DNA of 64,000 nucleotides from an uncultured Eubacteriales bacterium (GTDB lineage Bacteria > Bacillota > Clostridia > Christensenellales > CAG-138): the NCBI GenBank assembly GCA_902765005.1, contig CACWYB010000003.1, forward strand, positions 310,001 through 374,000, written 5' to 3'. The notes below the pieces were generated by a model, which was not told the origin of the DNA, did not search any database, and was given only the letters and a program-made list of their open reading frames with translations. Both the position numbers and the translations under genes were made by a program. Below, in pieces: positions 1 to 64,000 of this stretch; within the stretch, counting starts at the first letter, position 1; each line of letters opens with the position of its first letter.

Positions 1-292
1 CCTCCAAAAAGGCCACGTCCCGCCAGCCCCCCAGATTGGGGGCCAGGACCACCACGCCGGACTTCGGGTCCAGCAGGCCGGGGATGCCGATGCCCACCCC
101 TTCAAAATCTGCCACGGTCTTCCCCGCCACCCGGGCGGCCAGCTCCGCGGCATGGGCGATGTTTTCCACCACGGCAGGATATCCCCCGTCGCCGCCCGTG
201 GGCACGCTGACCTTGTGTAAGATGGCGCAGTTTTCATCCACCACGCCGGCCTTGATGAAGGTGCCGCCCACGTCCACGCCAAGTCTTAGCAT
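1..292 (-). CDS. ROK-family sugar kinase / glucokinase, N-terminal part
   Basis: The gene runs off the left edge, so only the first 97 codons are visible. The protein begins MLRLGVDVGGTFIKAG; the DVGGT segment at residues 7-11 is the ATP phosphate-binding loop of the ROK/ASKHA fold, and GVGIGIPGLLDPKSG further on is the usual second ROK motif. ROK members are glucokinases, other hexokinases or repressors. No helix-turn-helix precedes the kinase fold, so a kinase is favoured; the substrate cannot be read. The ATG at 292 has an AGGAGG site 8 bases upstream. It lies 20 bp downstream of nnr on the same strand, so co-transcription is likely. Confidence 0.85.
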   Translation of the reverse strand, partial: MLRLGVDVGGTFIKAGVVDENCAILHKVSVPTGGDGGYPAVVENIAHAAELAARVAGKTVADFEGVGIGIPGLLDPKSGVVVLAPNLGGWRDVAFLE

Positions 293-312
293 ACGAAACT
301 CCTCCTGAAACT

Positions 313-1665
313 TCATTGGCGCGCCAGCGCCTCGATCACGTCGGACGCGTTGAGCATCCGTTCCTTCAATAGGTCAAAGGCCCTTTGAGCCGAGGTCCCC
401 AGCAGATAGCTTCCCAGGCAGGCCGCCTCAAAGGGCGCCACGCCCTGGGCCAGCAGGCCGGTGATGATGCCCGTGAGCACGTCGCCGCTGCCGCCCTTGC
501 CAAGGCCTGCGTTTCCCTCTGCCACGATCCGGGTCCGCCGCCCGTCGCTCACCACCGTGGCCGCCCCCTTGAGGAGCACCACCGCCCCCCATTGCCGGGC
601 GTAGGTTTGGGCCGTTTGGACGGGGTCCGCCAGGATGGCGTCTATGGGCAGCCCCGTGAGCCGGCTCATCTCCCCCGGGTGAGGGGTGAGCACCACCTTC
701 TCATGGAGCAGGGGGTAGAGCGCGGGATGGCGGGAGAGGCCGTTGAGCCCGTCCGCGTCCAGCGCCAGAGGGAGCTTGGCATTCAGCGCCGCCGCCAGAA
801 GGACGGAGGCGTCCCCGCCGCCCAGGCCGCAGCCGATGCCCGCCGCCTGCTTGCCCGCAAGGGCCTCCGCGGCCAGGGCAGCGCTTTGCTCGTTCCAATC
901 CGCCCCCACGGGAATAGAGATGGCCTCGGGCACCTGATAGAGGGCCCGGCGGACCTCATCGGGGCAGGCCACATAGAGTATGCCGCAGCCCGCGGCCAGG
1001 CAGGCGCGGGCCGAGAGCACCGCCGCCCCCACATATTGAGGAGAGCCCACGCACAAAAGCGCCCTGCCGGAATCCCCCTTGTGGGCCGTGCGCCGGCGGG
1101 GCGGCAACAGGCGCGCGGCGTCCGAAGCATCGAAGCGGGCAAGGTCCTCTTCCCCGCCCTCCCCAGGCAGAAGGACGGAGAGCTCGCCAGCATAGTTCAG
1201 CCCCTCGTGGAGGAACAGCCCCGAAAGATATCCGAACAGGGACAGCGTCTCCGCCGCATGGAGGGCCTTTTGCGCCGCATAGCCCGTGTCCGGGTCCACC
1301 CCGGCGGGGATGCACAGGCTCAGCACCGGGCAGCCCGCCGCCTCCACGGCAGAGATCCAGCGCTGGGCCCAGGCCGGCTCCGCGCCCAATCCTGCGTCAA
1401 CGATCAGGGCCCCCTGCAGGTCGGTTTGCGGGTCCGCCCCCTCCGGGAGCACGGCCTCGATCCCCGCCTGCAAAAGAGCTTCCGCCATGGCCGCCCCCAG
1501 GGGCCGAAGAGCCTCTCCGCAGAGGAACAGGACCCGTTGGCAGCCGTGCCGCGCCATGAGGGCCCGGGCCGCCTGGGCCCCGCCCCTTATGAGGGTTGCC
1601 CGATCCTCCGCTGAGAGCTGATTTAGGGCAGACAGGAGCGCCGCCCTGCTAAGCATCCGGATCAT
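313..1665 (-). CDS. nnr: Bifunctional NAD(P)H-hydrate repair enzyme (dehydratase with reduced epimerase domain)
   Basis: Repairs damaged NAD(P)H hydrates: the C-terminal half is the ADP/ATP-dependent dehydratase of the ribokinase-like fold. It shows KGDSG (196-200), DADGLN (303-308), PHPGE (328-332) and GNAGLGKGGSGDV (384-396), all expected of an active NnrD. The N-terminal part (about 1-170) corresponds to the NnrE epimerase but is short, and the family's GNNGGDG loop is replaced by CGEALRPLG near residue 50. The protein has 450 residues; two-domain Nnr is usually about 500. The open frame extends upstream to 2193, but ATG at 1665 overlaps the recX stop as ATGA, which fixes the start by translational coupling. 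Confidence 0.88.
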   Translation of the reverse strand: MIRMLSRAALLSALNQLSAEDRATLIRGGAQAARALMARHGCQRVLFLCGEALRPLGAAMAEALLQAGIEAVLPEGADPQTDLQGALIVDAGLGAEPAWAQRWISAVEAAGCPVLSLCIPAGVDPDTGYAAQKALHAAETLSLFGYLSGLFLHEGLNYAGELSVLLPGEGGEEDLARFDASDAARLLPPRRRTAHKGDSGRALLCVGSPQYVGAAVLSARACLAAGCGILYVACPDEVRRALYQVPEAISIPVGADWNEQSAALAAEALAGKQAAGIGCGLGGGDASVLLAAALNAKLPLALDADGLNGLSRHPALYPLLHEKVVLTPHPGEMSRLTGLPIDAILADPVQTAQTYARQWGAVVLLKGAATVVSDGRRTRIVAEGNAGLGKGGSGDVLTGIITGLLAQGVAPFEAACLGSYLLGTSAQRAFDLLKERMLNASDVIEALARQ

Positions 1666-2153
1666 GGCTCCTCCTCCGCCGCCTGGCGGATGGCCGAGAG
1701 GCTGGCCTCCGTGGAGAACCCCCGGCTCATGAGCCGCCGCAGCACCCGCTCCCGGCGGGTCTGCTCCTCCAGCTCGCCCATCTGCCGCCAATACTTCCGG
1801 GCGATGAGCAGGGCGTTTTCCTCCTCCGTCTCCCGGGGCAGCTCGTCCAGGGCGGCGCGGATACACGCCTCCGGCAGCTTGTGCGCCTTCAGGTCCATAT
1901 ACAGCTTCTGCCGGCTCACGGCCTTGGTGGCCAGCCGGGTGCGCACGAACTCCCGGGCGTAGGCCTCGTCGTCCAGGAGCTTGAGCTCCTTGAGCCGCTG
2001 GACGGTGATGAGGATGTCCCCCTCCCCGTATTGAAGCTCGTCCAGCTTCTCCTCCACCTCCCGGACCGTCCGCATGCGGGCGGTGAGATAGGTGAGGGCC
2101 GCGTCCATGGGGCTCCGGTCCGCGGGTATGGAATTGGTTTTTTTCCGTTTCAT
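1662..2153 (-). CDS. recX: Regulatory protein RecX
   Basis: RecX binds RecA filaments and restrains recombinase activity. The 163-residue product has the family's three-helix repeats: an N-terminal LTYLTARMRTVREVEEKL segment, a central DDEAYAREFVRTRL segment and the C-terminal RRERVLRRLMSRGFS segment. Length matches small bacterial RecX. No recA lies nearby. It overlaps nnr by four bases and is first in the recX-nnr-ROK transcript. The upstream gap to the divergent vanW gene contains an imperfect 16-bp palindrome at 2196-2211; no convincing promoter was found. Confidence 0.88.
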   Translation of the reverse strand: MKRKKTNSIPADRSPMDAALTYLTARMRTVREVEEKLDELQYGEGDILITVQRLKELKLLDDEAYAREFVRTRLATKAVSRQKLYMDLKAHKLPEACIRAALDELPRETEEENALLIARKYWRQMGELEEQTRRERVLRRLMSRGFSTEASLSAIRQAAEEEP

Positions 2154-2195
2154 GGCAACAGCATACCATAAAACCCCCTTCTTGGATAGTCAAAC

Positions 2196-2211
2196 GTCAC
2201 AAATTTGTAAC
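2196..2211. promoter_or_regulatory. Imperfect palindrome between recX and vanW
   Basis: GTCACAAATTTGTAAC is nearly self-complementary (one mismatched pair) and sits in the AT-rich 141-bp divergent region. It could be an operator for either gene; nothing else supports this. Confidence 0.25.
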
Positions 2212-2294
2212 TTTGTTGTAAAGCCTTATTAAAAACTATAGCATTCCGCCCGAAATTCAGTAAAATGAAACCGATGTGATAAGGAGGGCTCTCT

Positions 2295-4010
2295 ATGAGC
2301 ATTTTGAAGGGGAAACAGAAGTACTGGGTGCTGGGCGCCAGCGCCGGGATATTGGTATTAGCCGGCGGCCTGTGCGCCATTCTCTTAAGCGGCAAGAACG
2401 CGCAAATCGCCCAGTCCCCCATGAATACACCCGCCTATACCTCCGCTGACGCCACCGCCATGCCCCAGACCAACATTGCCATCGGGACCCCGGAGGTGGA
2501 TCTGGTGGCGGAGCAGCACAGGCAGGAGATCGAAGCCATCGTCATCCGCAACACCATGCTCCCCGGCACCCATATCTACGGGGTGGACGTGGGCGGCATG
2601 TCCCGGGAGCAGGCCAAGGCGGCCGTGGAGGAGAAGCTCGCCAAGGAGCCGCCCGTCATCAACCTGTTTCTGACCGACGGCGTCAGCACCTATTCCGGCG
2701 CGGGGCTCCATATCCAGCCCACCGCGACGGCCACCGCGCCCGCGGAGGAAGAGGAGGATGACGACGCCGTGGATCCCGCCCTGAAGGCCGCGGAGGCGGA
2801 CACCGGCGCCGACGACGAGGAACCGGAGGGCACCCCCGCCCCCGTGGAAACCAGCGAGGAGCCGGCCAGCATCCGCTTCGTCCTGGATGTGGACGGGGCC
2901 GTGGACATCGCCTTCTCCCTCATGCGGGACAACACCCTGGTATACGAAACCTTCATGGCCGAGGTGGCCCAGATATCCAACGGACGGGACATCACCCCCG
3001 CCCCCATCTACGATAAACCCTCCGTGGAGGGGTTCGTGGCGGCCCTGGCCCAGATCATCGACGTGCCCGCCGTGAACAGCAAGCCCGACATCGACAAGGA
3101 GACCAACGCCCTGGTGTTCGTCAGCGAGGTCCCCGGCAAGGGCATCGACCAGCCGGCCCTCATCGACGCCATCCTCCAGGCGGATCCCCTGTCCGGGGAC
3201 ACCATCCAGATCCCCATCACCGTGCTGGAGCCCACCACCACCCGGGAGATGCTGGAGGGCAAATACACCAGGCGGGGCCCGGGCTACACCACCAGCTTTT
3301 CCGACAGCACCAAGAACCGCAAATACAACATCCGCTTCGGCGCGGACAAGATCAACGGCACCATCCTCAAGCCCGGCGAAGTCTTCTCCGCCAACGATAC
3401 CCTGGGCAAGCGCACCCGAAAGAACGGCTGGAAGAACGCCGGCGCCTATGAGGGCGGCGAGGTGGTCCAGCAGGCGGGCGGCGGCGTGTGCCAGCTCTCC
3501 TCCACCCTCTACAACGCCGTGCTCTACGCGGATCTGGAGATCGTGGAGCGGCGGAACCACAGCATGCCCGTCCACTACGTGATGCGGGGCCGGGACGCCA
3601 CCATCAACTCCGTGGGGAACATCATCGACTTCAAGTTCCGCAACAACACCTCCGGGGATATCATCATCCTGGCCTACACCGAAGGGAACAACCTCCATAT
3701 GGAGATCTACGGCCTGCCCTTTGAAACGGACGAATATGACCGGATCGAGATACGCACCAAGCAGACCGGGAGCCAGGGCATCAAGACCGAATACACCTAC
3801 GACGACACCAAGAAGGAGACCTACAAGAAGACCACCTCCAACGGCAGCAAGGGCTACACCGTCCGCACCTACAAGGACTACTACAAGGGCGACACCCTGG
3901 TGAAGACCGACGATCTGGGCTTGTCCGTGTACAAGATGTTCCCCAAGAAGGTGACCGTGGGCACCATCCCCGTGGAGACCTCCTCCGATTCCGAATCCAC
4001 CGACGGATAA
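2295..4010 (+). CDS. VanW family protein with peptidoglycan-binding (YoaR-like) domains
   Basis: A membrane-anchored extracytoplasmic protein of 571 residues. Residues about 11-33 are a single hydrophobic helix (signal anchor). IYGVDVGGMSREQAKAAVE near residue 95 is the start of a PG_binding_4 domain. An acidic, proline-rich low-complexity insert lies at about 149-192. The VanW domain (about 325-480) has the typical FSANDTLGKRT and GGGVCQLSSTLYNA segments, followed by a lysine/threonine-rich G5-like tail. Function in the family is unknown beyond a wall association; the name comes from the vancomycin B cluster, and there is no vanHAX here. The start is set by AGGAGG ending about 8 bases before ATG 2295. 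A strong terminator follows the stop. Confidence 0.88.
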   Translation: MSILKGKQKYWVLGASAGILVLAGGLCAILLSGKNAQIAQSPMNTPAYTSADATAMPQTNIAIGTPEVDLVAEQHRQEIEAIVIRNTMLPGTHIYGVDVGGMSREQAKAAVEEKLAKEPPVINLFLTDGVSTYSGAGLHIQPTATATAPAEEEEDDDAVDPALKAAEADTGADDEEPEGTPAPVETSEEPASIRFVLDVDGAVDIAFSLMRDNTLVYETFMAEVAQISNGRDITPAPIYDKPSVEGFVAALAQIIDVPAVNSKPDIDKETNALVFVSEVPGKGIDQPALIDAILQADPLSGDTIQIPITVLEPTTTREMLEGKYTRRGPGYTTSFSDSTKNRKYNIRFGADKINGTILKPGEVFSANDTLGKRTRKNGWKNAGAYEGGEVVQQAGGGVCQLSSTLYNAVLYADLEIVERRNHSMPVHYVMRGRDATINSVGNIIDFKFRNNTSGDIIILAYTEGNNLHMEIYGLPFETDEYDRIEIRTKQTGSQGIKTEYTYDDTKKETYKKTTSNGSKGYTVRTYKDYYKGDTLVKTDDLGLSVYKMFPKKVTVGTIPVETSSDSESTDG

Positions 4011-4031
4011 GCAGTTCAAGCGCAAACCTTC

Positions 4032-4066
4032 CCCCCTCTTCCCCAAAAGAGGGGGTTTTGTTTATT
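4032..4066 (+). terminator. Intrinsic terminator after vanW-family gene
   Basis: Nine-pair stem CCCCCTCTT/AAGAGGGGG with a six-base loop, followed by TTTTGTTTATT, 20 bases after the stop codon. Confidence 0.9.
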
Positions 4067-4181
4067 CTGAAACCTATCCCCTCCTCTGCCGGGCCCGCCG
4101 CCCCCGCCGAAGGCCTTTGCCCGCAGGGTTTTTCCATTGTGAAATTCGTGCAAAACTGAGGCGAAATCCTATCGATTCTCA

Positions 4182-4211
4182 TTGACATTTGCGGGAAAGA
4201 AAGCGTATGCT
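4182..4211 (+). promoter_or_regulatory. Sigma-A promoter of the small ORF-clpE operon
   Basis: TTGACA, 18-base spacer, TATGCT. The predicted start is about 50 bases before the first ATG. No CtsR heptad repeat or CIRCE element was seen around it. The rest of the 256-bp gap from 4011 holds only the vanW terminator. Confidence 0.7.
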
Positions 4212-4266
4212 AAGCAAAAGAGTACTTTCCCGCAGAAGGGATTTTCGCCGAAAGGAGGAAGCGTGA

Positions 4267-4605
4267 ATGGATTTTGAACAGCTGGACCGTTCCATCAAGG
4301 CCATGTGGCAGTCCGTGGCCCGGAACATGAACATGGTGCATCTGCTGCTGCTCACCCGCCGGGCCGGGCCGGACGTTCACGCCCTTTTGGCGCGCTCCCA
4401 GCAGATGATGGAGGCGCTCATGCACGTCAACGGCCTCACCGCCGACACCTATGCCCTGGGGTATCTGCGCCCGGGCAACGACATGACCGTGTGCCGGGTG
4501 GAGGTGAAGCCCGAGGCCATGCCCGAGGTGCTCATGCGGCTCACCGCCATCAACGGGGTTTTGCTGTCCCTGATCGTGAGTCTGCTGGCTGCGGAAGAGA
4601 TCTGA
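4267..4605 (+). CDS. Hypothetical protein, 112 aa, upstream of clpE
   Basis: Not recognised. The start has an excellent AAAGGAGG site about 8 bases upstream. The product is alpha-helical in character, with many Met and Leu residues, a central VEVKPEAMPEVLMRLTAING segment and a hydrophobic C-terminus ending in LLSLIVSLLAAEEI; no signal peptide and no cysteines. It is the first gene of a two-gene operon, ending 29 bp before the ClpE start. In other Firmicutes clp operons carry ctsR, mcsA or mcsB at this position; this protein has neither the CtsR winged helix nor the CxxC motifs of McsA. A role as adaptor or regulator of ClpE is only suggested by position. Confidence 0.75.
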   Translation: MDFEQLDRSIKAMWQSVARNMNMVHLLLLTRRAGPDVHALLARSQQMMEALMHVNGLTADTYALGYLRPGNDMTVCRVEVKPEAMPEVLMRLTAINGVLLSLIVSLLAAEEI

Positions 4606-4634
4606 AAGAATGTGTAAGGTAATGGAGGTGCCAA

Positions 4635-6941
4635 ATGGCGGCGCTTTGTGTGAGATGTAAAAAGAACCAGGCCGTTCTCTTCGTGTCCCGCATGGAGAAC
4701 GGGGAGATGAAGAGCGAGGGCTATTGCCTCAAATGCGCCAAGGAGCTGGGCATGAAGCCCATCGACGACGTGCTCAACAACCTGGGCTTAAAGGAAGAGG
4801 ACCTGGACGCCATCTGCGAACAGGCCAACGAGCTTTTGGGCGGGGAGCTCATGAACGTGGATCAGGACAGCGGCAACATCGGCGAGACCGGCACGGACAA
4901 CATCCTGCGCCGGCTCTACGGGAACCTGTTCCCCCACGCCCTGCAGAAAAATGAGGAGGCTTCCCGGGAGCAGCCCGGGCCCGCGGGGCCCCACCCCCGG
5001 CGGAACAATAAAACCGCCGAGCCGGAGAAGAAGTATCTCAACGCCTTCTGCATCAGCCTGACCGCCAAGGCCAAGGCCGGCCAGCTGGACGGGCTCATCG
5101 GCCGGGAGACGGAGCTGCAGCGCTCCATGCAGATTCTGAACCGGCGCCTGAAGAATAACCCCTGCCTCATCGGCGAGCCTGGCGTGGGCAAGACCGCCAT
5201 CGTGGAGGGGCTGGCCCAGCGGATCGCCCGGGGGCAGGCGCCCTATAAGCTCCTCAATAAGGAGATCTGGCAGCTGGACATGACCGCCCTTGTGGCCGGG
5301 ACCCAGTATCGGGGCCAGATGGAGGGGCGCATGAAGGGGCTGCTGGACGAGATCAAGGCCCTGGGGAACATCATCCTGTTCATCGACGAGGTCCACTCCA
5401 TCGTGGGTGCCGGGGACGCGGAGGGCGGCATGAACGCCGCCAACATCCTCAAGCCCGCCCTTTCCCGGGGGGATATCCAGGTCATCGGGGCCACCACCTT
5501 CACCGAGTACCGCAAGCACATCGAGAAGGATTCGGCTCTGGAGCGCCGGTTCCAGCCCGTGACCGTGGAGGAGCCGTCCATCGCGGATTCCATCGCCATC
5601 GCTTCCGGCGTGGCCCATTATTACGAGGCGTACCACTCCGTGGTGATCCCGGAGGCCATGGCTCGGCAGGCGGTGCTGCTCTCCGAGCGGTATATCACGG
5701 ACCGGTATCTGCCGGATAAGGCCATCGACCTTCTGGACGAGGCCGCCGCGGACCTGAACCTGAACAGCCCCGTGTGCCGGGAGATGGAGAGCCTGAACAG
5801 CCAGCTCAACAACCTGAAGGCCGAGGCCGCGAACCTGCTCTTGGGGGAGGTGTCCCCGGAGACCGAGGAGCGGCTCTCCGCCGTGAAGGAGAGCACGGAT
5901 ATGCTGGAGGCCAAGCGCAAGAGCCTCATTGAGGCGGGGCTGCCGGTGCTGTCCGTGGATAACCTGGCCCGGATCATCGAGCTGTGGACCAAGATCCCCG
6001 CGGGGAAGATCAAGGAGCAGGAGTTCAGCCGGCTCAACAAGCTTTCCGAGCGGCTCAAGGACAGGATCATCGGCCAGGACCAGGCGGTGGACGCGGTGTG
6101 CGCCGCCATTCGCCGCCGCCGGGCGGGGATCTCCGACTCCCGCCGGCCCATCTCTTTCCTGTTCACCGGGCCCACGGGCGTGGGCAAGACGGAGCTGGTG
6201 AAGCAGCTCTCACGGGAGCTTTTCGACGGACCCGAGGCCCTGGTGCGGCTGGACATGAGCGAGTTCATGGAGAAGCACGCCGTGTCAAGGATCATCGGTT
6301 CACCCCCGGGGTATGTGGGCTATGACGAGGCCGGGCAGCTCACGGAGACCGTCCGCCGCCGGCCCTACTGCGTGATCCTCTTCGACGAGATCGAGAAGGC
6401 GCACCCGGACGTGATGAACATCCTGCTGCAGATCCTGGACGACGGGCATATCACCGATGCCCACGGCCGGAAGGTGAACTTCGCCAACGCCGTGCTCATC
6501 ATGACCAGCAACGCCGGCTCCGAGGAGAAGGGCGCCGGGTCCGTGGGGTTCGCCCGGTCCAGCAGCGAGAAGGCCAAGGACAAGGCTATGAACGCCCTGA
6601 AGAGCTTCCTGCGGCCGGAGTTTTTGAACCGGCTGGACGACGTGATCTGCTTCGAGCATCTCTCCGAGGAGAGCATGACCAAGATCGCCCATATCCTGCT
6701 CCGGGAGCTGAAAGCCTCCATGGCGGAGAAGGGGATGACCCTCGCTTGGTCCGAGGCCGCCGCCCAGCACCTGGCGAAGAAGTCCTATTCCCAGGTCTAC
6801 GGCGCCCGGAACCTGCGCCGGTGCATCGAGACGGAGGTGGAGGACAAGATCGTGGATCTGATCATGGCCCAGGAGGGGACCCTCTCCCGCATCTTCGTTG
6901 GCTGCCGCAACGGGCAGTTGATTGTGCAGAGGAAGGATTGA
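4635..6941 (+). CDS. clpE: ClpE-type AAA+ unfoldase, ATP-binding subunit of Clp protease
   Basis: A 768-residue Hsp100 protein with two AAA+ modules. The N-terminus is not the Clp-N repeat of ClpC/ClpB but a zinc finger, C5-x2-C8 and C31-x2-C34, which is the hallmark of ClpE. Walker A motifs are GEPGVGKT (about 179-186) and GPTGVGKT (about 512-519), with Walker B FIDEVH and FDEIEKAHPD. A short coiled middle segment with a UVR-like LNSQLNNLKAEAANLL lies between them. VGF near residue 637 matches the hydrophobic-Gly-hydrophobic loop that docks on ClpP, so it likely feeds substrates to ClpP, which is not in the window. The linker at about 110-135 is proline/arginine-rich. Expected to be stress-induced in the family, but no CtsR site was seen. 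Confidence 0.92.
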   Translation: MAALCVRCKKNQAVLFVSRMENGEMKSEGYCLKCAKELGMKPIDDVLNNLGLKEEDLDAICEQANELLGGELMNVDQDSGNIGETGTDNILRRLYGNLFPHALQKNEEASREQPGPAGPHPRRNNKTAEPEKKYLNAFCISLTAKAKAGQLDGLIGRETELQRSMQILNRRLKNNPCLIGEPGVGKTAIVEGLAQRIARGQAPYKLLNKEIWQLDMTALVAGTQYRGQMEGRMKGLLDEIKALGNIILFIDEVHSIVGAGDAEGGMNAANILKPALSRGDIQVIGATTFTEYRKHIEKDSALERRFQPVTVEEPSIADSIAIASGVAHYYEAYHSVVIPEAMARQAVLLSERYITDRYLPDKAIDLLDEAAADLNLNSPVCREMESLNSQLNNLKAEAANLLLGEVSPETEERLSAVKESTDMLEAKRKSLIEAGLPVLSVDNLARIIELWTKIPAGKIKEQEFSRLNKLSERLKDRIIGQDQAVDAVCAAIRRRRAGISDSRRPISFLFTGPTGVGKTELVKQLSRELFDGPEALVRLDMSEFMEKHAVSRIIGSPPGYVGYDEAGQLTETVRRRPYCVILFDEIEKAHPDVMNILLQILDDGHITDAHGRKVNFANAVLIMTSNAGSEEKGAGSVGFARSSSEKAKDKAMNALKSFLRPEFLNRLDDVICFEHLSEESMTKIAHILLRELKASMAEKGMTLAWSEAAAQHLAKKSYSQVYGARNLRRCIETEVEDKIVDLIMAQEGTLSRIFVGCRNGQLIVQRKD

Positions 6942-7096
6942 TAGTTCACAACTTTTCTTGAAAGAAAAGTTGTGCAAAAGAACTTCAACTATACAAAAAA
7001 GCTCAGGAAACAGGGCCATGTCCCCTTCCTGAGCTTCTCTTTTTTGCGCCGCTTTTTTCTCTTCACCGAAGAGAAAAAAGCGGCAAAAGCAAAACC
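6941..7096 (+). repeat. Composite 3' element, copy A
   Basis: Begins at the clpE stop. In order: ATAGTTC; a 13-pair near-perfect inverted repeat CACAACTTTTCTT/AAGAAAAGTTGTG (6947-6974); AAAAGAACTT; an 11-pair terminator stem AAGCTCAGGAA/TTCCTGAGCTT (6999-7036) followed by CTCTTTTTTG; GCGCCGCTTTTTTCTC paired with GAGAAAAAAGCGGC (about 7047-7085); AAAGCAAAAC. The same order of blocks occurs on the minus strand at 55790-56058. Confidence 0.75.
6999..7042. terminator. Bidirectional terminator between clpE and ftsY
   Basis: Stem AAGCTCAGGAA/TTCCTGAGCTT with T-runs on both outer sides (TCTTTTTTG on plus, TTTTTTG on minus). It separates convergent clpE and ftsY and is the central hairpin of repeat copy A. 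Confidence 0.85.
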
Positions 7097-7101
7097 ATCC
7101 C

Positions 7102-7995
7102 TTACAACAGCGCCCGGGCGAACTCCTCGCCGTCGAAAGGCTTGAGATCGTCGATGCCCTCCCCCACGCCGATGAAGCGGACCGGCACACGGAGCGTGTT
7201 GCAGATGTTCACCACCACGCCGCCCTTGGCCGTGCCGTCCAGCTTGGTGAGGATCACCCCGTCCAAATCGCTTGCCTCCCGGAACGCCAGCGCCTGGGCA
7301 AGGGCGTTCTGCCCCGTGGTGGCGTCCAGCACCAGCAGCACCTGGCAGGGCACGCCGGGCAGCTCCCGGTCGATGACCTTCCGGATCTTGGTGAGCTCGT
7401 TCATCAGGTTCTTCTTGTTGTGCAGCCGCCCCGCCGTATCCACGATCAGCAGATCGCACCCCTTCGCCTTATAGGACGCGATGGCGTCATAGACCACCGC
7501 CGCCGGGTCGGACCCCTCCTGATGGCGCACCATAGGCACCCCGGCCCGCTGGGCCCAGATCCCCAGCTGCTCCGCCGCCGCAGCCCGGAACGTGTCCGCC
7601 GCCGCCAGCATGGGCTTTCTGCCCCGAGCCGCATACTCGTGGGCGATCTTGCCGATGGAGGTGGTCTTCCCCACCCCGTTCACGCCCACGATCAGAATGG
7701 CCCCGGCCTGCTCATCCAGGGGGAACGCCCCCGCCGGCGCCACCCGCTGGGCGATGAGCCCGATGAGCGCCTCCCGGGCCTCGCTCCTATTCTTCAGCTT
7801 CTCCTCTTTGATGACCTTTCTCAGATCCTCCACCAGCCCCAGGGTGGTCTGCATCCCCATGTCGGCCAGGATCATGCTCTCCTCCAGCTCGTCGAAGAAC
7901 TCATCGCTGATCCGATCCTCCCCAAAAAGGGTGTCGAACCAGCTGTTTCGGGTCTTCTTCAGCCCGTCCTTCAGCTTTGTAAAGAAATTGCTCAT
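7102..7995 (-). CDS. ftsY: Signal recognition particle receptor FtsY
   Basis: SRP-receptor GTPase that docks SRP-ribosome complexes at the membrane. The 297-residue protein has the N domain (1-90), then the G domain with GVNGVGKTTSIGK (G1), DTFRAAAAEQL, DTAGR (G3), TKLDGTAKGG (G4) and a C-terminal PVRFIGVGEGIDDLKPFD segment. It lacks the long acidic A domain of proteobacterial FtsY, as is normal in Firmicutes. Its ATG overlaps the smc stop by one base (TGATG), so it is translationally coupled to smc. Confidence 0.95.
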   Translation of the reverse strand: MSNFFTKLKDGLKKTRNSWFDTLFGEDRISDEFFDELEESMILADMGMQTTLGLVEDLRKVIKEEKLKNRSEAREALIGLIAQRVAPAGAFPLDEQAGAILIVGVNGVGKTTSIGKIAHEYAARGRKPMLAAADTFRAAAAEQLGIWAQRAGVPMVRHQEGSDPAAVVYDAIASYKAKGCDLLIVDTAGRLHNKKNLMNELTKIRKVIDRELPGVPCQVLLVLDATTGQNALAQALAFREASDLDGVILTKLDGTAKGGVVVNICNTLRVPVRFIGVGEGIDDLKPFDGEEFARALL

Positions 7996-10900
7996 CAGGA
8001 TGCCTCCTCAAACTTTGCGGATACGATGCTGCTCACGCCCTTCTCCTCCATGGCCACGCCGTAGAGGGTGTTGCACACCTCCATGCTCCCCTTCCGGTGG
8101 GTGATGAGGATGAACTGGGTCTGCTTCCCGTAGTCCCGGACGAACTCCGCGAACCGGCTCACGTTCGCTTCGTCCAAGCTGGTCTCGATCTCGTCCAGGA
8201 AACAGAAGGCCGGGCTCTTCACCCGCAGCATGGCAAACAGCAGGGCGATGGCCGTGAGCGCCCGCTCGCCGCCGGACATCAGGCTCAACAGCTGCAGCTT
8301 CTTGCCCGGGGGCTGGGCGATGATGTCGATATCGCAGTTGAGCACGTCCTTGGGGTCGCTGAGCCGCAGCTCCGCCTGCCCGCCGCCGAAGAGGGCGGTG
8401 AACACCTTCTTAAACTCCCCCTGCACCCGGTCGAACTCCCCGGCAAACACCTTCTCCATGGTCCGTGTCAGCTTTTCGATGAGGGTGTACAGGTCCTTGG
8501 CCGCGCTCTGCAGATCGGCGTACTGCCGGTTCAAACTCTCAAACCGCTCGGACACCTGGGCATACTCCTCGATGGCATCCAGGTTCACCGTGCCCAGGGC
8601 CCGGATCTGCTCCCGAAGCTTGGCCGCCCGCTGGCTGCTGGACGTGATGGGGATGTCCTCCCGAAGCTGCAGGGCGTTTTCGTAGGTCAGGCCGTAGTTC
8701 TGCCAGATCCTGTCCTGCTGCTGCTCCAGGGCCGTCTGGAGCTTGCCCAGGGCCATCTCCGTCCGGGTCCGGCTGTCCAGCAGCTCCCGGGTGCTGCCCA
8801 AAAGCTCGTCCCGCCGCGCCCGGCGCACCCGCAGCTCCTCCTTCTGGCCGCCGCGCTGGTCGTCCAGCTTCCGCTGCTCCTCCTGGGCTTCCAGGAGCGC
8901 GCCCCGGGCCTCCTCGATGGCCTTCAGCAGTGCCCCATGCTCCCCTTCGGCAGCCTGCTCATCCGCCACGGCCTGCTCCGCCGCCTGCAGCAGCTGCTGC
9001 CGCTTCTCGGCGCAGCGCTCGATCTCATGGGAAAGCCGCTCCCGCTCCGCTTCCCGGGCGGAGGCCTCCTTGACCACGGCGGTGTACCGCAGCCGCAGCT
9101 CGGTGAGGGCTTCGGCCTGTTCGTCCCGTTGCCGGCGCATGGCGTAGAGGGCCTTGGTCTCCTCCATGACCTCCTGGCGGGACACGTTCCCATGCTCCTC
9201 CAGGTCGGTTTGCTCGCTGTTCAACAGGGCCATCCGCTCCCGGATGGAGCGCACGTTCTCCGCGTTGGAGAGCTGCTCCTCCTCCAGCGCCTCCCCCTCG
9301 CCCCGGGCGGTCTCCCGATCCCGGTCGATGATGCTGAGCTTGTCCAGCTGCCGCTCCAGGTCGATATCCTTCTCGTGGAGCTCCGCCACCAGCCCGTCCA
9401 CCTGCACGGCGGCAAGCAGAAGCGCCTGCTTCTTGTTCGCCAGGCTCTCGATGGCGGCCTTGCGGCCCTGCTCCAACTCCTTATATTTTTGTTTCAGCTC
9501 GGCGATCTCCCGCTCCCGGCCCAGGATGCCGAAGTTCCGTTTCTGGGCGCTGCCGCCGGTCATGGCGCCGCCGGGGGTGATCAGATCCCCCTTCAGGGTG
9601 ACGATCTGAAAGGCCCCGCCGGAGCGCTCCTTCAGGCTCACGCCCACGGACAGATCCTCCACCACCACCGTGCGGCCCAAAAGGTATTCCACCGCCTTGT
9701 CCATGCCCTCGTCCCAGTCGATCAGGTCCGAAGCCAGGCCGATGACGCCCTTCTCGTGCAGGTAGTGCCGATCCTTCTCCTTCACCCCGTTTTCGGACAG
9801 CAGGTCCAGAGGCAGGATGGTGCAGCGGCCGAACTCCCGCCGCCGCAGGGTCTCGATGATGAACTTGGCGTCCCGGCCGGTGCGGCTGACCAGGTTCTGC
9901 TGGGCGCCGCCCAGGGCGGTCCCCACGGCCACCTCATACTTTTCGGGCACATGGATGAGCTCCGCCACCACGCCCACGATCTTCTGCCGCAGCTCCACGT
10001 CCTTCTCGGCCAGGTCCATGATGAGCCGGACGCTGTTCTGGTAGCCTTCCCGCTTGCGGGCCATCTCCTCCAGCACATGGAGCCGGGACGACGCGGCGCC
10101 GCTCTCCTGCTCCTTTTGGCGGACCTGCTCCCCCAGCTCCTCCTGCTCCCGGGCCAGCTTTGCCTGGTTCTCCCGGGCCAATCGCAGCTCCTCCCGGGCG
10201 TGATCCCGGGCCTCGATGCAGGCTTCCTTCTCCGTTTCCGCCTGGGCGCGCTCCTCCTCCAGGGCGGCGAGCCGTTGGGCGGCCTTCTCCCGGTCGGCCC
10301 GGATGCCCCCCTCCCGCTCCAGGAGGGATTGCTCCAAAGCGGAGAGCCGGGACAGGCTGCTCTTCTTGTCGGAGAGGCGGTTCAGCTCCTCCATGATCCG
10401 GTTCTTCTTCTCTTCCAGGGCCGCCTCCGCCTGCTCGCAGGCCTCCGTGACGGCGGCCAGGGCGGTGTTCTTCTCCTCGATGGAGGCAAGCAGCCCCTGC
10501 CGCTCCTCATCGGAAAGGGAGCCCATGCTGTCCAGGGTAAGCTGCCGCTCGGCGGCCTCCTTTTGCTGGGCCTCCGCTTCCTGCAGGAGCCGCTCCCGCT
10601 CCTTCTCCAAATTCTCCTTCCGGGCCAGGAGCACCTTCTCCTCGCCCTGCAGGCCTTCCACCCGGGACAGAAGCTCCAAAAGCCGCTTTTGGCCCTGGTC
10701 CAGCTTCTCGTCCAGGGCCCGAATACGATCCTCCAGCTCATGGCTGGCCTCCTGCAGCACCCCGTCCTCCGACTCCATGCCGGAAAGCTTCTCCTGCAGC
10801 TCCTGCAGGGCGGCCTGCTGCTCGGCGATCTTCTGCCGGCTCTTCTCCGTTTCGTGGAGGAACAGGTTCACCTCCAGGCGCTTGAGCTCCTCCCGGGCGC

Positions 10901-11549
10901 TCTGGTAGGCGATGGCCTTCTCCTGCTGCTCCTGCAGGGGCCCGATGCGGCTCTCCAGCTCGTGGAGGATGTCGCCGATGCGCTCCATGTTCTTCTGGGT
11001 GCTCTCCAGCTTCCGCTCCGCCTCGGTCCGCCGGACCCGATAGCGCATGACGCCGGCGGCCTCCTCCAGGGCGTTGCGCCGGTCGGCGGATTTGTTAGAC
11101 AGGATCTCGTCCACCTTGCCCTGGGAGATGATGGAATAGCCGTCCCGGCCGATGCCCGTGTCCCGGAACAGCTCCAAAACGTCCTTGAGCCGGCAGGTCT
11201 TGCCGTTGATGGCGTATTCGCTCTCCCCGTTCCGGTACACCCGGCGGGTGACGGCCACCTCGGCATAGTCCACGGGCAGGGATTTATCCCCGTTGTCGAA
11301 GGTGAGGGACACCTCCGCCATGCCCAGGGGCCGGCGCTTCTGGGTGCCGTTGAAGATCACGTCCTCCATCTTGGCGCCGCGCAGGGCCCGGGCGCTCTGC
11401 TCGCCCAGCACCCAGCGGACGGCGTCGGAAATGTTGCTCTTCCCGCTGCCGTTGGGGCCGATGACGGCGGTGATGCCGGTGCCGAATTGCAGCTCGGTTT
11501 TCTTGGCAAAGGATTTGAACCCCTGCATCTCCAGTTTAGTCAGTCGCAT
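7995..11549 (-). CDS. smc: Chromosome segregation protein SMC
   Basis: The 1184-residue condensin ATPase that compacts and segregates the chromosome with ScpA/ScpB. It has the N-terminal Walker A GPNGSGKS (32-39), long heptad coiled coils (about 165-500 and 670-1020), a hinge around 520-640 with GTALGGAQQNLV, and a C-terminal ABC half with the LSGGE-type signature MSGGERALTAIALLFAM and Walker B FCFLDEIETSLDEANV. Full length for the family. The start ATG overlaps the end of rnc by 14 bases. A 1153-codon open frame on the opposite strand is an antisense shadow of the coiled-coil codons. Confidence 0.96.
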   Translation of the reverse strand: MRLTKLEMQGFKSFAKKTELQFGTGITAVIGPNGSGKSNISDAVRWVLGEQSARALRGAKMEDVIFNGTQKRRPLGMAEVSLTFDNGDKSLPVDYAEVAVTRRVYRNGESEYAINGKTCRLKDVLELFRDTGIGRDGYSIISQGKVDEILSNKSADRRNALEEAAGVMRYRVRRTEAERKLESTQKNMERIGDILHELESRIGPLQEQQEKAIAYQSAREELKRLEVNLFLHETEKSRQKIAEQQAALQELQEKLSGMESEDGVLQEASHELEDRIRALDEKLDQGQKRLLELLSRVEGLQGEEKVLLARKENLEKERERLLQEAEAQQKEAAERQLTLDSMGSLSDEERQGLLASIEEKNTALAAVTEACEQAEAALEEKKNRIMEELNRLSDKKSSLSRLSALEQSLLEREGGIRADREKAAQRLAALEEERAQAETEKEACIEARDHAREELRLARENQAKLAREQEELGEQVRQKEQESGAASSRLHVLEEMARKREGYQNSVRLIMDLAEKDVELRQKIVGVVAELIHVPEKYEVAVGTALGGAQQNLVSRTGRDAKFIIETLRRREFGRCTILPLDLLSENGVKEKDRHYLHEKGVIGLASDLIDWDEGMDKAVEYLLGRTVVVEDLSVGVSLKERSGGAFQIVTLKGDLITPGGAMTGGSAQKRNFGILGREREIAELKQKYKELEQGRKAAIESLANKKQALLLAAVQVDGLVAELHEKDIDLERQLDKLSIIDRDRETARGEGEALEEEQLSNAENVRSIRERMALLNSEQTDLEEHGNVSRQEVMEETKALYAMRRQRDEQAEALTELRLRYTAVVKEASAREAERERLSHEIERCAEKRQQLLQAAEQAVADEQAAEGEHGALLKAIEEARGALLEAQEEQRKLDDQRGGQKEELRVRRARRDELLGSTRELLDSRTRTEMALGKLQTALEQQQDRIWQNYGLTYENALQLREDIPITSSSQRAAKLREQIRALGTVNLDAIEEYAQVSERFESLNRQYADLQSAAKDLYTLIEKLTRTMEKVFAGEFDRVQGEFKKVFTALFGGGQAELRLSDPKDVLNCDIDIIAQPPGKKLQLLSLMSGGERALTAIALLFAMLRVKSPAFCFLDEIETSLDEANVSRFAEFVRDYGKQTQFILITHRKGSMEVCNTLYGVAMEEKGVSSIVSAKFEEAS

Positions 11550-12234
11550 GATTTGTGAATCTCTCTATGGCCATTTGGGCCGCGGCCTGGCCGGCCGCCT
11601 GCTTGGAGGGGCCGGAGCCAACGCCCCATTCTTCCCCGTCCACCAGCACCCGCATGGTGAATTCCTTTTTATGGTCCGGGCCGGACGCGCTCACCAGCTC
11701 GTAGCGGATGGCGCGGCCCTTGTGATCCTGATGGATGAGCTCCTGAAAGGCGGTCTTGCTGTCCTTGGTGGAGGTGCGGTTCGGCTCGTTTTCGGCGCAG
11801 AGCACATACCCGTCCACCAGCCTCTGGGCTTCGGCCAGGCCCCCGTCCAGATACACGGCCGCCAGCACCGCCTCGAAGGCGTCGGAGAGGATGGAGTTCT
11901 TCTCCCGGCCGCCGCAGAGCTCCTCCCCCCGGCCCAGGAGCAAAAACCGGCCCAGCTCCAGCTTCCGGGCGGCGTCGGACAGGGCCCCCTCGCAGACCAG
12001 GGCGGACCTGAGGCGGGTCAAAGCCCCCTCCCGCATGCTGGGGTGGGCGTCAAACAGATGCCGGGACACCAGGTGCTCCAGCACCGCGTCCCCCAGGTAT
12101 TCCAGGCGCTCGTTGTCCGCCCCCATGCGGTGCTGCTCCACCGCGTAGGAGGAGTGGGTCAGGGCGCGCAACAGCAGGCTCTCGTCCGAAAAACGATAGC
12201 CCAGCCTGTCCATACATTCGCGTATATCCGCCAT
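11536..12234 (-). CDS. rnc: Ribonuclease III
   Basis: Double-strand-specific endonuclease that processes rRNA precursors and structured mRNAs. The 232-residue protein has the RNase III signature NERLEYLGDAVLEHLV (from about residue 41), the second catalytic acidic patch DAFEAVLAAVYLDGG, and a C-terminal dsRNA-binding domain (about 160-228) ending KQAAGQAAAQMAIERF. The order acpP-rnc-smc-ftsY is conserved in Firmicutes. It has its own AGGAGC site after the terminator that follows acpP. Confidence 0.95.
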   Translation of the reverse strand: MADIRECMDRLGYRFSDESLLLRALTHSSYAVEQHRMGADNERLEYLGDAVLEHLVSRHLFDAHPSMREGALTRLRSALVCEGALSDAARKLELGRFLLLGRGEELCGGREKNSILSDAFEAVLAAVYLDGGLAEAQRLVDGYVLCAENEPNRTSTKDSKTAFQELIHQDHKGRAIRYELVSASGPDHKKEFTMRVLVDGEEWGVGSGPSKQAAGQAAAQMAIERFTNHATD

Positions 12235-12248
12235 GAAGCTTGCTCCTA

Positions 12249-12279
12249 TAAAAAGGCCCGCATCCCATTCGGTGCGGGC
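12249..12279 (-). terminator. Terminator between acpP and rnc
   Basis: Minus-strand stem GCCCGCA/TGCGGGC followed by CTTTTTA. It lies between acpP and rnc, so part of the transcripts from the strong acpP promoter probably stop here, giving more acpP than rnc-smc-ftsY mRNA. Confidence 0.8.
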
Positions 12280-12312
12280 TGACCCATTCTCTTACGAAAG
12301 GGTATGTTCAGT

Positions 12313-12534
12313 TTACTTGGCGAGATAGCCCACAATATCGCCCACCGTCTTGATGTTGGGCAACACCTCATCCGGGATCTCCACATCGAATTCCTGCTCC
12401 ATATCCATGACCAGCTCCACGATGTCCAGAGAGTCCGCATGCAGGTCGTCGATCAGGCTGCTGGCAGGGGTGATGGTCTCGGGGTCGATGTCCAGCTGCT
12501 TGGCGATGATCGCGCGTACCTTCTCAAAATCCAT
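12313..12534 (-). CDS. acpP: Acyl carrier protein
   Basis: The 73-residue acidic carrier of acyl chains in fatty-acid synthesis. The phosphopantetheine attachment serine is in [12 protein letters not shown], followed by [14 protein letters not shown]. The open frame runs 21 codons further upstream, but ATG 12534 has AGGAGG 8 bases before it and gives the normal ACP length. It stands alone behind its own promoter, upstream of rnc-smc-ftsY; fabD and fabG, often adjacent, are absent here. Confidence 0.95.
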
Positions 12535-12585
12535 GATTGATTCCTCCTGTAGAAAATGCGTGTTTACCGAAAATTTACCTTGATA

Positions 12586-12614
12586 ATTGTAAAACAAGGG
12601 CCGCGATATGTCAA
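12586..12614 (-). promoter_or_regulatory. acpP promoter
   Basis: TTGACA-N17-TACAAT on the minus strand, near consensus, ending about 50 bases upstream of the acpP ATG. Confidence 0.8.
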
Positions 12615-12633
12615 CCTGTTTTTTCCGAAGGGG

Positions 12634-13641
12634 TCAGCCCTCCTGCTCCTGAACGGCCTGGGCGATCTTCTCGGTGACGCCGCCCTTGACCAGCTTCTGG
12701 GCCTGGCGGATGGCGTTGAAGAAGGACTTGGCATTGGAGCTGCCGTGGGCCTTGATCACGCCCCCGTTCACCCCCAGCAGCGGCGCGCCGCCCACCTCGG
12801 TGTAGTCCATCTTCTTCTTCAGGGCGGCGAAGGCGGGCTTGGCGATGGCCCCGCCGACGGTGCCCCTAAAGGACCCCATGAGCTCGGTTTTGAGCAGGGA
12901 GGTGATGGCCTTGGCCGCCCCCTCGGTGCTCTTTAGGAGCACGTTGCCGGCGAAGCCGTCGGTGACCACGGCGTCAAAATCCCCGCTCATGAGCTCCCTG
13001 GCCTCGCAGTTGCCCCCGAAGCGGATGCCGGGCAGCTCCTGCAAGAGAGGATAGGTCTCCTTGGTGAGCTCGTTCCCCTTCTCCGCCTCCTCGCCGTTGT
13101 TCAACAGGCCGATGACGGGTTCCTGCACCCCCTCCACCAGCTCCATATAGGCGCTGCCCATCTGGGCAAACTGCACCAGGTACGCGCTCTTGCAGTCCAC
13201 GTTGGCCCCGGCGTCGATGATCATGGTGTGGCCCCCCTGGATGTTGGGGATAAGAGGCGCCAGCGCCGGCCGCTGGACCCCTTTGATCCGGCGGATGATG
13301 AGGGTGCCGCAGGAGAGGACCGCCCCGGTGCTGCCGGCGCTGAGGAAGCAGTCCGCTTCCCCGTCGGCCACGGCCTTGGCGGCCAGGACCATGGAGGCAT
13401 CCTTCTTCCGCCGGACCGCCGTCGCGGGGGCCTCCTCGCAGGAGATCACCTCGCTGGCGGGCTTGATGACAAGTCGATCCGCCGGATAGGGTTTGTCCTG
13501 CAGGCAGGCCTTCAGCTGCCCCTCGTCGCCGAACAGCCAGATGGTCAAATCCTGGCCGAGAGAAGTAAGGGCCATCAACGCCCCGTCCACCACCGCCTGG
13601 GGGGCGTTGTCGCCGCCCATGGCGTCTATCGCTAAGATCAT
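12634..13641 (-). CDS. plsX: Phosphate acyltransferase PlsX
   Basis: Converts acyl-ACP to acyl-phosphate for phospholipid synthesis by the PlsX/PlsY route. The 335-residue protein starts MILAIDAMGGDNAP, the invariant PlsX N-terminus, and carries SAGSTGAVLS, DAGANVDCK and the C-terminal GVNGGVIKAHGSS. The frame is open 21 codons further up, but the AAGGAG site and the conserved start point to ATG 13641. Located next to acpP, its substrate carrier. Confidence 0.95.
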   Translation of the reverse strand: MILAIDAMGGDNAPQAVVDGALMALTSLGQDLTIWLFGDEGQLKACLQDKPYPADRLVIKPASEVISCEEAPATAVRRKKDASMVLAAKAVADGEADCFLSAGSTGAVLSCGTLIIRRIKGVQRPALAPLIPNIQGGHTMIIDAGANVDCKSAYLVQFAQMGSAYMELVEGVQEPVIGLLNNGEEAEKGNELTKETYPLLQELPGIRFGGNCEARELMSGDFDAVVTDGFAGNVLLKSTEGAAKAITSLLKTELMGSFRGTVGGAIAKPAFAALKKKMDYTEVGGAPLLGVNGGVIKAHGSSNAKSFFNAIRQAQKLVKGGVTEKIAQAVQEQEG

Positions 13642-13671
13642 GTTGCGCTCCTTTGTCGAAAGAATGTACAT

Positions 13672-13700
13672 AGTATACATGGATTCGGCGCGGATTTCAA
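13672..13700 (-). promoter_or_regulatory. plsX promoter
   Basis: TTGAAA-N17-TATACT on the minus strand, about 30 bases upstream of the plsX ATG. No clear FapR-type palindrome was seen. Confidence 0.75.
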
Positions 13701-13728
13701 CCAAAAATCCAAGGGAGCGCGCCCGGGT

Positions 13729-14136
13729 CTACTTTTGCTTTTTCGCCTCCCCCACAAGCAGGCGCACCATGCCCCCGGCCATGCCCGTGGCGATGCAGAT
13801 GACAAAATCCCCCAAGATGGCCCAGGTGAGGGGCATCTCCCCCAGCAGCAGCCCCAGCAGCAGCACCATGATCCCCTCGAACAGCGCCCCGCCCAGGGCC
13901 CCCGCCAGGGCACCCCGCTCCCCGGCCTGCTTGGCGGCGCAGAAGCCGGCCAGGCAGGGGCAGACCACCTTGATGACCCCGTTCACCGGGCCGATGGCGC
14001 CCTCCCCCGCCTTGTCCGCATAGAGAAGGAGGGCCAGCAGCCCCATGACGGCCGCGGCCGCCCCCACGCCTATCAGGGCGCCCCACGCCAGCTGCCAGGT
14101 AAAAAGTCCCCTTGTCCGCCTTGTCCGCTTTCTCAT
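13729..14136 (-). CDS. TIGR04086-like small membrane protein
   Basis: A 135-residue membrane protein with about four hydrophobic helices and a very basic start (MRKRTRRTRG). Small glycines and alanines dominate the helices, e.g. GALIGVGAAAAVMGLLALLLYADK. The TIGR04086/YrzE family is commonly encoded next to yajC, as here. Function is unknown. ATG 14136 follows an AGGAGG site; the frame continues upstream without an RBS. Separated from yajC by a terminator. Confidence 0.75.
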   Translation of the reverse strand: MRKRTRRTRGLFTWQLAWGALIGVGAAAAVMGLLALLLYADKAGEGAIGPVNGVIKVVCPCLAGFCAAKQAGERGALAGALGGALFEGIMVLLLGLLLGEMPLTWAILGDFVICIATGMAGGMVRLLVGEAKKQK

Positions 14137-14190
14137 ATCCGCCTCCTGTGCTTTGATAAAAAAGCCTATGCGCTTTGCCGGGCGAAAATG

Positions 14191-14217
14191 AAAAAAGCCG
14201 GGCAAGGCCGGCTTTTT
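14191..14217 (-). terminator. Terminator after yajC
   Basis: AGCCGG/CCGGCT stem flanked by A- and T-runs, so it can act on both strands; on minus it follows yajC. Confidence 0.75.
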
Positions 14218-14239
14218 GTCAGAGTTCTTTTTTGTGCGC

Positions 14240-14596
14240 TTATTCCACCACGGACTCGTTCATGGTGTTCTCCGCGCCCCGCTCCTCGATCTGGGAGATG
14301 GCGCCCCGGGCGAAGACCAGATGGATCTTGTCGGGACCGACCTGGATGACCACATAGTCGTCCTTCACGGAGGTGATGGTGCCATAGATGCCGCCGATGG
14401 TGCGGACCCGGTCGCCGGGCTTGAGCGCGGCCAGCATCTCCTTCACCTTCTTATCCCGCTTGCGCTGGGGGATGATCATGACGGCCATGAGGACCACCAT
14501 GATGAGGATGAGAGGCAGCGTGGACATGAGGGACGCAGCGGTTCCCTCGGCAACGGCGGCCACAACGGGGCCCATGAAAAGATGCAGCATGTACAT
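14240..14596 (-). CDS. yajC: Preprotein translocase subunit YajC
   Basis: Accessory subunit of the Sec translocase. The 118-residue protein has one transmembrane helix (about 24-44, LPLILIMVVLMAVMIIPQRK) followed by the typical cytoplasmic GDRVRTIGGIYGTITSVKDDYVVIQV segment. Upstream of the helix there is a longer extracytoplasmic stretch than usual. ATG 14596 has an AAAGGA site; a second in-frame ATG two codons later is possible. secD/secF are not in the window. Confidence 0.93.
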   Translation of the reverse strand: MYMLHLFMGPVVAAVAEGTAASLMSTLPLILIMVVLMAVMIIPQRKRDKKVKEMLAALKPGDRVRTIGGIYGTITSVKDDYVVIQVGPDKIHLVFARGAISQIEERGAENTMNESVVE

Positions 14597-14623
14597 TGTG
14601 TTCCTTTCCGAATTTCAACTTTG

Positions 14624-14652
14624 ATTTTACGACATATTCCCGCCCGCGTCAA
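14624..14652 (-). promoter_or_regulatory. yajC promoter
   Basis: TTGACG-N17-TAAAAT on the minus strand. Its -35 overlaps the U-tract of the preceding terminator. Confidence 0.7.
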
Positions 14653-14697
14653 GAGAGAAAAGAGCCCCTCGCGCCCGCAAAACGGGACGCGAAGGGC
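14651..14697 (-). terminator. Terminator of the hisS-aspS-trxA-nifS-small ORF transcript
   Basis: Minus-strand GC-rich stem (GCCCTTCGCGTCCCG paired with CGGGCGCGAGGGGC) followed by TCTTTTCTCTC, seven bases after the stop of the small membrane protein. Confidence 0.85.
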
Positions 14698-14703
14698 CTG
14701 GGC

Positions 14704-14856
14704 TCATTTGAGCAGGGAGCTGTGGGACAGGCGCCGGGCGGCCCGCTTGCCGTCCCGCTTCATGCGCCGCCACACGTCCGGGTAGAGGGCGTTGACCGCC
14801 GTGACGGCCAGGGCCATGCCCCCGAACATGCCCAATCCGATTCCCGCTGTTTTCAT
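14704..14856 (-). CDS. Small membrane protein, about 50 aa
   Basis: Residues about 3-21 form one hydrophobic helix (TAGIGLGMFGGMALAVTAV), followed by a strongly basic tail with RRMKRDGKRAARR. Resembles the short helix-plus-basic-tail proteins common in Clostridia; no function known. The frame is open to 14931. ATG 14856 is preferred because hydrophobicity begins at once and GGAAAGGCGG precedes it; ATG at about 14904 is an alternative. It lies just before the terminator, as the last gene of the hisS transcript. Confidence 0.55.
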   Translation of the reverse strand: MKTAGIGLGMFGGMALAVTAVNALYPDVWRRMKRDGKRAARRLSHSSLLK

Positions 14857-14947
14857 ATCGTGCACCGCCTTTCCTTCGCAAGTGGAGGGCTTGCCTCCTT
14901 TCATAGTATCCATGAAAGGCGGGAGAATCATGCTGACAATTTTTGTT

Positions 14948-16090
14948 TTATTGCCGCAGGCGGCGGACCGCGTCGCACAGGATCAGCAGGGCCCGCTCCG
15001 CCTCCGCCTCCCCCGTGTACCGGCCCAGGGACAGGCGCAGGGGGGCCTGCCTTTCGCCCGTGAGCAGGCCCATGGCCCCCAGCACGTGGCTGGGCTCGTT
15101 GGACCCGGCGGTGCAGGCGGACCCGGCGGAGGCGGCCAGGCCGTGCATATCCAGGATGGCCAAAAGCTCGTCGGCGGACAGGTTTTCAAACAGGAAGCTG
15201 ACGATGCCCGGCAGCCGCCGCTGGGGATGGCCTGTGAGCCGGACCCCCGGCAGGGCGGACAGGACGCCTAAGATCAGCCTTTGGGAGAGGGCCCAAAGCC
15301 GCTCCTGCTCCTCCGCCAAGGCCTCCGTCTGCTCCAAGAGGGCCTCCGCCAGGCCCACGGCCCCGGCCACGTTCTCCGTGCCGGCCCGGCGGCGCTTCTC
15401 CTGCTCCCCGCCGGTGATGAAGGGGGCCACGGCCGCGCCCTTTCGGATATAGACCGCCCCCACGCCCCGGGGACCGTGAAACTTATGGGCGGACAGGGTA
15501 ACAAGATCCGCCTGCATCTCCCCCACGTCCAGGGGCAGATGGCCCGCCGCCTGGACCGCGTCCGTGTGAAAGAGGACGCCCCGCGCCCGGCAGAGGCTGC
15601 CGATTTCGGCCACAGGCTCAAGGGTGCCCACCTCGTTGTTGGCGGTCATGACGCTGACAAGGATCGTGTCCGGGCGGATGGCCTCCCCGAGGGCCGTTAG
15701 GTCAACGATGCCGTATTCGTCCACGGGCAGGAGGGAAAGCTCGATCTCGCCCCGGTTTTCCAGGTCCAGCAGGGTGTTCAGCACCGAGGGATGCTCTACG
15801 GGGGAGGCGATCACATGGCGGCCCTTCTCCCGGTTTGCCCAAACCGCCCCCCGCAAAAGATGGTTGTTCCCTTCGCTGCCGCCGCTGGTGAACACGATCT
15901 CGCTCTCAGAAGCCCCCAAACACCGGGCCACCTGGGCCCTGGCCCCTTCCAGGGCCTTGCGGCTCTCCCGGGCATAGCTGTGCAGGGAGGAGGGATTCCC
16001 CTGCTCCCCCTCCCAAAAAGGCAACATAGCCGCCAGCGCCCGGCGGGAGAGCCGGGTGGTGGCGGCGTTATCCAGATAGATTCGGTCCAT
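14948..16090 (-). CDS. Cysteine desulfurase, NifS/IscS type (paralogue 1)
   Basis: PLP enzyme that releases sulfur from cysteine as an enzyme persulfide. The 380-residue protein begins MDRIYLDNAATTRL; the PLP lysine is in LSAHKFHGPRG, and the sulfur-carrying cysteine is in SAGSACTAGSNEPSHVL, the usual IscS/NifS loop. No iscU, mnmA or thiI is adjacent; its neighbours are trxA (8 bp gap) and aspS. The acceptor is therefore unknown; Fe-S assembly or tRNA thiolation are both possible. A second paralogue in the window (45052-46197) pairs with thiI. Confidence 0.9.
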   Translation of the reverse strand: MDRIYLDNAATTRLSRRALAAMLPFWEGEQGNPSSLHSYARESRKALEGARAQVARCLGASESEIVFTSGGSEGNNHLLRGAVWANREKGRHVIASPVEHPSVLNTLLDLENRGEIELSLLPVDEYGIVDLTALGEAIRPDTILVSVMTANNEVGTLEPVAEIGSLCRARGVLFHTDAVQAAGHLPLDVGEMQADLVTLSAHKFHGPRGVGAVYIRKGAAVAPFITGGEQEKRRRAGTENVAGAVGLAEALLEQTEALAEEQERLWALSQRLILGVLSALPGVRLTGHPQRRLPGIVSFLFENLSADELLAILDMHGLAASAGSACTAGSNEPSHVLGAMGLLTGERQAPLRLSLGRYTGEAEAERALLILCDAVRRLRQ

Positions 16091-16098
16091 CGCCCCGC

Positions 16099-16428
16099 TT
16101 AGAGCGCCTTGTTCAGCATCTGCTCCAGGGCGGCCTTGGGCCGGGCGCCGATGGCCTTGTCCACCGCCTCGCCCTGCTTGAAGACCATGAGGGTGGGGAT
16201 GTTCATGATGCGGTACCGCTGGGCCAGGGAACCCATCTCATCCACGTCCACCTTGGCCACGACGACTTTGCCCTCGTACTGGTTGGCGATCTCCTCCACG
16301 ATGGGGGCGACCATGCGGCAGGGGCCGCACCAGGTAGCCCAAAAGTCCACCAAAACGGGGGTCTCGCCGGCGATGAGCTTGTCGAAGGCTTCCTCGGAGC
16401 CGATGTGGATCACGTTCTCGTTTGCCAT
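16099..16428 (-). CDS. trxA: Thioredoxin
   Basis: A 109-residue single-domain thioredoxin with the active site WATWCGPCRMVAP, the cis-proline segment MNIPTLMVF and no signal peptide, so cytosolic. It reduces protein disulfides with thioredoxin reductase, which is not in the window. It sits 20 bp after aspS and 8 bp before a cysteine desulfurase, whose persulfide it could reduce. Confidence 0.95.
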   Translation of the reverse strand: MANENVIHIGSEEAFDKLIAGETPVLVDFWATWCGPCRMVAPIVEEIANQYEGKVVVAKVDVDEMGSLAQRYRIMNIPTLMVFKQGEAVDKAIGARPKAALEQMLNKAL

Positions 16429-16448
16429 AGTTTTGTCTCCTTTTCTGT

Positions 16449-18242
16449 TTAGTCTTCCAGGTCCTTGAAGGAGATATGCAGCTCGTCCAGCTGCTTCTGC
16501 TCCACGGGATAGGGGGCCCCGGTGAGGGGGTCGGAGGCGTTCTGCACCTTGGGGAAGGCGATCACGTCCCGGATGCTGGTGGCGCCGCAGATGAGCATGG
16601 CCAGCCGGTCCAGGCCGTAGGCCAGACCGCCATGGGGCGGCGTGCCGTATTTAAAGGCGTTGAGCAGGAACCCAAAGCGCTGCTGGGCCGCCTCCTCGGT
16701 AAAGCCCAGGGCCTTGAACATGCGCTTCTGCAGCTCGGCGGAATGGATACGGATGCTGCCGCCGCCGATCTCGTTGCCGTTGAGGACGATGTCGTAGGCC
16801 TTGGCCCGCACCGCGCCGGGGTCGGTTTCGATTAGGTCCAAATCTTCGTCCATGGGGCTGGTGAAGGGGTGGTGCATGGCCATGAACCGGCCCTCCTCCT
16901 CGCTCCATTCGAACTGGGGGAACTCCACCACCCACAAAAGGGCGTAGGCGTTCTCGGGGATGAGGCCCATCTTGTTGGCCACCTTCAGCCGGAGCGCGCC
17001 CAGGGAGGCCCACACCACCGGATTCTCGTCCGCCACGATGAACAGCAGGTCGCCCTTTTCAAAGCCAGCCTTCTCCTCGATGGCCTTCACCTCGGCTTCG
17101 GAGAGGAACTTCAAAATGGGGCTCTGGATGCCCTCGTCCTTGTAGTTCATCCAGGCCAGGCCCTTGGCCCGGTAGGTCTTCACGAACTCGCCCTCGGCGT
17201 CGATCTCCTTGCGGGAATAGTGATGGGAGCCGCCCTTCACGTTGATGCAGCGGACGGAGCCGCGGTTCGCCACGGCGTTTTTGAACACGGCAAAGCCGCT
17301 GTCTTTCACGATGTCGGTCAGGTCAATGAGCTCCATGCCGAAGCGGGTGTCGGGCTTGTCGGAGCCGTAGCGGTTCATGGCGTCGATCCACTTGATCCGG
17401 GGCAGGGGGTTGGGAATGTCGATGCCCAGGCACTCCTTGAACACCCGGCGCAAAAAGCCCTCGTTCATGGCCATGACGTCGTCCTCCTCCACGAAGGACA
17501 TCTCCAGGTCGATCTGGGTGAAGTCAGGCTGCCGGTCGGCCCGCAGGTCCTCGTCCCTAAAGCAGCGGGCGATCTGCATGTAGCGGTCGAAGCCGGAGAC
17601 CATGAGCATCTGCTTAAAGAGCTGGGGGCTCTGGGGCAGGGCGTAGAAGCTGCCGGGATGGACGCGGCTGGGCACCAGGTAGTCCCGGGCGCCCTCCGGC
17701 GTGCTGCCGGTGAGGACCGGGGTCTCGATCTCCACAAAGCCGTTCTCGGCAAAGTATTCCCGGGTGATGCGGGCGATCTTGTGCCGCATCATGAGATTCT
17801 TCTGCATGATGGGCCGGCGCAGGTCCAAATAGCGGTATTTGAGGCGCAGCAGCTCCCCGGCGTTGGTGTCGTCGCTGACCTCGAAGGGGGGCGTTTCGCT
17901 GACGGAGAGGATCTTGAAGTCCTTCACCTTCACCTCCACCTCGCCGGTCTTCATCTTGGGGTTGACCATGCTGCCGGTACGGGCCTCCAGGGTGCCGCGC
18001 ACGGCCAGCACGTATTCGGAACGGATGGCGGACGCCCGTTCATAGGCCTCCGGGGAGAGGGTGCTGCTGTCGAACACCACCTGCATAAGGCCGGACCTAT
18101 CCCGCAGCTGAACGAAGATCAGCGCGCCCAAGTCGCGGCGCACGTTGCACCAGCCCATGAGGGTGACCTCCCGGCCCACGTCCTCCCGGCCCAGCTCCGT
18201 GCAGTAACAGGTCCGCTTCCATCCTTGCAGCAATTCGCTCAT
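16449..18242 (-). CDS. aspS: Aspartyl-tRNA synthetase
   Basis: Class II synthetase, 597 residues, with the N-terminal OB-fold anticodon domain (GWCNVRRDLGALIFVQLRDR), motif 2 CFRDEDLRADRQPDFTQID, the bacterial GAD insert (about 300-420), and motif 3 GLAYGLDRLAMLI. Length fits the bacterial type. ATG overlaps the hisS stop by four bases, so the two are translationally coupled under the T-box leader. Whether it is discriminating or also charges tRNA-Asn cannot be settled by eye. Confidence 0.96.
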   Translation of the reverse strand: MSELLQGWKRTCYCTELGREDVGREVTLMGWCNVRRDLGALIFVQLRDRSGLMQVVFDSSTLSPEAYERASAIRSEYVLAVRGTLEARTGSMVNPKMKTGEVEVKVKDFKILSVSETPPFEVSDDTNAGELLRLKYRYLDLRRPIMQKNLMMRHKIARITREYFAENGFVEIETPVLTGSTPEGARDYLVPSRVHPGSFYALPQSPQLFKQMLMVSGFDRYMQIARCFRDEDLRADRQPDFTQIDLEMSFVEEDDVMAMNEGFLRRVFKECLGIDIPNPLPRIKWIDAMNRYGSDKPDTRFGMELIDLTDIVKDSGFAVFKNAVANRGSVRCINVKGGSHHYSRKEIDAEGEFVKTYRAKGLAWMNYKDEGIQSPILKFLSEAEVKAIEEKAGFEKGDLLFIVADENPVVWASLGALRLKVANKMGLIPENAYALLWVVEFPQFEWSEEEGRFMAMHHPFTSPMDEDLDLIETDPGAVRAKAYDIVLNGNEIGGGSIRIHSAELQKRMFKALGFTEEAAQQRFGFLLNAFKYGTPPHGGLAYGLDRLAMLICGATSIRDVIAFPKVQNASDPLTGAPYPVEQKQLDELHISFKDLED

Positions 18243-19510
18243 TTTTGATTGCCTCCTATCGTTTCTGCAATATCCTTCGCCGTGAGAGCGACCTCGATCT
18301 GCTCTCCGGTATCCATTCTCTTAAGGTTGCCCTTGCCGGCGGCAAGCTCGCTTTCGCCGATGACCAAAACGTGCTTGGCTTCCGTCTTGCCGGCGTACTT
18401 GAAGTTGGCCTTCACGCTCCGGCCCACGTGGTCCGTATCGGCGGACAGGCCCAGGTTCCTGAGCCCGTTCACCAGCTCGAAGGCCTTCCGCTTCTCCCCG
18501 TCCCCCATGCCGAAGATCAGCACGTCCACGGGCTCTGGCTTGGGGATCTCCACGCCCAGCTGATCGAGATACAGGAGCAGCCGCTCCACGCCCAACCCGA
18601 AGCCCACCGCGGGCACCTCCGGGCCGCCGATCTGCTTGACCAGGCCGTCGTACCGGCCGCCGCCGCAGAGGGTCCCCTGGGCCCCGGCCGCCCCGGACAC
18701 GATCTCGAACACCGTGCGGGTGTAGTAGTCGAGACCCCGGACCAGCATGGGGTCCATCTCATAGGGGATGCCGATGGCGTCCAGATACCCCCGGAGGCTG
18801 TCCATGTGGGCGCGGCATTCGTCGCACACATAGTCCAGGGTGTGGGGGGCGCCGGCGTTGATCTTCTTGCAGCTCTCCACCTTGCAGTCCAGGACCCGAA
18901 GGGGGTTCTTCTCCAGGCGCACCTGGCAGTCCTCGCAGAGCTCGTCCCTGTGGCCGGCCAGATAGGCTTTGAGGGCCTCCTGATACCGGCCCCGGCAGTT
19001 GGGGCAGCCGATGGAGTTGAGCTTCACCGTCAGATCCCGGGCGCCCATGGCGGTGAAGATGTTCCAGGCCAGGGCGATGATCTCCGCGTCCGCGCTGGGC
19101 TCGGGGGCGCCGAAGCACTCCACGCCGAACTGGTGGTGCTCCCGCAGCCGGCCCGCCTGGGGCCGCTCATAGCGGAACACGGGGCAGTTGAGGTAGTAGA
19201 CCTTCAGCGGCATGGCCTCGGCAAAGAGGCCGTGCTCCACGAACATGCGGACCGTGCCCGCCGTGCCCTCGGGCTTGAGGGTGATGCTGCGGCCGCCCTT
19301 GTCGTTGAAGGTGTACATCTCCTTCTGCACCACGTCCGTGGTGTCGCCCACGGAGCGCAAAAACAGCTCCGTATGCTCGATGACCGGGGTGCGGATCTCC
19401 TTGAAGCCGAAGCGGGCCGTGGTTTTGCGGATGAGATCCTCCACGTACTGCCAGCGATAGCTTTCCGCCGGGGTCACATCCCGGGTGCCCTTGGGTGCCT
19501 GATATGCCAT
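18239..19510 (-). CDS. hisS: Histidyl-tRNA synthetase
   Basis: Class II synthetase, 423 residues: motif 1 and 2 in the N-terminal catalytic core (KGTRDVTPAE; FRYERPQAGRLREHHQ), the histidine-binding GLDYYTRTVFE and GGGRYDGLVKQIGG motifs, and a C-terminal anticodon-binding domain. A cysteine-rich insert (CPNC, CEDC, CDEC pairs, about residues 165-245) is seen. First gene of hisS-aspS-trxA-nifS, behind a promoter and T-box. Confidence 0.96.
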   Translation of the reverse strand: MAYQAPKGTRDVTPAESYRWQYVEDLIRKTTARFGFKEIRTPVIEHTELFLRSVGDTTDVVQKEMYTFNDKGGRSITLKPEGTAGTVRMFVEHGLFAEAMPLKVYYLNCPVFRYERPQAGRLREHHQFGVECFGAPEPSADAEIIALAWNIFTAMGARDLTVKLNSIGCPNCRGRYQEALKAYLAGHRDELCEDCQVRLEKNPLRVLDCKVESCKKINAGAPHTLDYVCDECRAHMDSLRGYLDAIGIPYEMDPMLVRGLDYYTRTVFEIVSGAAGAQGTLCGGGRYDGLVKQIGGPEVPAVGFGLGVERLLLYLDQLGVEIPKPEPVDVLIFGMGDGEKRKAFELVNGLRNLGLSADTDHVGRSVKANFKYAGKTEAKHVLVIGESELAAGKGNLKRMDTGEQIEVALTAKDIAETIGGNQK

Positions 19511-19526
19511 ATTCTTTCCTCCTGCT

Positions 19527-19748
19527 ATGAAAAAGCGGCCCCGCCTCCACTCGAGGGACGGAAGACCGCGGTGCCACCCTGATTAAGCGAAATTCGCTTC
19601 ACTCTTGCTCCTAACGCGAGCGCCACGGCGGGCCATTTCCTGCCCGCGGCTCCCGGCTGTCCTTCCAAGCGCCCCTGGCCGCCCGGCTTCCACCGCCCCG
19701 AACTCGCTGCCTGCCCTAAAACGCCTGTACTCTTCCGTTCAACGCCTT
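19527..19748 (-). promoter_or_regulatory. T-box riboswitch controlling hisS-aspS
   Basis: The minus-strand leader holds the invariant T-box AGGGTGGCACCGCG (about 19566-19579) just before a GC-rich hairpin and a CTTTTTC run (terminator). The 5' part has GAACGGAAGAGTA, the AGTA bulge typical of Stem I; CAGGCG after it can pair with CGCTTG on the 3' side, which places GAAGGACAG in the specifier loop. The likely specifier is GAC (Asp) at 19659-19661; His codons are not seen there. Uncharged tRNA would stabilise the antiterminator and allow transcription. Confidence 0.9.
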
Positions 19749-19754
19749 TGCAGT

Positions 19755-19783
19755 AGTATACCCGTCTTTGGGCCGCTTGTCAA
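19755..19783 (-). promoter_or_regulatory. Promoter of the hisS T-box leader
   Basis: TTGACA-N17-TATACT on the minus strand, essentially consensus. The -35 overlaps the last codons of hemZ. Confidence 0.88.
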
Positions 19784-21213
19784 TCGGAAAAGAGCCGTTT
19801 TTTCTCGCTGAACAGCTTGGGCTGCTTCTCGTACCAGGTGGGCACGTCCTTGGGGCTGGGCAGCCGCTCCACCCGTTGGCCCCCGCCGTAGACCCGCTTG
19901 GTCATGGCCCCGGCCCCGTGGGAGAGGATGCTCACCGTTTCCTCCATCATGTCGATGTTGTAAACGCAGAGGGTGCCGGGCTTGGCGTAGCCCACGTTCT
20001 CCAGGTTCCCCTGCATGTACTTCTGCCGGTACATGTAGTAGGGGGCCATGCCCATATCCCGGGCCGCCCGGGCCCCCAGGGCCACCATCTCCTCCACCGC
20101 CTCGCTGGGGGGCAGGGGGTATTCCTCCAGGCGGGCTTTGAGCCGGGAGGAATGCTTGATGGCCAGGGTGTGGACCGTTAAATTTTCAGGATCGAAATGC
20201 CGGATGGCCGAGAGAGTGCGCGCAAAGTCCGCCACGGTCTCCCCGGGCAGGCCCGCGATCAGGTCCATGTTGACGCAATCGAAGCCCTCCTGCCGGGCCA
20301 TGGCAAAGCAGGCCTCGATGTCCGCCGCCGTGTGGAACCGGCCGATGGCCTCAAGGGTCCTGTCGTTCATGGTCTGGGGGTTGATGCTGATGCGGGTCAC
20401 GCCCCGATCCCGAAGGATGCGGAGCTTCTCCCGGGTGATGGTGTCGGGCCGGCCCGCCTCCACGGTGAACTCGTGGCCCGCCACGCCATAGGCTTCGCTC
20501 AGCGCCGAGAGCACCCGATCCAGCTCCCGCTCGGGCAGCACCGTGGGGGTGCCGCCGCCGAAGTAGAAGGTGCGGGGGGTGAAGCCCGTTTCCCGCAGGA
20601 GCTTTGCCCCCTCCCGGATGTCCAGGATGAGATGGTCCGCGTAGTCCGACAGGATCCCCTCCTTCTTGGCCACCTCCGCCCCGAAGGAGCAGTAGAGGCA
20701 CCGGCTCCGGCAGAAGGGGATGTGCAGGTACACGGAGGCGCTTTTGCCCGTCACGGAGGCGATGTGGGGCCGCTGAACGGCGGTGATCTCCTCCACCAGG
20801 GCCTGCTTTTCCGGGGAAACGGTGAACAGCTCCCGGAAGGAGCGCCGGGCCTCCCCCTCCCCCTGCCGGTCCATGATCTCCCGAAAGAGCTTGGTGGGCC
20901 GGATGCCCGTCAATGACCCCCAGGGGGTGGAGACCGGGTACAGGCTCTGCATCACCTGGTAGACGCACAGCTTCAACGCCCGCTTCTGCTGGCGCTTGAT
21001 GTCCAGTTTGTCCATGCCCGCCTGGACGGGGACCACCCGCTCCACATGCGCGGGCATAGCCAGGCACTTGGCTTCGCCGCCCGTGAGCAGCACATAGAGC
21101 TTCAGCTCCGCGTCCGGGGCATAGGGCAAAATGTCCGTCTGTCCCAGGAACAGGCGGACCTCCTCGGTCATATCGTTGAAAAAGCCTTTGGCGTTGGTGA
21201 TCAGCTGAACCAT
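19780..21213 (-). CDS. hemZ: HemZ-type radical SAM protein (coproporphyrinogen dehydrogenase-like)
   Basis: A 477-residue radical SAM protein. The CxxxCxxC cluster motif is in HIPFCRSRCLYCSF (about 170-185), followed by FGGGTPTVL and the HemN-like EAGRPDTI, RISINPQTMN and DLIAGLPGET segments. Unlike HemN it has an N-terminal domain of about 155 residues, which is the HemZ arrangement. HemZ is implicated in oxygen-independent haem synthesis in Bacillus, but HemN relatives also include haem chaperones, so the reaction is not certain. Overlaps the MBL gene by 13 bases. Confidence 0.85.
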   Translation of the reverse strand: MVQLITNAKGFFNDMTEEVRLFLGQTDILPYAPDAELKLYVLLTGGEAKCLAMPAHVERVVPVQAGMDKLDIKRQQKRALKLCVYQVMQSLYPVSTPWGSLTGIRPTKLFREIMDRQGEGEARRSFRELFTVSPEKQALVEEITAVQRPHIASVTGKSASVYLHIPFCRSRCLYCSFGAEVAKKEGILSDYADHLILDIREGAKLLRETGFTPRTFYFGGGTPTVLPERELDRVLSALSEAYGVAGHEFTVEAGRPDTITREKLRILRDRGVTRISINPQTMNDRTLEAIGRFHTAADIEACFAMARQEGFDCVNMDLIAGLPGETVADFARTLSAIRHFDPENLTVHTLAIKHSSRLKARLEEYPLPPSEAVEEMVALGARAARDMGMAPYYMYRQKYMQGNLENVGYAKPGTLCVYNIDMMEETVSILSHGAGAMTKRVYGGGQRVERLPSPKDVPTWYEKQPKLFSEKKRLFSD

Positions 21214-21839
21214 GGGTGATTCTGATAGACGTTCATGGGGTTGAACCGCTTCTCGTGGTCGATGGTGGTGCTCTCCTCATGGCCCGGGTACACGGTGTAG
21301 CCGTCCAGGGCGTAGAGCTTGTGAAAGAGGGAGTCCATGAGCTCCCGGATACTGCCCCCCAAATCCGTCCGGCCCACGCTCTCGCAGAAGAGGGTATCCC
21401 CGGTGAACACGACCTTCTCCTCATCCACCGCAAAGCACACGCCGCCCTTGGTGTGGCCCGGGGTCTCCATGACCCTAAAGACAAGGCCGCCGGCGGAAAT
21501 TTTCTCCCCCTCCGCCAGGAATTCGTCCGCCCGGCAGGGCTTCAAAGAAAAGCTCATGGCGGAAAAATAGCTCCGCTCCCCGGCGGCCATGGGGGCATCC
21601 GCTTGGTGGATATAGACCCTGGCCCCGGTCGCCTCCCTCAGGTCCGCTGCCCCCCACACATGGTCGAAGTGGCCGTGGGTCAAGAGGATATGGGTGCAGA
21701 CAAGGCCCTTTTCCCGGAGGGTATCGCCGATGAGGGCGGCGTCCGCCGGGTCGATGACGGCGCAGGTCTTGCTGCCGGGAGCGTATGCGATATAGGAATT
21801 GGCCGAGATGGGGCCGCAGGGCAGGGTGATGATCTCCAC
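21201..21839 (-). CDS. Metallo-beta-lactamase fold hydrolase (glyoxalase II-like)
   Basis: A 212-residue MBL-fold enzyme with the metal-binding motif THGHFDHV, a second histidine in ETPGHTKGG, aspartate in FTGDTLF and the last histidine in VYPGHEEST. The single-domain size matches the YcbL-like hydroxyacylglutathione-hydrolase group. Substrate unknown. Conserved position between dtd and hemZ in Clostridia. It abuts the dtd stop. Confidence 0.88.
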   Translation of the reverse strand: MEIITLPCGPISANSYIAYAPGSKTCAVIDPADAALIGDTLREKGLVCTHILLTHGHFDHVWGAADLREATGARVYIHQADAPMAAGERSYFSAMSFSLKPCRADEFLAEGEKISAGGLVFRVMETPGHTKGGVCFAVDEEKVVFTGDTLFCESVGRTDLGGSIRELMDSLFHKLYALDGYTVYPGHEESTTIDHEKRFNPMNVYQNHPWFS

Positions 21840-22289
21840 TTAAAACTCCTTTTTGCTGCTGAGCAGGATGGTGAAGGGGCCGTCGTTGACCAGGGCCACC
21901 TGCATGTCCGCCATAAAGGTGCCGCTTTCGATCGGCACGCCGGCCTCCCGCATATAGGCCTTCACGGTCTCAAAGAGGGGCTTGGCCTTCTCCGGGCGCT
22001 CGGCCAGGATGTAGCTGGGCCGGCGACCGTGGCGGGCGTCCCCGGCCAGGGTGAACTGGCTCACGGCCAGAATCTTCCCCCCCACGTCCCCCACGGACAG
22101 GTTGGGCACGCCGTTTTCGTCGTCGAAGATCCTCAGGCCCACGCACTTATCCGCAATGTACCGGGCGTCCTTCTCGCTGTCCCCCACCTCCACGCCGATG
22201 AGGATGAGCAGGCCCTTTTCGATGGCGGCGGTCAAGGTCCCGTCGATGGTGACGGAGGCGGAGAGCACCCGCTGAACCACTGCTTTCAT
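21840..22289 (-). CDS. dtd: D-aminoacyl-tRNA deacylase
   Basis: Removes D-amino acids (and glycine mischarged on tRNA-Ala) from tRNA. The 149-residue protein has both signature motifs, SQFTLAGD and the cross-subunit NDGPFT (family NxGPxT). The start MKAVVQRVLSASVTI is typical. It lies three bases after relA in the recJ-apt-relA-dtd run. Confidence 0.94.
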   Translation of the reverse strand: MKAVVQRVLSASVTIDGTLTAAIEKGLLILIGVEVGDSEKDARYIADKCVGLRIFDDENGVPNLSVGDVGGKILAVSQFTLAGDARHGRRPSYILAERPEKAKPLFETVKAYMREAGVPIESGTFMADMQVALVNDGPFTILLSSKKEF

Positions 22290-22292
22290 GTG

Positions 22293-24500
22293 TTACCTCC
22301 CGTTGCCGCCGTTGACCCGTCGCACCTCGATGACGGATTTGAGCTTGCGCAGGTTGGCCATGATGTGATCCAGCTGGGCCGCGTCCGCCACGCTGAAGGT
22401 GATGAGCATGGTGGCCACCCCGTCCACGGAGGTCTGGGCCTTCATGTCGGAGATATACACGTTCATGGTGGTGAGCAGGCGGCTGATCTCCAGCAGGGAG
22501 CCGGTCTTGTCCACCACGTGGATATAGACCGTGGCGGAGAAGTCCTCCGTGCTGGAGGCGGCCCACTCCACGGGCACGAACCGCTCCGGCTCCTGGGAGA
22601 GGCGGGGCATGTTCCGGCAATCCGCCCGATGGATGGACACGCCCCGGCCCCGGGTGATGTAGCCCACGATCCTGTCCCCGGGCAGGGGGTTGCAGCAGCT
22701 GCTGAAGTGGACGGACATGCCCGCGTCCCCGGCCACGATGACCCCGTTGGTGGGCTTGGGCTTGGCGGGCTGGGCGGGCTTGTGGGGCGCGGGGGCGGCG
22801 GCGTTCTGGAGCCGCTCCTGCATCTCCTCCAGCTTGTCGGACTTGCGCTTCATCTCCATGAGCTTGTGGATCACCTGTCCGGAGGAGATGCCGCCGTAGC
22901 CGATGGAGGAATAGAGCTCGTCCAAGGAGGGCAGGGTGAGGCGCTTTAAAATGTCGTTGTAGAATTCGGGCTTCATGAGGGCGGAGAGCTCCACGGCCTG
23001 CCGCTTGGCCGCGTCCTCCAGCATCTCCCGGCCCTTTTGGATGTTCTCCTCCCGGTTGGCCTTCTTGAACCACTGCTTGATCCGGTTCTTGGCCGACTGG
23101 GTCTTGACGATGTTCAGCCAGTCGCGGCTGGGGCCGGACTGGGTGTTGGAGGTGATGATCTCCACCACGTCGTTGGTCTTCAAAACATAGTCCAGCCGCA
23201 CCATGTTCCCGTTGACCCGGGCGTGCTGGGTGTGGTGGCCCACGTTGGTGTGGATCCGATAGGCAAAGTCAAGGGGCGTGCTGCCGATGGGCAGGTCCAA
23301 AATCTCCCCCTTGGGCGTGAGCACGTACACGTATTCGCCCAGGTAGTCCTTCACCACGTTCTCGGCGAATTCGGCGTTGTCCTCGTTGTCGTCCTTGGCC
23401 TCCTCCACCACCTGCCGAAGCCAGCTGGTGCGCTTGTCCATCTCCGTCTGCACCGTCCGCCCCTCCTTGTACATCCAGTGGGCGGCCACGCCGTATTCGG
23501 CGGTCTCGTGCATCTCATGGGTGCGGATCTGCACCTCGAAGGGGATGCCGTTCTTGTTCATGAGGGTGGTGTGGAGGGACCGGTACAGATTGGGCTTGGG
23601 CATGGCGATGTAGTCCTTGAACCGGCCGGGCAGGGGCTTCCACTCCGCGTGGATGATGCCCAGGGCGGCGTAGCAGTCGTTCACCGTGTCCACGATGACC
23701 CGAATGGCGATCAGGTCGTAGATCTCCCCGATGCCCACCCCGTTGCGCTGCATCTTCCGGTAGGTGGAATACAGGTGCTTGGGCCGGCCGGAGAGGTCGC
23801 ATTCGATGCCCGCCCCCTGCATGAGCTCCCGCATCCGCTCCATGGCGGCGCCCAGGAGCTTGAGCCGCTCCTCCTGCTGCCGGGACACCAAACTCCGGAT
23901 GCGCTCATACTCCTCGGGCATGAGGTATTTGAAGGAAAGGTCCTCCAATTCGCTGCGGAGCACGCCGATGCCGAACCGGTGAGCTAACGGCGTATAGACC
24001 TCCAAGGTCTCCCTGGCCTTGCGGATCTGCTTCTCCCGGGTGCAGTATTCCAGGGTGTGCATGTTGTGGAGCCGGTCGGCGAGCTTGATGATGACCACCC
24101 GCACGTCGTCCGCGATGGCCAGAAAGAGCTTGGTCAGATTCTCGTTCTGCTCCTGCTTCTTGGTCACGTACTCCTTCTGGCCGGACCGGGTCAGCTTGGT
24201 GACCCCGTCCACCAGGTGGGCCACCTCCGGGGAGAAGCGGCGGGAGATCTCCTCCAGGGAGATGTCCTTGCCGTCCTCCACGGTGTCGTGGAGCACCCCG
24301 GCGATGACCGTGGCGGCGTCCATGCCCATGTCCAGCAGATATTCCGCCACGGCGATGGGATGGATGATGTAGGGCTCCCCGGACTCCCGCTTCTGCCCCT
24401 CATGGACAGCGGTAGCAAAGGCCAGGGCTTCCTCCATGGTCTTTCCCTTCTCCGGGCCGTACTTGGCCTTAAATTTTTGAAGCAGCTCTTCCCTTGCCAT
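22293..24500 (-). CDS. relA: Bifunctional (p)ppGpp synthetase/hydrolase (Rel)
   Basis: The 735-residue stringent-response enzyme. The N-terminal HD hydrolase has HPIAVAEYLL and HDTVED; the synthetase domain has DLIAIRVIVD and KDYIAMPKPNLYRSLHT with EVQIRT; then a TGS domain (about 395-455), a helical/zinc-finger region with SCCNPLPGD and a C-terminal ACT domain (about 660-735). Both active sites look intact, so it should make and degrade alarmone. It senses deacylated tRNA on ribosomes in the family. Neighbours apt and dtd are conserved partners in position. Confidence 0.95.
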   Translation of the reverse strand: MAREELLQKFKAKYGPEKGKTMEEALAFATAVHEGQKRESGEPYIIHPIAVAEYLLDMGMDAATVIAGVLHDTVEDGKDISLEEISRRFSPEVAHLVDGVTKLTRSGQKEYVTKKQEQNENLTKLFLAIADDVRVVIIKLADRLHNMHTLEYCTREKQIRKARETLEVYTPLAHRFGIGVLRSELEDLSFKYLMPEEYERIRSLVSRQQEERLKLLGAAMERMRELMQGAGIECDLSGRPKHLYSTYRKMQRNGVGIGEIYDLIAIRVIVDTVNDCYAALGIIHAEWKPLPGRFKDYIAMPKPNLYRSLHTTLMNKNGIPFEVQIRTHEMHETAEYGVAAHWMYKEGRTVQTEMDKRTSWLRQVVEEAKDDNEDNAEFAENVVKDYLGEYVYVLTPKGEILDLPIGSTPLDFAYRIHTNVGHHTQHARVNGNMVRLDYVLKTNDVVEIITSNTQSGPSRDWLNIVKTQSAKNRIKQWFKKANREENIQKGREMLEDAAKRQAVELSALMKPEFYNDILKRLTLPSLDELYSSIGYGGISSGQVIHKLMEMKRKSDKLEEMQERLQNAAAPAPHKPAQPAKPKPTNGVIVAGDAGMSVHFSSCCNPLPGDRIVGYITRGRGVSIHRADCRNMPRLSQEPERFVPVEWAASSTEDFSATVYIHVVDKTGSLLEISRLLTTMNVYISDMKAQTSVDGVATMLITFSVADAAQLDHIMANLRKLKSVIEVRRVNGGNGR

Positions 24501-24505
24501 TTTTT

Positions 24506-24535
24506 TACCGAAAAGGGGACCAACGCTGCCGCTGA
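24506..24535 (-). terminator. Possible terminator between apt and relA
   Basis: Minus-strand hairpin with a GGGA/TCCC-closed stem then CCTTTTTC, in the 62-bp gap. The stem is imperfect; partial termination or no effect are both possible. Confidence 0.4.
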
Positions 24536-24562
24536 TCCCTGTTTTTTTGACGATCTATGGAA

Positions 24563-25075
24563 TTAGTACTGGAGGATGGTGCCCACCTCGTAGTCCTTCA
24601 ACACCTCCCGGCCGGGCAGGTCCGTGAGCTCGATGGCGAAGCAGCAGGCCGCCACCACGCCGCCGGCCTTCTCGCAGAGCTTGGCGCAGGCAAGGGCCGT
24701 GCCGCCGGTGGCCAGCAGATCGTCCACCACGGCCACCCGCTGTCCGGGCTTCACCGCGTCCACATGCATCTGCAGCTCGTCCGTGCCGTACTCCAGGCCG
24801 TACTTATAGCTGATGGTGGTGTAGGGGAGCTTGCCGGGCTTGCGGGCCAGGATCATGCCCACATCCAGGGCATAGGCCACGGAGGCGCTGAAGATGAAGC
24901 CCCGGGCCTCCGGCGCTATGATCAGGTCGATATTCTTATCCCGCAGAAAGTCCGCCATCCGGTTCGCCATCTCCTGGAAGGCGTCCTTGTTCCCCAGCAG
25001 GGGCGTGATGTCGCGGAAGAGAATGCCTTCCTTGGGAAAATCGGGGATCGTTCTGACGTAATCCTTGAGTTCCAT
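24563..25075 (-). CDS. apt: Adenine phosphoribosyltransferase
   Basis: Salvages adenine to AMP with PRPP. The 170-residue protein has the PRPP-binding loop VAVVDDLLATGGTALA, the N-terminal IPDFPKEGILFRDITPLL segment and EARGFIFSASVAYAL. Length and motifs are standard. Located 21 bp after recJ and before relA. Confidence 0.95.
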   Translation of the reverse strand: MELKDYVRTIPDFPKEGILFRDITPLLGNKDAFQEMANRMADFLRDKNIDLIIAPEARGFIFSASVAYALDVGMILARKPGKLPYTTISYKYGLEYGTDELQMHVDAVKPGQRVAVVDDLLATGGTALACAKLCEKAGGVVAACCFAIELTDLPGREVLKDYEVGTILQY

Positions 25076-25096
25076 GTGTTTCCTCCTTACGAAGCG

Positions 25097-27103
25097 CTAT
25101 CCCTCCGACAGCGCCATGAATAACTGGCTTTCCGGGCAGCTGCGGCGCCGGGCGTCCTTCACGGGCACAAGCCCCGCCGCCGGCGCAAAGAAGCCCAGCT
25201 CCTTGAAGATGAGGGCCGCCGCCAGCTCCCACTCCCCCTCCGGCTCCCCGCCCGCCCGGGCGGCGCTCAAAAGCCGCAGGTACAAGGGCCGCAGGATCTC
25301 TTCCGTGACCCCCAGGGGGAGATAGGACCTGAGCCGCCAGGCGCAATCCCCGATGGACCGGGTGTCCGCCGCCTGCACAGCCCGCAAAAAAGCAGCTTCA
25401 ATTATAGTATACTCTTCCGAAGATTTCAAGTCTTTCCGGGGAGAAAGGCCCAAACAAATGAGCTCGCAGGAGGCCCGGCCCCGAAACACGTTTTTCTGCA
25501 GGGTGCACACCGCGTCCGCCCGGCCCGCCCCCTGCCAGAGGGTGAAGTTCCCCCCCTGGGAGAAGCCCACCAGCCGGGTCTTGCCGCCCCCCTGGGAGAG
25601 ATACCCCGACAGGTGCTTTTTCCCCTGGCCCAAATAGGAGACGCCCGACAGGTCCCCCCGCACCAAAAACTGGGGCTCCGGGTTCCCCTGGCCGAAGGGG
25701 GCGAAGGCGCGCAGCTCGTCGCACAGGGCCACGGTACAGTCCGAAAGGGGGAGCACGTCCTCATAGGGGACCCGCTTTTTAGGCGGTCCCTCCGGCCGCT
25801 GATGGGCATACGCCAGGCGCAGGGCGGCCTTCACTTCCTCGATCCGCTCCGCCCTTACCGTGAGCCCCGCCGCCCCCGCATGGCCGCCGAAGCGGATGAA
25901 CAGGTCCCTGGCTTCATACAGCAGGGCGTAGAGGTCTATCTCCGGGATGCTCCGGGCCGAGCCCGTGTACACCCCAGGCTCCCGCTCCGTGAGCAGGATG
26001 ACGGGCTTATAGAACAGCTCCGCCAGCCGGGCCGCCACGATGCCGACGACCCCCACGTTCCAGCCCTGCCCCGTGAGCAGCAGGAAGCTGTCCTCGCCCC
26101 CCTCCGGGGCCAGGGCCAGGCATTCGGTGAGGATGCGCTGCTCCTCGTTGCGCCGGGCCTGGTTGGCTTCGTTGAGGGCCAGGGCGCACCGGTCCGCCTC
26201 CTCCCTGTCGTCGGTGATGAGGAGCTGGAGCGCCTGTTCCGCGTCCCCCATGCGGCCGGCGGCGTTGAGCCGGGGGGCGATCAAAAAGCCCAAGGTGATC
26301 TCGCTGACGGGGCCGTCCCCCGCCCCCGCCGCCTCCAGCAGGGCACATAGCCCCACCTGCTTAGAAAGCCCATACAGGCCCCGGACCACCAGGGCGCGGT
26401 TGGCCTTGGTCAGGGACACCACGTCCGCCACCGTGGCCGCGGCCACCAGGGGCAGATACTCCTCCCCCTGGCTCTCCTCCAGGGCGCAGGCCAAAAGGTA
26501 GGCCACGCCCGCGCCGCACAGGTCCCCCACCCGCTCCCGAAAATCTCCCTCGGACACGGACAGCACCGCGTCCGCCGCCGGCAGGGCTTCCCCGCTGCGG
26601 TGATGGTCGGTGACCACCAGGGACATGCCCAGGGCCTTGGCGAAGGCGACCTCCTCGATGGCGGCGATGCCGTTGTCCACGGTGACGATGAGGCCCACGC
26701 CCTCCTCGGCAAGGGCCTGCACCGCCGCCCGGGTTAGGCCGTAGCCCTCAGTGTGCCGGGAGGGGATGTGACAGCTCACCCGGGCCCCCAGCTTTTTGAG
26801 GCACCGGTAGAGGATGGCCGTGGCCGAGACCCCGTCCGCGTCGTAGTCCCCGTAGACGCAGATGGTCTGGCCCCGCTCTATGGCGGCGCGGATGAGGGCA
26901 ACGGCCTCCCCCACCCCCTTCATCTCCCGCCAGTCTGGCAGGGGCTGGGCCTCGGGGTGGAGGAAGGCGTCGATCTTCTCCTCCGTGTCCAGGCCCCGCC
27001 GCAGCAGGGCGCGGACGGCCACCCGGGACAGGGAAAAGCGAGCCGCCAGGCGCTCGATCAGGTTCGGATCATATAAAGTTACATCGCTGCAAACAAAGTC
27101 CAT
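25097..27103 (-). CDS. recJ: Single-stranded-DNA exonuclease RecJ
   Basis: 5'-3' ssDNA exonuclease of DNA repair. The DHH domain shows YGDYDADGVSATAIL and VTDHHRSGE, and DHHA1 has RFGGHAGAAGLTV; an OB-fold follows, then a C-terminal extension to residue 668, longer than the E. coli protein as usual in Firmicutes. The N-terminus LYDPNLIERLAARFSLS matches the family just after ATG 27103. There is no Shine-Dalgarno sequence, and the -10 of its promoter ends only seven bases before the ATG, so the mRNA may be leaderless. Confidence 0.93.
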   Translation of the reverse strand: MDFVCSDVTLYDPNLIERLAARFSLSRVAVRALLRRGLDTEEKIDAFLHPEAQPLPDWREMKGVGEAVALIRAAIERGQTICVYGDYDADGVSATAILYRCLKKLGARVSCHIPSRHTEGYGLTRAAVQALAEEGVGLIVTVDNGIAAIEEVAFAKALGMSLVVTDHHRSGEALPAADAVLSVSEGDFRERVGDLCGAGVAYLLACALEESQGEEYLPLVAAATVADVVSLTKANRALVVRGLYGLSKQVGLCALLEAAGAGDGPVSEITLGFLIAPRLNAAGRMGDAEQALQLLITDDREEADRCALALNEANQARRNEEQRILTECLALAPEGGEDSFLLLTGQGWNVGVVGIVAARLAELFYKPVILLTEREPGVYTGSARSIPEIDLYALLYEARDLFIRFGGHAGAAGLTVRAERIEEVKAALRLAYAHQRPEGPPKKRVPYEDVLPLSDCTVALCDELRAFAPFGQGNPEPQFLVRGDLSGVSYLGQGKKHLSGYLSQGGGKTRLVGFSQGGNFTLWQGAGRADAVCTLQKNVFRGRASCELICLGLSPRKDLKSSEEYTIIEAAFLRAVQAADTRSIGDCAWRLRSYLPLGVTEEILRPLYLRLLSAARAGGEPEGEWELAAALIFKELGFFAPAAGLVPVKDARRRSCPESQLFMALSEG

Positions 27104-27109
27104 AGGCCC

Positions 27110-27138
27110 ATTGTACAGAAAAAAGGCTCCCTCCGCAA
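27110..27138 (-). promoter_or_regulatory. recJ promoter inside the ackA terminator
   Basis: TTGCGG-N17-TACAAT on the minus strand. The -35 lies in the loop/3' arm of the ackA terminator and the predicted start coincides with the recJ ATG. Confidence 0.6.
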
Positions 27139-27150
27139 GAGGAAGGAGCC
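27119..27150 (-). terminator. Terminator of pta-ackA
   Basis: Minus-strand stem GGCTCCTTCCTC/GGAGGGAGCC followed by TTTTTT, about 22 bases after the ackA stop. Confidence 0.85.
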
Positions 27151-27172
27151 CTTCGTTTTGGGTGGGTTTGCC

Positions 27173-28369
27173 TTAACAGGCCAGCTCGGCGGTGTCCCGG
27201 GCGATGGCCATCTCCTCGTCCGTGGGGATGACGAAGACCTTGACCCGGCTCTCGGGCTTGCTGATGCAGACCTCCTCGCCCCGGGGGCAGTTCCGGTTGT
27301 ACTCCACATCGGGGATGACGCCCAGGAACTCCATGTTGCTGAGGACCTTTTCCCGCACGCCCCGGTCGTTCTCGCCCACGCCGGCGGTGAACACGATGGC
27401 GTCCACCCCGCCCATGGCGGCGGCATAGGCGCCGATGTACTTCTTCACGGCGTACACGAACATGTCGAGGGCCAGCTGCGCCCGCTCGTTGCCTTCCGCG
27501 GCGGCGGCGCCCAGATCACGGAAATCGGAGGACACGCCGGAGATGCCCAGCATGCCGCTCTTCTTGTTCATGATGGTGTCCATCTCGGCGGCGGTGATGT
27601 TCATCCGCTTCATGAGATATGGCAGGATGGCGGGGTCGATGCTGCCGCAGCGGGTGCCCATGGGCAGGCCTTCCAGGGGCGTAAGGCCCATGGAGGTGTC
27701 CACGCACTTGCCGGCCACGGAGCAGGAGATGGAGGAACCGTTGCCCAAATGGCAGGTGATGACCTTGGCGTTGGGGTTATTGAGGAGCTTCAGGGCCCGG
27801 CCCGTCACATACTTGTGGGAGGTGCCGTGGAAGCCGTAGCGCCGGACGCCGTACTTCTCATACAGCTCGTAGGGCAGGGCGTACATGAAGTGGGAGGGCT
27901 CCATGCCCTGGCCCCAGGCGGTGTCGAACACGCCCACCATGGGGGTGTTGGGCAGGGCGGCCTGGCAGCCGGCGATGCCCATGAGGTTGGCGGGGTTGTG
28001 CAGCGGCCCCAGGGGGATGCACTCCTTCATGGCCTCGATGACCGCGTCGTCGATGATGACGGAGCCGGAGAACTTCTCGCCGCCGTGGACCATGCGGTGG
28101 CCCACCGCCGCGATCTCGGACATATCCTTGATGACGCCCACCTTGGGGTCGGTGAGGATGTCCAGGACCATCTTGATGGCCACCTCGTGGTTGGGCATAT
28201 CCTTCTGGATCTCCACCTTGTCGCCGTTGGAAGGCTTGTAGGTGAGCATGCTGCCGTCGATGCCGATGCGCTCGCACAGGCCCTTGGCGATGACGGTTTC
28301 GGTGTCGATGTCGATGAGCTGATACTTGAGGGAGGAGCTGCCGGCGTTGATGACAAGGATGTTCTTCAT
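27173..28369 (-). CDS. ackA: Acetate kinase
   Basis: Interconverts acetyl phosphate and acetate with ATP gain, the last step of acetate fermentation. The 398-residue protein begins [18 protein letters not shown], and carries [40 protein letters not shown] and [11 protein letters not shown], all acetate-kinase signatures. It follows pta by 10 bp in one transcript, ended by a strong terminator. Confidence 0.96.
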
Positions 28370-28379
28370 GGCGTTCTCC

Positions 28380-29402
28380 TTATTTGGCCTCGGCGGCCTT
28401 CATGCCTTGGGCCTGCACGGCGGTGATGGCCACCAACGACACGATGTCCTCGATGGAGCAGCCGCGGGAGAGGTCGTTGATGGGGGCGGCGAAGCCCTGG
28501 CTCACGGGGCCGATGGCCTCGGCGCCGCCCAGGCGCTGGACCAGCTTATAGCCGATGTTGCCGGACTGCAGATCGGGGAAAATCAGGATGTTCGCCTTGC
28601 CGGCCACGGGGCTGCCGGGGCACTTGAGGTTGCCCACCTTGGCCACCAGCGCGGCGTCGGCCTGCATCTCACCGTCCACGCAGAGGTCAGGATTCAGCTC
28701 CTTCACCTTGGCGGTGGCGGCGGCGACTTTATCCACGTTCTCGTGCTTGGCGGAGCCTCTGGTGGAGAAGCTCAGCATGGCCACCCGGGGCTCCTTGAAG
28801 TCCAGCAGGACCTTGGCGGAGTCCGCGGTGCAAAGGGCGATCTCGGCCAGCTGATCGGCGTCGGGATCGATGTTGATGGCGCAGTCGCCGAAGAGGATGG
28901 TGCCGTCCTCCCCGTAGGACTTGTCCTTCACCTGCATGATGAAGAAGCTGGAGATGGTCTTGATGCCGGGGCGCATCTTCACGATCTGCAGGCCCGGACG
29001 GAGGGTGTTGCCGGTGGTGTTGATGGCGCCGGACACAAAGCCGTCCGCCTTCTTGTCCTTCACCATCATGGCGGCGAAGAACAGGGGGTCCTTCATGGTG
29101 GCGGCGGCCTTCTCGGGGGTCACGCCCTTCAGCTTGCGCATCTCATAGAACTTCTCCACATAGGCGGGATACAGCTCATGATTCTCGGGATCAATGATAT
29201 CGATGCCGTCGATGTTCGCGTGGAACTTAGCGGCGATGGCGGCGATATTCTCGGGCTTGCCGAACAGGGTCACATCAGCCAGGCCCTGTTCCCGGATGAT
29301 GGCGGCGGCCTGTACGGTGCGTTCCTCTTCGCCCTCGGGGAGAAGGATGTGCTGCTTGTTGGCTTTTGCCTTTGCTTTGATGCCTTCGATCAATGATGAC
29401 AT
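28380..29402 (-). CDS. pta: Phosphate acetyltransferase
   Basis: Converts acetyl-CoA and phosphate to acetyl phosphate. A 340-residue single-domain Pta with [10 protein letters not shown], the [13 protein letters not shown] loop, [22 protein letters not shown] and [25 protein letters not shown]; no DRTGG or N-terminal domain. With ackA it forms the acetate/ATP branch. An AGGAGG-like GGAGGGC lies upstream of ATG 29402. Confidence 0.95.
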
Positions 29403-29436
29403 GTCGTTTTAGCCCTCCAAAATAAATTTCTATTCG

Positions 29437-29469
29437 ATTCTACCACAAACGGAAGAATAATGGTATACT
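29437..29469. promoter_or_regulatory. Divergent -10 elements for pta and tmcAL
   Basis: TAGAAT on minus (29437-29442) faces pta; TATACT on plus (29464-29469) faces tmcAL. Neither has a clear -35, so these are tentative. Confidence 0.4.
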
Positions 29470-29522
29470 TATTTCAGAAAAAATGCGCCATATATTTCTT
29501 CTCATGGCAAAAGGAGCGTAAC

Positions 29523-30725
29523 ATGCGTGTCGTAGGCGTTATCGCGGAATACAATCCCCTGCATAACGGGCATATCTACCACCTGGAGCAGGCCAAGAAG
29601 AAGGCCGGCGCTTCCTACTGCGTGGTGGTCATGTCCGGCAACTTCGTGCAGCGGGGGGAGCCTGCCTGCACGGACAAGTTCACCCGGGCGGAATGGGCGC
29701 TGCGGGCCGGGGCGGATCTGGTCATCGAGCTGCCCACGGTCTTCGCCAACGCCTCGGCGGAGCGGTTCGCCGAGGGGGCGGTGCGCCTGCTGCACGCCAC
29801 GGGGCTGGTGACGGACCTGGCCTTCGGCGCCGAGCAGGGGGACATCCGCAAGCTCAGCGCCCTAGCCGATTATCTGGCCGAGGAGCCCCCGGAATTCAAG
29901 TCCTACCTGCAGTATCACCTGAAGATGGGCGACAGCTTCCCCCGGGCCCGCTATGAAGCCCTGCAGGATATGGGGGCGGACCCGGAGCTCCTCAGTGAGC
30001 TGGTGAAGCCCAACAACATTCTGGCCATGGAGTACCTGCGCTCGCTGCGCAAGTTCGCCCCGGAGATCTGCCCGGTGCCCATCGAGCGCATCGGCGGGGG
30101 CTACAACGACGACTACCTCACCGGGGAATTCTCCTCCGCCACGGCCATCCGGGCCGCCATCCGGGAGGGGAACACCCAGGTGCTGTCCTCCATGCCTCTG
30201 TTCATCTCCGGCGCCATGCAGTTTGACCCCCAGTTCCCCCTGACGGTGAACGACGTGGGGGACATGATGCTCTACAAGCTCCGCCTCATGAGCCCCCAGG
30301 ACGTGCAGCGGCTGCCGGACGTGAAGGAGGGCATCGAGCAGAACCTGCTCAAGGCCGCCCGCACCGCCGTGGATGCGGAGAGCTTCTTTGAGGCGGTGAA
30401 GACCAAGCGCTACACCCTGGCCCGCATCAAGCGCATCGGCATGAGCGCCCTGCTGGACATGAGCGAGGATCTGGTGGAGGACATGGCCGGGGACGACAGA
30501 AACCTCTACTTCCGGGTGCTGGGCATCCGCAAGGACGCCCGCTCCCTTCTCTCCGCCATCGCCAGCATCAGCAAAACGCCGCTGATCATGCGCAATTCGG
30601 ATCTGGGCAAGTGCACGGACGTGGCCCGGGAATCCCTCCGGGTGGACGCCCTCTCCACGGACATTCTCTCCTACGCCCTGCGCAAGCCCCTCCACCGGGA
30701 CAGCGAAGCGGCCGTGGTGGTATAG
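29523..30725 (+). CDS. tmcAL: tRNA(Met) cytidine acetate ligase TmcAL
   Basis: Makes N4-acetylcytidine at the wobble base of elongator tRNA-Met, using acetate and ATP. The 400-residue protein starts MRVVGVIAEYNPLHNGHIYHLEQAKK, the nucleotidyltransferase HxGH-type site, followed by VVMSGNFVQRGEPA. ATG 29523 has an AAAGGAG site; the frame is open 21 codons further upstream without one. Divergent from pta-ackA, which make acetate. A bidirectional terminator follows. Confidence 0.92.
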   Translation: MRVVGVIAEYNPLHNGHIYHLEQAKKKAGASYCVVVMSGNFVQRGEPACTDKFTRAEWALRAGADLVIELPTVFANASAERFAEGAVRLLHATGLVTDLAFGAEQGDIRKLSALADYLAEEPPEFKSYLQYHLKMGDSFPRARYEALQDMGADPELLSELVKPNNILAMEYLRSLRKFAPEICPVPIERIGGGYNDDYLTGEFSSATAIRAAIREGNTQVLSSMPLFISGAMQFDPQFPLTVNDVGDMMLYKLRLMSPQDVQRLPDVKEGIEQNLLKAARTAVDAESFFEAVKTKRYTLARIKRIGMSALLDMSEDLVEDMAGDDRNLYFRVLGIRKDARSLLSAIASISKTPLIMRNSDLGKCTDVARESLRVDALSTDILSYALRKPLHRDSEAAVVV

Positions 30726-30756
30726 GGATACACGCCTGATTTCCGGCCGGATATGA

Positions 30757-30791
30757 AAAGGGGGAGCGCTGCATTGGCGCTCCCCTTTTTG
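30757..30791. terminator. Bidirectional terminator between tmcAL and patatin gene
   Basis: Stem GGGGAGCGC/GCGCTCCCC with TTTTTG on the plus side and CTTTT on the minus side, between convergent genes. Confidence 0.88.
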
Positions 30792-30816
30792 CGTGTGAAG
30801 CTGCTCTGTCCGCCCC

Positions 30817-31623
30817 TCACTCCTCCGCCGGGGCGGGCAGGTCCATGCCTAAAAGCTCTCGTATCCGGGGCAGGGCCTCCATGGCCGTCTGCCGGCCCGC
30901 CGCCACGCTCTCCTCGTAGCCGCTGACGGATAAGAGCCCCATGAAGGAGGCGTCCGGCCGGATGATCACGTCCCCCTTGTCCGCCTGGCGGCGGGTCATG
31001 TGGGCCTGCATGATGTCGGAGGACCGGCGCAGGATGTCGATGGGCGAAGGGTGCTCCGGGTCGAAAAAGTTCCGCTTGATGCCCAGGTCCGACGTGATGA
31101 CCACGTCCGCCCCCCGCGCCCGGAGCACGTCCACGGGCAGCTCCTCGATGACGCCCCCGTCCACATAGAAATGGCCGTCGATCTGGGCCGGGGTGAACAC
31201 CCCCGGCACCGCCATGCTGGCCCGCACGGCCCGATGGAGCTTGCCCTCCTCAAACACCTGCATCTCCCCCGTGACCAGGTCCGTGGCCACGCACAAGAAG
31301 GGGATCTTCGTCTCCGCAAAGGACAGGTTATGGGTCAGGGTCAGGACCACCTCCTCGATCTTGTCCCCGCTCAAAAAGCCCCCGTGGATGGGGATGCCCA
31401 GATCCACGATGTCCCGGGCCTCCACGGTGCCCATATACTTTTCCAGCAGATACAGGTTGGTGCCCGCGGCGTACACCGCGCCGAAGATGGCCCCGGCGCT
31501 GCAGCCGGAGATGATGTCGGGCACGATGCCGTTCTCCTCCAGCACCTGCATGACGCCGATGTGGGCCAGGCCCCTGGCCCCGCCGGAACCCAGGCACAGG
31601 CCGATCTTCTTACCGTTTATCAT
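30817..31623 (-). CDS. Patatin-like phospholipase (RssA/YlbK type)
   Basis: A 268-residue cytosolic serine lipase-like protein: oxyanion loop GSGGARGLAHIG, nucleophile elbow GCSAGAIFGA (GxSxG) and catalytic Asp in DGGVIEELP. Bacterial single-domain patatins act on membrane phospholipid acyl chains; the physiological substrate is unknown. ATG 31623 (MINGKKIGLCLG) fits the family's short N-terminus and has AAAGGAG 11 bases upstream; the frame is open to 31668, which would overlap the divergent gene. Confidence 0.88.
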   Translation of the reverse strand: MINGKKIGLCLGSGGARGLAHIGVMQVLEENGIVPDIISGCSAGAIFGAVYAAGTNLYLLEKYMGTVEARDIVDLGIPIHGGFLSGDKIEEVVLTLTHNLSFAETKIPFLCVATDLVTGEMQVFEEGKLHRAVRASMAVPGVFTPAQIDGHFYVDGGVIEELPVDVLRARGADVVITSDLGIKRNFFDPEHPSPIDILRRSSDIMQAHMTRRQADKGDVIIRPDASFMGLLSVSGYEESVAAGRQTAMEALPRIRELLGMDLPAPAEE

Positions 31624-31657
31624 GAATTCGCACGCTCCTTTTCCCATACAATAGGCC

Positions 31658-32671
31658 ATGAACTCCATCCTGCCCTACGCCGCGCTGCTGCTGCTGTTCG
31701 CCCTGCTCCTGTGCCCCGAGGCGGCCCTTTTGGGCGCCCGGTCGGGGGCTTTGCTCTGGTGGCGCAGCGTGTTCCCGGCCCTGCTCCCCTGCTGCGTGGC
31801 CCTGAAGCTGTCGGAGAAGCTGGGGCTTTGGGGGCATCCGGGGCGCTTTGGGCGGGGCAGGCTGTTTCTGGCGGCAGGCTTCTCCCTGCTGGCCGGGGCG
31901 CCCAACGGGGCAAGGCTCCTCTCCACCCTGGTGGAGGAAAAGGCCCTCTCCCCCCGGCAGGGGGCGGGGCTGCTGCCCCTGGTGAACCAGGTGAGCCCGG
32001 CCTTCCTTTTTTCCATCATAGCATCGGACCTGCTGAAAAACAAGCTCCTTTTCCGGCCCATGGCCCTGGCCCTCTACGGGGCCCCGGCCCTCTTCACCCT
32101 GCCCCTGCTGCTCAAAAAGGCTCCCGCCGCCGCTGAACCCTCCGCCCCGCCCCTGCCCTTTGCCCAAGCCTTTTCGTCCGCCGTTTGGGAGAGCATGGGG
32201 GCCATGCTCCAGGTGGGGGGCTGCCTTGTGTTTGCATGCGCCCTTTTGGGGGTCCTGCAAAAGATTTGCCCCGGCCCGATCCTCGGCGCCCTCCTCCCCG
32301 CCCTCTTCGAGGTGAGCGCCGGGGCGGCGGCCCTCTCGGCCCTGTCCCTCCCCCTGCGGCTGAAAACGAGCCTGCTGCTGGGGGCTGCTTGCTTCGGCGG
32401 GCTCTCCCTGGGGCTCCAGGCCCTGTGCGCTTATCCCCGGGGGAAGCTCCTGCCTTACCTGCTCCAAAAGCTCCTGCTGGGGGCCCTGGCCGGGGGCCTG
32501 TGCTACCTGCTCTTCCCCCTGTTCCCGGACCTTGCCGGCGCCTTCGCCCCCCGGCAGGTCCTGCTGCGGCGGGCGCTGTCGGCGGGGGCCCTGGGGCTTT
32601 CGTCCCTTCTTTCCGTGCTGCTGCTGTTCCTTTTATCCCTCATGGGGGCGAACCGGGGCCGGGAAAACTGA
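31658..32671 (+). CDS. YlbJ-like sporulation/nucleoside-recognition (Gate) membrane protein
   Basis: A 337-residue integral membrane protein with about eight leucine/alanine-rich helices. [21 protein letters not shown] and [41 protein letters not shown] resemble the two halves of the YlbJ Gate domain of sporulation membrane proteins. Assignment rests on this pattern only. The start is not supported by a Shine-Dalgarno site: an in-frame TAG lies two codons before ATG 31658. It starts 34 bp from the divergent patatin gene, as ylbJ and ylbK (patatin) are adjacent in Bacillus. Confidence 0.65.
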
Positions 32672-32710
32672 AGCGCGCCCCGTCTTTTTGGGAAAAGCCT
32701 TGAAAAAAGG

Positions 32711-32739
32711 TTGCCTTTTTGTCAAATACCGGGTATACT
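32711..32739 (+). promoter_or_regulatory. guaB promoter
   Basis: TTGCCT-N17-TATACT, about 32 bases upstream of the IMPDH ATG. Confidence 0.75.
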
Positions 32740-32771
32740 ATTGCAAATCATTTTTAGAAGAGGAGCGCGCC

Positions 32772-34277
32772 ATGGCTTATTATTTCAGCGAACCGTCCCA
32801 CACCTTTTCCGAATATCTGCTTGTTCCCGGCTATTCCTCCTCCGCCTGCACGCCCCAGAACGTGACGCTGCAGACGCCGCTGTGCAAATACCGCCTGGGC
32901 GAACAACCCGCCCTGTCCATGAACATCCCCCTGGTCTCCGCGGTGATGCAGTCCGTGTCCGGGGAGAAGCTGGCGGCGGCCCTGGCCCGGGAAGGCGGCG
33001 TGTCCTTCATCTTCGTGTCCCAGAGCATCGAGAGCCAGGCGGCCATGGTGAAGGCCGTGAAGAAGTGCAAGTCCGGCTTCGTGCGCAGCGATTCCAACGT
33101 GACCCCCGAGTCCACGCTTGCTGACGTGCTCGCCCTGAAGGAACGGACGGGCCACTCCACCATCGCCGTCACGGCGGACGGCACCCCCGACGGGAAGCTG
33201 CTGGGCATGGTCACCAGCCGGGACTACCGGGTGAGCCGCATGAGCCCGGACACCCCCGTGAAGGACTTTATGACCCCCTTCTCCTCCCTGATCTACGCCT
33301 ACGAGGGCGTGAGCCTGAAGGAGGCCAACGACATCATCTGGGAGCACAAGCTCAACACCCTGCCCGTCATCACCCGGGACGGCCATATGTCCGCCTTCGT
33401 CTTCCGCAAGGACTACGACGCCCACAAGGACAACCCCCTGGAGCTGCTGGACGACCACAAGCGCTATGTGGTGGGCGCCGGTGTGAACACCCGTGACTAT
33501 GAGCAGCGGATTCCCGCCCTCATCGAAGCGGGCGCGGACATCCTGTGCATCGACTCCTCCGAGGGCTTCACCGAGTGGCAGCAGCGGACCATCGACTTCG
33601 TCCGCCGCAACTACGGGGACTCCGTGAAGATCGGCGCGGGCAACGTGGTGGACGGGGACGGCTTCCGCTTCCTGGCCGAGGCCGGGGCCGACTTCGTGAA
33701 GGTGGGCATCGGCGGCGGCAGCATCTGCATCACCCGGGAAACCAAGGGCATCGGCCGGGGCCAGGCCACCGCCGTGCAGGACGTGGCGGCCGCCCGGGAC
33801 GAATATTTGAAGAAGACCGGCGTCTACGTGCCCGTGTGCGCCGACGGCGGCATCGTGCAGGATTACCACGTTACCCTGGCCCTGGCCATGGGGGCGGACT
33901 TCTGCATGCTGGGCCGGTACTTTGCCCGGTTTGACGAGAGCCCCACCAACAAGGTGCTCATCAACGGCAGCTACATGAAGGAATACTGGGGCGAGGGCAG
34001 CGCCCGGGCCCGGAACTGGCAGCGCTACGACAACGGCGGCGACAAGAAGCTCACCTTCGAGGAGGGCGTGGATTCCTACGTGCCCTACGCGGGGCCCCTC
34101 CACAACAACGTGGAGACCACCCTGCACAAGGTGAAGTCCACCATGTGCAACTGCGGCGCCATGACCATCGCGGAGCTTAGGGACAAGGCCCGGCTCACCC
34201 TGGTCTCCCCCGCCTCCATGGTGGAGGGCGGCGCCCACGACGTGCTCCAGAAGGACAGCCGGTATTTCGCGAACTGA
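32772..34277 (+). CDS. guaB: IMP dehydrogenase
   Basis: Oxidises IMP to XMP, the committed step to GMP. The 501-residue protein has a TIM barrel with two CBS domains inserted (about 110-220; e.g. [24 protein letters not shown]), the catalytic cysteine loop [21 protein letters not shown] region with Cys in SICITR, CADGGI and the flap with YGEGS-like [15 protein letters not shown] 32772 follows AGGAG; the open frame extends 80 codons further into ylbJ-like sequence. Its divergence from standard approximately 485-residue GuaB (SICITR rather than SICTTR) suggests a distinct subfamily. Confidence 0.9.
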
Positions 34278-34304
34278 CCCGGATTCCGCCCGCAATACCA
34301 AAAC

Positions 34305-34338
34305 ACAAAGAGCCCGGCCAAAGCGGTCGGGCTCTTTT
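34305..34338. terminator. Bidirectional terminator between guaB and metK
   Basis: AGAGCCCGGCC paired with GGTCGGGCTCT (one G-T pair), then TTTTGTTG on plus; serves convergent genes. Confidence 0.82.
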
Positions 34339-34349
34339 GTTGGGTTCCT

Positions 34350-35483
34350 TTACAGCCTCAGGTCCAGGCGCTCCCAGGGCATGTCCTGGGCGTTCTCGCC
34401 GAAGTGGCCGTAGGCGGCCAGCTTCTCGTAGATGGGCCGGCGCAGGCCGAAGCGGTTGATGATGGCCATGGGCCGAAGGTCCACGGTGTCCATGATATGG
34501 TCCTTCAGGGCGCCCACGTCGTTGATATGGGCGGTGCCGAAGTCCTCGATGCGGATGCTGGTGGGCCGGGACACGCCGATGGCGTAGGAGAGCTGGACCT
34601 CGCACCGGTCCATATAGCCCCCGGCCACGATGTTTTTCGCCAGATACCGGGCCATGTAGGCCCCGGTCCGGTCCACCTTGGTGGGGTCTTTGCCGGAGAA
34701 GGCGCCGCCGCCGTGGCGGGCATAGCCGCCGTAGGTGTCCACGATGATCTTCCGGCCCGTGAGCCCCGTGTCCCCGGCGGGCCCGCCCACCACGAAGCGG
34801 CCCGTGGGGTTGATGAAGAAGGCCGTCCAGTCGCCGATCATGGTCGCCGGCAGGGCGGGCAGGATGACCTGCTCCTTGAGCACCCGGCGCAGGGTTTCGA
34901 TGTCCATATCCTCCCGATGCTGGGCGGAGAGGACCACGGAAAGGATGCGGCTGGGGGCGTTGTCCTTATACTCCACCGTCACCTGGGATTTGCCGTCGGG
35001 GAGCAAAAAGGGCAGGGTGCCGTCCCGGCGCAGGGTCTCCAGCCGCCGGGTGAGCCGGTGGCTTAGCTCGATGGGCAGGGGCATATAATGGGCCGTTTCC
35101 CGGCAGGCGTAGCCGAACATCATGCCCTGGTCCCCCGCCCCGATCTCCAGGGGGTCCGCGTTGTCCACGCCCATGGCGATGTCCGGGGACTGGTGGTTGA
35201 GGGCCACGTCGATGACGGCGGTATGGCAGTCGAAGCCCCGGCCGGGCTCGGTGTAGCCCGTGTCCCGGATCACCCGGCGGGCGATGGCTTCATAGTCCAC
35301 CTTGGCCGTGCTGGTGATCTCCCCCATGATGTGCATGCAGTCGGTGAGGGCGGTCACCTCGCAGGCCACCCGGGCCGCCGGGTCCTGGTCCAAAATGGCG
35401 TCCAGAATGGCGTCGGAGGTCTTGTCGCAGAGTTTGTCCGGGTGTCCCCCGGTGACGGATTCAGAGGTAAAGCAAGCAGGCAT
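34350..35483 (-). CDS. metK: S-adenosylmethionine synthetase
   Basis: Makes SAM from methionine and ATP. The 377-residue protein begins MPACFTSESVTGGHPDKLCDKTSDAILD and has GAGDQGMMFGYACRET, DAKSQVT-like DGKSQVTVEY and the signature GGGAFSGKDPTKVDRTGAY. Slightly shorter than the usual 385-400. ATG 35483 has AGGAGA upstream; the frame is open 15 codons more. No SAM riboswitch is present between promoter and gene. Confidence 0.95.
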   Translation of the reverse strand: MPACFTSESVTGGHPDKLCDKTSDAILDAILDQDPAARVACEVTALTDCMHIMGEITSTAKVDYEAIARRVIRDTGYTEPGRGFDCHTAVIDVALNHQSPDIAMGVDNADPLEIGAGDQGMMFGYACRETAHYMPLPIELSHRLTRRLETLRRDGTLPFLLPDGKSQVTVEYKDNAPSRILSVVLSAQHREDMDIETLRRVLKEQVILPALPATMIGDWTAFFINPTGRFVVGGPAGDTGLTGRKIIVDTYGGYARHGGGAFSGKDPTKVDRTGAYMARYLAKNIVAGGYMDRCEVQLSYAIGVSRPTSIRIEDFGTAHINDVGALKDHIMDTVDLRPMAIINRFGLRRPIYEKLAAYGHFGENAQDMPWERLDLRL

Positions 35484-35518
35484 GTGTTCTTCTCCTGATT
35501 TCAATCGATTAGCATAGT

Positions 35519-35547
35519 ATGATACCATGTATCGCCCGGTCTGTCAA
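35519..35547 (-). promoter_or_regulatory. metK promoter
   Basis: TTGACA-N17-TATCAT on the minus strand, about 35 bases before the metK ATG. Confidence 0.8.
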
Positions 35548-35560
35548 TGATCGACAGGAT

Positions 35561-35588
35561 ACAACAAAGCGGCGGGAGTTCCCGCCGC
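35561..35588 (-). terminator. Terminator of the 5'-nucleotidase gene
   Basis: Minus-strand stem GCGGCGGG/CCCGCCGC followed by TTTGTTGT. Confidence 0.8.
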
Positions 35589-35608
35589 CTTGCCAGTGGC
35601 TAAATGGT

Positions 35609-37309
35609 TTACTCGGCCTTATCGACGATGGTGATGCGGCCCTGGCCATAGGGCTCCAGATACTCGGAACCAACGGTGCCGCCCAGCTTCTCCACGATGT
35701 AGGTGATAAGGACCTGGTTGTCCAGCATGGTGTCCTCGGAGAGGAAGGTGTTGTCAGCGAACATGGTGTAGCCGTCGCCCTTATCCTTGAGCAGGTAGTT
35801 GTGGCAGGCCACGGTGTAGGTCTTGTTGGGATCGATGGGGGCGTAGGTGCCGTCCTCCTGGAGGACCTGCACATCCTTCACCCGACGGTCGCCGGACACC
35901 TCCACGAACATCTTCTCGTCATCCTTGACCACGGTGGATTCCACGCTCATATCCACGGTGAACTTCAGGCCGGAAACCTGCAGGAAGCCGCCGGACTCGC
36001 CGGGCAGGTTGGACACGGACATCTCCAGAGCGTCCAGGATCTCCTGGCCGGTGGCCTCCACGGTGCACAGGGCGTTGCCGAAGGGATGGATCTTGATGAT
36101 CTGGCCGTAGGTGATATCGCCCGCAGGGATGGTATCCCGGATGCCGCCGCCGTTGACGAAGGCGATGTCGGTGCCGCCCATGGCCCGATAGGCATCGGCG
36201 CACAGGTCGCCCAGGTTGGTCTCCTGGCTGCGGATGATGCGGACGCCGGCGGTGGGATCATTGATGATCAGATCCACATCGGTGTGGGCCACCACGGTGT
36301 TCACCAGCTCCGCGTTCTTATCCAGAGCCGCCTTCACCACATCGCCCATGCCGTTGTCCGCCGCCAGCAGGCCGGCCGCGTCGATGAAGTCCATGGCGCT
36401 GGCGTTGATGAGCTTGGCGGAGATCTGGTCGCCGGAGATGGTCAGCATGCCCACGTTGGCCAGCTTGGTGCCGGTGGAGGAATGGATGACATCGTTGCCG
36501 TCCTTATTCTTGACCGTCACGAAATCCTTGCCGAACTCAAGCTTGAAATCCGTGTGGGAGTGGCCGTCCAGCACCACGTCGATGCCGGTGGTGTTCACGA
36601 TCACATCGGAGGACATCCAGGGAGAGCTCTGGTAGTCGGTGCCCAGGTGAGCCAGGGCGATCACATAATCGGCGCCCTCGGCGCGGGCCGCGTCCACGGT
36701 CTCCTGAACCTTGTTATACAGCTCCTGGCCGTTGTCCTTCTGGCAGAAGGAATAGAGGAAGTTGCCCTCGCTGTCCTGGAAATAGGTGGGGGTGGACTTG
36801 GTGAAGGATTCCGGCGTGTCGATGCCGATGAAGGCGATCTTCTTGCCGGCCTTTTCGATGATGGTGTAGGGCTTGAACACCGCTTCGCCGTTATCGTTGA
36901 GGAAATTGCAGCAAACGTACTGGAATTTCGCCAGGGACACGTTCTTTAAGAACTGCTCCATGCCGTAGTCGAACTCGTGGTTGCCGGGAACGGCCACGTC
37001 ATAGCCCGCCGCGTTCATCAGGTCGATGATCGCTTCGCCCTTGCTCAGGGTGCCGATCACGTCGCCCTGAACGGCATCGCCGCAGTCCACGAGAATGACC
37101 TCTTTGCCGGCCGCTTCCAAGGCGGCCTTGATGCGGGCCAGGCCGGCATAGCCGATGTTGTCGTCCACGCCACAATGCACGTCGTTGGTGTACAGGATCA
37201 CGATTTCCTTGGCGGGCTCCTCTTCCTCAGCCCGCACAAAGGAGGGCACCGCCACCATGCCAAGCAGCATGACGAGGGCCAGCAGACAAGCAAATACTCT
37301 CTTCTTCAT
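35609..37309 (-). CDS. Secreted UshA-type 5'-nucleotidase / metallophosphoesterase
   Basis: A 566-residue exported enzyme. Residues about 1-27 are a signal peptide (MKKRVFACLLALVMLLGMVAVPSFVRA, cleaved near AEE). The metallophosphatase domain has YTNDVHCG, DCGDAVQGD, GNHEFDYG, LAHLGTD and DGHSH, giving the two-metal site. The C-terminal 5'-nucleotidase domain has FVNGGGIRDTIPAGDITYG and the KTYTVACHNYLL segment. It should release nucleosides and phosphate from external nucleotides. No wall anchor or membrane helix is visible at the C-terminus. ATG 37309 follows AGAGGAGG. Confidence 0.92.
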   Translation of the reverse strand: MKKRVFACLLALVMLLGMVAVPSFVRAEEEEPAKEIVILYTNDVHCGVDDNIGYAGLARIKAALEAAGKEVILVDCGDAVQGDVIGTLSKGEAIIDLMNAAGYDVAVPGNHEFDYGMEQFLKNVSLAKFQYVCCNFLNDNGEAVFKPYTIIEKAGKKIAFIGIDTPESFTKSTPTYFQDSEGNFLYSFCQKDNGQELYNKVQETVDAARAEGADYVIALAHLGTDYQSSPWMSSDVIVNTTGIDVVLDGHSHTDFKLEFGKDFVTVKNKDGNDVIHSSTGTKLANVGMLTISGDQISAKLINASAMDFIDAAGLLAADNGMGDVVKAALDKNAELVNTVVAHTDVDLIINDPTAGVRIIRSQETNLGDLCADAYRAMGGTDIAFVNGGGIRDTIPAGDITYGQIIKIHPFGNALCTVEATGQEILDALEMSVSNLPGESGGFLQVSGLKFTVDMSVESTVVKDDEKMFVEVSGDRRVKDVQVLQEDGTYAPIDPNKTYTVACHNYLLKDKGDGYTMFADNTFLSEDTMLDNQVLITYIVEKLGGTVGSEYLEPYGQGRITIVDKAE

Positions 37310-37351
37310 AGTAATCCTCCTCTTTAGTTTGTGCTTCCACACAACGTATTC

Positions 37352-37380
37352 AGTATACCACATCTCCCCGCCGCTTTCAA
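37352..37380 (-). promoter_or_regulatory. 5'-nucleotidase promoter
   Basis: TTGAAA-N17-TATACT on the minus strand, about 43 bases upstream of the ATG. Confidence 0.75.
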
Positions 37381-37389
37381 CCTAAATCC

Positions 37390-37425
37390 AAAAAGGAATG
37401 CGCCCGCCGGGGAGAAGGCGGGCGC
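37390..37425 (-). terminator. Terminator of the cytidylate-kinase-like gene
   Basis: Minus-strand stem GCGCCCGCC/GGCGGGCGC followed by ATTCCTTTTTGG, immediately after the stop. Confidence 0.8.
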
Positions 37426-37429
37426 CGGC

Positions 37430-38035
37430 TCATTCCGGATCGGCCAGGGAAACGATCAGGTCCACGCACTTCTCGATGCCCAGCTTGCCGCTGTTCAAAG
37501 AGAGATCGTAGTTCCGGGCGTCGCCCCAGGTCCGGTCCGTAAAGTGCTTGTAGTTCACGGCGCGCTTGGTGTCCTTCTCCTTCAGGCGCACCTCGGGCTT
37601 CTTTTCGCTCTCGCCGTAGAGCCGGACGATCCGCTCGGCCTTGAACGCTTCGTCCGCGTGGATGAACACATGGAGGGCGTCCTCCCGGTCCTTGAGGATA
37701 TAGTCGGCGCACCGGCCCACGATCACGCAGGGGCCCTGCTCCGCCACCTCCAAGATGACCTTGCGCTGGACCACATAGAGGAAGTCGTACACGCTCATGC
37801 CCCCCATGGTGCCGTGGGTGCCGGTGTAGGTGGAGAGCAGGGACAGCAGGGATTTGCCGGGGGAATACTCCCCGTACTCCTCCACATAGTTGGGGTCGAA
37901 GCCGGTCTTCTCCGCCACGGTCTTGATGAGTTCCTTATCGTAATAGGGGTACCCCAGCCGCTCGGCCACGGCATGGCCGATGGTCCGGCCGCCGCTGCCG
38001 AATTCCCGGCTGATGGTGATGATCGTCTTTTTCAC
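37430..38035 (-). CDS. Cytidylate kinase-like family protein
   Basis: A 201-residue P-loop protein of the cytidylate-kinase-like family. The loop is ISREFGSGGRTIG, followed by GYPYYDKELIK, VIVGRCADYILKD and FIHADEAFKAERIVRLYG. The family's substrate is not established; it differs from true Cmk by the long insert after the P-loop. The frame is open from a TTG at 38053, but GGGAGGTG is placed 7 bases before GTG 38035, which I take as the start. It has its own promoter and terminator. Confidence 0.82.
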   Translation of the reverse strand: MKKTIITISREFGSGGRTIGHAVAERLGYPYYDKELIKTVAEKTGFDPNYVEEYGEYSPGKSLLSLLSTYTGTHGTMGGMSVYDFLYVVQRKVILEVAEQGPCVIVGRCADYILKDREDALHVFIHADEAFKAERIVRLYGESEKKPEVRLKEKDTKRAVNYKHFTDRTWGDARNYDLSLNSGKLGIEKCVDLIVSLADPE

Positions 38036-38096
38036 GAAGCGCACCTCCCGCAATAGTCTCGTTTGGAAGGACGGGGCCGCCCCCTCCTTCAGGGAT

Positions 38097-38126
38097 AGTA
38101 TACTTTTTTTCCGTGGTCAACGTCAA
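38097..38126 (-). promoter_or_regulatory. Promoter of the cytidylate-kinase-like gene
   Basis: TTGACG-N18-TATACT on the minus strand, directly after the terminator of the candidate RNA. Confidence 0.72.
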
Positions 38127-38132
38127 GGGGCA

Positions 38133-38361
38133 AGAAAAAAAGAACGGGCAAACCCGTCCTTTGAAAAAGAGCATCGGCACGTCGAAAGAGGGAATCGAGA
38201 TGCTTCAGAGACGACCTGGAGGGGTCGGGTCCAATGATTGAGCGATCAACTGGAGGAGGCAATCGTGGGACTCTTGCGTGCCGATGCTGTTTTCATCCCC
38301 TCGCCCCAAAGCGATGGATGAAAGAAAATGTCCCGCGCAGGCGTGCTTTGCGCGTGACACT
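38133..38361 (-). ncRNA. Candidate small RNA with CCUCC (anti-Shine-Dalgarno) motifs
   Basis: An intergenic minus-strand unit of about 229 nt with its own near-consensus promoter and a U-rich terminator (stem ACGGG/CCCGT then TTCTTTTTTTC, 38133-38156). No plausible ORF fills it. Predicted 5' to 3': hairpin CGCGCA/TGCGCG; hairpin TTTCATCC/GGATGAAA; an 11-pair stem GCATCGGCACG/CGTGCCGATGC (38277-38287 with 38170-38180) enclosing about 95 nt. That loop contains CCTCCTCC (38252-38259), CCCCTCC (38218-38224) and CCCTC (38188-38192). It does not match the cores of SRP RNA, tmRNA, RNase P or 6S RNA. Confidence 0.6.
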
Positions 38362-38367
38362 GCTGTC

Positions 38368-38395
38368 ATTGTAACAAACGGGTCACTCATGTCAA
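38368..38395 (-). promoter_or_regulatory. Promoter of the candidate small RNA
   Basis: TTGACA-N16-TACAAT on the minus strand. The remaining gap 38396-38478 is AT-rich and otherwise empty. Confidence 0.75.
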
Positions 38396-38478
38396 TGTAC
38401 GAAACGGAGGAAAACCGCGGGTAATCGATTGCATACTCAAAATTTTTTAATTATTTTAACCGAACGCCCTCCCTGAAC

Positions 38479-38514
38479 CAAAAAGAAAAAGGCCACCCCG
38501 GGGGGATGGCCTTT
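38479..38514 (-). terminator. Terminator of lrp-pntAB
   Basis: Minus-strand stem GGCCATCCCC/GGGGTGGCC followed by TTTTTCTTTTT, 12 bases after the pntB stop. Confidence 0.88.
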
Positions 38515-38525
38515 CGTTGTTCGGA

Positions 38526-39956
38526 TCAGAGCATGTCCTTGAGCCGGGTCACGCTCTCCTTGGCGTCGCCGATGAGCAGCGCCACGCCCTCCGTCCGCTC
38601 ATACAGCGGGTTGGGCACGCCGGCATAGCCGGGGTTCAGGTCGAAGTTGCAGATGATCACGTTCTGGCAGTCGCCCACGTTCAGCACCGGCATGCCGTAG
38701 ATGGGCGTGCCCTCGGCGGTGTTGGCCGCCGGGTTCATCACGTCGTTGGCGCCGATGACCAAGGTCACGTCCGCGGCCTTGAAGTCGTCGTTGATATCCT
38801 CCATCTGGAACAGGTCCTCATAGGGGATATCCACCTCGCACAGCAGCACGTTCATATGCCCGGGCATCCGGCCCGCCACGGGATGGATGGCGAAGCGCAC
38901 CTGGGCGCCGTGGGCCTCCAGGGCATCCTTCAGCTCCCGGACCGCGTACTGGGCCTGGGAGAGGGCCATGCCGTAGCCGGGGACGATGATCACGTTCTTG
39001 GCGGCCTTGAAGGCGTCGAAGACCTGCTGCTCCACGGCGGCCTTGTCCACCGCGGGGGCTTCGGCTTTGGCCTCTTCCACAGGGGCTTCCGCCGGCTTCT
39101 CCTCCACGGGGGCCTCCGCCTTGGGGGCGGCGGACACGGTGGTGGCGCCGGTGAGGATGGCCGCCAGCTTCCGGTTCATGGCCCGGCACATGACCTCGGT
39201 GAGGATCAGGCCGGAGGCGCCCACGATGCCGCCCACCGCCACCAGCAGGGGCTCACCGATGGCCATGCCCGCAATGCCCCCCGCCACGCCGGACAGGGAG
39301 TTGAGGAGGCTGATGGTGATGGGCATATCCGCACCGCCAACCCGCAGCACGAACAGCCAGCCGAAGGCGCCGGCCAGGATCGCCGTGAGCAGGGTGAACA
39401 GGATCAGCATGCCGTTGTTCCCCTGGAAGAGCACCAGGGGGATGAGGCAAAGCACAGCCAGCAGGGCGCTGACGAGGATCAGGGCCTTGTGCCCTTTGAG
39501 GATCACGGGCCGCTGGTTGAACCACTTGGCCAGCTTCCCCGCCGCCAGGACGCTGCCCAGCAGGGTGACCATGCCGATGATGAGGGCGATGCCCGCGGTG
39601 ACCGCCTCAAAGGCGCCCACGGCCTTGCCGTCGGTGAGGGTGACCGCCGCCACCAGGGCGGAGGCCGCGCCGCCGAAGCCGTTGAGCATGGCCACGGTCT
39701 GGGGCATTTCGATCATCTTCACCCTTTTGGCCAGGATCGCCCCGGCGACGGCCGCCGGCACCAGGCCCACCAGGAGCCAGAGCCACTTGCCGCCAAAGTC
39801 ATAGCGGATCACGGTGAGGGCGATGGCCGCCGCCATGCAGGCGCAGGAGAGAAGGTTGCCCCACAGGGCGCTCTTCACCTTGCTCATCAGGGAGATGCCC
39901 AGCAGCACCAGCCCGGCCAGAACGATGCAGAGGATGTAGTACACGGAATCGATCAT
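38526..39956 (-). CDS. pntB: NAD(P) transhydrogenase subunit beta
   Basis: Membrane and NADP(H)-binding subunit of the proton-translocating transhydrogenase. The 476-residue protein has about nine helices in residues 1-270, then an Ala/Glu/Pro-rich linker (about 280-320), then the dIII domain with VPGYGMALSQAQ, HPVAGRMPGHMNVLL, GANDVMNPAA and the C-terminal DAKESVTRL. The enzyme couples proton flow to hydride transfer between NAD(H) and NADP(H). The ATG overlaps the preceding stop as ATGA. Confidence 0.95.
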   Translation of the reverse strand: MIDSVYYILCIVLAGLVLLGISLMSKVKSALWGNLLSCACMAAAIALTVIRYDFGGKWLWLLVGLVPAAVAGAILAKRVKMIEMPQTVAMLNGFGGAASALVAAVTLTDGKAVGAFEAVTAGIALIIGMVTLLGSVLAAGKLAKWFNQRPVILKGHKALILVSALLAVLCLIPLVLFQGNNGMLILFTLLTAILAGAFGWLFVLRVGGADMPITISLLNSLSGVAGGIAGMAIGEPLLVAVGGIVGASGLILTEVMCRAMNRKLAAILTGATTVSAAPKAEAPVEEKPAEAPVEEAKAEAPAVDKAAVEQQVFDAFKAAKNVIIVPGYGMALSQAQYAVRELKDALEAHGAQVRFAIHPVAGRMPGHMNVLLCEVDIPYEDLFQMEDINDDFKAADVTLVIGANDVMNPAANTAEGTPIYGMPVLNVGDCQNVIICNFDLNPGYAGVPNPLYERTEGVALLIGDAKESVTRLKDML

Positions 39957-40252
39957 GCTTCCTTCTCCTCCTTCTCCTTCCTGTGGCCGAACATGAGGAG
40001 CATCCGGTGGGTCACCAGGAAGCCGCCCGCCACGTTGAGCATGGCAAGGGCGATGGCGAGGACCGCCAGCACCTTGCTGCCCGTATAGGCCGCGGTGGCC
40101 ACAGCGATCATGGCGCCCAGCACGGTGACGCCGGAAAGGGCGTTCATGCCGGACATGAGGGGCGTGTGCAGCAGGCTCGGCACATTTTTAATGAGCACGT
40201 AGCCCAGCACGCTGGACACGATGAAAATGCCCACAAGGATCAGCGGATGCAA
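39953..40252 (-). CDS. NAD(P) transhydrogenase, small membrane alpha-2 subunit
   Basis: A 99-residue protein with three helices and the family's KNVPSLLHTPLMSGMNALSGVTVLGA segment. It is the membrane half of PntA encoded separately, giving a three-subunit enzyme as in Rhodospirillum. Located between alpha-1 and beta, overlapping pntB by four bases. Confidence 0.94.
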   Translation of the reverse strand: MHPLILVGIFIVSSVLGYVLIKNVPSLLHTPLMSGMNALSGVTVLGAMIAVATAAYTGSKVLAVLAIALAMLNVAGGFLVTHRMLLMFGHRKEKEEKEA

Positions 40253-40263
40253 GGGATACCTCC

Positions 40264-41424
40264 TTATTTGAGGCCCATGGCCTCGAGAGCGCCGGCGTGG
40301 ACGATCTCGCCGTTGAGGGTGACCAGGATGGACTTGACGATCTCGTCGTTCATATCCAGCTGGATCTTGCCGTCATGGGTGAGGAACTTGGTCAGGTTGT
40401 AGATGTTCTGGGCGAACATCCAGGTGGAGCTGGCGGCCAGCATGCCGGGGATGTTCTTGATGCCTTCCAGCACCACGCCGTGCTTCACTTCCCGGGTGCC
40501 CGGAGGGGTGATGGCGCAGTTGCCGCCCTGGTCGATGGCGATATCCACGATGACGGAGCCTTCCTTCATGGTCTGCACCATCTCGTCGGTGATGACCACG
40601 GGGGCGAGCTTGCCGGGGATCAACGCGGAGCAGAAGACCACGTCCATGTTGGGCAGGACGGCGGCCAACGCTTCCCGCTCACGAAGCAGGGTGGCTTCGG
40701 GGAGCTTCTGGGCATAGCCGCCCGGGGCGATGGCTTCCTCGGCGGGCACGCCCAGCTCCACGGGCTTGGCGCCCAGGGACTTGGCCTGCTCCATGGCCGC
40801 GGGACGGATGTCGGCGGCGTAGGTGACCGCGCCCAGGCGCTTGGCGGTGGCCAGGGCCTGCAGGCCCGCCACGCCCACGCCGATGACCAGCACGTTGCAG
40901 GGTTTGATCATGCCCACGGCGCAGAAGATCTGGGGCATGAACTTCTCCAGGTCGGAGGCGGCCATGAGCATGCCCTTATAGCCGGCCACGGTGCTCATGG
41001 ACGTGAGGGCGTCCATGTTCTGGGCCCGGGAGATACGGGGCACGCCGTCCAGCGTCAGGCCGATGACGCCCTTCTTGGCCATGTCCTTCACCATCTGGTG
41101 GTTCACGGGAGAGGCGGGATGGATGAAGGTGATGATGTACTGGCCCGCATGCATCATGTCGATCTCGGAGCAGCCCTTCTCCTCGTTGAACAGAGGCTCC
41201 TTGACCTTCAGGATCACGTCCGCGCGCTTGTACAGATCCGCCACGTCCGCCACCATCTCGGCGCCGGCCGCCGCATAGTCGGCGTCAGCGAAGAACGCGC
41301 CCACACCGGCGCCGTTCTCCACCAGCACCGTGGCGCCGTCCTTCACGAACTTGCCGACGGTTTCCGGGGTAGCTGCCACACGGCGCTCGCCGTGCATAAT
41401 CTCTTTGGGGATACCGATGATCAT
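40264..41424 (-). CDS. pntA: NAD(P) transhydrogenase subunit alpha-1 (NAD-binding)
   Basis: The soluble dI domain that binds NAD(H), 386 residues. MIIGIPKEIMHGERRVAATPETV and the Rossmann loop VIGVGVAGLQALATAKRLGA are shared with alanine dehydrogenase, but the adjacent membrane subunits identify the transhydrogenase. No membrane helices of its own. Follows the Lrp-type regulator by 31 bp. Confidence 0.94.
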   Translation of the reverse strand: MIIGIPKEIMHGERRVAATPETVGKFVKDGATVLVENGAGVGAFFADADYAAAGAEMVADVADLYKRADVILKVKEPLFNEEKGCSEIDMMHAGQYIITFIHPASPVNHQMVKDMAKKGVIGLTLDGVPRISRAQNMDALTSMSTVAGYKGMLMAASDLEKFMPQIFCAVGMIKPCNVLVIGVGVAGLQALATAKRLGAVTYAADIRPAAMEQAKSLGAKPVELGVPAEEAIAPGGYAQKLPEATLLREREALAAVLPNMDVVFCSALIPGKLAPVVITDEMVQTMKEGSVIVDIAIDQGGNCAITPPGTREVKHGVVLEGIKNIPGMLAASSTWMFAQNIYNLTKFLTHDGKIQLDMNDEIVKSILVTLNGEIVHAGALEAMGLK

Positions 41425-41455
41425 TTGATTTACCTCCGTTTACATTTTTTTAGGT

Positions 41456-41911
41456 TTATTTCGTCGCTTCCGGCAGGGGGGACAGCACGTTTTTGTCCGT
41501 CCTGAGCACCAGATGCGTCCGTGTCTTGCTGACGCCAGGGATCCGCTTGATGTCCTCCAGCACCCCGGTGAGCGTGCTGGTGGAGGCGGTGACCACATGG
41601 AGCAGGAAATCGAAATCCCCGGCCATGTAGTAGCACTGGATGATGTCCTTGTGGCCGTTGATCGTGCGCACGAACCCCTCCACATACTTGGGGTGCTCCA
41701 TGCCCACGGAGATGAAGGCGGACACGTCCCGCCCCATGACGGCCTCACTAAAAATAGCGGTGTACCGCTCGATACAGCCGCTGTTCTCCATTTTACGCAT
41801 GCGTTCGATCACCGCCGAGGTGGAAAGGTTCACCCGCTCGGCAATGGAGGAAGCATTCATTCTGGCGTTCTCCTGCAGGCAAGTCAGAATCTGAATATCC
41901 GTTCTGTCCAC
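41456..41911 (-). CDS. Lrp/AsnC family transcriptional regulator
   Basis: A 151-residue one-component regulator: N-terminal helix-turn-helix (DIQILTCLQENARMNASSIAERVNLSTSAVIERMRKME) and a C-terminal RAM/AsnC ligand-binding domain (CYYMAGDFDFLLHVV). The frame opens at ATG 41941, but that ATG overlaps the -10 of a TTGAAT-N17-TATAAT promoter, so its mRNA would start downstream. GTG 41911, preceded by CGGAG and giving the canonical start (V)DRTDIQIL, is preferred. Heads the pntA-pntB operon, so it probably controls transhydrogenase and itself; the ligand is unknown. Confidence 0.88.
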   Translation of the reverse strand: MDRTDIQILTCLQENARMNASSIAERVNLSTSAVIERMRKMENSGCIERYTAIFSEAVMGRDVSAFISVGMEHPKYVEGFVRTINGHKDIIQCYYMAGDFDFLLHVVTASTSTLTGVLEDIKRIPGVSKTRTHLVLRTDKNVLSPLPEATK

Positions 41912-41939
41912 GATCTTCACGCTCCGTATTTTTTTCTTC

Positions 41940-41968
41940 ATTATATTTTAGATGGCGCAATAATTCAA
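41940..41968 (-). promoter_or_regulatory. Promoter of lrp-pnt operon with AT-rich inverted repeat
   Basis: TTGAAT-N17-TATAAT on the minus strand. AATAA/TTATT half-sites around the -35 could bind the Lrp protein. The -10 overlaps the apparent ATG 41941 and thus moves the true start downstream. Confidence 0.7.
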
Positions 41969-42058
41969 GTTATTCATGCTTATTAGCGAAATGTTTTTGT
42001 TATTCTGTATCTGACAGCATTTCTTCCTGCCATCATCGGCATATGGCTCCTTATCCCG

Positions 42059-42096
42059 AAAAAAATTCGCAGGAATCCCTGCACCCTCCGGGATTC
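42059..42096 (-). terminator. Terminator-like hairpin upstream of the lrp promoter
   Basis: Minus-strand GAATCCC/GGGATTC stem with a 10-base loop, then CTGCGAATTTTTTTC. No gene lies upstream on this strand. Just after it is AAGGAG-N4-ATG (42042) opening a 19-codon frame that ends at 41983. Confidence 0.55.
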
Positions 42097-42156
42097 TTTG
42101 CCTCATTTCCCCTTTTCCCCGAAAGAAAAAGCATGCCAAATCCTCCGAAAAAGGGC

Positions 42157-42185
42157 TTGACTTTTTCCTGCGCCAATGCTAATAT
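42157..42185 (+). promoter_or_regulatory. tRNA-Pro promoter
   Basis: TTGACT-N17-TAATAT, about 30 bases upstream of the mature tRNA 5' end. Confidence 0.82.
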
Positions 42186-42215
42186 ACACAAGGTCAACAG
42201 ACCAACCGCATATTT

Positions 42216-42292
42216 CTGGGTGTAGCGCAGTTTGGTAGCGTGCTTGAATGGGGTTCAAGAGGCCGGAAGTTCAAATCTTCTCACCCAGACCA
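42216..42292 (+). tRNA. tRNA-Pro (anticodon GGG)
   Basis: Folds as a 77-nt tRNA with encoded CCA: acceptor CTGGGTG/CACCCAG, discriminator A, D-arm with GCGCAGTTTGGTAGC, anticodon stem CTTGA/TCAAG with loop ATGGGGT (anticodon GGG, followed by G37), and T-arm with TTCAAAT. C1-G72 and A73 fit tRNA-Pro. It reads CCC/CCU codons. Single gene with own promoter and terminator. Confidence 0.95.
42251..42265 (+). repeat. Source of an inverted 15-nt copy (inside tRNA-Pro)
   Basis: GGGTTCAAGAGGCCG covers the 3' part of the anticodon loop, the stem and the variable arm. Its exact reverse complement is at 42351-42365. Confidence 0.8.
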
Positions 42293-42336
42293 AACAAACG
42301 AGGCAGGATGATTTCCTGCCTTGTTTGTTTATTGTG
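42292..42336 (+). terminator. tRNA-Pro terminator
   Basis: About 16-pair stem with core GGCAGGA/TCCTGCC (42302-42320), ending in TTGTTTGTTTATTG. Confidence 0.88.
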
Positions 42337-42350
42337 GATAAATGAGCTTT

Positions 42351-42365
42351 CGGCCTCTTGAACCC
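42351..42365 (-). repeat. Inverted 15-nt copy of the tRNA-Pro anticodon arm
   Basis: CGGCCTCTTGAACCC, perfectly complementary to 42251-42265. It lies between the tRNA terminator and the promoter of the ion channel gene. Confidence 0.8.
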
Positions 42366-42395
42366 TAATACACGCAAAAGTTTGCGCAATAGTTC

Positions 42396-42424
42396 TTGCC
42401 CCCTTAGCTGCTTTTGTGTACAAT
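42396..42424 (+). promoter_or_regulatory. Ion channel promoter
   Basis: TTGCCC-N17-TACAAT, about 22 bases upstream of the ATG. Confidence 0.72.
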
Positions 42425-42445
42425 GGCAGACAGGAGGAACAGCAT

Positions 42446-43402
42446 ATGGGGCGTGTTTCGAAAGAACAGAAAAAACGGATCTTCGAGATCATCCAGATCG
42501 GCAACAAGGAGGATGCGCCAAGCCGGATCTTCGATATATTTATCGTGACGGTGATCCTCTGCAATATCGCCGTCCTGTTTCTGGAAACGTTTGACGGGCT
42601 GAACGCATTCCGGGGCCTCTTTGAAGTGATAGAAGACGTGACCGTCCTGATCTTCTGCGTCGAGTACGCGCTCAGGATCTGGACGGCGGATCTGCTGTAT
42701 CCGGACGAGTCCCGGCCCCGGGCGGTGCTGCGCTTTCTGTTTTCCTTCGACGGGCTCGTGGATCTGCTCACCATCCTGCCGTTCTTCTTCCTGTCCGGGT
42801 TCGGGGCGTTTCGGATCCTTCGCGCCGCGCGGATCTTGCATCTGTTCCGCATCAACACAAAATACGACTCCTTCCAGGTCATCACCTCCGTCGTTAAGGA
42901 AAAGAAGAGCGCCATCCTGTACTCGGTCTTTATCATTCTGGTGCTGATTCTCGCCGCTTCGCTGAGCATGTACAGCGTGGAGCATGCGGCCCAGCCGGAG
43001 GTGTTCGAGAACGCGCTCTCCGGCATCTGGTGGAGCGTTTCCACCGTGTTCACCGTGGGCTATGGGGATATTTACCCCGTGACGCTTCTCGGGCGGATCA
43101 TGGGGGTGATCATCACCTTCCTGGGCGTGGGCGTGGTGGCGATCCCCACCGGCATCCTCTCCGCCGGCTTTGTGGAGCATTACACCCGCCTGCAGCGCCT
43201 GCAGGACGCGGAAGACTACAAAAAGAGTACGGCCGCGGTCCTGGTGGAGGCGGATTCAAGCTTTTCCCAGCGGAGCATCAAAGAGGTGGAGACCATGCAT
43301 CAGATCTGCGTCACGGCCCTGATCCGCGGCGATCTGGTGGTGATCCCGGAGGATAGCGTCAAGGTCCAGGCGGGGGATGTGCTGATCTATATGAAGCTCT
43401 GA
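42446..43402 (+). CDS. Voltage-gated-type potassium channel with TrkA-C-like domain
   Basis: A 318-residue ion transport protein. Six helices are visible: S1 (about 31-48), S2 with EVIEDVTVLIFCVEYALRIW, S3 LVDLLTILPFF, an S4-like arginine series FRILRAARILHLFRI, S5, and S6 after the pore. The selectivity filter is TVGYGD, specific for K+. The C-terminal approximately 60 residues (SIKEVETMHQICVTALIRGDLVVIPEDSVKVQAGDVLIYM) resemble a TrkA-C/RCK_C lobe, which suggests ligand gating. ATG 42446 follows AGGAGG; the frame is open ten codons earlier. Confidence 0.9.
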   Translation: MGRVSKEQKKRIFEIIQIGNKEDAPSRIFDIFIVTVILCNIAVLFLETFDGLNAFRGLFEVIEDVTVLIFCVEYALRIWTADLLYPDESRPRAVLRFLFSFDGLVDLLTILPFFFLSGFGAFRILRAARILHLFRINTKYDSFQVITSVVKEKKSAILYSVFIILVLILAASLSMYSVEHAAQPEVFENALSGIWWSVSTVFTVGYGDIYPVTLLGRIMGVIITFLGVGVVAIPTGILSAGFVEHYTRLQRLQDAEDYKKSTAAVLVEADSSFSQRSIKEVETMHQICVTALIRGDLVVIPEDSVKVQAGDVLIYMKL

Positions 43403-43468
43403 CGGCCGTCCCGTGAGCCGTTGTGCCGGAAAAAGGCACGCAAAAGCGGGTATAGAGGCAAAAAAGTG

Positions 43469-43501
43469 CAAGACCGGGGCCTGTTCCCGGTCTTGGTTTT
43501 T
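43469..43501 (+). terminator. Terminator after the ion channel gene
   Basis: Ten-pair stem CAAGACCGGG/CCCGGTCTTG followed by GTTTTTG. Confidence 0.88.
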
Positions 43502-43509
43502 GCCCCAAA

Positions 43510-43551
43510 AATAAAGAAAAAGCAGCAGGTTTTCCTGCTGCCTGTTTTTTT
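43510..43551. terminator. Second, bidirectional terminator
   Basis: Stem GCAGCAGG/CCTGCTGC; plus side followed by CTGTTTTTTT, minus side by TTTTTCTTTATTTTT. Serves the small membrane protein gene on minus. Confidence 0.85.
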
Positions 43552-43554
43552 CGC

Positions 43555-43800
43555 TCAATAGGTGGGGTTCGTGGGCTGAGGCTGGTTGGGGTCGATGGTG
43601 GCGGTGGGGAGAAAATAGCCCTCCTCATGCAGGAACTCCTCCGTGTCATTCTTGATGCCGGTGATGTGCTCGGTCATGACCGTGACCCACTCGGACAGGT
43701 TCCCGGAAATAAAGCCCCGAATATTGAGATGATACAGCACGAATCCGGCCAGCACAACGATGACCACCACTATGCCGATAAAACGCATCAGCGATTTCAT
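43555..43800 (-). CDS. Small membrane protein, 81 aa
   Basis: Not recognised. Residues about 6-24 form a single helix (RFIGIVVVIVVLAGFVLYHL) after a basic start; the remaining 55 residues are outside or soluble, with acidic and aromatic residues and a Thr/Pro/Asn-rich tail (ATIDPNQPQPTNPTY). The frame opens at GTG 43809, but AAGGAGA would then touch the start; ATG 43800 has better spacing. TATACT at 43834-43839 may be its -10. Monocistronic. Confidence 0.65.
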   Translation of the reverse strand: MKSLMRFIGIVVVIVVLAGFVLYHLNIRGFISGNLSEWVTVMTEHITGIKNDTEEFLHEEGYFLPTATIDPNQPQPTNPTY

Positions 43801-43855
43801 TTTCTTCACTCTCCTTCCCCGGATGGATACCTTAGTATACCACGATTATTCCGAA

Positions 43856-45037
43856 TCAATCGGAAATAATGTGTGAAATAGCTATGACCTCCGTGTTACG
43901 GATGGCGGCCTCGATCATGGGCTCAAAGTCCACCAAGGCCTCGCTGGCCCGGAGCCTGTCCACGCTGGGCCGGGTCACCGGGTGCTGGGGCACGAAAACC
44001 GTGCAGCAGTCCTCGTAGGGCAGGATGGAGGTCTCGAAGGTGCCGATCTTTTTGGCCCGCTCGATGATCTCCTCCTTGTCGAAGCCGATCAGGGGCCGGA
44101 ACACGGGCATGTCCACCGCGTCGTTGGTCACGGCCAGGCTCTCGATGGTCTGGCTGGCCACCTGGCCGATGGATTCCCCGGTGACCAGGGCCAACGCGCC
44201 GCAGCTTTTGGCGGTGCGCTCGGCGATCTTCATCATGAGCCGGCGCATGAGCACCGTGGTCTCGGAGGCGGGGCACTTGTCGTAGATGGTGGTCTGAATC
44301 TCGGTGAAGGGCACCAGGTACAGATCGAAGTTGCCGGCGTATTCCGACACCAGCCTGGCCAACTCCACCACCTTGTCCCGGGCCCGCTCGCTGGTGTAGG
44401 GGTAGCTGTAGAAGTGGATGGCGGCCAGGGACACGCCCCGCTTGGCGATCATGTAGCCGGCCACGGGGCTGTCGATGCCCCCGGAGATGAGGAGCATGGC
44501 CTTGCCGTTGGTGCCCACGGGCATGCCCCCGGCGCAGAGGATCTCCCCGGTGTAGAGGAACGCCTTATCCTGGCGGATCTCCACGGTGAGGGGGATCTGG
44601 GGATGATGGACGTCCACCTTCAGGTTGGGATACGCCTGCAGCAGCTCCCCGCCCAGCTCCCGGCAGATCATCTCCGAGTTCATGGGGAAGCGCTTGTCCG
44701 CCCGGCGGGCAAAGACCTTGAATGTCTTGGGCTCCTCCCGATAGGCCTCCATGAGCCGGATGCCCATGGCCTTCACGTCCTCCCAGGTCTTCTCCCCGTA
44801 GGCGGCGATGGACACGGAGTGGATGCCGAACACCTTGGTGAGCCGCCGGGCATAGGCCTGCAGGCCCTCCTCCGGCAGATCGTAGACGAAGATGCGCCCC
44901 TGCTCCCGGACCACCCGGGGCCCCACGTCCGCCAGGGCCTCCTGGATCTTCTCCACCAGTTTGCGCTCGAAGAAGGGGCGGTTGAGCCCCTTGAGGTGTA
45001 TCTCCGCGTATTTGACGACCAATGCGTTGTTGTTCAT
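43856..45037 (-). CDS. thiI: tRNA 4-thiouridine sulfurtransferase ThiI
   Basis: Adenylates U8 of tRNA and inserts sulfur (s4U), and may also feed thiazole synthesis. The 393-residue protein has an N-terminal ferredoxin-like/THUMP region (about 60-165) and the PP-loop ISGGIDSPVAGYMIAKRG. It lacks the C-terminal rhodanese domain of the E. coli enzyme, as in Bacillus, so it needs a partner cysteine desulfurase, which is encoded 14 bp upstream. ATG 45037 has AAGGAAAG; the frame is open 35 codons further up inside that gene. Confidence 0.94.
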   Translation of the reverse strand: MNNNALVVKYAEIHLKGLNRPFFERKLVEKIQEALADVGPRVVREQGRIFVYDLPEEGLQAYARRLTKVFGIHSVSIAAYGEKTWEDVKAMGIRLMEAYREEPKTFKVFARRADKRFPMNSEMICRELGGELLQAYPNLKVDVHHPQIPLTVEIRQDKAFLYTGEILCAGGMPVGTNGKAMLLISGGIDSPVAGYMIAKRGVSLAAIHFYSYPYTSERARDKVVELARLVSEYAGNFDLYLVPFTEIQTTIYDKCPASETTVLMRRLMMKIAERTAKSCGALALVTGESIGQVASQTIESLAVTNDAVDMPVFRPLIGFDKEEIIERAKKIGTFETSILPYEDCCTVFVPQHPVTRPSVDRLRASEALVDFEPMIEAAIRNTEVIAISHIISD

Positions 45038-45051
45038 GTTGCTTTCCTTCT

Positions 45052-46197
45052 TTATCTTCTTCTGTATCTTCTCAAAAACTGCACCTGCTCGGCGATCACC
45101 TGGGCCGCCCGGTCCATCTCCTCCACGGTGTTGAAGGGGCACAGGCTAAAGCGGATGGCCCCCGCCTGCCGTTCGCCCAGGATGCCCGCCGCCGTGAGGA
45201 TCCTGTTCTTCCCCGCCTTCCGGGCGGCGCAGGCGGAGCCGGTGGACACGCAGATGTCGAAGGGCTCCAGGGCGTGGAGGAGCACCTCCCCCCTGACCCC
45301 CAGGAAGGACAGATTCAAAATGTGGGGCGCGGCCTCCGTAAGGGGCGGGCCGTTGAGGACCACGTCCGGGATGGACATGAGGTTGTCATAGAGCCGCTGC
45401 TTGCAAAGGCGCATGCTCTGCCGCCAGGCGGAAAGGTTCTGCTGGTAGAGGGCCGCCGCCGTCTCCATGCCCAGGATGCCGGGCACGTTCAACGTGCCGG
45501 AGCGCAGGTTGTTCTCCTGGCCGCCCCCCATCTGCCCCCCGGCGAAGCGGACGCCGCTGCGCACATACAGGGCCCCCACCCCCTTGGGGGCATGGAACTT
45601 GTGGGCGGAAAGGGAATAGAGATCCACGCCCAGGGAATCCGTGTCCACCTTGAGGTAGGCCTGGACCCCGTCCGCGTGAAAGACCGCCCGGGGGGCAAGG
45701 TGCCGGATGAGCCGGCCGGCGGCAAAAAGGTCCGTCACCGTGCCCAGCTCGTTGTTCACGTGCATCATGGACACCAGGGCCGTGTCCTCCGTGAGGGCGT
45801 CCCGCAGGGCCACCAGATCCGGATACCCCTGCTCGTTCACCGGCAGGACGATGACCTCCGTGTCCCCGGTCCGCCCGAGGGATGCCACGGTCTCGAACAC
45901 CGACGGGTGCTCCACCGCCGTGGTGATCACCCGCTTGTGGCCCCGCCAGCCCTTCAGGCTCCCGAAGACGGCGGCGTTGTTGCTCTCCGTGCCGCCGGAG
46001 GTAAAGATGATCTCCTCCCGCCGGGCCCGCAGGGGCTTTGCCATGACGGCGCGGGCCTCGTTCACCCGCTTCTCCATCCGGGCCCCGTAGCCGTAGGCGG
46101 CGGCGGGGTTGAAGAAATCCCCGGTCATGGCGGCCAGGGCGGCCTGAGCGGCCTCGGGGAGAGTCCGCGTGGTGGCGCTGTTGTCCAAATAGATCAT
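45052..46197 (-). CDS. Cysteine desulfurase, NifZ/IscS type (paralogue 2, ThiI partner)
   Basis: A 381-residue PLP enzyme: MIYLDNSATTRTL start, PLP lysine in SAHKFHAPKG and the persulfide cysteine in STGSACAARKAGKNR, a loop unlike that of paralogue 1 (TAGSNEPSHVL). The direct link to thiI matches the NifZ-ThiI pair of Bacillus, where the desulfurase supplies sulfur for s4U. Three starts are possible (TTG 46218, ATG 46209, ATG 46197); a TATACT at 46218-46223 would place the mRNA 5' end near 46211, which favours ATG 46197 with a short leader. Confidence 0.9.
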   Translation of the reverse strand: MIYLDNSATTRTLPEAAQAALAAMTGDFFNPAAAYGYGARMEKRVNEARAVMAKPLRARREEIIFTSGGTESNNAAVFGSLKGWRGHKRVITTAVEHPSVFETVASLGRTGDTEVIVLPVNEQGYPDLVALRDALTEDTALVSMMHVNNELGTVTDLFAAGRLIRHLAPRAVFHADGVQAYLKVDTDSLGVDLYSLSAHKFHAPKGVGALYVRSGVRFAGGQMGGGQENNLRSGTLNVPGILGMETAAALYQQNLSAWRQSMRLCKQRLYDNLMSIPDVVLNGPPLTEAAPHILNLSFLGVRGEVLLHALEPFDICVSTGSACAARKAGKNRILTAAGILGERQAGAIRFSLCPFNTVEEMDRAAQVIAEQVQFLRRYRRR

Positions 46198-46430
46198 GCT
46201 TTTTTCCATCCCGTTCAAGTATACTCTATGCTATGCAGGGCCGCCGCACAGGGTGACTTTCCGTACAACTTCCCTATTTATACCATAAGAAGCGGCGGGA
46301 CACAACGAAAAAAGAGGGCCTAGCCCCAAATTGTTTACATATTCGTCATCTATCTGCAACAAAACCTCAACAAAACTCCCCTATACTTTATAGTGTATCT
46401 ATGCAAACTGTATCCGAAGGAGGATTTTGT

Positions 46431-48524
46431 ATGATCTGTAAAAAATGCGGAGCCTACAATCCGGATCATGCCGCTTTCTGCAAGGTCTGTGCAGCCAGCC
46501 TGAAGGACCAGCCCGAAACGGAGACCCTGGAAGAAACGCCCGAAATCGAAGCGACGGAAGAAGTCCCCGAGGAGGGCTTCCGTCCCCGCCGGGGCAACGT
46601 GAAGGCCCCCGACTTCTCCTCTGCCCGCAAGACCGAAGCCTATGCCCCCGTCAAGGCCCAGGAGCCGGACGAGGCGGATGAGGAGGACGACGACGAGGAA
46701 GAGGAAGAAACGCCCCAGCGCAAGTCCCGGTTCGCCCGCCCCGTGGCCCAGAAGAAACGCCGCGTGGTGGATGAGGACGACGAGGACGAGGAAGAGGACG
46801 ACGAGGACGAGGACGAATACGACGAGGACGACACCGAGGCCGAAAAGCTGGAGGTAGAGCCCAAGACCACCCGCTTCGCCCGCTCCAAGAAGCGCCGCCC
46901 CTCCCTGGAAGTGGAGGATGAGGATGAGGACGACGAGGATGAGGACGACGAGGACGACGACGAGGACGACGAAGATGAGGACGAGTACGAGGAGTACGAG
47001 CCCACGCCGCCCCGGCGGAAGAAGTCCCCTGCCCGCTCCGGCGAGGAGGGCGGCTTCAACATCGTCACGGTGCTGGTGGCCTGTTTGCTGGTCATCCTGC
47101 TGCTGATCGTGGGCATCGTGGCCTTCTGCAACATCAAGGGCGGCACCACCAAGCAGCGCCTGCCCCAGTTCCTCCAGTTCAACTGCGCCGGCAAGGCTGC
47201 TCCGGAAAAGACCGTGGAGCCCCAGACCAACGCGGACGCCTCCGCTGACCCGGGCCAGCAGCAGGCCACCGAAGCCCCCGCGGCCCAGGTGACCGGCACG
47301 GAGGTGGATTATTCCGCCACCACCCTGGAGGAGGGCCTGGACGATAAGGGCCAGCCCTGCATCAAGATCAGCATGGTCGCCCGCCCCGGCGACACGGTGA
47401 CCGTCGTTCTGCCCAACCAGGATGACCACGTGTACCCCAACGAGAGCGAAACGGACGTTCCTTATCTAATTACAGTCCCCAAGACCTGCTACTATCCGGA
47501 AACGCCCCTGGACAACGAGGTCTACACCGTGACCCCCCAGATCCTGGTGACCCACGCGGACGGCACCCAGGAATCCCTCCATGTGGATTCCTTCGACCTG
47601 ACCTTCCCCACCATCCAGCTGGCGCTGACGGAACCCTCCCCTGACATCATCCCCGCGGAAGGCATCATGGCCGCCGAGGGCAACGAGATCCTGCTCAAGG
47701 GCAAGGTGGACGACCACACCGTGGCCGTCACCGTCAACGGCAACCCCGTGGTGAACATGTACGAGGGCGGCAACTTCGAGTATCTCTACACCCTGACCGG
47801 GGAGGAGCCGGAGACCGTGCTCATCGAGGCCAGCAAGGCCAACTACGTCTCCGCTTCCTACTCCTTTACCGTGACCCCCTACGTGTTCGTGCCCGAGCCC
47901 ATGGTGCTCACCGTGGAATCCGACATGAGCAAGCTCCGGGCCAGCGACGACAAGGTCACCGTCACCGGCAAGACCGTGCCCGGCGCCACCCTGTCGGCCA
48001 CCCCCGCGGCGGACTTCCAGTCCTCCGTGGCCTGCGGCTCCCCCACCGTGGACGCCGAGGGTAACTTCTCCTTTGACGTGACCTTCGCCAAGAGCTACTA
48101 CGGCATCGCCTCCATCACCCTCCACGCCAAGAAGGACGGCTATGAAGAGGGCGAAACCTCCTGCGTGGTGTCCCGGATGTACAAGACCAAGGACGAAGCC
48201 CTGAAGCACTACAACAAGACCAAGTCCTACCATGAGGTGCCCCGCGGCTACAGCTTCGACAAGGTCATGGCCAACCCCACCGACCCGGGCTTCTACCGGT
48301 TCGTGGGCAAGATCCTGGAGGTGGATCCGGAGACCGGCATCATCACCTTCGCCGCCAAGACCAGCACCAAGGAAACGGTCAACGTCTATGTGAGCAACGC
48401 CATCGCGAACTTCGACGCCACCAAGAAGATCAACAAGGACTTCAAGTTCTATTGCACGCTCAACGGCTTGTACACCGACGGCACCAGCCTCTATATCACC
48501 GCCTGGTTCCAGCAGCCCGATTGA
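46431..48524 (+). CDS. Zinc-ribbon, polyacidic, single-pass membrane protein with Ig-like ectodomains
   Basis: A 697-residue protein of unusual layout. It has an N-terminal zinc ribbon (C3-x2-C6, C17-x2-C20) and a cytoplasmic region to about 208 with two near-repeated units, each RFAR, then KKRR, then a run of Asp/Glu (about 113-137 and 160-190). One transmembrane helix (about 209-233) is followed by a Gln/Ala/Pro linker and an ectodomain with repeated beta-rich segments, e.g. ILLKGKVDDHTVAVTVNGNPVV and KVTVTGKTVPGATLSATP, typical of Ig-like/bacterial surface modules. ATG 46431 follows AAGGAGG. Function unknown; a sensor or envelope scaffold is possible. Confidence 0.82.
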   Translation: MICKKCGAYNPDHAAFCKVCAASLKDQPETETLEETPEIEATEEVPEEGFRPRRGNVKAPDFSSARKTEAYAPVKAQEPDEADEEDDDEEEEETPQRKSRFARPVAQKKRRVVDEDDEDEEEDDEDEDEYDEDDTEAEKLEVEPKTTRFARSKKRRPSLEVEDEDEDDEDEDDEDDDEDDEDEDEYEEYEPTPPRRKKSPARSGEEGGFNIVTVLVACLLVILLLIVGIVAFCNIKGGTTKQRLPQFLQFNCAGKAAPEKTVEPQTNADASADPGQQQATEAPAAQVTGTEVDYSATTLEEGLDDKGQPCIKISMVARPGDTVTVVLPNQDDHVYPNESETDVPYLITVPKTCYYPETPLDNEVYTVTPQILVTHADGTQESLHVDSFDLTFPTIQLALTEPSPDIIPAEGIMAAEGNEILLKGKVDDHTVAVTVNGNPVVNMYEGGNFEYLYTLTGEEPETVLIEASKANYVSASYSFTVTPYVFVPEPMVLTVESDMSKLRASDDKVTVTGKTVPGATLSATPAADFQSSVACGSPTVDAEGNFSFDVTFAKSYYGIASITLHAKKDGYEEGETSCVVSRMYKTKDEALKHYNKTKSYHEVPRGYSFDKVMANPTDPGFYRFVGKILEVDPETGIITFAAKTSTKETVNVYVSNAIANFDATKKINKDFKFYCTLNGLYTDGTSLYITAWFQQPD

Positions 48525-48525
48525 T

Positions 48526-48819
48526 ATGAAGGTTTGGGCCAAGGTGCTAACTGAACACAGGATCATGAACGAGACCGTGCGGGAGTTTTCTTCCGCACGG
48601 CCTTCCGATTTGGAGGGGTGGAGCGTGCTTCTCCATGCGCTGTGCCAGGATCTGGACCTGGCCCGGCCCGTGCTCCTGAACAAGCATATGAACGATTTAG
48701 CCCGGTTTTCCCGGGTGGTGTTCAAAAAGGCAGACTTCATCGAAGCCGTGGATTTCGACGCATTCGAGATAGAGATCCTGCCCGAAAAGAAAAAGCGAAG
48801 CGAGGCATCCTTTCTGTAA
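48526..48819 (+). CDS. Hypothetical protein, 97 aa
   Basis: Not recognised. It starts two bases after the stop of the zinc-ribbon gene without an RBS of its own, so translation is likely coupled. It is a soluble, mixed-charge protein with SDLEGWSVLLHALCQDLDLARPVLLNKHMNDLARFSRVVFKKADF and a lysine-rich end; no membrane segment. The helical centre has the look of a small globular domain. A strong terminator follows. Confidence 0.65.
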   Translation: MKVWAKVLTEHRIMNETVREFSSARPSDLEGWSVLLHALCQDLDLARPVLLNKHMNDLARFSRVVFKKADFIEAVDFDAFEIEILPEKKKRSEASFL

Positions 48820-48827
48820 GGCTTTGC

Positions 48828-48856
48828 GCCTTCCCCCGGCGGGAAGGCTTTTTTTT
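48828..48856 (+). terminator. Terminator after the 97-aa gene
   Basis: Stem GCCTTCCC/GGGAAGGC followed by TTTTTTTTG. Confidence 0.9.
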
Positions 48857-48908
48857 GCATAAAGGCGGCACTTTTTGCCATACTATCCTCGAAAGGAGTG
48901 GCGAAAGA

Positions 48909-49118
48909 ATGAATGTGCTTGCTTTGATCCTCATGGTCGTGGGCGCGGTGAACTGGGGCCTGGTGGGGCTGTTCCGCTTTGATCTGGTGGCCTCCCTCTT
49001 CGGCTCCATGACCGCCTTCTCCCGGGTGATCTATGCCCTGGTGGGCATCGCCGGCATCTGGGGCATCGTGATGCTCTTTCAGCGGAACGTGCGCCATACG
49101 GGAGAGATCGCCGACTGA
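48909..49118 (+). CDS. DUF378 family small membrane protein
   Basis: A 69-residue protein with two helices. MNVLALILMVVGAVNWGLVGLFRFDLVASLFG is diagnostic of DUF378, with the conserved NWGLVG. Function unknown. The start follows AAAGGAG. Monocistronic, terminated by a hairpin 14 bases later. Confidence 0.9.
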   Translation: MNVLALILMVVGAVNWGLVGLFRFDLVASLFGSMTAFSRVIYALVGIAGIWGIVMLFQRNVRHTGEIAD

Positions 49119-49132
49119 CCATACATCGATCA

Positions 49133-49165
49133 GCCCATCCTCATAGGGGATGGGCCTTTCTCTTT
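49133..49165 (+). terminator. Terminator after DUF378 gene
   Basis: Stem GCCCATCC/GGATGGGC followed by CTTTCTCTTT. Its tail overlaps the -35 of the next gene. Confidence 0.82.
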
Positions 49166-49191
49166 ACAGGGGGGCTGATTTAGGCTATACT
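49163..49191 (+). promoter_or_regulatory. SDR gene promoter
   Basis: TTTACA-N17-TATACT, about 29 bases before the ATG. Confidence 0.75.
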
Positions 49192-49220
49192 TTTTCACAG
49201 AATCCATAAGGAGCATCGCT

Positions 49221-49946
49221 ATGAAGATCGCATTGGTCACCGGCGCCTCGGGCGTCATCGGCGGGGCCTGCGCCCGGGCCCTGGCCCAGCGGGGCTACGC
49301 CCTCTCCCTCCAGTACAGCACCCATCCTCAGGCCGCTGAGGCCCTTTTAGCGGGCCTTCCCGCCGGCACCCCGGCCTGCCTTCTGCAGGGGGACATCACC
49401 CGAAACAGCGACGTTCTGGCGCTCTTTGCGGACACCCGGGCCCGCCTGGGGTATGTGGACCTGCTGGTGAACTGCGCCGGGGCGGCCCTCCCCCAGGGGC
49501 TGCTGACGGACGTTGCGGAGGCGGACATGGACCGGATCCTCTCCGTAAACGTGAAGGGGCCCATGCTCCTGACCCGGGCCGCCATCCCCCACCTGATGAA
49601 GAAGGGCGGGGGCGCCATCGTCCACATCTCCTCCATGTGGGGCATCACCGGCGGCTCCTGCGAGGCCGTGTATTCCGCCTCCAAGGGGGCTCTGAACGCC
49701 TTTGTGAAGGCCATGGCCAAGGAGCTGGCCCCCGCCTCCATCCGGGTGAACGCCGTGGCCCCGGGCCTGGTCCCCTCCCCCATGAACGCCTGCCTTTCCG
49801 AGACGGACCTGTCCGCCTTCCGCTCGGACACCCCCCTGGGCTCTCTTATCGAGCCAGATGAGGTGGCCCGGGCCGTCTGCTATCTTTCGGAGGCCGGCAT
49901 GGTCACCGGTCAGATCCTGTCCGTAGACGGGGGCATGGTGATATAA
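49221..49946 (+). CDS. Short-chain dehydrogenase/reductase (FabG-like)
   Basis: A 241-residue NAD(P)-dependent oxidoreductase with TGASGVIGGACA (cofactor loop), NCAG, the catalytic Ser in ISSMWG, YSASK (Tyr/Lys) and the C-terminal GQILSVDGGMVI. It resembles 3-oxoacyl-ACP reductase, but it lies alone, far from acpP and other fab genes, so the substrate is open. AAGGAG precedes the ATG. Confidence 0.88.
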   Translation: MKIALVTGASGVIGGACARALAQRGYALSLQYSTHPQAAEALLAGLPAGTPACLLQGDITRNSDVLALFADTRARLGYVDLLVNCAGAALPQGLLTDVAEADMDRILSVNVKGPMLLTRAAIPHLMKKGGGAIVHISSMWGITGGSCEAVYSASKGALNAFVKAMAKELAPASIRVNAVAPGLVPSPMNACLSETDLSAFRSDTPLGSLIEPDEVARAVCYLSEAGMVTGQILSVDGGMVI

Positions 49947-49962
49947 TCCGCCTTTCGCGCGC

Positions 49963-49997
49963 AAAAAAAAACCACCGGTTTCCCGGTGGTTTATTTC
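49963..49997. terminator. Bidirectional terminator between SDR and NlpC/P60 genes
   Basis: Stem ACCACCGG/CCGGTGGT with A-run on one side and TTATTTCTG on the other. Confidence 0.85.
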
Positions 49998-50003
49998 TGT
50001 CCG

Positions 50004-51635
50004 TCAGTCGTTCCAGGGACGCCTGGCCCAAACGAAGTTTCGCTTCCAGTAGGCAGAAAGGGCCCGCTTGACCACCTTGCCGTTGCCGGAGGAGGCGTCG
50101 ATCATGTTGCCCCCGCCCACGTAGATGCCCGTGTGGTTCACGGACTTGTTGGTGTCGGAGCGGAAGAAGAGGATGTCCCCCTTCTTCAGGCTGCCGATGC
50201 TGGTGATCTTGGTCCAGGAGCCCTTCTGGGAGTAGCCCGCGGCGTTGAGCCGGGTGCCGCCGACCCCCGCCTGCTTCAAGCACCAGTAGATGAAGCCGGA
50301 GCAGTCGAACTTGTCCGGCCCCTTGGCCCCCAGCACGTACTCGCAGCCCAGCTTGCTGTTGGCCGCGGCGATGAACTTCTCGAGCCGGGTGTCCTTCTTG
50401 GGGGTGGGGGTGGGCTTCGGAGTGGGCTTGGGCGTGGCGGTCTTCTTGGTGGTGGGCTTGGCGGTGGCCTTCTTCTTCTTGGCCGCCTCCTCCGCCGCCT
50501 TCTTCTTGGCCGCTTCCTCCGCCGCCTTCTTCTTGGCGGCCTCCTCCTCGGCTTTCTTCTTGGCCGCTTCCTCCGCCGCCTTCTTCTTGGCGGCCTCGGC
50601 CTCGGCCTTAGCCTCCGCCTCCTGCTGCTTCTGCAGCTCCCGGGAGATCTTGGCGTTGTCGGAATAGAGGAGCTCCAAGGTCTTCTCTCCGGCCAGGCCG
50701 TCCACATGGAGGTTGTTCCGCTTTTGGAAGGCCTCCACCGCGGCCACGGTCACCGGACCGTAGATCCGATCCACGTCCTTGCTGGAAAGGTACCCCAGGT
50801 CCACCAGCTGCTCCTGGAGGGCCTTCACGTCCTGGCCCTCGGCGCCTTCCTTCAGACAATAGTGCTCCGCGTTCTCCCCGAAGAGGATGGCCTGGGTCTC
50901 GCTCCCGGCCACCCCGTCCTGCTTCAGGTTGTGCTGGCGCTGGAAGAGGATCAGGGCGGACTCCGTGCTGGAGCCGAAATAGTTGGTGGGCTCGTCGATG
51001 TCCAGATACCCCAGCTCCATGAGCCGGTACTGGAGGGTGGTGACGGCCTCGCTCTTGTCGTGCTTTTTCAGGGTCTCAAACTGGGCGCCGGCCTCCGCCT
51101 GGGTTTCCGGGTCCTCCGGGGCCGGGGTCTCCACCGGCTCGCTGGTAGGCTCCGTCCCGCTCTCCGGGTCCTCCGGTTCCTCGCCGCTTTCCGGCTCATC
51201 AGAGGGCGACTCCTCCGGGTTCTCGGCGGGCTCCTCCCCCGGCTCTTCCTCCGGGTCATAGACGGGCTCATCCTCCGGGGCCCAAACTTCCTCCGGGTCG
51301 ATCTGCTCCGGGTCGGAGGCCTCGTTCACCGGCAGCACGCCGCTGGACACGGTGAGCCCGGCCTCCACCGCCTGCTGGGCGGACGCTTCCGACACGATGC
51401 CCCGGGTCCTGGTCCGGCCGGCTTCGGCCGCCTGGGCCGCGGGCCGGCGGCAGCTGGAGATCACCAGGGCCGTGAACAGGACCACCAGCAGCAAAAAGAT
51501 GGCCGCCAGCGTCAGCACCCGCCGCCGCCCCTTGGGGGACAGGCGCCGGCCCTGGGCGCCCAGGCGCTTGCCCTTGGCCGCCAGGTCGTCGAAGAATAGG
51601 AGTATTTGGTTGAGAATGGCTTTTACCGTTTCCAT
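50004..51635 (-). CDS. NlpC/P60 peptidoglycan hydrolase with two PG-binding domains
   Basis: A 543-residue membrane-anchored hydrolase. A basic cytoplasmic N-terminus leads to one helix (about 41-60, VLTLAAIFLLLVVLFTALVI), a Glu/Pro/Asp-rich extracellular linker (about 100-180), two PG_binding_1 domains (SEAVTTLQYRLMELGYL; GQDVKALQEQLVDLGYL), a Lys/Ala/Glu repeat stalk (units of AAKKKAAEE, about 335-400), a Thr/Pro/Lys stretch, and the NlpC/P60 domain with catalytic Cys in FDCSGFIYWC and His in VNHTGIYVG. It should cut stem-peptide bonds. Downstream of PBP2 and MreCD, so it likely serves elongation. Confidence 0.9.
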   Translation of the reverse strand: METVKAILNQILLFFDDLAAKGKRLGAQGRRLSPKGRRRVLTLAAIFLLLVVLFTALVISSCRRPAAQAAEAGRTRTRGIVSEASAQQAVEAGLTVSSGVLPVNEASDPEQIDPEEVWAPEDEPVYDPEEEPGEEPAENPEESPSDEPESGEEPEDPESGTEPTSEPVETPAPEDPETQAEAGAQFETLKKHDKSEAVTTLQYRLMELGYLDIDEPTNYFGSSTESALILFQRQHNLKQDGVAGSETQAILFGENAEHYCLKEGAEGQDVKALQEQLVDLGYLSSKDVDRIYGPVTVAAVEAFQKRNNLHVDGLAGEKTLELLYSDNAKISRELQKQQEAEAKAEAEAAKKKAAEEAAKKKAEEEAAKKKAAEEAAKKKAAEEAAKKKKATAKPTTKKTATPKPTPKPTPTPKKDTRLEKFIAAANSKLGCEYVLGAKGPDKFDCSGFIYWCLKQAGVGGTRLNAAGYSQKGSWTKITSIGSLKKGDILFFRSDTNKSVNHTGIYVGGGNMIDASSGNGKVVKRALSAYWKRNFVWARRPWND

Positions 51636-51706
51636 ATGCTTTACTTTACCTGTTCCCGCCCGCTTTCGCAAGGCGGGGAGGCAAAATGTCATATATTGTT
51701 TCTTTT

Positions 51707-54370
51707 TTAGTCCAGGGGCGCCAATGTCCCGGGGCCCTGGATGGCGGGGGTCTCCTCCTCCAAAGGCTCCTCCTGCGGCGTCTCGGCGTCGGGCTGCAAC
51801 AGGGCCTCCAGCTCCGGGTCCATGACCGCCTGGCCGGTTTGGCTGGCCTGATATGCGCTGGCCCGGTTCTCATACCACCAGGTGACGATGTCCTCCACCG
51901 CCACATGGCTGGCGCTGCCGGACAGGCCGTTGGGGATCAGGACCACGATGACGATCTCCGGGTCCTCCCGGGGGGTCACCGCCACGAACCAGCTGGTGTC
52001 CTCGATGTCCACGTTGTTGGAGGCTGAGGTTTGGGCCGTGCCGGTCTTGCCGATGATCCGGCCCAGGTAGGTCTTGCTGAAGTCCTTGGAGAACACGCTG
52101 GACGCCGTGCCCCCGTCCTCCGGGGACACCACGCCGGCCATGCCCGTGAGCAGGGCGTCCCAGTAGGTGTCCGGGGCGTTGATGTGGTTCAGGATGGTGG
52201 GCTCCACCTGCTCGTACAGGCGTCCGTCCGGGTAGTAGATGGCGTCCAGGAGGGTGGCCTTGTGCACGTCCCCCTTCGTGACCACGGTGGACACGTACCG
52301 GGCCACGGACACCGGCGTCAGCAGGGACACGCCCTGGCCGATGCCGCTCTGGATGGTGTAGGTGGGCTTCCAGCGCAGCTCCTCCAGCCAGGTGGAGATG
52401 CTCACGACCCAGTCTGTGTGCAGCAGGCTTATGCCCATGGGGATGTTCAGCTCCTCGTAGAGGATGCGGCGGATGTCGTCGCCCCGCTCCCGCTGCTCCC
52501 CGTCCTGCAGCTGCAAAAGCCGCATAGCGCAGGTTTGCAGGGTCTCGTCGCTAACGGGGCGGCCCACCTCCTTCACCACCCGCTTCAATAAAGCGTAGAT
52601 CTGGTTGTAGATGAGCCGGGGGATGGACGAAGACTGCTGGGAGAGGGTCTTGGTGTTGTCGTAGCGGGCGGCCTGGCCCCCCACCTGCACGGCCAGCTCC
52701 CCGGGGAGTTCCACCCCCGTGGTGCCCTCCAGGCCCAGCTGGCCCGCCCAGTAGGCAAGCTTGCGGATGCCCACCCGGTCCGCCACGGTGAAGAAGAAGT
52801 AGTTGCAGCTCACAGCCAGGGCCCGGCTCAGCGTAAGATTGGCGTGCTTGGCCGGGGTGGTGGTCCAGCAGGAGGGGGCGTTGGCCGTGACCTTGGTGGT
52901 GGGGTCGTCCACGAAGTAGTAGTAGGGGGAATGGTCGGAGATGGTGCTGGTGGTGGTGATGGCGCCCTCCATGAGCCCGGCAAAGCCCGTGGCCATCTTG
53001 AAGACGGAGCCGGGGGCCGTGCGGATGGCGATGGCCCGGTTCAAGGTGGGCTGGTTGGAGGTCTCCCCAAAGAGGATCTCCAGCTCCCGGCTGTCCACCC
53101 CGTCGGTGAACCAGTTGGGGTCGTAGGTGGGATAGGAGGCCATGGCCAGGATCTCCCCGGTCTTGGCGCCCATGACCACGATGGCCCCGGTCTCGGCGGT
53201 GGCGATGTCCTCCAGGTCGTCCCGGAGCTTGAGATACTTCCTGCGGTCCTTGCGCATCCGCTCCGCCTGCTCGGCCTTGGTGGTCTCGATGTTGTGGATA
53301 AGGGCCTGCTCCACCACCTGCTGCAGCTCGATGTCCAATGAGGTCTGCACGGTCAGGCCCCCCTGGGGCACGGTCTTGCCCAGTACGTCCACGATGGAGC
53401 CGGTCTTGGTCTTCTCGATGGTGGTGGTCCCCTGCCGGGAGATGAGGTGGCTGGTCAGGTACGCTTCGCAGCTCTTTTCCAGGCCCGCCACGCCGATGAG
53501 GTCCGTGTAGGCGTAGCCCAGCTTCAGAAGGTTGTTGGTCTCCTCCCCCTCCACAAAGGGGGCGAAGCTCTCGAAGCTCATGCCCAGGTTGGTCATGTCC
53601 GTGGTCACCTGCTTGCTCATATAGCCGATCAGGTGGCAGGCGGTCTCCCCGTAGGGGTAGATCCGGCGGCCGGACATCTCCGTCTGCACGCCGATGAGCT
53701 CGCTTTGGAGCATGTCCAGCTCCGTCACCACGGACAAACTCACGTCGTAGGCCATGACCACGCCCTCGTAGGCATGCCAGGAGTTGAGCACCGCGTCCTG
53801 GCGGATGGACATGATCTTCCGCGCCTCGTCGTAGGGCATGTCGTCCGGGATCTGCCAGCTCTCCCGGAGGATGAGGTAGGCCCGCTCCGCGGAGATATCC
53901 GGGTCGGAGAAGCGGCAGGCGTCCACGAAGTTCTTCTTCCGGGAGGCGATGGCGGCCTCGCTGGTCACGCCGAAGTCGTAGCGGTAGGTGCCGTCGTTGT
54001 TCAGGCGGATATAGAAATGCTCCTCGATGGTGCCGCCGCCGGCTTCGATGATGCGGATGGCCTCCATGAGGGAGTGGGTGTAGCGGGCGGACTCCACCGG
54101 GCTGGTCTTGTCCGGGTCCCGGTAGAATTTCACGTTGTAGGTGGTCTCGTCGTAGGCCAGGACCGTGCCGTACCGGTCCGTGATCATGCCCCGGGTGCCC
54201 GACTGGTAGGTGGTGACCACGCTGGTGGCCCGGACCGCCGCCTGGTAGCTCTCCGTTTCCTCCACGGACAGCTTCCTCAAGCCCCAGCACAGGTACCCGC
54301 CCATGCACAAAAGAACAAGGGCCATGACCAGGAGCCTGAGATTCAGTTTCCAAACGGGCTGCCGGGTCAT
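51707..54370 (-). CDS. mrdA: Penicillin-binding protein 2 (transpeptidase, elongasome)
   Basis: A class B PBP of 887 residues. One N-terminal helix (about 9-29), a PBP dimerisation domain with RGMITDRYGTVLA, and the transpeptidase domain with SxxK in APGSVFKMA (about 454), SxN in AVSCNYFF (about 521) and KTG in IGKTGTAQT (about 775). It is longer than usual because of inserts in the N-terminal domain and between the SxN and KTG motifs, and it has an acidic Pro-rich tail. ATG 54370 overlaps the mreD stop as ATGA; the frame is open 20 codons further up. Cross-links side-wall peptidoglycan with RodA and MreBCD. Confidence 0.93.
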   Translation of the reverse strand: MTRQPVWKLNLRLLVMALVLLCMGGYLCWGLRKLSVEETESYQAAVRATSVVTTYQSGTRGMITDRYGTVLAYDETTYNVKFYRDPDKTSPVESARYTHSLMEAIRIIEAGGGTIEEHFYIRLNNDGTYRYDFGVTSEAAIASRKKNFVDACRFSDPDISAERAYLILRESWQIPDDMPYDEARKIMSIRQDAVLNSWHAYEGVVMAYDVSLSVVTELDMLQSELIGVQTEMSGRRIYPYGETACHLIGYMSKQVTTDMTNLGMSFESFAPFVEGEETNNLLKLGYAYTDLIGVAGLEKSCEAYLTSHLISRQGTTTIEKTKTGSIVDVLGKTVPQGGLTVQTSLDIELQQVVEQALIHNIETTKAEQAERMRKDRRKYLKLRDDLEDIATAETGAIVVMGAKTGEILAMASYPTYDPNWFTDGVDSRELEILFGETSNQPTLNRAIAIRTAPGSVFKMATGFAGLMEGAITTTSTISDHSPYYYFVDDPTTKVTANAPSCWTTTPAKHANLTLSRALAVSCNYFFFTVADRVGIRKLAYWAGQLGLEGTTGVELPGELAVQVGGQAARYDNTKTLSQQSSSIPRLIYNQIYALLKRVVKEVGRPVSDETLQTCAMRLLQLQDGEQRERGDDIRRILYEELNIPMGISLLHTDWVVSISTWLEELRWKPTYTIQSGIGQGVSLLTPVSVARYVSTVVTKGDVHKATLLDAIYYPDGRLYEQVEPTILNHINAPDTYWDALLTGMAGVVSPEDGGTASSVFSKDFSKTYLGRIIGKTGTAQTSASNNVDIEDTSWFVAVTPREDPEIVIVVLIPNGLSGSASHVAVEDIVTWWYENRASAYQASQTGQAVMDPELEALLQPDAETPQEEPLEEETPAIQGPGTLAPLD

Positions 54371-54864
54371 TGGCTGTCCACCTGTCCTTTCAGAAGGGGC
54401 CGGAACAGGGCCAGGAACAGCAGCCCCCACAGGCCCGTGAGGATGGCGCGGGGGAAGGCGCCGTAGACAAGGGCGCCGAAGACGCTAAAGCGCATCCCGA
54501 TCACGTAGGCCGCCAGGGCCCGGGCCGCCTCCAGGAGGAAGGCGAGGGCCGCGAACAGAAGCCCTGCGATGGCGGGCTTTAGCTCGTTCTTTTGGGTGAT
54601 CTGGTGGAAGGCCACCGCCGCAAGCAGGCACAGGGCCGAGGTGAGGCCGATCATGTTCTCGCAGAGGATATCCTCCAACAGGCCCCCGAAAGCGCCGATG
54701 AGGATGGCGTCCTGGAGGGAGAAAAGGCGCTCCGCCGCCAGCATGAGGGCGAGCATAACGAAGGGGACCAGGTGGAACAGGTTCCATTTGGGGAGCACCG
54801 CCGTGTCAAGGAACAGGGCGGCTATGAAGGCCAGGGCCAATGTGAAGTATTTCTTCAGTGCCAT
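54367..54864 (-). CDS. mreD: Rod shape-determining protein MreD
   Basis: A 165-residue integral membrane protein with about five helices. DTAVLPKWNLFHLVPFVMLALMLA and GAFGGLLEDILCENMIGLTSA are family-typical. Works with MreC to link the cytoskeleton to wall synthases. Placed directly between mreC (one base gap) and mrdA. mreB is not in the window. Confidence 0.92.
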   Translation of the reverse strand: MALKKYFTLALAFIAALFLDTAVLPKWNLFHLVPFVMLALMLAAERLFSLQDAILIGAFGGLLEDILCENMIGLTSALCLLAAVAFHQITQKNELKPAIAGLLFAALAFLLEAARALAAYVIGMRFSVFGALVYGAFPRAILTGLWGLLFLALFRPLLKGQVDSQ

Positions 54865-54865
54865 G

Positions 54866-55696
54866 TCAGTTGTCTTTGCTCAGGATCACCAGCACCTCCT
54901 CCAGGTGCTCGAAATCCACGTCGCTCATGACGCAGGCGTCGTATTCGCCGTTGTCCTCGTCGGCCAGGAAGATGACCTTGCCCACGTACAGGCCCTTGGG
55001 GAAGATGCCGCCCAGGCCCGAGGTCACGATGGTGTCGCCCACCTGGATGTCCGCGTCCTTGGGCAGGTAGTAGAGCTTCAGGCCCACCATCTGCCCGTTC
55101 TCCATGACCAGGCCGCCCAGCATGCCCTCGTCGCGGGTGCGCTCCACCATGACCGAGATGCGCATGTCCTCGTTCTCCATGGTGCGGATCTTGGCGTAGG
55201 TGGCGCCCACCTCGATGATCCGGCCCACGATGCCCTGGGCGGTGACGGCGGCCATCTGCTCGGTGATGCCGTTGCGGGAGCCGGCCCGGATGGTGATGGT
55301 GTCCACGTAGGGGTTCAGGTTCCGGGCGGTGACCGGGGCGGTGAGGAAATAGAAGTCGCCGCTGGCGGAGGCGTAGTCGAGGAGCTCCGTGAGCCGGGCG
55401 TTCTCCTGCTCCATGGCCTCGTAGAGGATGAGGCGGCGCTCATAGGCCGAAACCAGGCGCGTAAGGCGCTCGTTCTCCTCCTGGATGGCGCTGGGGTAGA
55501 AGACCCGGGTGAAGAAGTCGGTGACCGCGTCGGTCATCTGGCTGACGGCTTCCTGCACGGGAAGCACGGCGGTGGAGAACATGTCCTCCGCCCGGGAGGC
55601 GGTCCGCCGGCCCACCGTCAGGGCGGCCAGCGCCAAAAACAGCGCCGCGGCCAGCAGGGCGATGAGCACCGGACGGTTTCTCCAAAGCTTCCTCAT
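54866..55696 (-). CDS. mreC: Rod shape-determining protein MreC
   Basis: A 276-residue protein with one N-terminal helix (about 10-28), a coiled coil (about 68-110, EENERLTRLVSAYERRL) and the beta-rich MreC domain (ARNLNPYVDTITIRAGSRNGI, TSGLGGIFPKGLYVGKV). ATG 55696 follows GGGAG; the frame is open 20 codons up. First gene of mreC-mreD-mrdA. Confidence 0.94.
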   Translation of the reverse strand: MRKLWRNRPVLIALLAAALFLALAALTVGRRTASRAEDMFSTAVLPVQEAVSQMTDAVTDFFTRVFYPSAIQEENERLTRLVSAYERRLILYEAMEQENARLTELLDYASASGDFYFLTAPVTARNLNPYVDTITIRAGSRNGITEQMAAVTAQGIVGRIIEVGATYAKIRTMENEDMRISVMVERTRDEGMLGGLVMENGQMVGLKLYYLPKDADIQVGDTIVTSGLGGIFPKGLYVGKVIFLADEDNGEYDACVMSDVDFEHLEEVLVILSKDN

Positions 55697-55789
55697 GGAT
55701 ACACTCCCACAGATTAAAATTCTACAAATATAGTTTACAACCCCTAAAAAGGGCAATCAACCGTTCAGACGTGAACAAAGCGTTAATTT

Positions 55790-56058
55790 GAGATTTTGTT
55801 TTTCTTCTGCCGCTTTTTCTTTTCCGTGAAAGGGTGCGAAGCAGAGCGCTGCCTGTGGCAGATTCAGCGAGGCGCAGCACGGGCAAAGCAAGGAGAAGGC
55901 AAGCGGCAGCGCAGCTTCGACTATGCTTTGCACATGGGTAAAAGCGGCGCAAAAAGAAAAGCTCAGGAAGACTAATACAGTAGAATTCCTAAGCTTTTTA
56001 GTATTCCTAAAGTTCTTTTTGGTCCTTTTTCTTTCAAGAAAAAGGATCGAACTATACA
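55790..56058 (-). repeat. Composite 3' element, copy B, with hairpin insert
   Basis: Minus-strand order of blocks matches copy A at 6941-7096: ATAGTTC three bases after the mraY-like stop; CTTTTTCTTGAAAGAAAAAG hairpin; AAAAAGAACTT; terminator stem AAGCTTAGGAA/TTCCTGAGCTT then TTCTTTTTG; GCGCCGCTTTT (55940-55950). Then 108 nt absent from copy A (55832-55939), which themselves fold (GAAGC-CGCTGCC with GGCAGCG-GCTTC), then TTCACGG, AAAAGAAAAAGCGGC and AAAACAAAATC, as at the end of copy A. It fills the 362-bp gap between mreC and the mraY-like gene and supplies the terminator of the latter. Confidence 0.72.
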
Positions 56059-57015
56059 TCAGTTCCTTAATAATTCCATCACTAAGATACCGATCATGCA
56101 GCAAACTGCCTGCACGATCACGAAGCGGAACACGGTCTGTGTGTCGGACCAGTGCCGATTCTTGCGGGCCTCGTCGTGCAGCGGCGTGCGCAGCTTTGCC
56201 AAAAAGGTCTTGGACTTGAACGCGCGCATGACGGCCAGCTTCAGCAGCCCCAGCCCCCCGTCCAGCAGGATCACGACGGCAAAGGGCAGGCACAAAAGGA
56301 AGTTCCCCGTCTGCAGCACCAATATGCCCATGAACAGCCCGATGGCCCGGCTGCCGGCGTCCCCCATCATGATGAGGCTGGGCGACGCGTTAAAGAGCAG
56401 GTACGCCAGTATGCACCCGATGAGCACCAGCGCGCACAGGCCCCACTCTCCCCCGCCGCAATAGGCCCAGAGCGCGTACCCCAGCCCGCCCAGGGCGACC
56501 ACGGCCAGGCTCCCGAAGTGCCCGTCCACGCCGTCGGCGCAGTTGCAGCAGTTGATGAACGCCCAGAGCACGAACAGCGCGATCGGGGCGAACAGCCACC
56601 AGGGCAGCGCCAGCCGCCAGCCGAACAGGGAGAACCCGAACTCGCTGTGGGTGCCCATAAACGTCACCAGGGCCAGCACGCAGATCACAAGATCCAGCAG
56701 CCCCTTCTTCAGCTCCCCCCAGGGCAGCTCCGCCCGATCGTCCAGATACCCGGTGAGCATGGCCGCCAGGGTGAGGAACAGATAGGCGCACCGTTCCCAA
56801 GAGAACGGCGTCACCAGCAGCGTCACCGCGGCGAACACGGGGATGAACACCACCCCGCTGCCCCGGGCCTTTCCCTTGCTGACCTGGCCGTTCACCGCGA
56901 AGGCCCGGCCATGGTCCTGGGGGAGCTTGTCCCGCAGCCGCGCGATGAGCACCGCGCTCAGAATGAACCCCAGGACCAGCCCCAGCAGGGCCCCCAGGGG
57001 AGAAAGAGCAAGCAT
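56059..57015 (-). CDS. Divergent MraY-type phospho-MurNAc-pentapeptide transferase homologue
   Basis: A 318-residue membrane protein with about ten helices, of the PNPT superfamily. It keeps the Mg2+-binding GYLDDR (89-94), NCADGVDG (158-165; family NxxDGLDG) and MGDAGSRAIG (217 on; family MGDTGSLALG), but the family's PLHHHFE motif is PLHDEARKNRHWSD (278-291). It is outside any mur/dcw cluster, 15 bp after glycogen phosphorylase and upstream of mreC. It may be the cell's MraY, a second wall-polymer transferase, or a relative with another lipid-linked sugar. The start follows GGGAGG. Confidence 0.82.
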   Translation of the reverse strand: MLALSPLGALLGLVLGFILSAVLIARLRDKLPQDHGRAFAVNGQVSKGKARGSGVVFIPVFAAVTLLVTPFSWERCAYLFLTLAAMLTGYLDDRAELPWGELKKGLLDLVICVLALVTFMGTHSEFGFSLFGWRLALPWWLFAPIALFVLWAFINCCNCADGVDGHFGSLAVVALGGLGYALWAYCGGGEWGLCALVLIGCILAYLLFNASPSLIMMGDAGSRAIGLFMGILVLQTGNFLLCLPFAVVILLDGGLGLLKLAVMRAFKSKTFLAKLRTPLHDEARKNRHWSDTQTVFRFVIVQAVCCMIGILVMELLRN

Positions 57016-57030
57016 GCGCCGGCCTCCCGT

Positions 57031-59394
57031 TTAAAACAGCTTCAGGTTGTTCTGATGAGGGAAGGGTTTCAGGTCCCAGATGTCCTTGGCGTAGTCCAGC
57101 ACCGTCCGGTCCGAGGAGAAATACCCGGCGCTGGCGGTGTTCATCATGGCCTTGCGGCCGAAGGACAGGGGGTTCTGGGTGTCGTAGATGGCGTCCAGCT
57201 TCCGGTCGATGTAGGGCAAGAGCTCATAGAGCACGAAATAGTAATCCGGCTTCTGCCAGCTGTTGCCGCTGACCAGGGAGTTGTAGAGGTTCCGGAACAC
57301 GCCCGTGCCCCCGTCCTGGAAGGTGCCGTTCACCAGGGTGTCCACCACCCGCTTCACCCGAGGCTCATGCTCATAGATGGACCGGGGGTCGTAGTGGGGC
57401 CTGAGCTCGTTGAGGGCATCCACGCTGGCGCCGAAGAGGTAGTTGTTCTCCTCCCCCGCCGCGTCCAGGATCTCGATGTTGGCCCCGTCATAGGTGCACA
57501 GGCTCACCGCGCCGTTGAGCATAAGCTTCATGTTCCCGGTGCCGGAGGCCTCGGTGCCCGCCGGTGAGATCTGCTCGGAGATATCCGCCGCGGGGATGAT
57601 ATGCTCGGCGTAGGAGCAGTTGTAGTTCTGCACGAACACCACCCGCATCCGGTCGTTGACGGCGGGGTCGTTGTTGATCAGGTTCGCCATCTCGTTGATG
57701 AACTTGATCACGGTCTTGGCGATGATGTACCCCGGGGCGGCCTTGGCGCCGAAGAGGAAGGCCGTGGGCGGGAAGTCCTTGATACGGCCGTCCTTGATGC
57801 CATAGTAGATGTCCAAAATGGCGAAGGCGTTCATAAGCTGCCGCTTATACTCGTGCATGCGCTTGATCTGCACGTCGAACACGAAGGTCTCCGGCAGCCG
57901 CACCCCCTCCCGGGCGTAGACATAGTCGGATAGCAGCTTTTTATTCTGCCGCTTCACCTCCATGAACTCCCGGATATCCCGGCTGGTCATGTGCTCCTTG
58001 AGCTTTTCCAGCTGGGAGAGGTCCTTGAGCCAGCCGTCGCCGATGCGCTTGGTGATAAACGCGGCCAGCCCCGGGTTGCACAGGCCCAGCCACCGGCGCT
58101 GGGTGATGCCGTTGGTCTTGTTCTGGAACCGCTCGGGGTAGAGCTCGTACCAGTTTTTGAGCACGTCGTTCTTCAGGATCTCGGTGTGGATCTTGGCCAC
58201 GCCGTTCACCGCGTGGCTCACGTACACGGCCAAATTCGCCATGTGTATCCGGTTCCCCTGGATGATGGCGTAGGAGGCGCAGTCGATGCCCCGGCTCATG
58301 AGCTCCCCGCAGAGCTTGGCGTTGATGCGGTAGATGATGTCGAAGATCTCCGGCAGCAGCTCTCGGAACAGATCCGCGTCCCACTTTTCGAGAGCCTCCT
58401 GCATCACCGTGTGGTTGGTGTAGGCGAAGGTCTTCTGGGCGATGTCGAAGCTCTGCTCAAAGGAGATCCCCTCCGCCATGAGCAGCCGCATGAGCTCGGG
58501 GATGCTCACGGTGGGATGGGTGTCGTTGAGCTGGATGGCGTTGTTCTCGGCGAACCGCTCCACGGGCAGCCCCTCCCGCTTGAAGCGGAACATGAGGTCC
58601 TGCAAAGAGGCGGAGGAAAGGAAATACTGCTGCTTGAGCCGCAGCTTCTTCCCGGCCCGGGTGGTGTCGTTGGGGTAGAGCACCCGGGTGATGTCCTCCA
58701 CCGCGTTCTTCTCCTTCACGGCCTCGGCGTACTCCTGCTCGTTGAAGAGCTGGAAGTCGAAGTCCTCCACGGCCTCGCTCTGCCACAGGCGCAGCGTGCC
58801 GATGTTGTCGGTCTGATAGCCGATGATGGGCATGTCGTAGGGCACGGCGCGCACGGTCTGGTCCGCGAACTTCACCAGCACCTCATGGGTGGACCGGCGG
58901 CGGCTCCAGGGGTCCCCGAAGCGCTGCCAGTCGTCGGCGGCCTCATGCTGATAGCCGTCCCGCCAGCTCTGCTTAAAGAGGCCGTATTTATACCGGATGC
59001 CGTAGCCGTCCAGAGGCAGATCGTGGGTGGCGGCGGAATCCAGGAAGCAGGCGGCCAGCCGCCCCAGGCCTCCGTTGCCCAGGGCGCAGTCCTCGATCTC
59101 CTCAAACATATTGATGTCCAGGCCGTGGGCCTTGAAGGCCGCCTTGACCTGGTCCAGTATGCCTAAATTGTATAGGTTGTTATACACCATCCGCCCGGTG
59201 AGATATTCCGCGGAGAAATAGTAAGCGCCCCGGCTGCGCTCATGGCGGTGACGGCTCTCGTACCAGGTATCGGCGATCCCGTCCATAACCAGCTTGCTCA
59301 GGGCGTCATGAATCTGATAAACGGTCGCGTCCTGGGGAGCGACCTGATGATCCTGTTTCAGTCTCTGCTCGATCTTTTCAAAAATCTTATCCAT
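57031..59394 (-). CDS. glgP: Glycogen/starch phosphorylase
   Basis: Releases glucose-1-phosphate from alpha-glucans. The 787-residue protein has GNGGLGRLAACFLDS, NDTHPTVSIPELMR and the PLP-binding EASGTGNMKLMLNGA with its lysine, all in the normal order and length. No other glg genes are adjacent; an mraY homologue follows in the same transcript. Promoter with an overlapping palindrome upstream suggests repressor control. Confidence 0.95.
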   Translation of the reverse strand: MDKIFEKIEQRLKQDHQVAPQDATVYQIHDALSKLVMDGIADTWYESRHRHERSRGAYYFSAEYLTGRMVYNNLYNLGILDQVKAAFKAHGLDINMFEEIEDCALGNGGLGRLAACFLDSAATHDLPLDGYGIRYKYGLFKQSWRDGYQHEAADDWQRFGDPWSRRRSTHEVLVKFADQTVRAVPYDMPIIGYQTDNIGTLRLWQSEAVEDFDFQLFNEQEYAEAVKEKNAVEDITRVLYPNDTTRAGKKLRLKQQYFLSSASLQDLMFRFKREGLPVERFAENNAIQLNDTHPTVSIPELMRLLMAEGISFEQSFDIAQKTFAYTNHTVMQEALEKWDADLFRELLPEIFDIIYRINAKLCGELMSRGIDCASYAIIQGNRIHMANLAVYVSHAVNGVAKIHTEILKNDVLKNWYELYPERFQNKTNGITQRRWLGLCNPGLAAFITKRIGDGWLKDLSQLEKLKEHMTSRDIREFMEVKRQNKKLLSDYVYAREGVRLPETFVFDVQIKRMHEYKRQLMNAFAILDIYYGIKDGRIKDFPPTAFLFGAKAAPGYIIAKTVIKFINEMANLINNDPAVNDRMRVVFVQNYNCSYAEHIIPAADISEQISPAGTEASGTGNMKLMLNGAVSLCTYDGANIEILDAAGEENNYLFGASVDALNELRPHYDPRSIYEHEPRVKRVVDTLVNGTFQDGGTGVFRNLYNSLVSGNSWQKPDYYFVLYELLPYIDRKLDAIYDTQNPLSFGRKAMMNTASAGYFSSDRTVLDYAKDIWDLKPFPHQNNLKLF

Positions 59395-59420
59395 GCAAAA
59401 CCTTTCCTAACCTGGGCTTG

Positions 59421-59439
59421 TTTGCCCAATACGGGCAAA
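59421..59439. promoter_or_regulatory. Perfect palindrome over the glgP transcription start
   Basis: TTTGCCC-N5-GGGCAAA, directly downstream of the glgP -10. The position fits an operator for a repressor, or a 5' UTR hairpin. Confidence 0.55.
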
Positions 59440-59467
59440 TTATACCATATCCGCCCCCTCAATGCAA
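59439..59467 (-). promoter_or_regulatory. glgP promoter
   Basis: TTGCAT-N17-TATAAT on the minus strand, about 45 bases upstream of the ATG. Confidence 0.78.
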
Positions 59468-59506
59468 TAGGAAAGTCCCGCCATGCCGTGCCCTTTGGCA
59501 AGGGGT

Positions 59507-60301
59507 CTATTTTCCCCTGACGCGCCCCTCCAAAAGGGCCACCGCCCCGTACATGAGGGCCGCCAGCAGGCACAGGAGCACCACGGAGGCCATGACCAGA
59601 TCCAGCTTGAACACCTGGCCCCCGTAGACGATGAGATACCCCAGGCCCGACTTGCTCACCAGATACTCCCCCACGATGACCCCCACCCAGCTCATGCCCA
59701 CGGAGATCTTCAACGCGGACATCATGTGGGGCACCCCGGCGGGCAGGACCACCTTCAAAAAGGTTTGCCCCTTGGTGGCCCCCAATGTGCGCATCAAAAA
59801 CTGCTTCTCCTCCGTGGCGGCGGTGAAGCCCGAGAGGACCGTCACCGTGGTCACCACCAGGGACACCAGCACCGCCATGACGATGATGGACCCCACCCCC
59901 GCCCCGATCCACACGATGAGCACCGGCCCCAGGGCGATCTTGGGCAGGGCGTTGAGGACGACCAGATAGGGGTCCAGCACCCGGTTCAAAAAGGGCAGCC
60001 ACCAGAGGACCACGGCCAGGAAGATCCCCAGGCCCGTGCCGATGAGAAAGCCCATGACCGTTTCATACAGGGTCACCCCCACGTGCATGAGCAAACGCCC
60101 CTCCCCCCAGAGCCGACCGAGGGTCCCAAGGACCCGGCTGGGGCTGGAGAGGATGAAGGGGTCGAACCAGGCGAGCCGGGCCCCCAGCTCCCACAGGCCG
60201 AAGAAGAGGAGGAGCACCAGCCCCCGGCACAGGGCCACCCCCTGCCGCCGCCGGCGCAGGCGCCGTAAATACGCCCCATGTTCCGCAGAATACCCGCTCA
60301 T
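59507..60301 (-). CDS. ABC transporter permease (SsuC/TauC/ThiX-like)
   Basis: A 264-residue permease with about six helices; the cytoplasmic EAA loop is GATKGQTFLKVVLPAGVPHMMSALKI. Belongs to the nitrate/sulfonate/taurine and thiamine-precursor importer group. The ATG overlaps the ATPase stop as ATGA. No substrate-binding protein is encoded beside it, so the ligand cannot be inferred. Confidence 0.9.
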   Translation of the reverse strand: MSGYSAEHGAYLRRLRRRRQGVALCRGLVLLLFFGLWELGARLAWFDPFILSSPSRVLGTLGRLWGEGRLLMHVGVTLYETVMGFLIGTGLGIFLAVVLWWLPFLNRVLDPYLVVLNALPKIALGPVLIVWIGAGVGSIIVMAVLVSLVVTTVTVLSGFTAATEEKQFLMRTLGATKGQTFLKVVLPAGVPHMMSALKISVGMSWVGVIVGEYLVSKSGLGYLIVYGGQVFKLDLVMASVVLLCLLAALMYGAVALLEGRVRGK

Positions 60302-61044
60302 GCCCGCAGCTCCTTCCAGATCCGGCCGAAATAGGCCTGGAACGCCGGCGTCTCCCGGCGGCCCAGGGCGGATAGGTCCGCCGGAAAGTCGATGGGGATC
60401 TCCCGCTTGAGCCGGGCGGGCCGGTCGGAGAACACCAGCACCCGATCCGCCATGGACACGGCCTCCCCGATGTCGTGGGTCACCAGCAGGGCCGTCTTCC
60501 CCTCCGCCTTGATGATGGAGAGGACCTCGTCCGCCAGGGTGAGGCGGGTCTGGTAATCAAGCGCCGAGAAGGGCTCGTCAAGGAGCAGCAGCTCCGGCTC
60601 CAGGGCCAGGGTGCGGATGAGGGCCGCCTTCTGCCGCATGCCCCCGGAAAGCTCCCCGGGGAGGCTGTGGAGGAAGTCCCCCAGGCCGTATTTTTTCAGA
60701 AGGGCCACCGTCTTCTTTCGGCTTTGGTCCGTGAGCCGGTGCTGGACCTCCAGCCCCAGCAGGGCGTTTTTCTCCACGGTCCGCCATTCCAGCAGGTTAT
60801 CCCGCTGGAGCATATACCCCATGGGGCAGGGCCCCTGGGGGAAGGTGACCTCCCCCGCCGAGGGGGCGTTGAGCCCCATGATCAGGGAGAGCACGGTGGT
60901 CTTGCCGCAGCCCGAGGGCCCCACCACCGCCACGAACGCCCCCTTCTCCACCCGGAAGCACAGGTCCCGCAGGGCCTCCGTCTCCCCCTGGGGGGTGTGG
61001 TACCGCAGGTATACATGGTCAACATTCAGCAAGGCTTTCCCCAT
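60298..61044 (-). CDS. ABC transporter ATP-binding protein (SsuB/TauB-like)
   Basis: A 248-residue ATPase: Walker A GPSGCGKTT, Q-loop LQRDNLLEW, signature LSGGMRQKAALIRTLA, Walker B LLLLDEPFSALD and H-loop VTHDIGEAV. The C-terminal DRPARLKREIPIDFP is typical of SsuB/TauB/ThiZ. ATG 61044 follows AAAGGAGG. Pairs with the downstream permease. Confidence 0.92.
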   Translation of the reverse strand: MGKALLNVDHVYLRYHTPQGETEALRDLCFRVEKGAFVAVVGPSGCGKTTVLSLIMGLNAPSAGEVTFPQGPCPMGYMLQRDNLLEWRTVEKNALLGLEVQHRLTDQSRKKTVALLKKYGLGDFLHSLPGELSGGMRQKAALIRTLALEPELLLLDEPFSALDYQTRLTLADEVLSIIKAEGKTALLVTHDIGEAVSMADRVLVFSDRPARLKREIPIDFPADLSALGRRETPAFQAYFGRIWKELRA

Positions 61045-61154
61045 AGACAGCCTCCTTTGCCGCAAAATAGATATGCTATCCTATGCCCGGCGGCAAAAAA
61101 GGGTCACCATTCCCCCGCCCTCGGCGTAGCATATAGGGTGGGGGGTGGTTTCCT

Positions 61155-61328
61155 ATGAAAAGAAAGAAATGCGTTTGCAGCTGTGTCAACTGGCGGACGG
61201 CCCTGCTGGTTGTGCTCCTAATCGTGGGGGCGGTGATCCTCCTGTGCCTGCTGCCCCGGTGGGCGTTGTGCTTTTTGATATTGGCCCTGGCGGCGGGCTG
61301 CGCCGCCCTGGCCGGCAGGAAGCGATAG
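61155..61328 (+). CDS. 57-aa cysteine-rich-start membrane protein
   Basis: A short frame from ATG 61155 to TAG. The product begins MKRKKCVCSCVNWRT: five basic residues and a CxCxC cluster, then two hydrophobic helices (about 15-33 and 37-50) and a basic end GRKR. The upstream GGGGGGTGG is only a loose Shine-Dalgarno. Positive-inside charge and clean helices argue for a real gene; function unknown. Confidence 0.55.
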   Translation: MKRKKCVCSCVNWRTALLVVLLIVGAVILLCLLPRWALCFLILALAAGCAALAGRKR

Positions 61329-61339
61329 CCGGTGCCCCA

Positions 61340-61363
61340 AACAAAAAGCCGCCCGAAGGCGGC
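61340..61363 (-). terminator. Terminator downstream of the c-di-GMP gene
   Basis: Minus-strand GCCGCC-TTCG-GGCGGC with UUCG tetraloop, then TTTTTGTTT. It ends about 200 nt after the EAL gene stop. Confidence 0.88.
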
Positions 61364-61558
61364 TGAAGTTCATGTATGAACCCATGGCAGGGTGGCTTTG
61401 CGCAGGCCGATGCCGTTGTCCTGCCCCCCGGATCTCATCGATCCTATTGGTCGCCGCCTGCTGGGCCAAAGGGGCGCAGCCGATGATGGCGGTCACGGGG
61501 GGTGCGGATGTTGCGGGGCATCCGGATCGGCTGCCCGAAGCGGAGCAGCGCCCAGGGC
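61340..61558 (-). ncRNA. Possible structured 3' RNA after the Rec-GGDEF-EAL gene
   Basis: The 230-bp gap holds on the minus strand a run of stems: CTCCG-rich hairpin closed by GCTGC/GCAGC; CGGATG/CATCCG (61505-61524); long-range GCAGCCGAT/ATCGGCTGC (61526-61534 with 61476-61484), exclusive with the first; GGATC/GATCC; GGCAGG/CCTGCC; GTTCAT/ATGAAC; then the terminator. No separate promoter was found, so it would be a 3' UTR or processed RNA. GCGCAAAGCCAC recalls a c-di-GMP-I aptamer fragment but the rest of that aptamer is missing. Confidence 0.4.
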
Positions 61559-63256
61559 TCAGGCCTTTACCCCGGCGAGCCCGGACACGAAGGTTTCAAA
61601 CCCGTCGGCGGGCAGGGGGCGGGAGAAGAAGTATCCCTGGACGATGTCGCAGCCCATCTCCCGGAGAGCGTCCACCTGCTCCTCGGTCTCCACCCCCTCG
61701 GCCACGGTGGGCAGGCCCAGGGATTTGGCCAGGCCGATGACCGCCACCAGGAGCCGGGTGTCCTTCCTGTCCGCAAAGGCGGTGCGGATGAACTTCATAT
61801 CCAGCTTCAGGGCGTCGATGGGCACCTGGGTGATCATGTTGAGGGAGGAATAGCCCGTGCCGAAGTCGTCCATCTCGATGTGGAACCCGCTCTCCCGCAG
61901 GCTGTTCACCACGCTGATGATCTGCTCGGAGTTCTCCGTGTAGGCGGATTCCGTGATCTCCAGCAGCATCTCCCCCCGGTTGAGGCCGAATTCCGCCACC
62001 AGCCCCTGCAGGGTCGCCAGCAGCTGGGGGTCGTAAAGGTCGATCCGAGACACGTTCACGGACACGGGGATGGACAGGCCCAGCTTCTGTTTCCACAGCC
62101 GGATGTGCCGGGCGGCCTCCCGCCACACATAGGAATCCAGCTCCCGGATGAGGCCGTTCTCCTCGAAGAGGGGGATGAACACCCCGGGGCTGATGAAGCC
62201 CAGCGTGGGGTGAATCCAGCGGACCAGGGCTTCGGCGCTGCTGAGCCGGGGCTTGTCCGGCCGGATGTCGAACTTGGGCTGGAAGTACACCACGAACTGC
62301 CGCTCCCGGATGGCGGTGTGGAAGCTCTCCAGCAGCTGCTCGGCGAAAACCTCCTTCTCGTGCATGGAGCTGTCGTAGACCCCCACGGCCCCGGTGAAGC
62401 TGTTCTTCACCTTGTCCGCCGCCTGCTTGGCCCGGTCGAACCGGCGCTCCATGTCGATGGTCTTGTCCACATCCGGGTACACGCCCAGGCGCACCCGGAC
62501 CCGATACCCCTCCCCCATCTGAAGGGAGACGCTCTCGATGATGTCCTCGAAGCCCTCCCGATGGAGGCAGTAGACCAGATATGTGTCGCTCTCCCGGCGG
62601 CAGACGATGCCGTTGCCCTCCCGGACCACCTCCAGGAGCTTCTGCCCCACCCGGCGCAGGACCTCGTTGCCGAACTCCCGGCCGTGGCGCTCGTTGATCA
62701 TGTGGAAATGGTTGATGTCCAGCACGATGGCGTCCGTGGCCTCGTCCGGGTGGAAGCTGTCGAACTGGGCGGCGTAGCGGTAGAAGAACTCCCGGTTGTA
62801 GAGCCCGGTGATCTGGTCCCGCTCGGTCCAGTGGATGATGTCCCGGCCCTCGAAGAGCTCGATGGTCCTGAGCACCCGGGCCAATATCACCTCCCGCTTG
62901 GGGTAGGGCTTGGGGATAAAGTCGATGGCCCCCAGGCTCAGGCTCTCCACCTCCGCCTCCTGGTCCGCCGTCATGACGATGACCGGGAGCATGGCGGTGC
63001 GCACGTCCGCCTTGATCCGCCGCAGGATGTCCATGCCCTTCATGTCCGGCAGGTTCAGATCCAGGAGCACCAGGCTCAGGGTCTCGAACTGCGCCTCCAG
63101 GATGGCCAAGGCCTGTTCCCCCGTCTCGGCAAAGGCCAAATCGTAGGTGTCCGACAGCAGAAAGCCCAGGATCTCCCGGTTGATGAACTCGTCCTCGATG
63201 ACCAGTATCCTGCGCCGCCCCTTGGCGTCATGAAAGTCCAGATGCCCCTCGCTCAT
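61559..63256 (-). CDS. Response regulator with degenerate GGDEF and intact EAL (c-di-GMP phosphodiesterase)
   Basis: A 565-residue protein: receiver domain (about 15-130; IEDE pocket, phospho-Asp 66 in LLDLNLP, MTAD, KPY), GGDEF domain (about 140-290) whose catalytic motif is RESDTY instead of GGDEF, and an EAL domain (about 315-560) with EALVRW, VNVS, EITES, DDFGTGYSS, LKLD, EGVE and QGYFFSRPLP all present. Predicted to degrade c-di-GMP under control of phosphorylation; the GGDEF part probably only regulates. No kinase is adjacent. ATG 63256 follows GGAGGG. Confidence 0.93.
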   Translation of the reverse strand: MSEGHLDFHDAKGRRRILVIEDEFINREILGFLLSDTYDLAFAETGEQALAILEAQFETLSLVLLDLNLPDMKGMDILRRIKADVRTAMLPVIVMTADQEAEVESLSLGAIDFIPKPYPKREVILARVLRTIELFEGRDIIHWTERDQITGLYNREFFYRYAAQFDSFHPDEATDAIVLDINHFHMINERHGREFGNEVLRRVGQKLLEVVREGNGIVCRRESDTYLVYCLHREGFEDIIESVSLQMGEGYRVRVRLGVYPDVDKTIDMERRFDRAKQAADKVKNSFTGAVGVYDSSMHEKEVFAEQLLESFHTAIRERQFVVYFQPKFDIRPDKPRLSSAEALVRWIHPTLGFISPGVFIPLFEENGLIRELDSYVWREAARHIRLWKQKLGLSIPVSVNVSRIDLYDPQLLATLQGLVAEFGLNRGEMLLEITESAYTENSEQIISVVNSLRESGFHIEMDDFGTGYSSLNMITQVPIDALKLDMKFIRTAFADRKDTRLLVAVIGLAKSLGLPTVAEGVETEEQVDALREMGCDIVQGYFFSRPLPADGFETFVSGLAGVKA

Positions 63257-63289
63257 GTCAGTTCCCTCCGTTTTCCCCCAAAATGCACG

Positions 63290-63311
63290 CGTTAGTACCA
63301 CGTTAGTACCT
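63290..63311 (-). repeat. Two adjacent 11-bp direct repeats after the EAL gene promoter
   Basis: GGTACTAACG occurs twice with an 11-bp period, immediately downstream of the -10. The placement at the transcription start suggests an operator. Confidence 0.6.
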
Positions 63312-63312
63312 C

Positions 63313-63341
63313 AGTATACCATGCGGGAAAACCCCTGTCCA
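63313..63341 (-). promoter_or_regulatory. Promoter of the Rec-GGDEF-EAL gene
   Basis: TGGACA-N17-TATACT on the minus strand. Confidence 0.72.
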
Positions 63342-63453
63342 CAAATTTTCCCCATCCTCCACCTTCCCTTTTTCCTTTCCCTGCTTTATGCCTAATTTAA
63401 GCCTTCCCTGCTATACTTGCCTCAACAAAAACAACCGACAGGAGGTACAGCAG

Positions 63454-64000
63454 ATGAAAAAGACAACCATCCTTGCCCTGGGGCTCGGCGCCCTGCTGCT
63501 GTTCGGCGCCTGCGTGCCCGCAGCGGCCCAACCCAGCGCCCAGGCGGCCCAGGAGCAGACGCAGACGGCGGCGGAGGAACAGGAAGCCCAGACCGCCCCG
63601 GAAGCGGCGGACTCCGCCCAGGACAGCGGCAAAACAAAAAAGCCCTCCCGGAACGGGGAGAGCCGCAAAAAGAGCGATGACTCTACTGCCCACGGCGGCC
63701 GCCCCGCCGGCCGGAAGCCCGGCGAAAACCGCGCCACGTCCAACAAAGGGCCGGGCCGCAAATCCGGCGCCAGCCAGGACGACGGCACGCCTCCCGCAGC
63801 CCCCGACGGCACGCCTCCCGCAGCCCCCGACGGCACGCCTCCCGCAGCCCCCGACGGCACGCCCCCCGCAGGGGACATGGGCGAGCCTCCTTCCGGCGGC
63901 ATGCCCGGCGGCGCCCCCGGCGCCAACGCCGGATCGGTGACCTATTCCGGCGCCACCGAGATCACCGCCGCCGCCACCGAGCAGGGGCAGACCTACCAGA
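63454..64000 (+). CDS. Exported repeat protein, probable carbohydrate-binding (DUF4353-like), N-terminal part
   Basis: Open to the right edge (182 codons visible). The start has AGGAGGT 7 bases upstream. The N-terminus MKKTTILALGLGALLLFGACVPAAA is a signal peptide with a lipobox-like FGAC, so a lipoprotein is likely. It is followed by Gln/Ala/Glu-rich and then Lys/Arg/Gly/Ser-rich low complexity, three identical DGTPPAAP units, Gly/Pro-rich GEPPSGGMPGG, and SVTYSGATEITAAATEQGQTYQ, which resembles the start of clostridial DUF4353 beta-helix carbohydrate-binding domains. TATACT at 63412-63417 may be its -10. Confidence 0.75.
   Translation, partial: MKKTTILALGLGALLLFGACVPAAAQPSAQAAQEQTQTAAEEQEAQTAPEAADSAQDSGKTKKPSRNGESRKKSDDSTAHGGRPAGRKPGENRATSNKGPGRKSGASQDDGTPPAAPDGTPPAAPDGTPPAAPDGTPPAGDMGEPPSGGMPGGAPGANAGSVTYSGATEITAAATEQGQTYQ
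63781..63868 (+). repeat. 24-bp tandem repeat in the exported protein gene
   Basis: Three identical 24-bp units (63781-63804, 63805-63828, 63829-63852) and a partial fourth to 63868, coding for DGTPPAAP. Perfect identity at DNA level suggests recent slippage. Confidence 0.92.

Follow-up and report, generated by a model that had tools for sequence, protein, structure and literature searches.

Introduction

Small RNAs of the UCCC type in Firmicutes, such as RsaE/RoxS, FsrA, LhrC, and the csRNAs, are intergenic transcripts composed of hairpins and a terminator, together with pyrimidine-rich segments. 6S RNA is about 200 nt in length and possesses a long closing stem, and CsrA is a well-known example of a protein that is sponged by RNA. 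According to a passage of PMC4132741, UCCC motifs block the Shine-Dalgarno (SD) sequence in several Gram-positive small RNAs (LhrC, RNAIII, RsaE, SprD, and FsrA), and the UCCC sites of LhrC are situated in loops and in a single-stranded stretch. A different arrangement, the terminator-embedded aptamer, is mentioned in a passage of PMC6429828 in connection with the thiS/HMP-PP candidates.

Here, an intergenic locus on the minus strand of a 64,000-nucleotide stretch of DNA from an uncultured Eubacteriales bacterium was analyzed (“the window” denotes this whole stretch). The original prediction had described it as a stand-alone RNA carrying several anti-SD seed sites and repressing translation in trans. 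Judged from sequence and its comparison among relatives, the locus at 38131-38395 is very likely a real RNA gene, and SD blocking by its C-rich motifs is predicted to be at best minor. In a literature search at the level of titles and the beginnings of abstracts, with partial coverage, no description of this RNA was recognized.

The RNA Gene and Its Predicted Fold

The promoter TTGACA-N16-TACAAT, two 5′ hairpins, an 11-bp stem, and a terminator, as originally predicted, are all present on the minus strand between 38131 and 38395 (Table 1). The two promoter hexamers, located at 38395-38390 and 38373-38368, match the consensus at 11 of 12 positions, with an additional TG before the -10 element, and the columns TG-n-TA-n-AAT are invariant in all seven aligned loci. 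A scan of 2 kb detected 3 promoter-like sites per 2 kb where 0.5 would be expected; terminator sites numbered 4 against 2.4 expected in the same scan, so that the terminator alone is unremarkable. The start of the transcript was set 8 nt past the -10 element and its end at the second T run, or at approximately 38163 if the first T run is used. By eye, a hairpin comparable to the second terminator was observed among the relatives in L007 only. In the other five of the six relatives (L002-L006), P1 is directly followed by at least five T, indicating that P1 would also serve as the terminator stem there.

Table 1. Features of the RNA locus and its flanks, in window coordinates.
Feature	Position	Strand	Remark
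NAD(P) transhydrogenase subunit beta (pntB), upstream	38526..39956	-	E 2.7e-103, below NCBIfam cut-off
-35 box TTGACA	38390..38395	-	invariant in 7/7 aligned loci
Extended -10, TG-n-TACAAT	38368..38376	-	spacer 16 in 7/7 loci
Predicted transcript, about 200-230 nt	38131..38360	-	sequence-based
5′ hairpin H1	38328..38360	-	clean hairpin; sequence variable among relatives
5′ hairpin H2, directly before P1	38291..38323	-	clean hairpin; one predicted there in 7/7 loci
P1-closed domain (model R1): P1, P2, P3, P4 around junction	38171..38287	-	
P1 closing stem, 11 bp, GCATCGGCACG/CGTGCCGATGC	38287-38277 with 38181-38171	-	
P2 arms	38266-38259 + 38203-38195 (38195..38266)	-	
C-rich block CCUCCUCC (CCTCCTCC in DNA)	38252..38259	-	YYUCYUCC in relatives
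P3 hairpin UCCAGUUGAU-CGCUCA-AUCAUUGGA	38230..38254	-	sequence nearly invariant
P3 hexaloop CGCUCA	38239..38244	-	invariant
P4 hairpin	38212..38227	-	variable sequence, covarying; window’s loop region contains CCCCUCC
CCCCTCC	38224-38218	-	
CCCTC	38192-38188	-	
Second terminator hairpin, then T run	38139..38162	-	terminator scan
Kinase promoter TTGACG-N18-TATACT	38097..38126	-	separate from RNA promoter
Cytidylate-kinase-like gene, downstream	37430..38053	-	below NCBIfam cut-off for (d)CMP kinase

The minimum free energy calculated for the 230-nt strand is -90.7 kcal/mol, compared with a mean of -66.7 kcal/mol for dinucleotide shuffles (z -5.4), and not one of 200 shuffles folded as low. For the P1-closed domain, z ranged from -3.65 to -7.41 across all seven loci. 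P2 reads CGAUC/GAUCG in L002-L006 and is irregular in both the window and L007. A pseudoknot of the P3 loop was considered and rejected, its partner 5-mers being nearly absent from the seven transcripts: among GAGCG, TGAGC, and GTGAG only one occurs, in the transcript of L007.

The conservation of this fold was evaluated on alignment A4. It can be observed that 95.3% of its 232 cells are paired, that 9 of 34 base pairs have changed on both sides, and that covariation scores 0.270, where shuffles give 0.161; for pairing, two-sided changes, and covariation alike, none of 500 shuffles reached the observed value; the structure was drawn from the same seven sequences and A4 fitted to it, so these counts lean towards the structure. 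When the register was slid, the paired share dropped to 22.6-41.5%. Another covariation measure, the number of further pair types, was not above that of shuffles, 354 of 500 of which reached it. RNAalifold, applied to an unfitted MAFFT alignment, independently recovered P1, P3, most of P2, and the core of P4, with 36 pairs of which 14 show changes on both sides. Covariation of the stems in related genomes, put forward in the original prediction as a check, is therefore present in the P1-closed domain, principally in P1 and P4, and H1 is variable. P3 hardly varies and thus contributes almost no covariation evidence, implying constraint on its sequence in addition to its pairing. Mean pairwise identity reaches 92.7% in columns 33-62, compared with 68.7% over the whole domain and 51.6% in P4. 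The comparison set is small, at seven sequences, and the P2 of the window itself deviates from the consensus.

The claim that the interval holds no credible open reading frame stands with one reservation. A frame of 61 aa (38390-38205) does overlap the RNA; its start lies inside the promoter, and the frame is not conserved, having other starts and ends in the relatives and codon changes that are mostly nonsynonymous. Two shorter frames cross the conserved block, LLQLIAQSLD in the sense direction (L001-L005) and MIERSTGG in the antisense direction (L001-L006). Relative to L002, over 12 codons, the sense frame shows 1 synonymous and 10 nonsynonymous changes and the antisense frame 1 and 15, respectively, and no ribosome site common to the core-crossing frames was seen by eye in the seven loci. 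A small protein was rejected on these grounds, since starts, ends, and flanking residues differ among the seven loci and the changes are mostly nonsynonymous. The sequence features expected of a stand-alone bacterial non-coding RNA, namely a conserved promoter and terminator, a covarying structure, and no conserved open reading frame, were found. Conservation in relatives supports this part of the original prediction, a structured RNA gene that has a promoter and a terminator to itself.

With regard to known families, no Rfam family matched the RNA at gathering score in a scan of the window. A search of 421 bases at E 10 yielded four matches (E 1.6-7), and a search of the six relatives yielded seven (E 0.72-4.1), all below the cut-offs; one of the seven, IRES_IGF2 (E 4), overlaps the RNA in L006. 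The Rfam/Infernal check for a known housekeeping RNA thus returned no family at its cut-off. 6S RNA (RF00013) was rejected as an identity: a separate 6S RNA is located at G000:C3:169767-169944 (63.6 bits), the RNA locus gave no 6S match even at E 10, and R1 gave no match at the 6S locus. Elsewhere in the window, a T-box leader at 19551-19751 (minus strand) reaches gathering score with 94.1 bits.

Distribution

A BLAST search with a 268-base query detected homologues in 7 of the 12 genomes of the genus, the window’s own included. In the first BLAST set, 8 of 61 genomes gave a match, which in G051 covered the terminator hairpin alone (query 233-265). The covariance model R1 found the same seven among 103 genomes of the family (E 1.4e-22 to 7.8e-12) and 4 of 396 genomes in a sample of the order, all within the genus; both of these searches were run with stricter filters, by which weak relatives may be missed. 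On the opposite strand, R1 scored 19.7-32.7 bits in six loci, compared with 105.5-119.8 bits in sense. Each of the seven genomes carries a single copy in a conserved gene order.

Matches outside the genus were obtained with pattern searches and did not survive inspection. In the order genomes, 7 of 396 matched, 4 of them in the genus; L014-L016 were judged unrelated by eye, and L014, the one of the three on which R1 was run, gave no match. A second scan of contigs returned nine loci, six of them from the genus; L019 and L021 match R1 only at the pattern stretch itself (19.5 and 13 bits, respectively), and L023 has no R1 match. A match in a viral contig looks coding by eye and is not matched by R1. 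Within the genomes searched, the RNA is restricted to the genus, and as judged from sequence it very likely represents a real RNA gene family, new in itself but familiar in kind.

Within the genus, R1 found no RNA in G002, G003, and G004, in each of which the kinase locus was found, indicating that the genus can live without it. In G007 and G009, neither the kinase gene nor the RNA was found. Kinase trees place G002 and G004 among the carriers, and the most divergent member of the genus, G008, has the RNA; these positions suggest that the RNA was lost, with low support at several nodes. The genome of the window itself is 77% complete.

The Conserved Hairpin P3 and Its Possible Partner

The stand-alone RNA is probably trans-acting. 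The explanation that we prefer, in which our confidence is evenly balanced, is that of a stand-alone, genus-restricted structured small RNA whose working part in trans is P3. A strong, conserved promoter of the sigma-A type would drive an RNA with two 5′ hairpins and the P1-closed domain; the scaffold, kept by compensatory change, would hold P3 out on the junction, and contact would be made by the near-invariant P3, through the exposed CGCUCA loop together with the CUCC junction next to it. Accessibility was calculated as the joint unpaired probability in predicted folds of the transcript, the second terminator being excluded. The P3 loop was open at 0.82-0.99 in five of the seven folds and at 0.42 in the other two (L004 and L005), and in all seven it was more open than the whole C-rich block. 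P3 is regarded as the recognition element because its sequence is fixed and its loop is exposed to this extent.

Any such action would proceed without Hfq or CsrA. Neither was found in the 12 genus genomes, of which 4 reach 90% completeness with contamination no higher than 5%; the controls were positive in 5 of 14 genomes for Hfq and in 3 of 14 for CsrA.

The form of this explanation that we rank first, tentatively, is base pairing with an RNA target that would begin at the loop. Genes were called in two genomes with a hexamer script written for this analysis, which gave 332 genes in 377 kb of the first and 363 in 400 kb of the second, and pairing was scored over 222 reciprocal-best orthologue pairs from these 777 kb, about 16% of each genome. 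The 60 shuffles for comparison were built from the segment of the window only and applied to both genomes. For the 31-nt core, 37 of 60 shuffles equaled or exceeded the best site and 29 the top ten; for the loop region, the corresponding numbers were 36 and 22. Given the coverage of about 16%, this null result makes a broad effect less likely, though not a single target. The loop complement TGAGCG occurs at -10 to +20 in 9 of 330 and 10 of 362 genes, a count that is unexceptional mainly because the ATG start codon supplies TG: 11 and 13, respectively, of the 256 TGNNNN hexamers, TGAGCG included, equal or exceed it.

A search of the 12 genomes for the complement of an 18-nt core, allowing up to 3 mismatches, returned 17 places, distributed over 11 genomes; 7 of these places are the RNA itself. 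The other 10 sites, where the reversed pattern gave 1, represent six distinct sequences, of which one is present in four genomes, another in G001 and G006, and the remaining four at a single place each. The first, GATTGGGCCAACAACTGG, has 3 mismatches to the core complement and occurs in G000, G002, G004, and G007 (L116, L108, L105, and L113, respectively), in the last three of which R1 finds no RNA; in L105, L108, and L113 it is situated deep within one long reading frame that the three have in common. The second is the only site confined to two carriers, which are closely related, and also falls under long open frames. The longest open frames at these two shared sites span 245-378 codons, and consequently no regulatory site is seen there.

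In its second form, which is unlikely when taken singly, the preferred explanation would have P3 and the junction dock a protein, the RNA serving as sponge or scaffold. P3 is fixed in the sequence of both stem and loop, whereas P1 and P4 mainly keep their pairing, and the searches for pairing targets gave none. At about 27 nt, the invariant stretch exceeds the usual seed of a small RNA in length, and therefore fits protein binding as well. Domains of the KhpA/KhpB type (KH_KhpA-B) are present in 12 of 12 genus genomes; these include, however, the genomes in which the RNA was not found. A CsrA sponge would need CsrA, which was found in none of the 12, several of them incomplete. The data do not discriminate between an RNA target paired by P3 and a protein docked on it. 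Cutting across this division, a new RNA family in which P3 and the three-way junction bind a ligand or a protein, either as a kinase-linked terminator-embedded aptamer or as a protein-docking RNA, is unlikely. A small part of the probability, about as much as for protein docking, falls to explanations other than those discussed here.

C-Rich Motifs and SD Sequences

The original prediction placed the activity of the RNA in its C-rich motifs, as a trans-acting repressor pairing CCUCC segments with SD sequences, and this we consider distinctly unlikely. CCTCCTCC, CCCCTCC, and CCCTC are indeed all present in the window. CCCCUCC and CCCUC each occur in only one of the seven predicted transcripts, that of the window. 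For two of the three motifs, the relatives therefore show the lack of conservation that the original prediction had named as refuting it. The third is kept as YYUCYUCC in 7 of 7 loci, with an exact CCUCC in 6, and L003 has an additional CCUCC in its 5′ part. UCCC is absent from the conserved block and is found elsewhere in 6 of the 7 transcripts, at differing positions; L007 keeps the RNA and yet has neither CCUCC nor UCCC.

Exposure in the predicted folds likewise argues against this role. The last UCC of the C-rich block forms the 5′ strand of the near-invariant P3 stem, and pairing with ribosome sites, if any, would require P3 to open. The whole 8-nt block was open at 0.0001-0.11 in the seven predicted folds and the C-rich motifs confined to the window at 0.0001-0.0086. 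The last CCUCC was open at 0.56 in L004 and L005, where it exceeds the P3 loop, and at no more than 0.14 elsewhere; the most open of the other 5-nt parts tested reached 0.24 (L006). In an SD-blocking small RNA the C-rich motif is expected in an accessible loop or single strand, and the predictions place only the last CCUCC, in two of the seven folds, in such a position.

Potential partners for such a motif are abundant. GGAGG was located upstream of 123 of 330 genes, where 20.7 would be expected, and of 132 of 362 genes in the second genome, over a third in each case, so that CCUCC by itself, as a seed, would discriminate poorly among genes. In the pairing test described above, the C-rich block performed slightly better than the average shuffle, with 13 of 60 shuffles matching or beating its best site and 11 its top ten. 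Target prediction against start regions, also suggested originally, therefore gave no clear excess over the 60 shuffles in the 222 orthologue pairs. The several anti-SD seed sites are not supported, being mostly unshared or closed and not clearly superior to shuffles in pairing.

Genomic Neighborhood and a Role in cis

The gene order around the RNA is pntB, a putative nucleoside hydrolase (named from its sequence alone), the RNA, and the cytidylate-kinase-like gene, which is the downstream neighbor in all seven RNA loci. Upstream of the RNA, both pntB and the hydrolase match in L002-L005, and the fetched stretch of L007 (G008) matches the hydrolase and not pntB. In the window’s genome and G010 (L006), no hydrolase match is observed beside the RNA, and pntB is directly upstream. 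G002, G003, and G004 have pntB, the hydrolase, and the kinase gene without the RNA.

The constancy of the kinase gene raises a further explanation, that of a cis-acting, terminator-embedded, aptamer-like element controlling read-through into it. Consistent with this, the conserved junction sits in a terminator stem in L002-L006 (P1 followed by at least five T). The kinase gene, however, has its own conserved promoter in all seven carriers and in G003, which lacks the RNA, and this separate promoter renders a role in cis for the kinase less likely. Moreover, a second terminator hairpin is present in the window and in L007, and the RNA possesses a strong promoter and its own 5′ hairpins. Overall, we regard the cis-acting element as very unlikely.

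The kinase promoter is in itself strikingly conserved, being found at 8 of the 10 kinase loci identified in the genus. It is absent in G002 and G004, which are without the RNA and in which the kinase gene lies close behind the hydrolase.

Finally, a chance structure or decaying element without function, for which the absence of the RNA from three genus members with a kinase locus might speak, is highly implausible in view of the covariation, the near-invariant core, the conserved promoter, and the single copy in conserved order in seven genomes.

Implications and Comparison with Known Systems

The present analysis provides a well-supported RNA gene family without an Rfam match in a genus of gut Clostridia known here from metagenome-assembled genomes, in which regulation by small RNAs would need to operate independently of Hfq. 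Its reach is limited, as it is restricted to the genus and absent from three relatives, and the search found no candidate partner; the conserved P3 hairpin offers a concrete place at which to look for one. More generally, C-rich stretches recognized by eye are not seeds by default: in this case, conservation and predicted accessibility favor another segment of the same RNA.

In size and in its long closing stem, the RNA resembles 6S RNA, from which it differs in having no match to RF00013. It resembles the thiS/HMP-PP candidates, as far as the passage of PMC6429828 describes them, in having a conserved junction in a terminator stem upstream of a gene; unlike the candidates described there, its downstream gene has its own promoter and is preceded by terminators. 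With RsaE/RoxS, FsrA, LhrC, and the csRNAs, it shares the form of an intergenic Firmicutes RNA with hairpins, a terminator, and pyrimidine-rich segments. Unlike that of LhrC, its motif is YYUCYUCC, which lies partly within a near-invariant hairpin and is predicted to be mostly closed.
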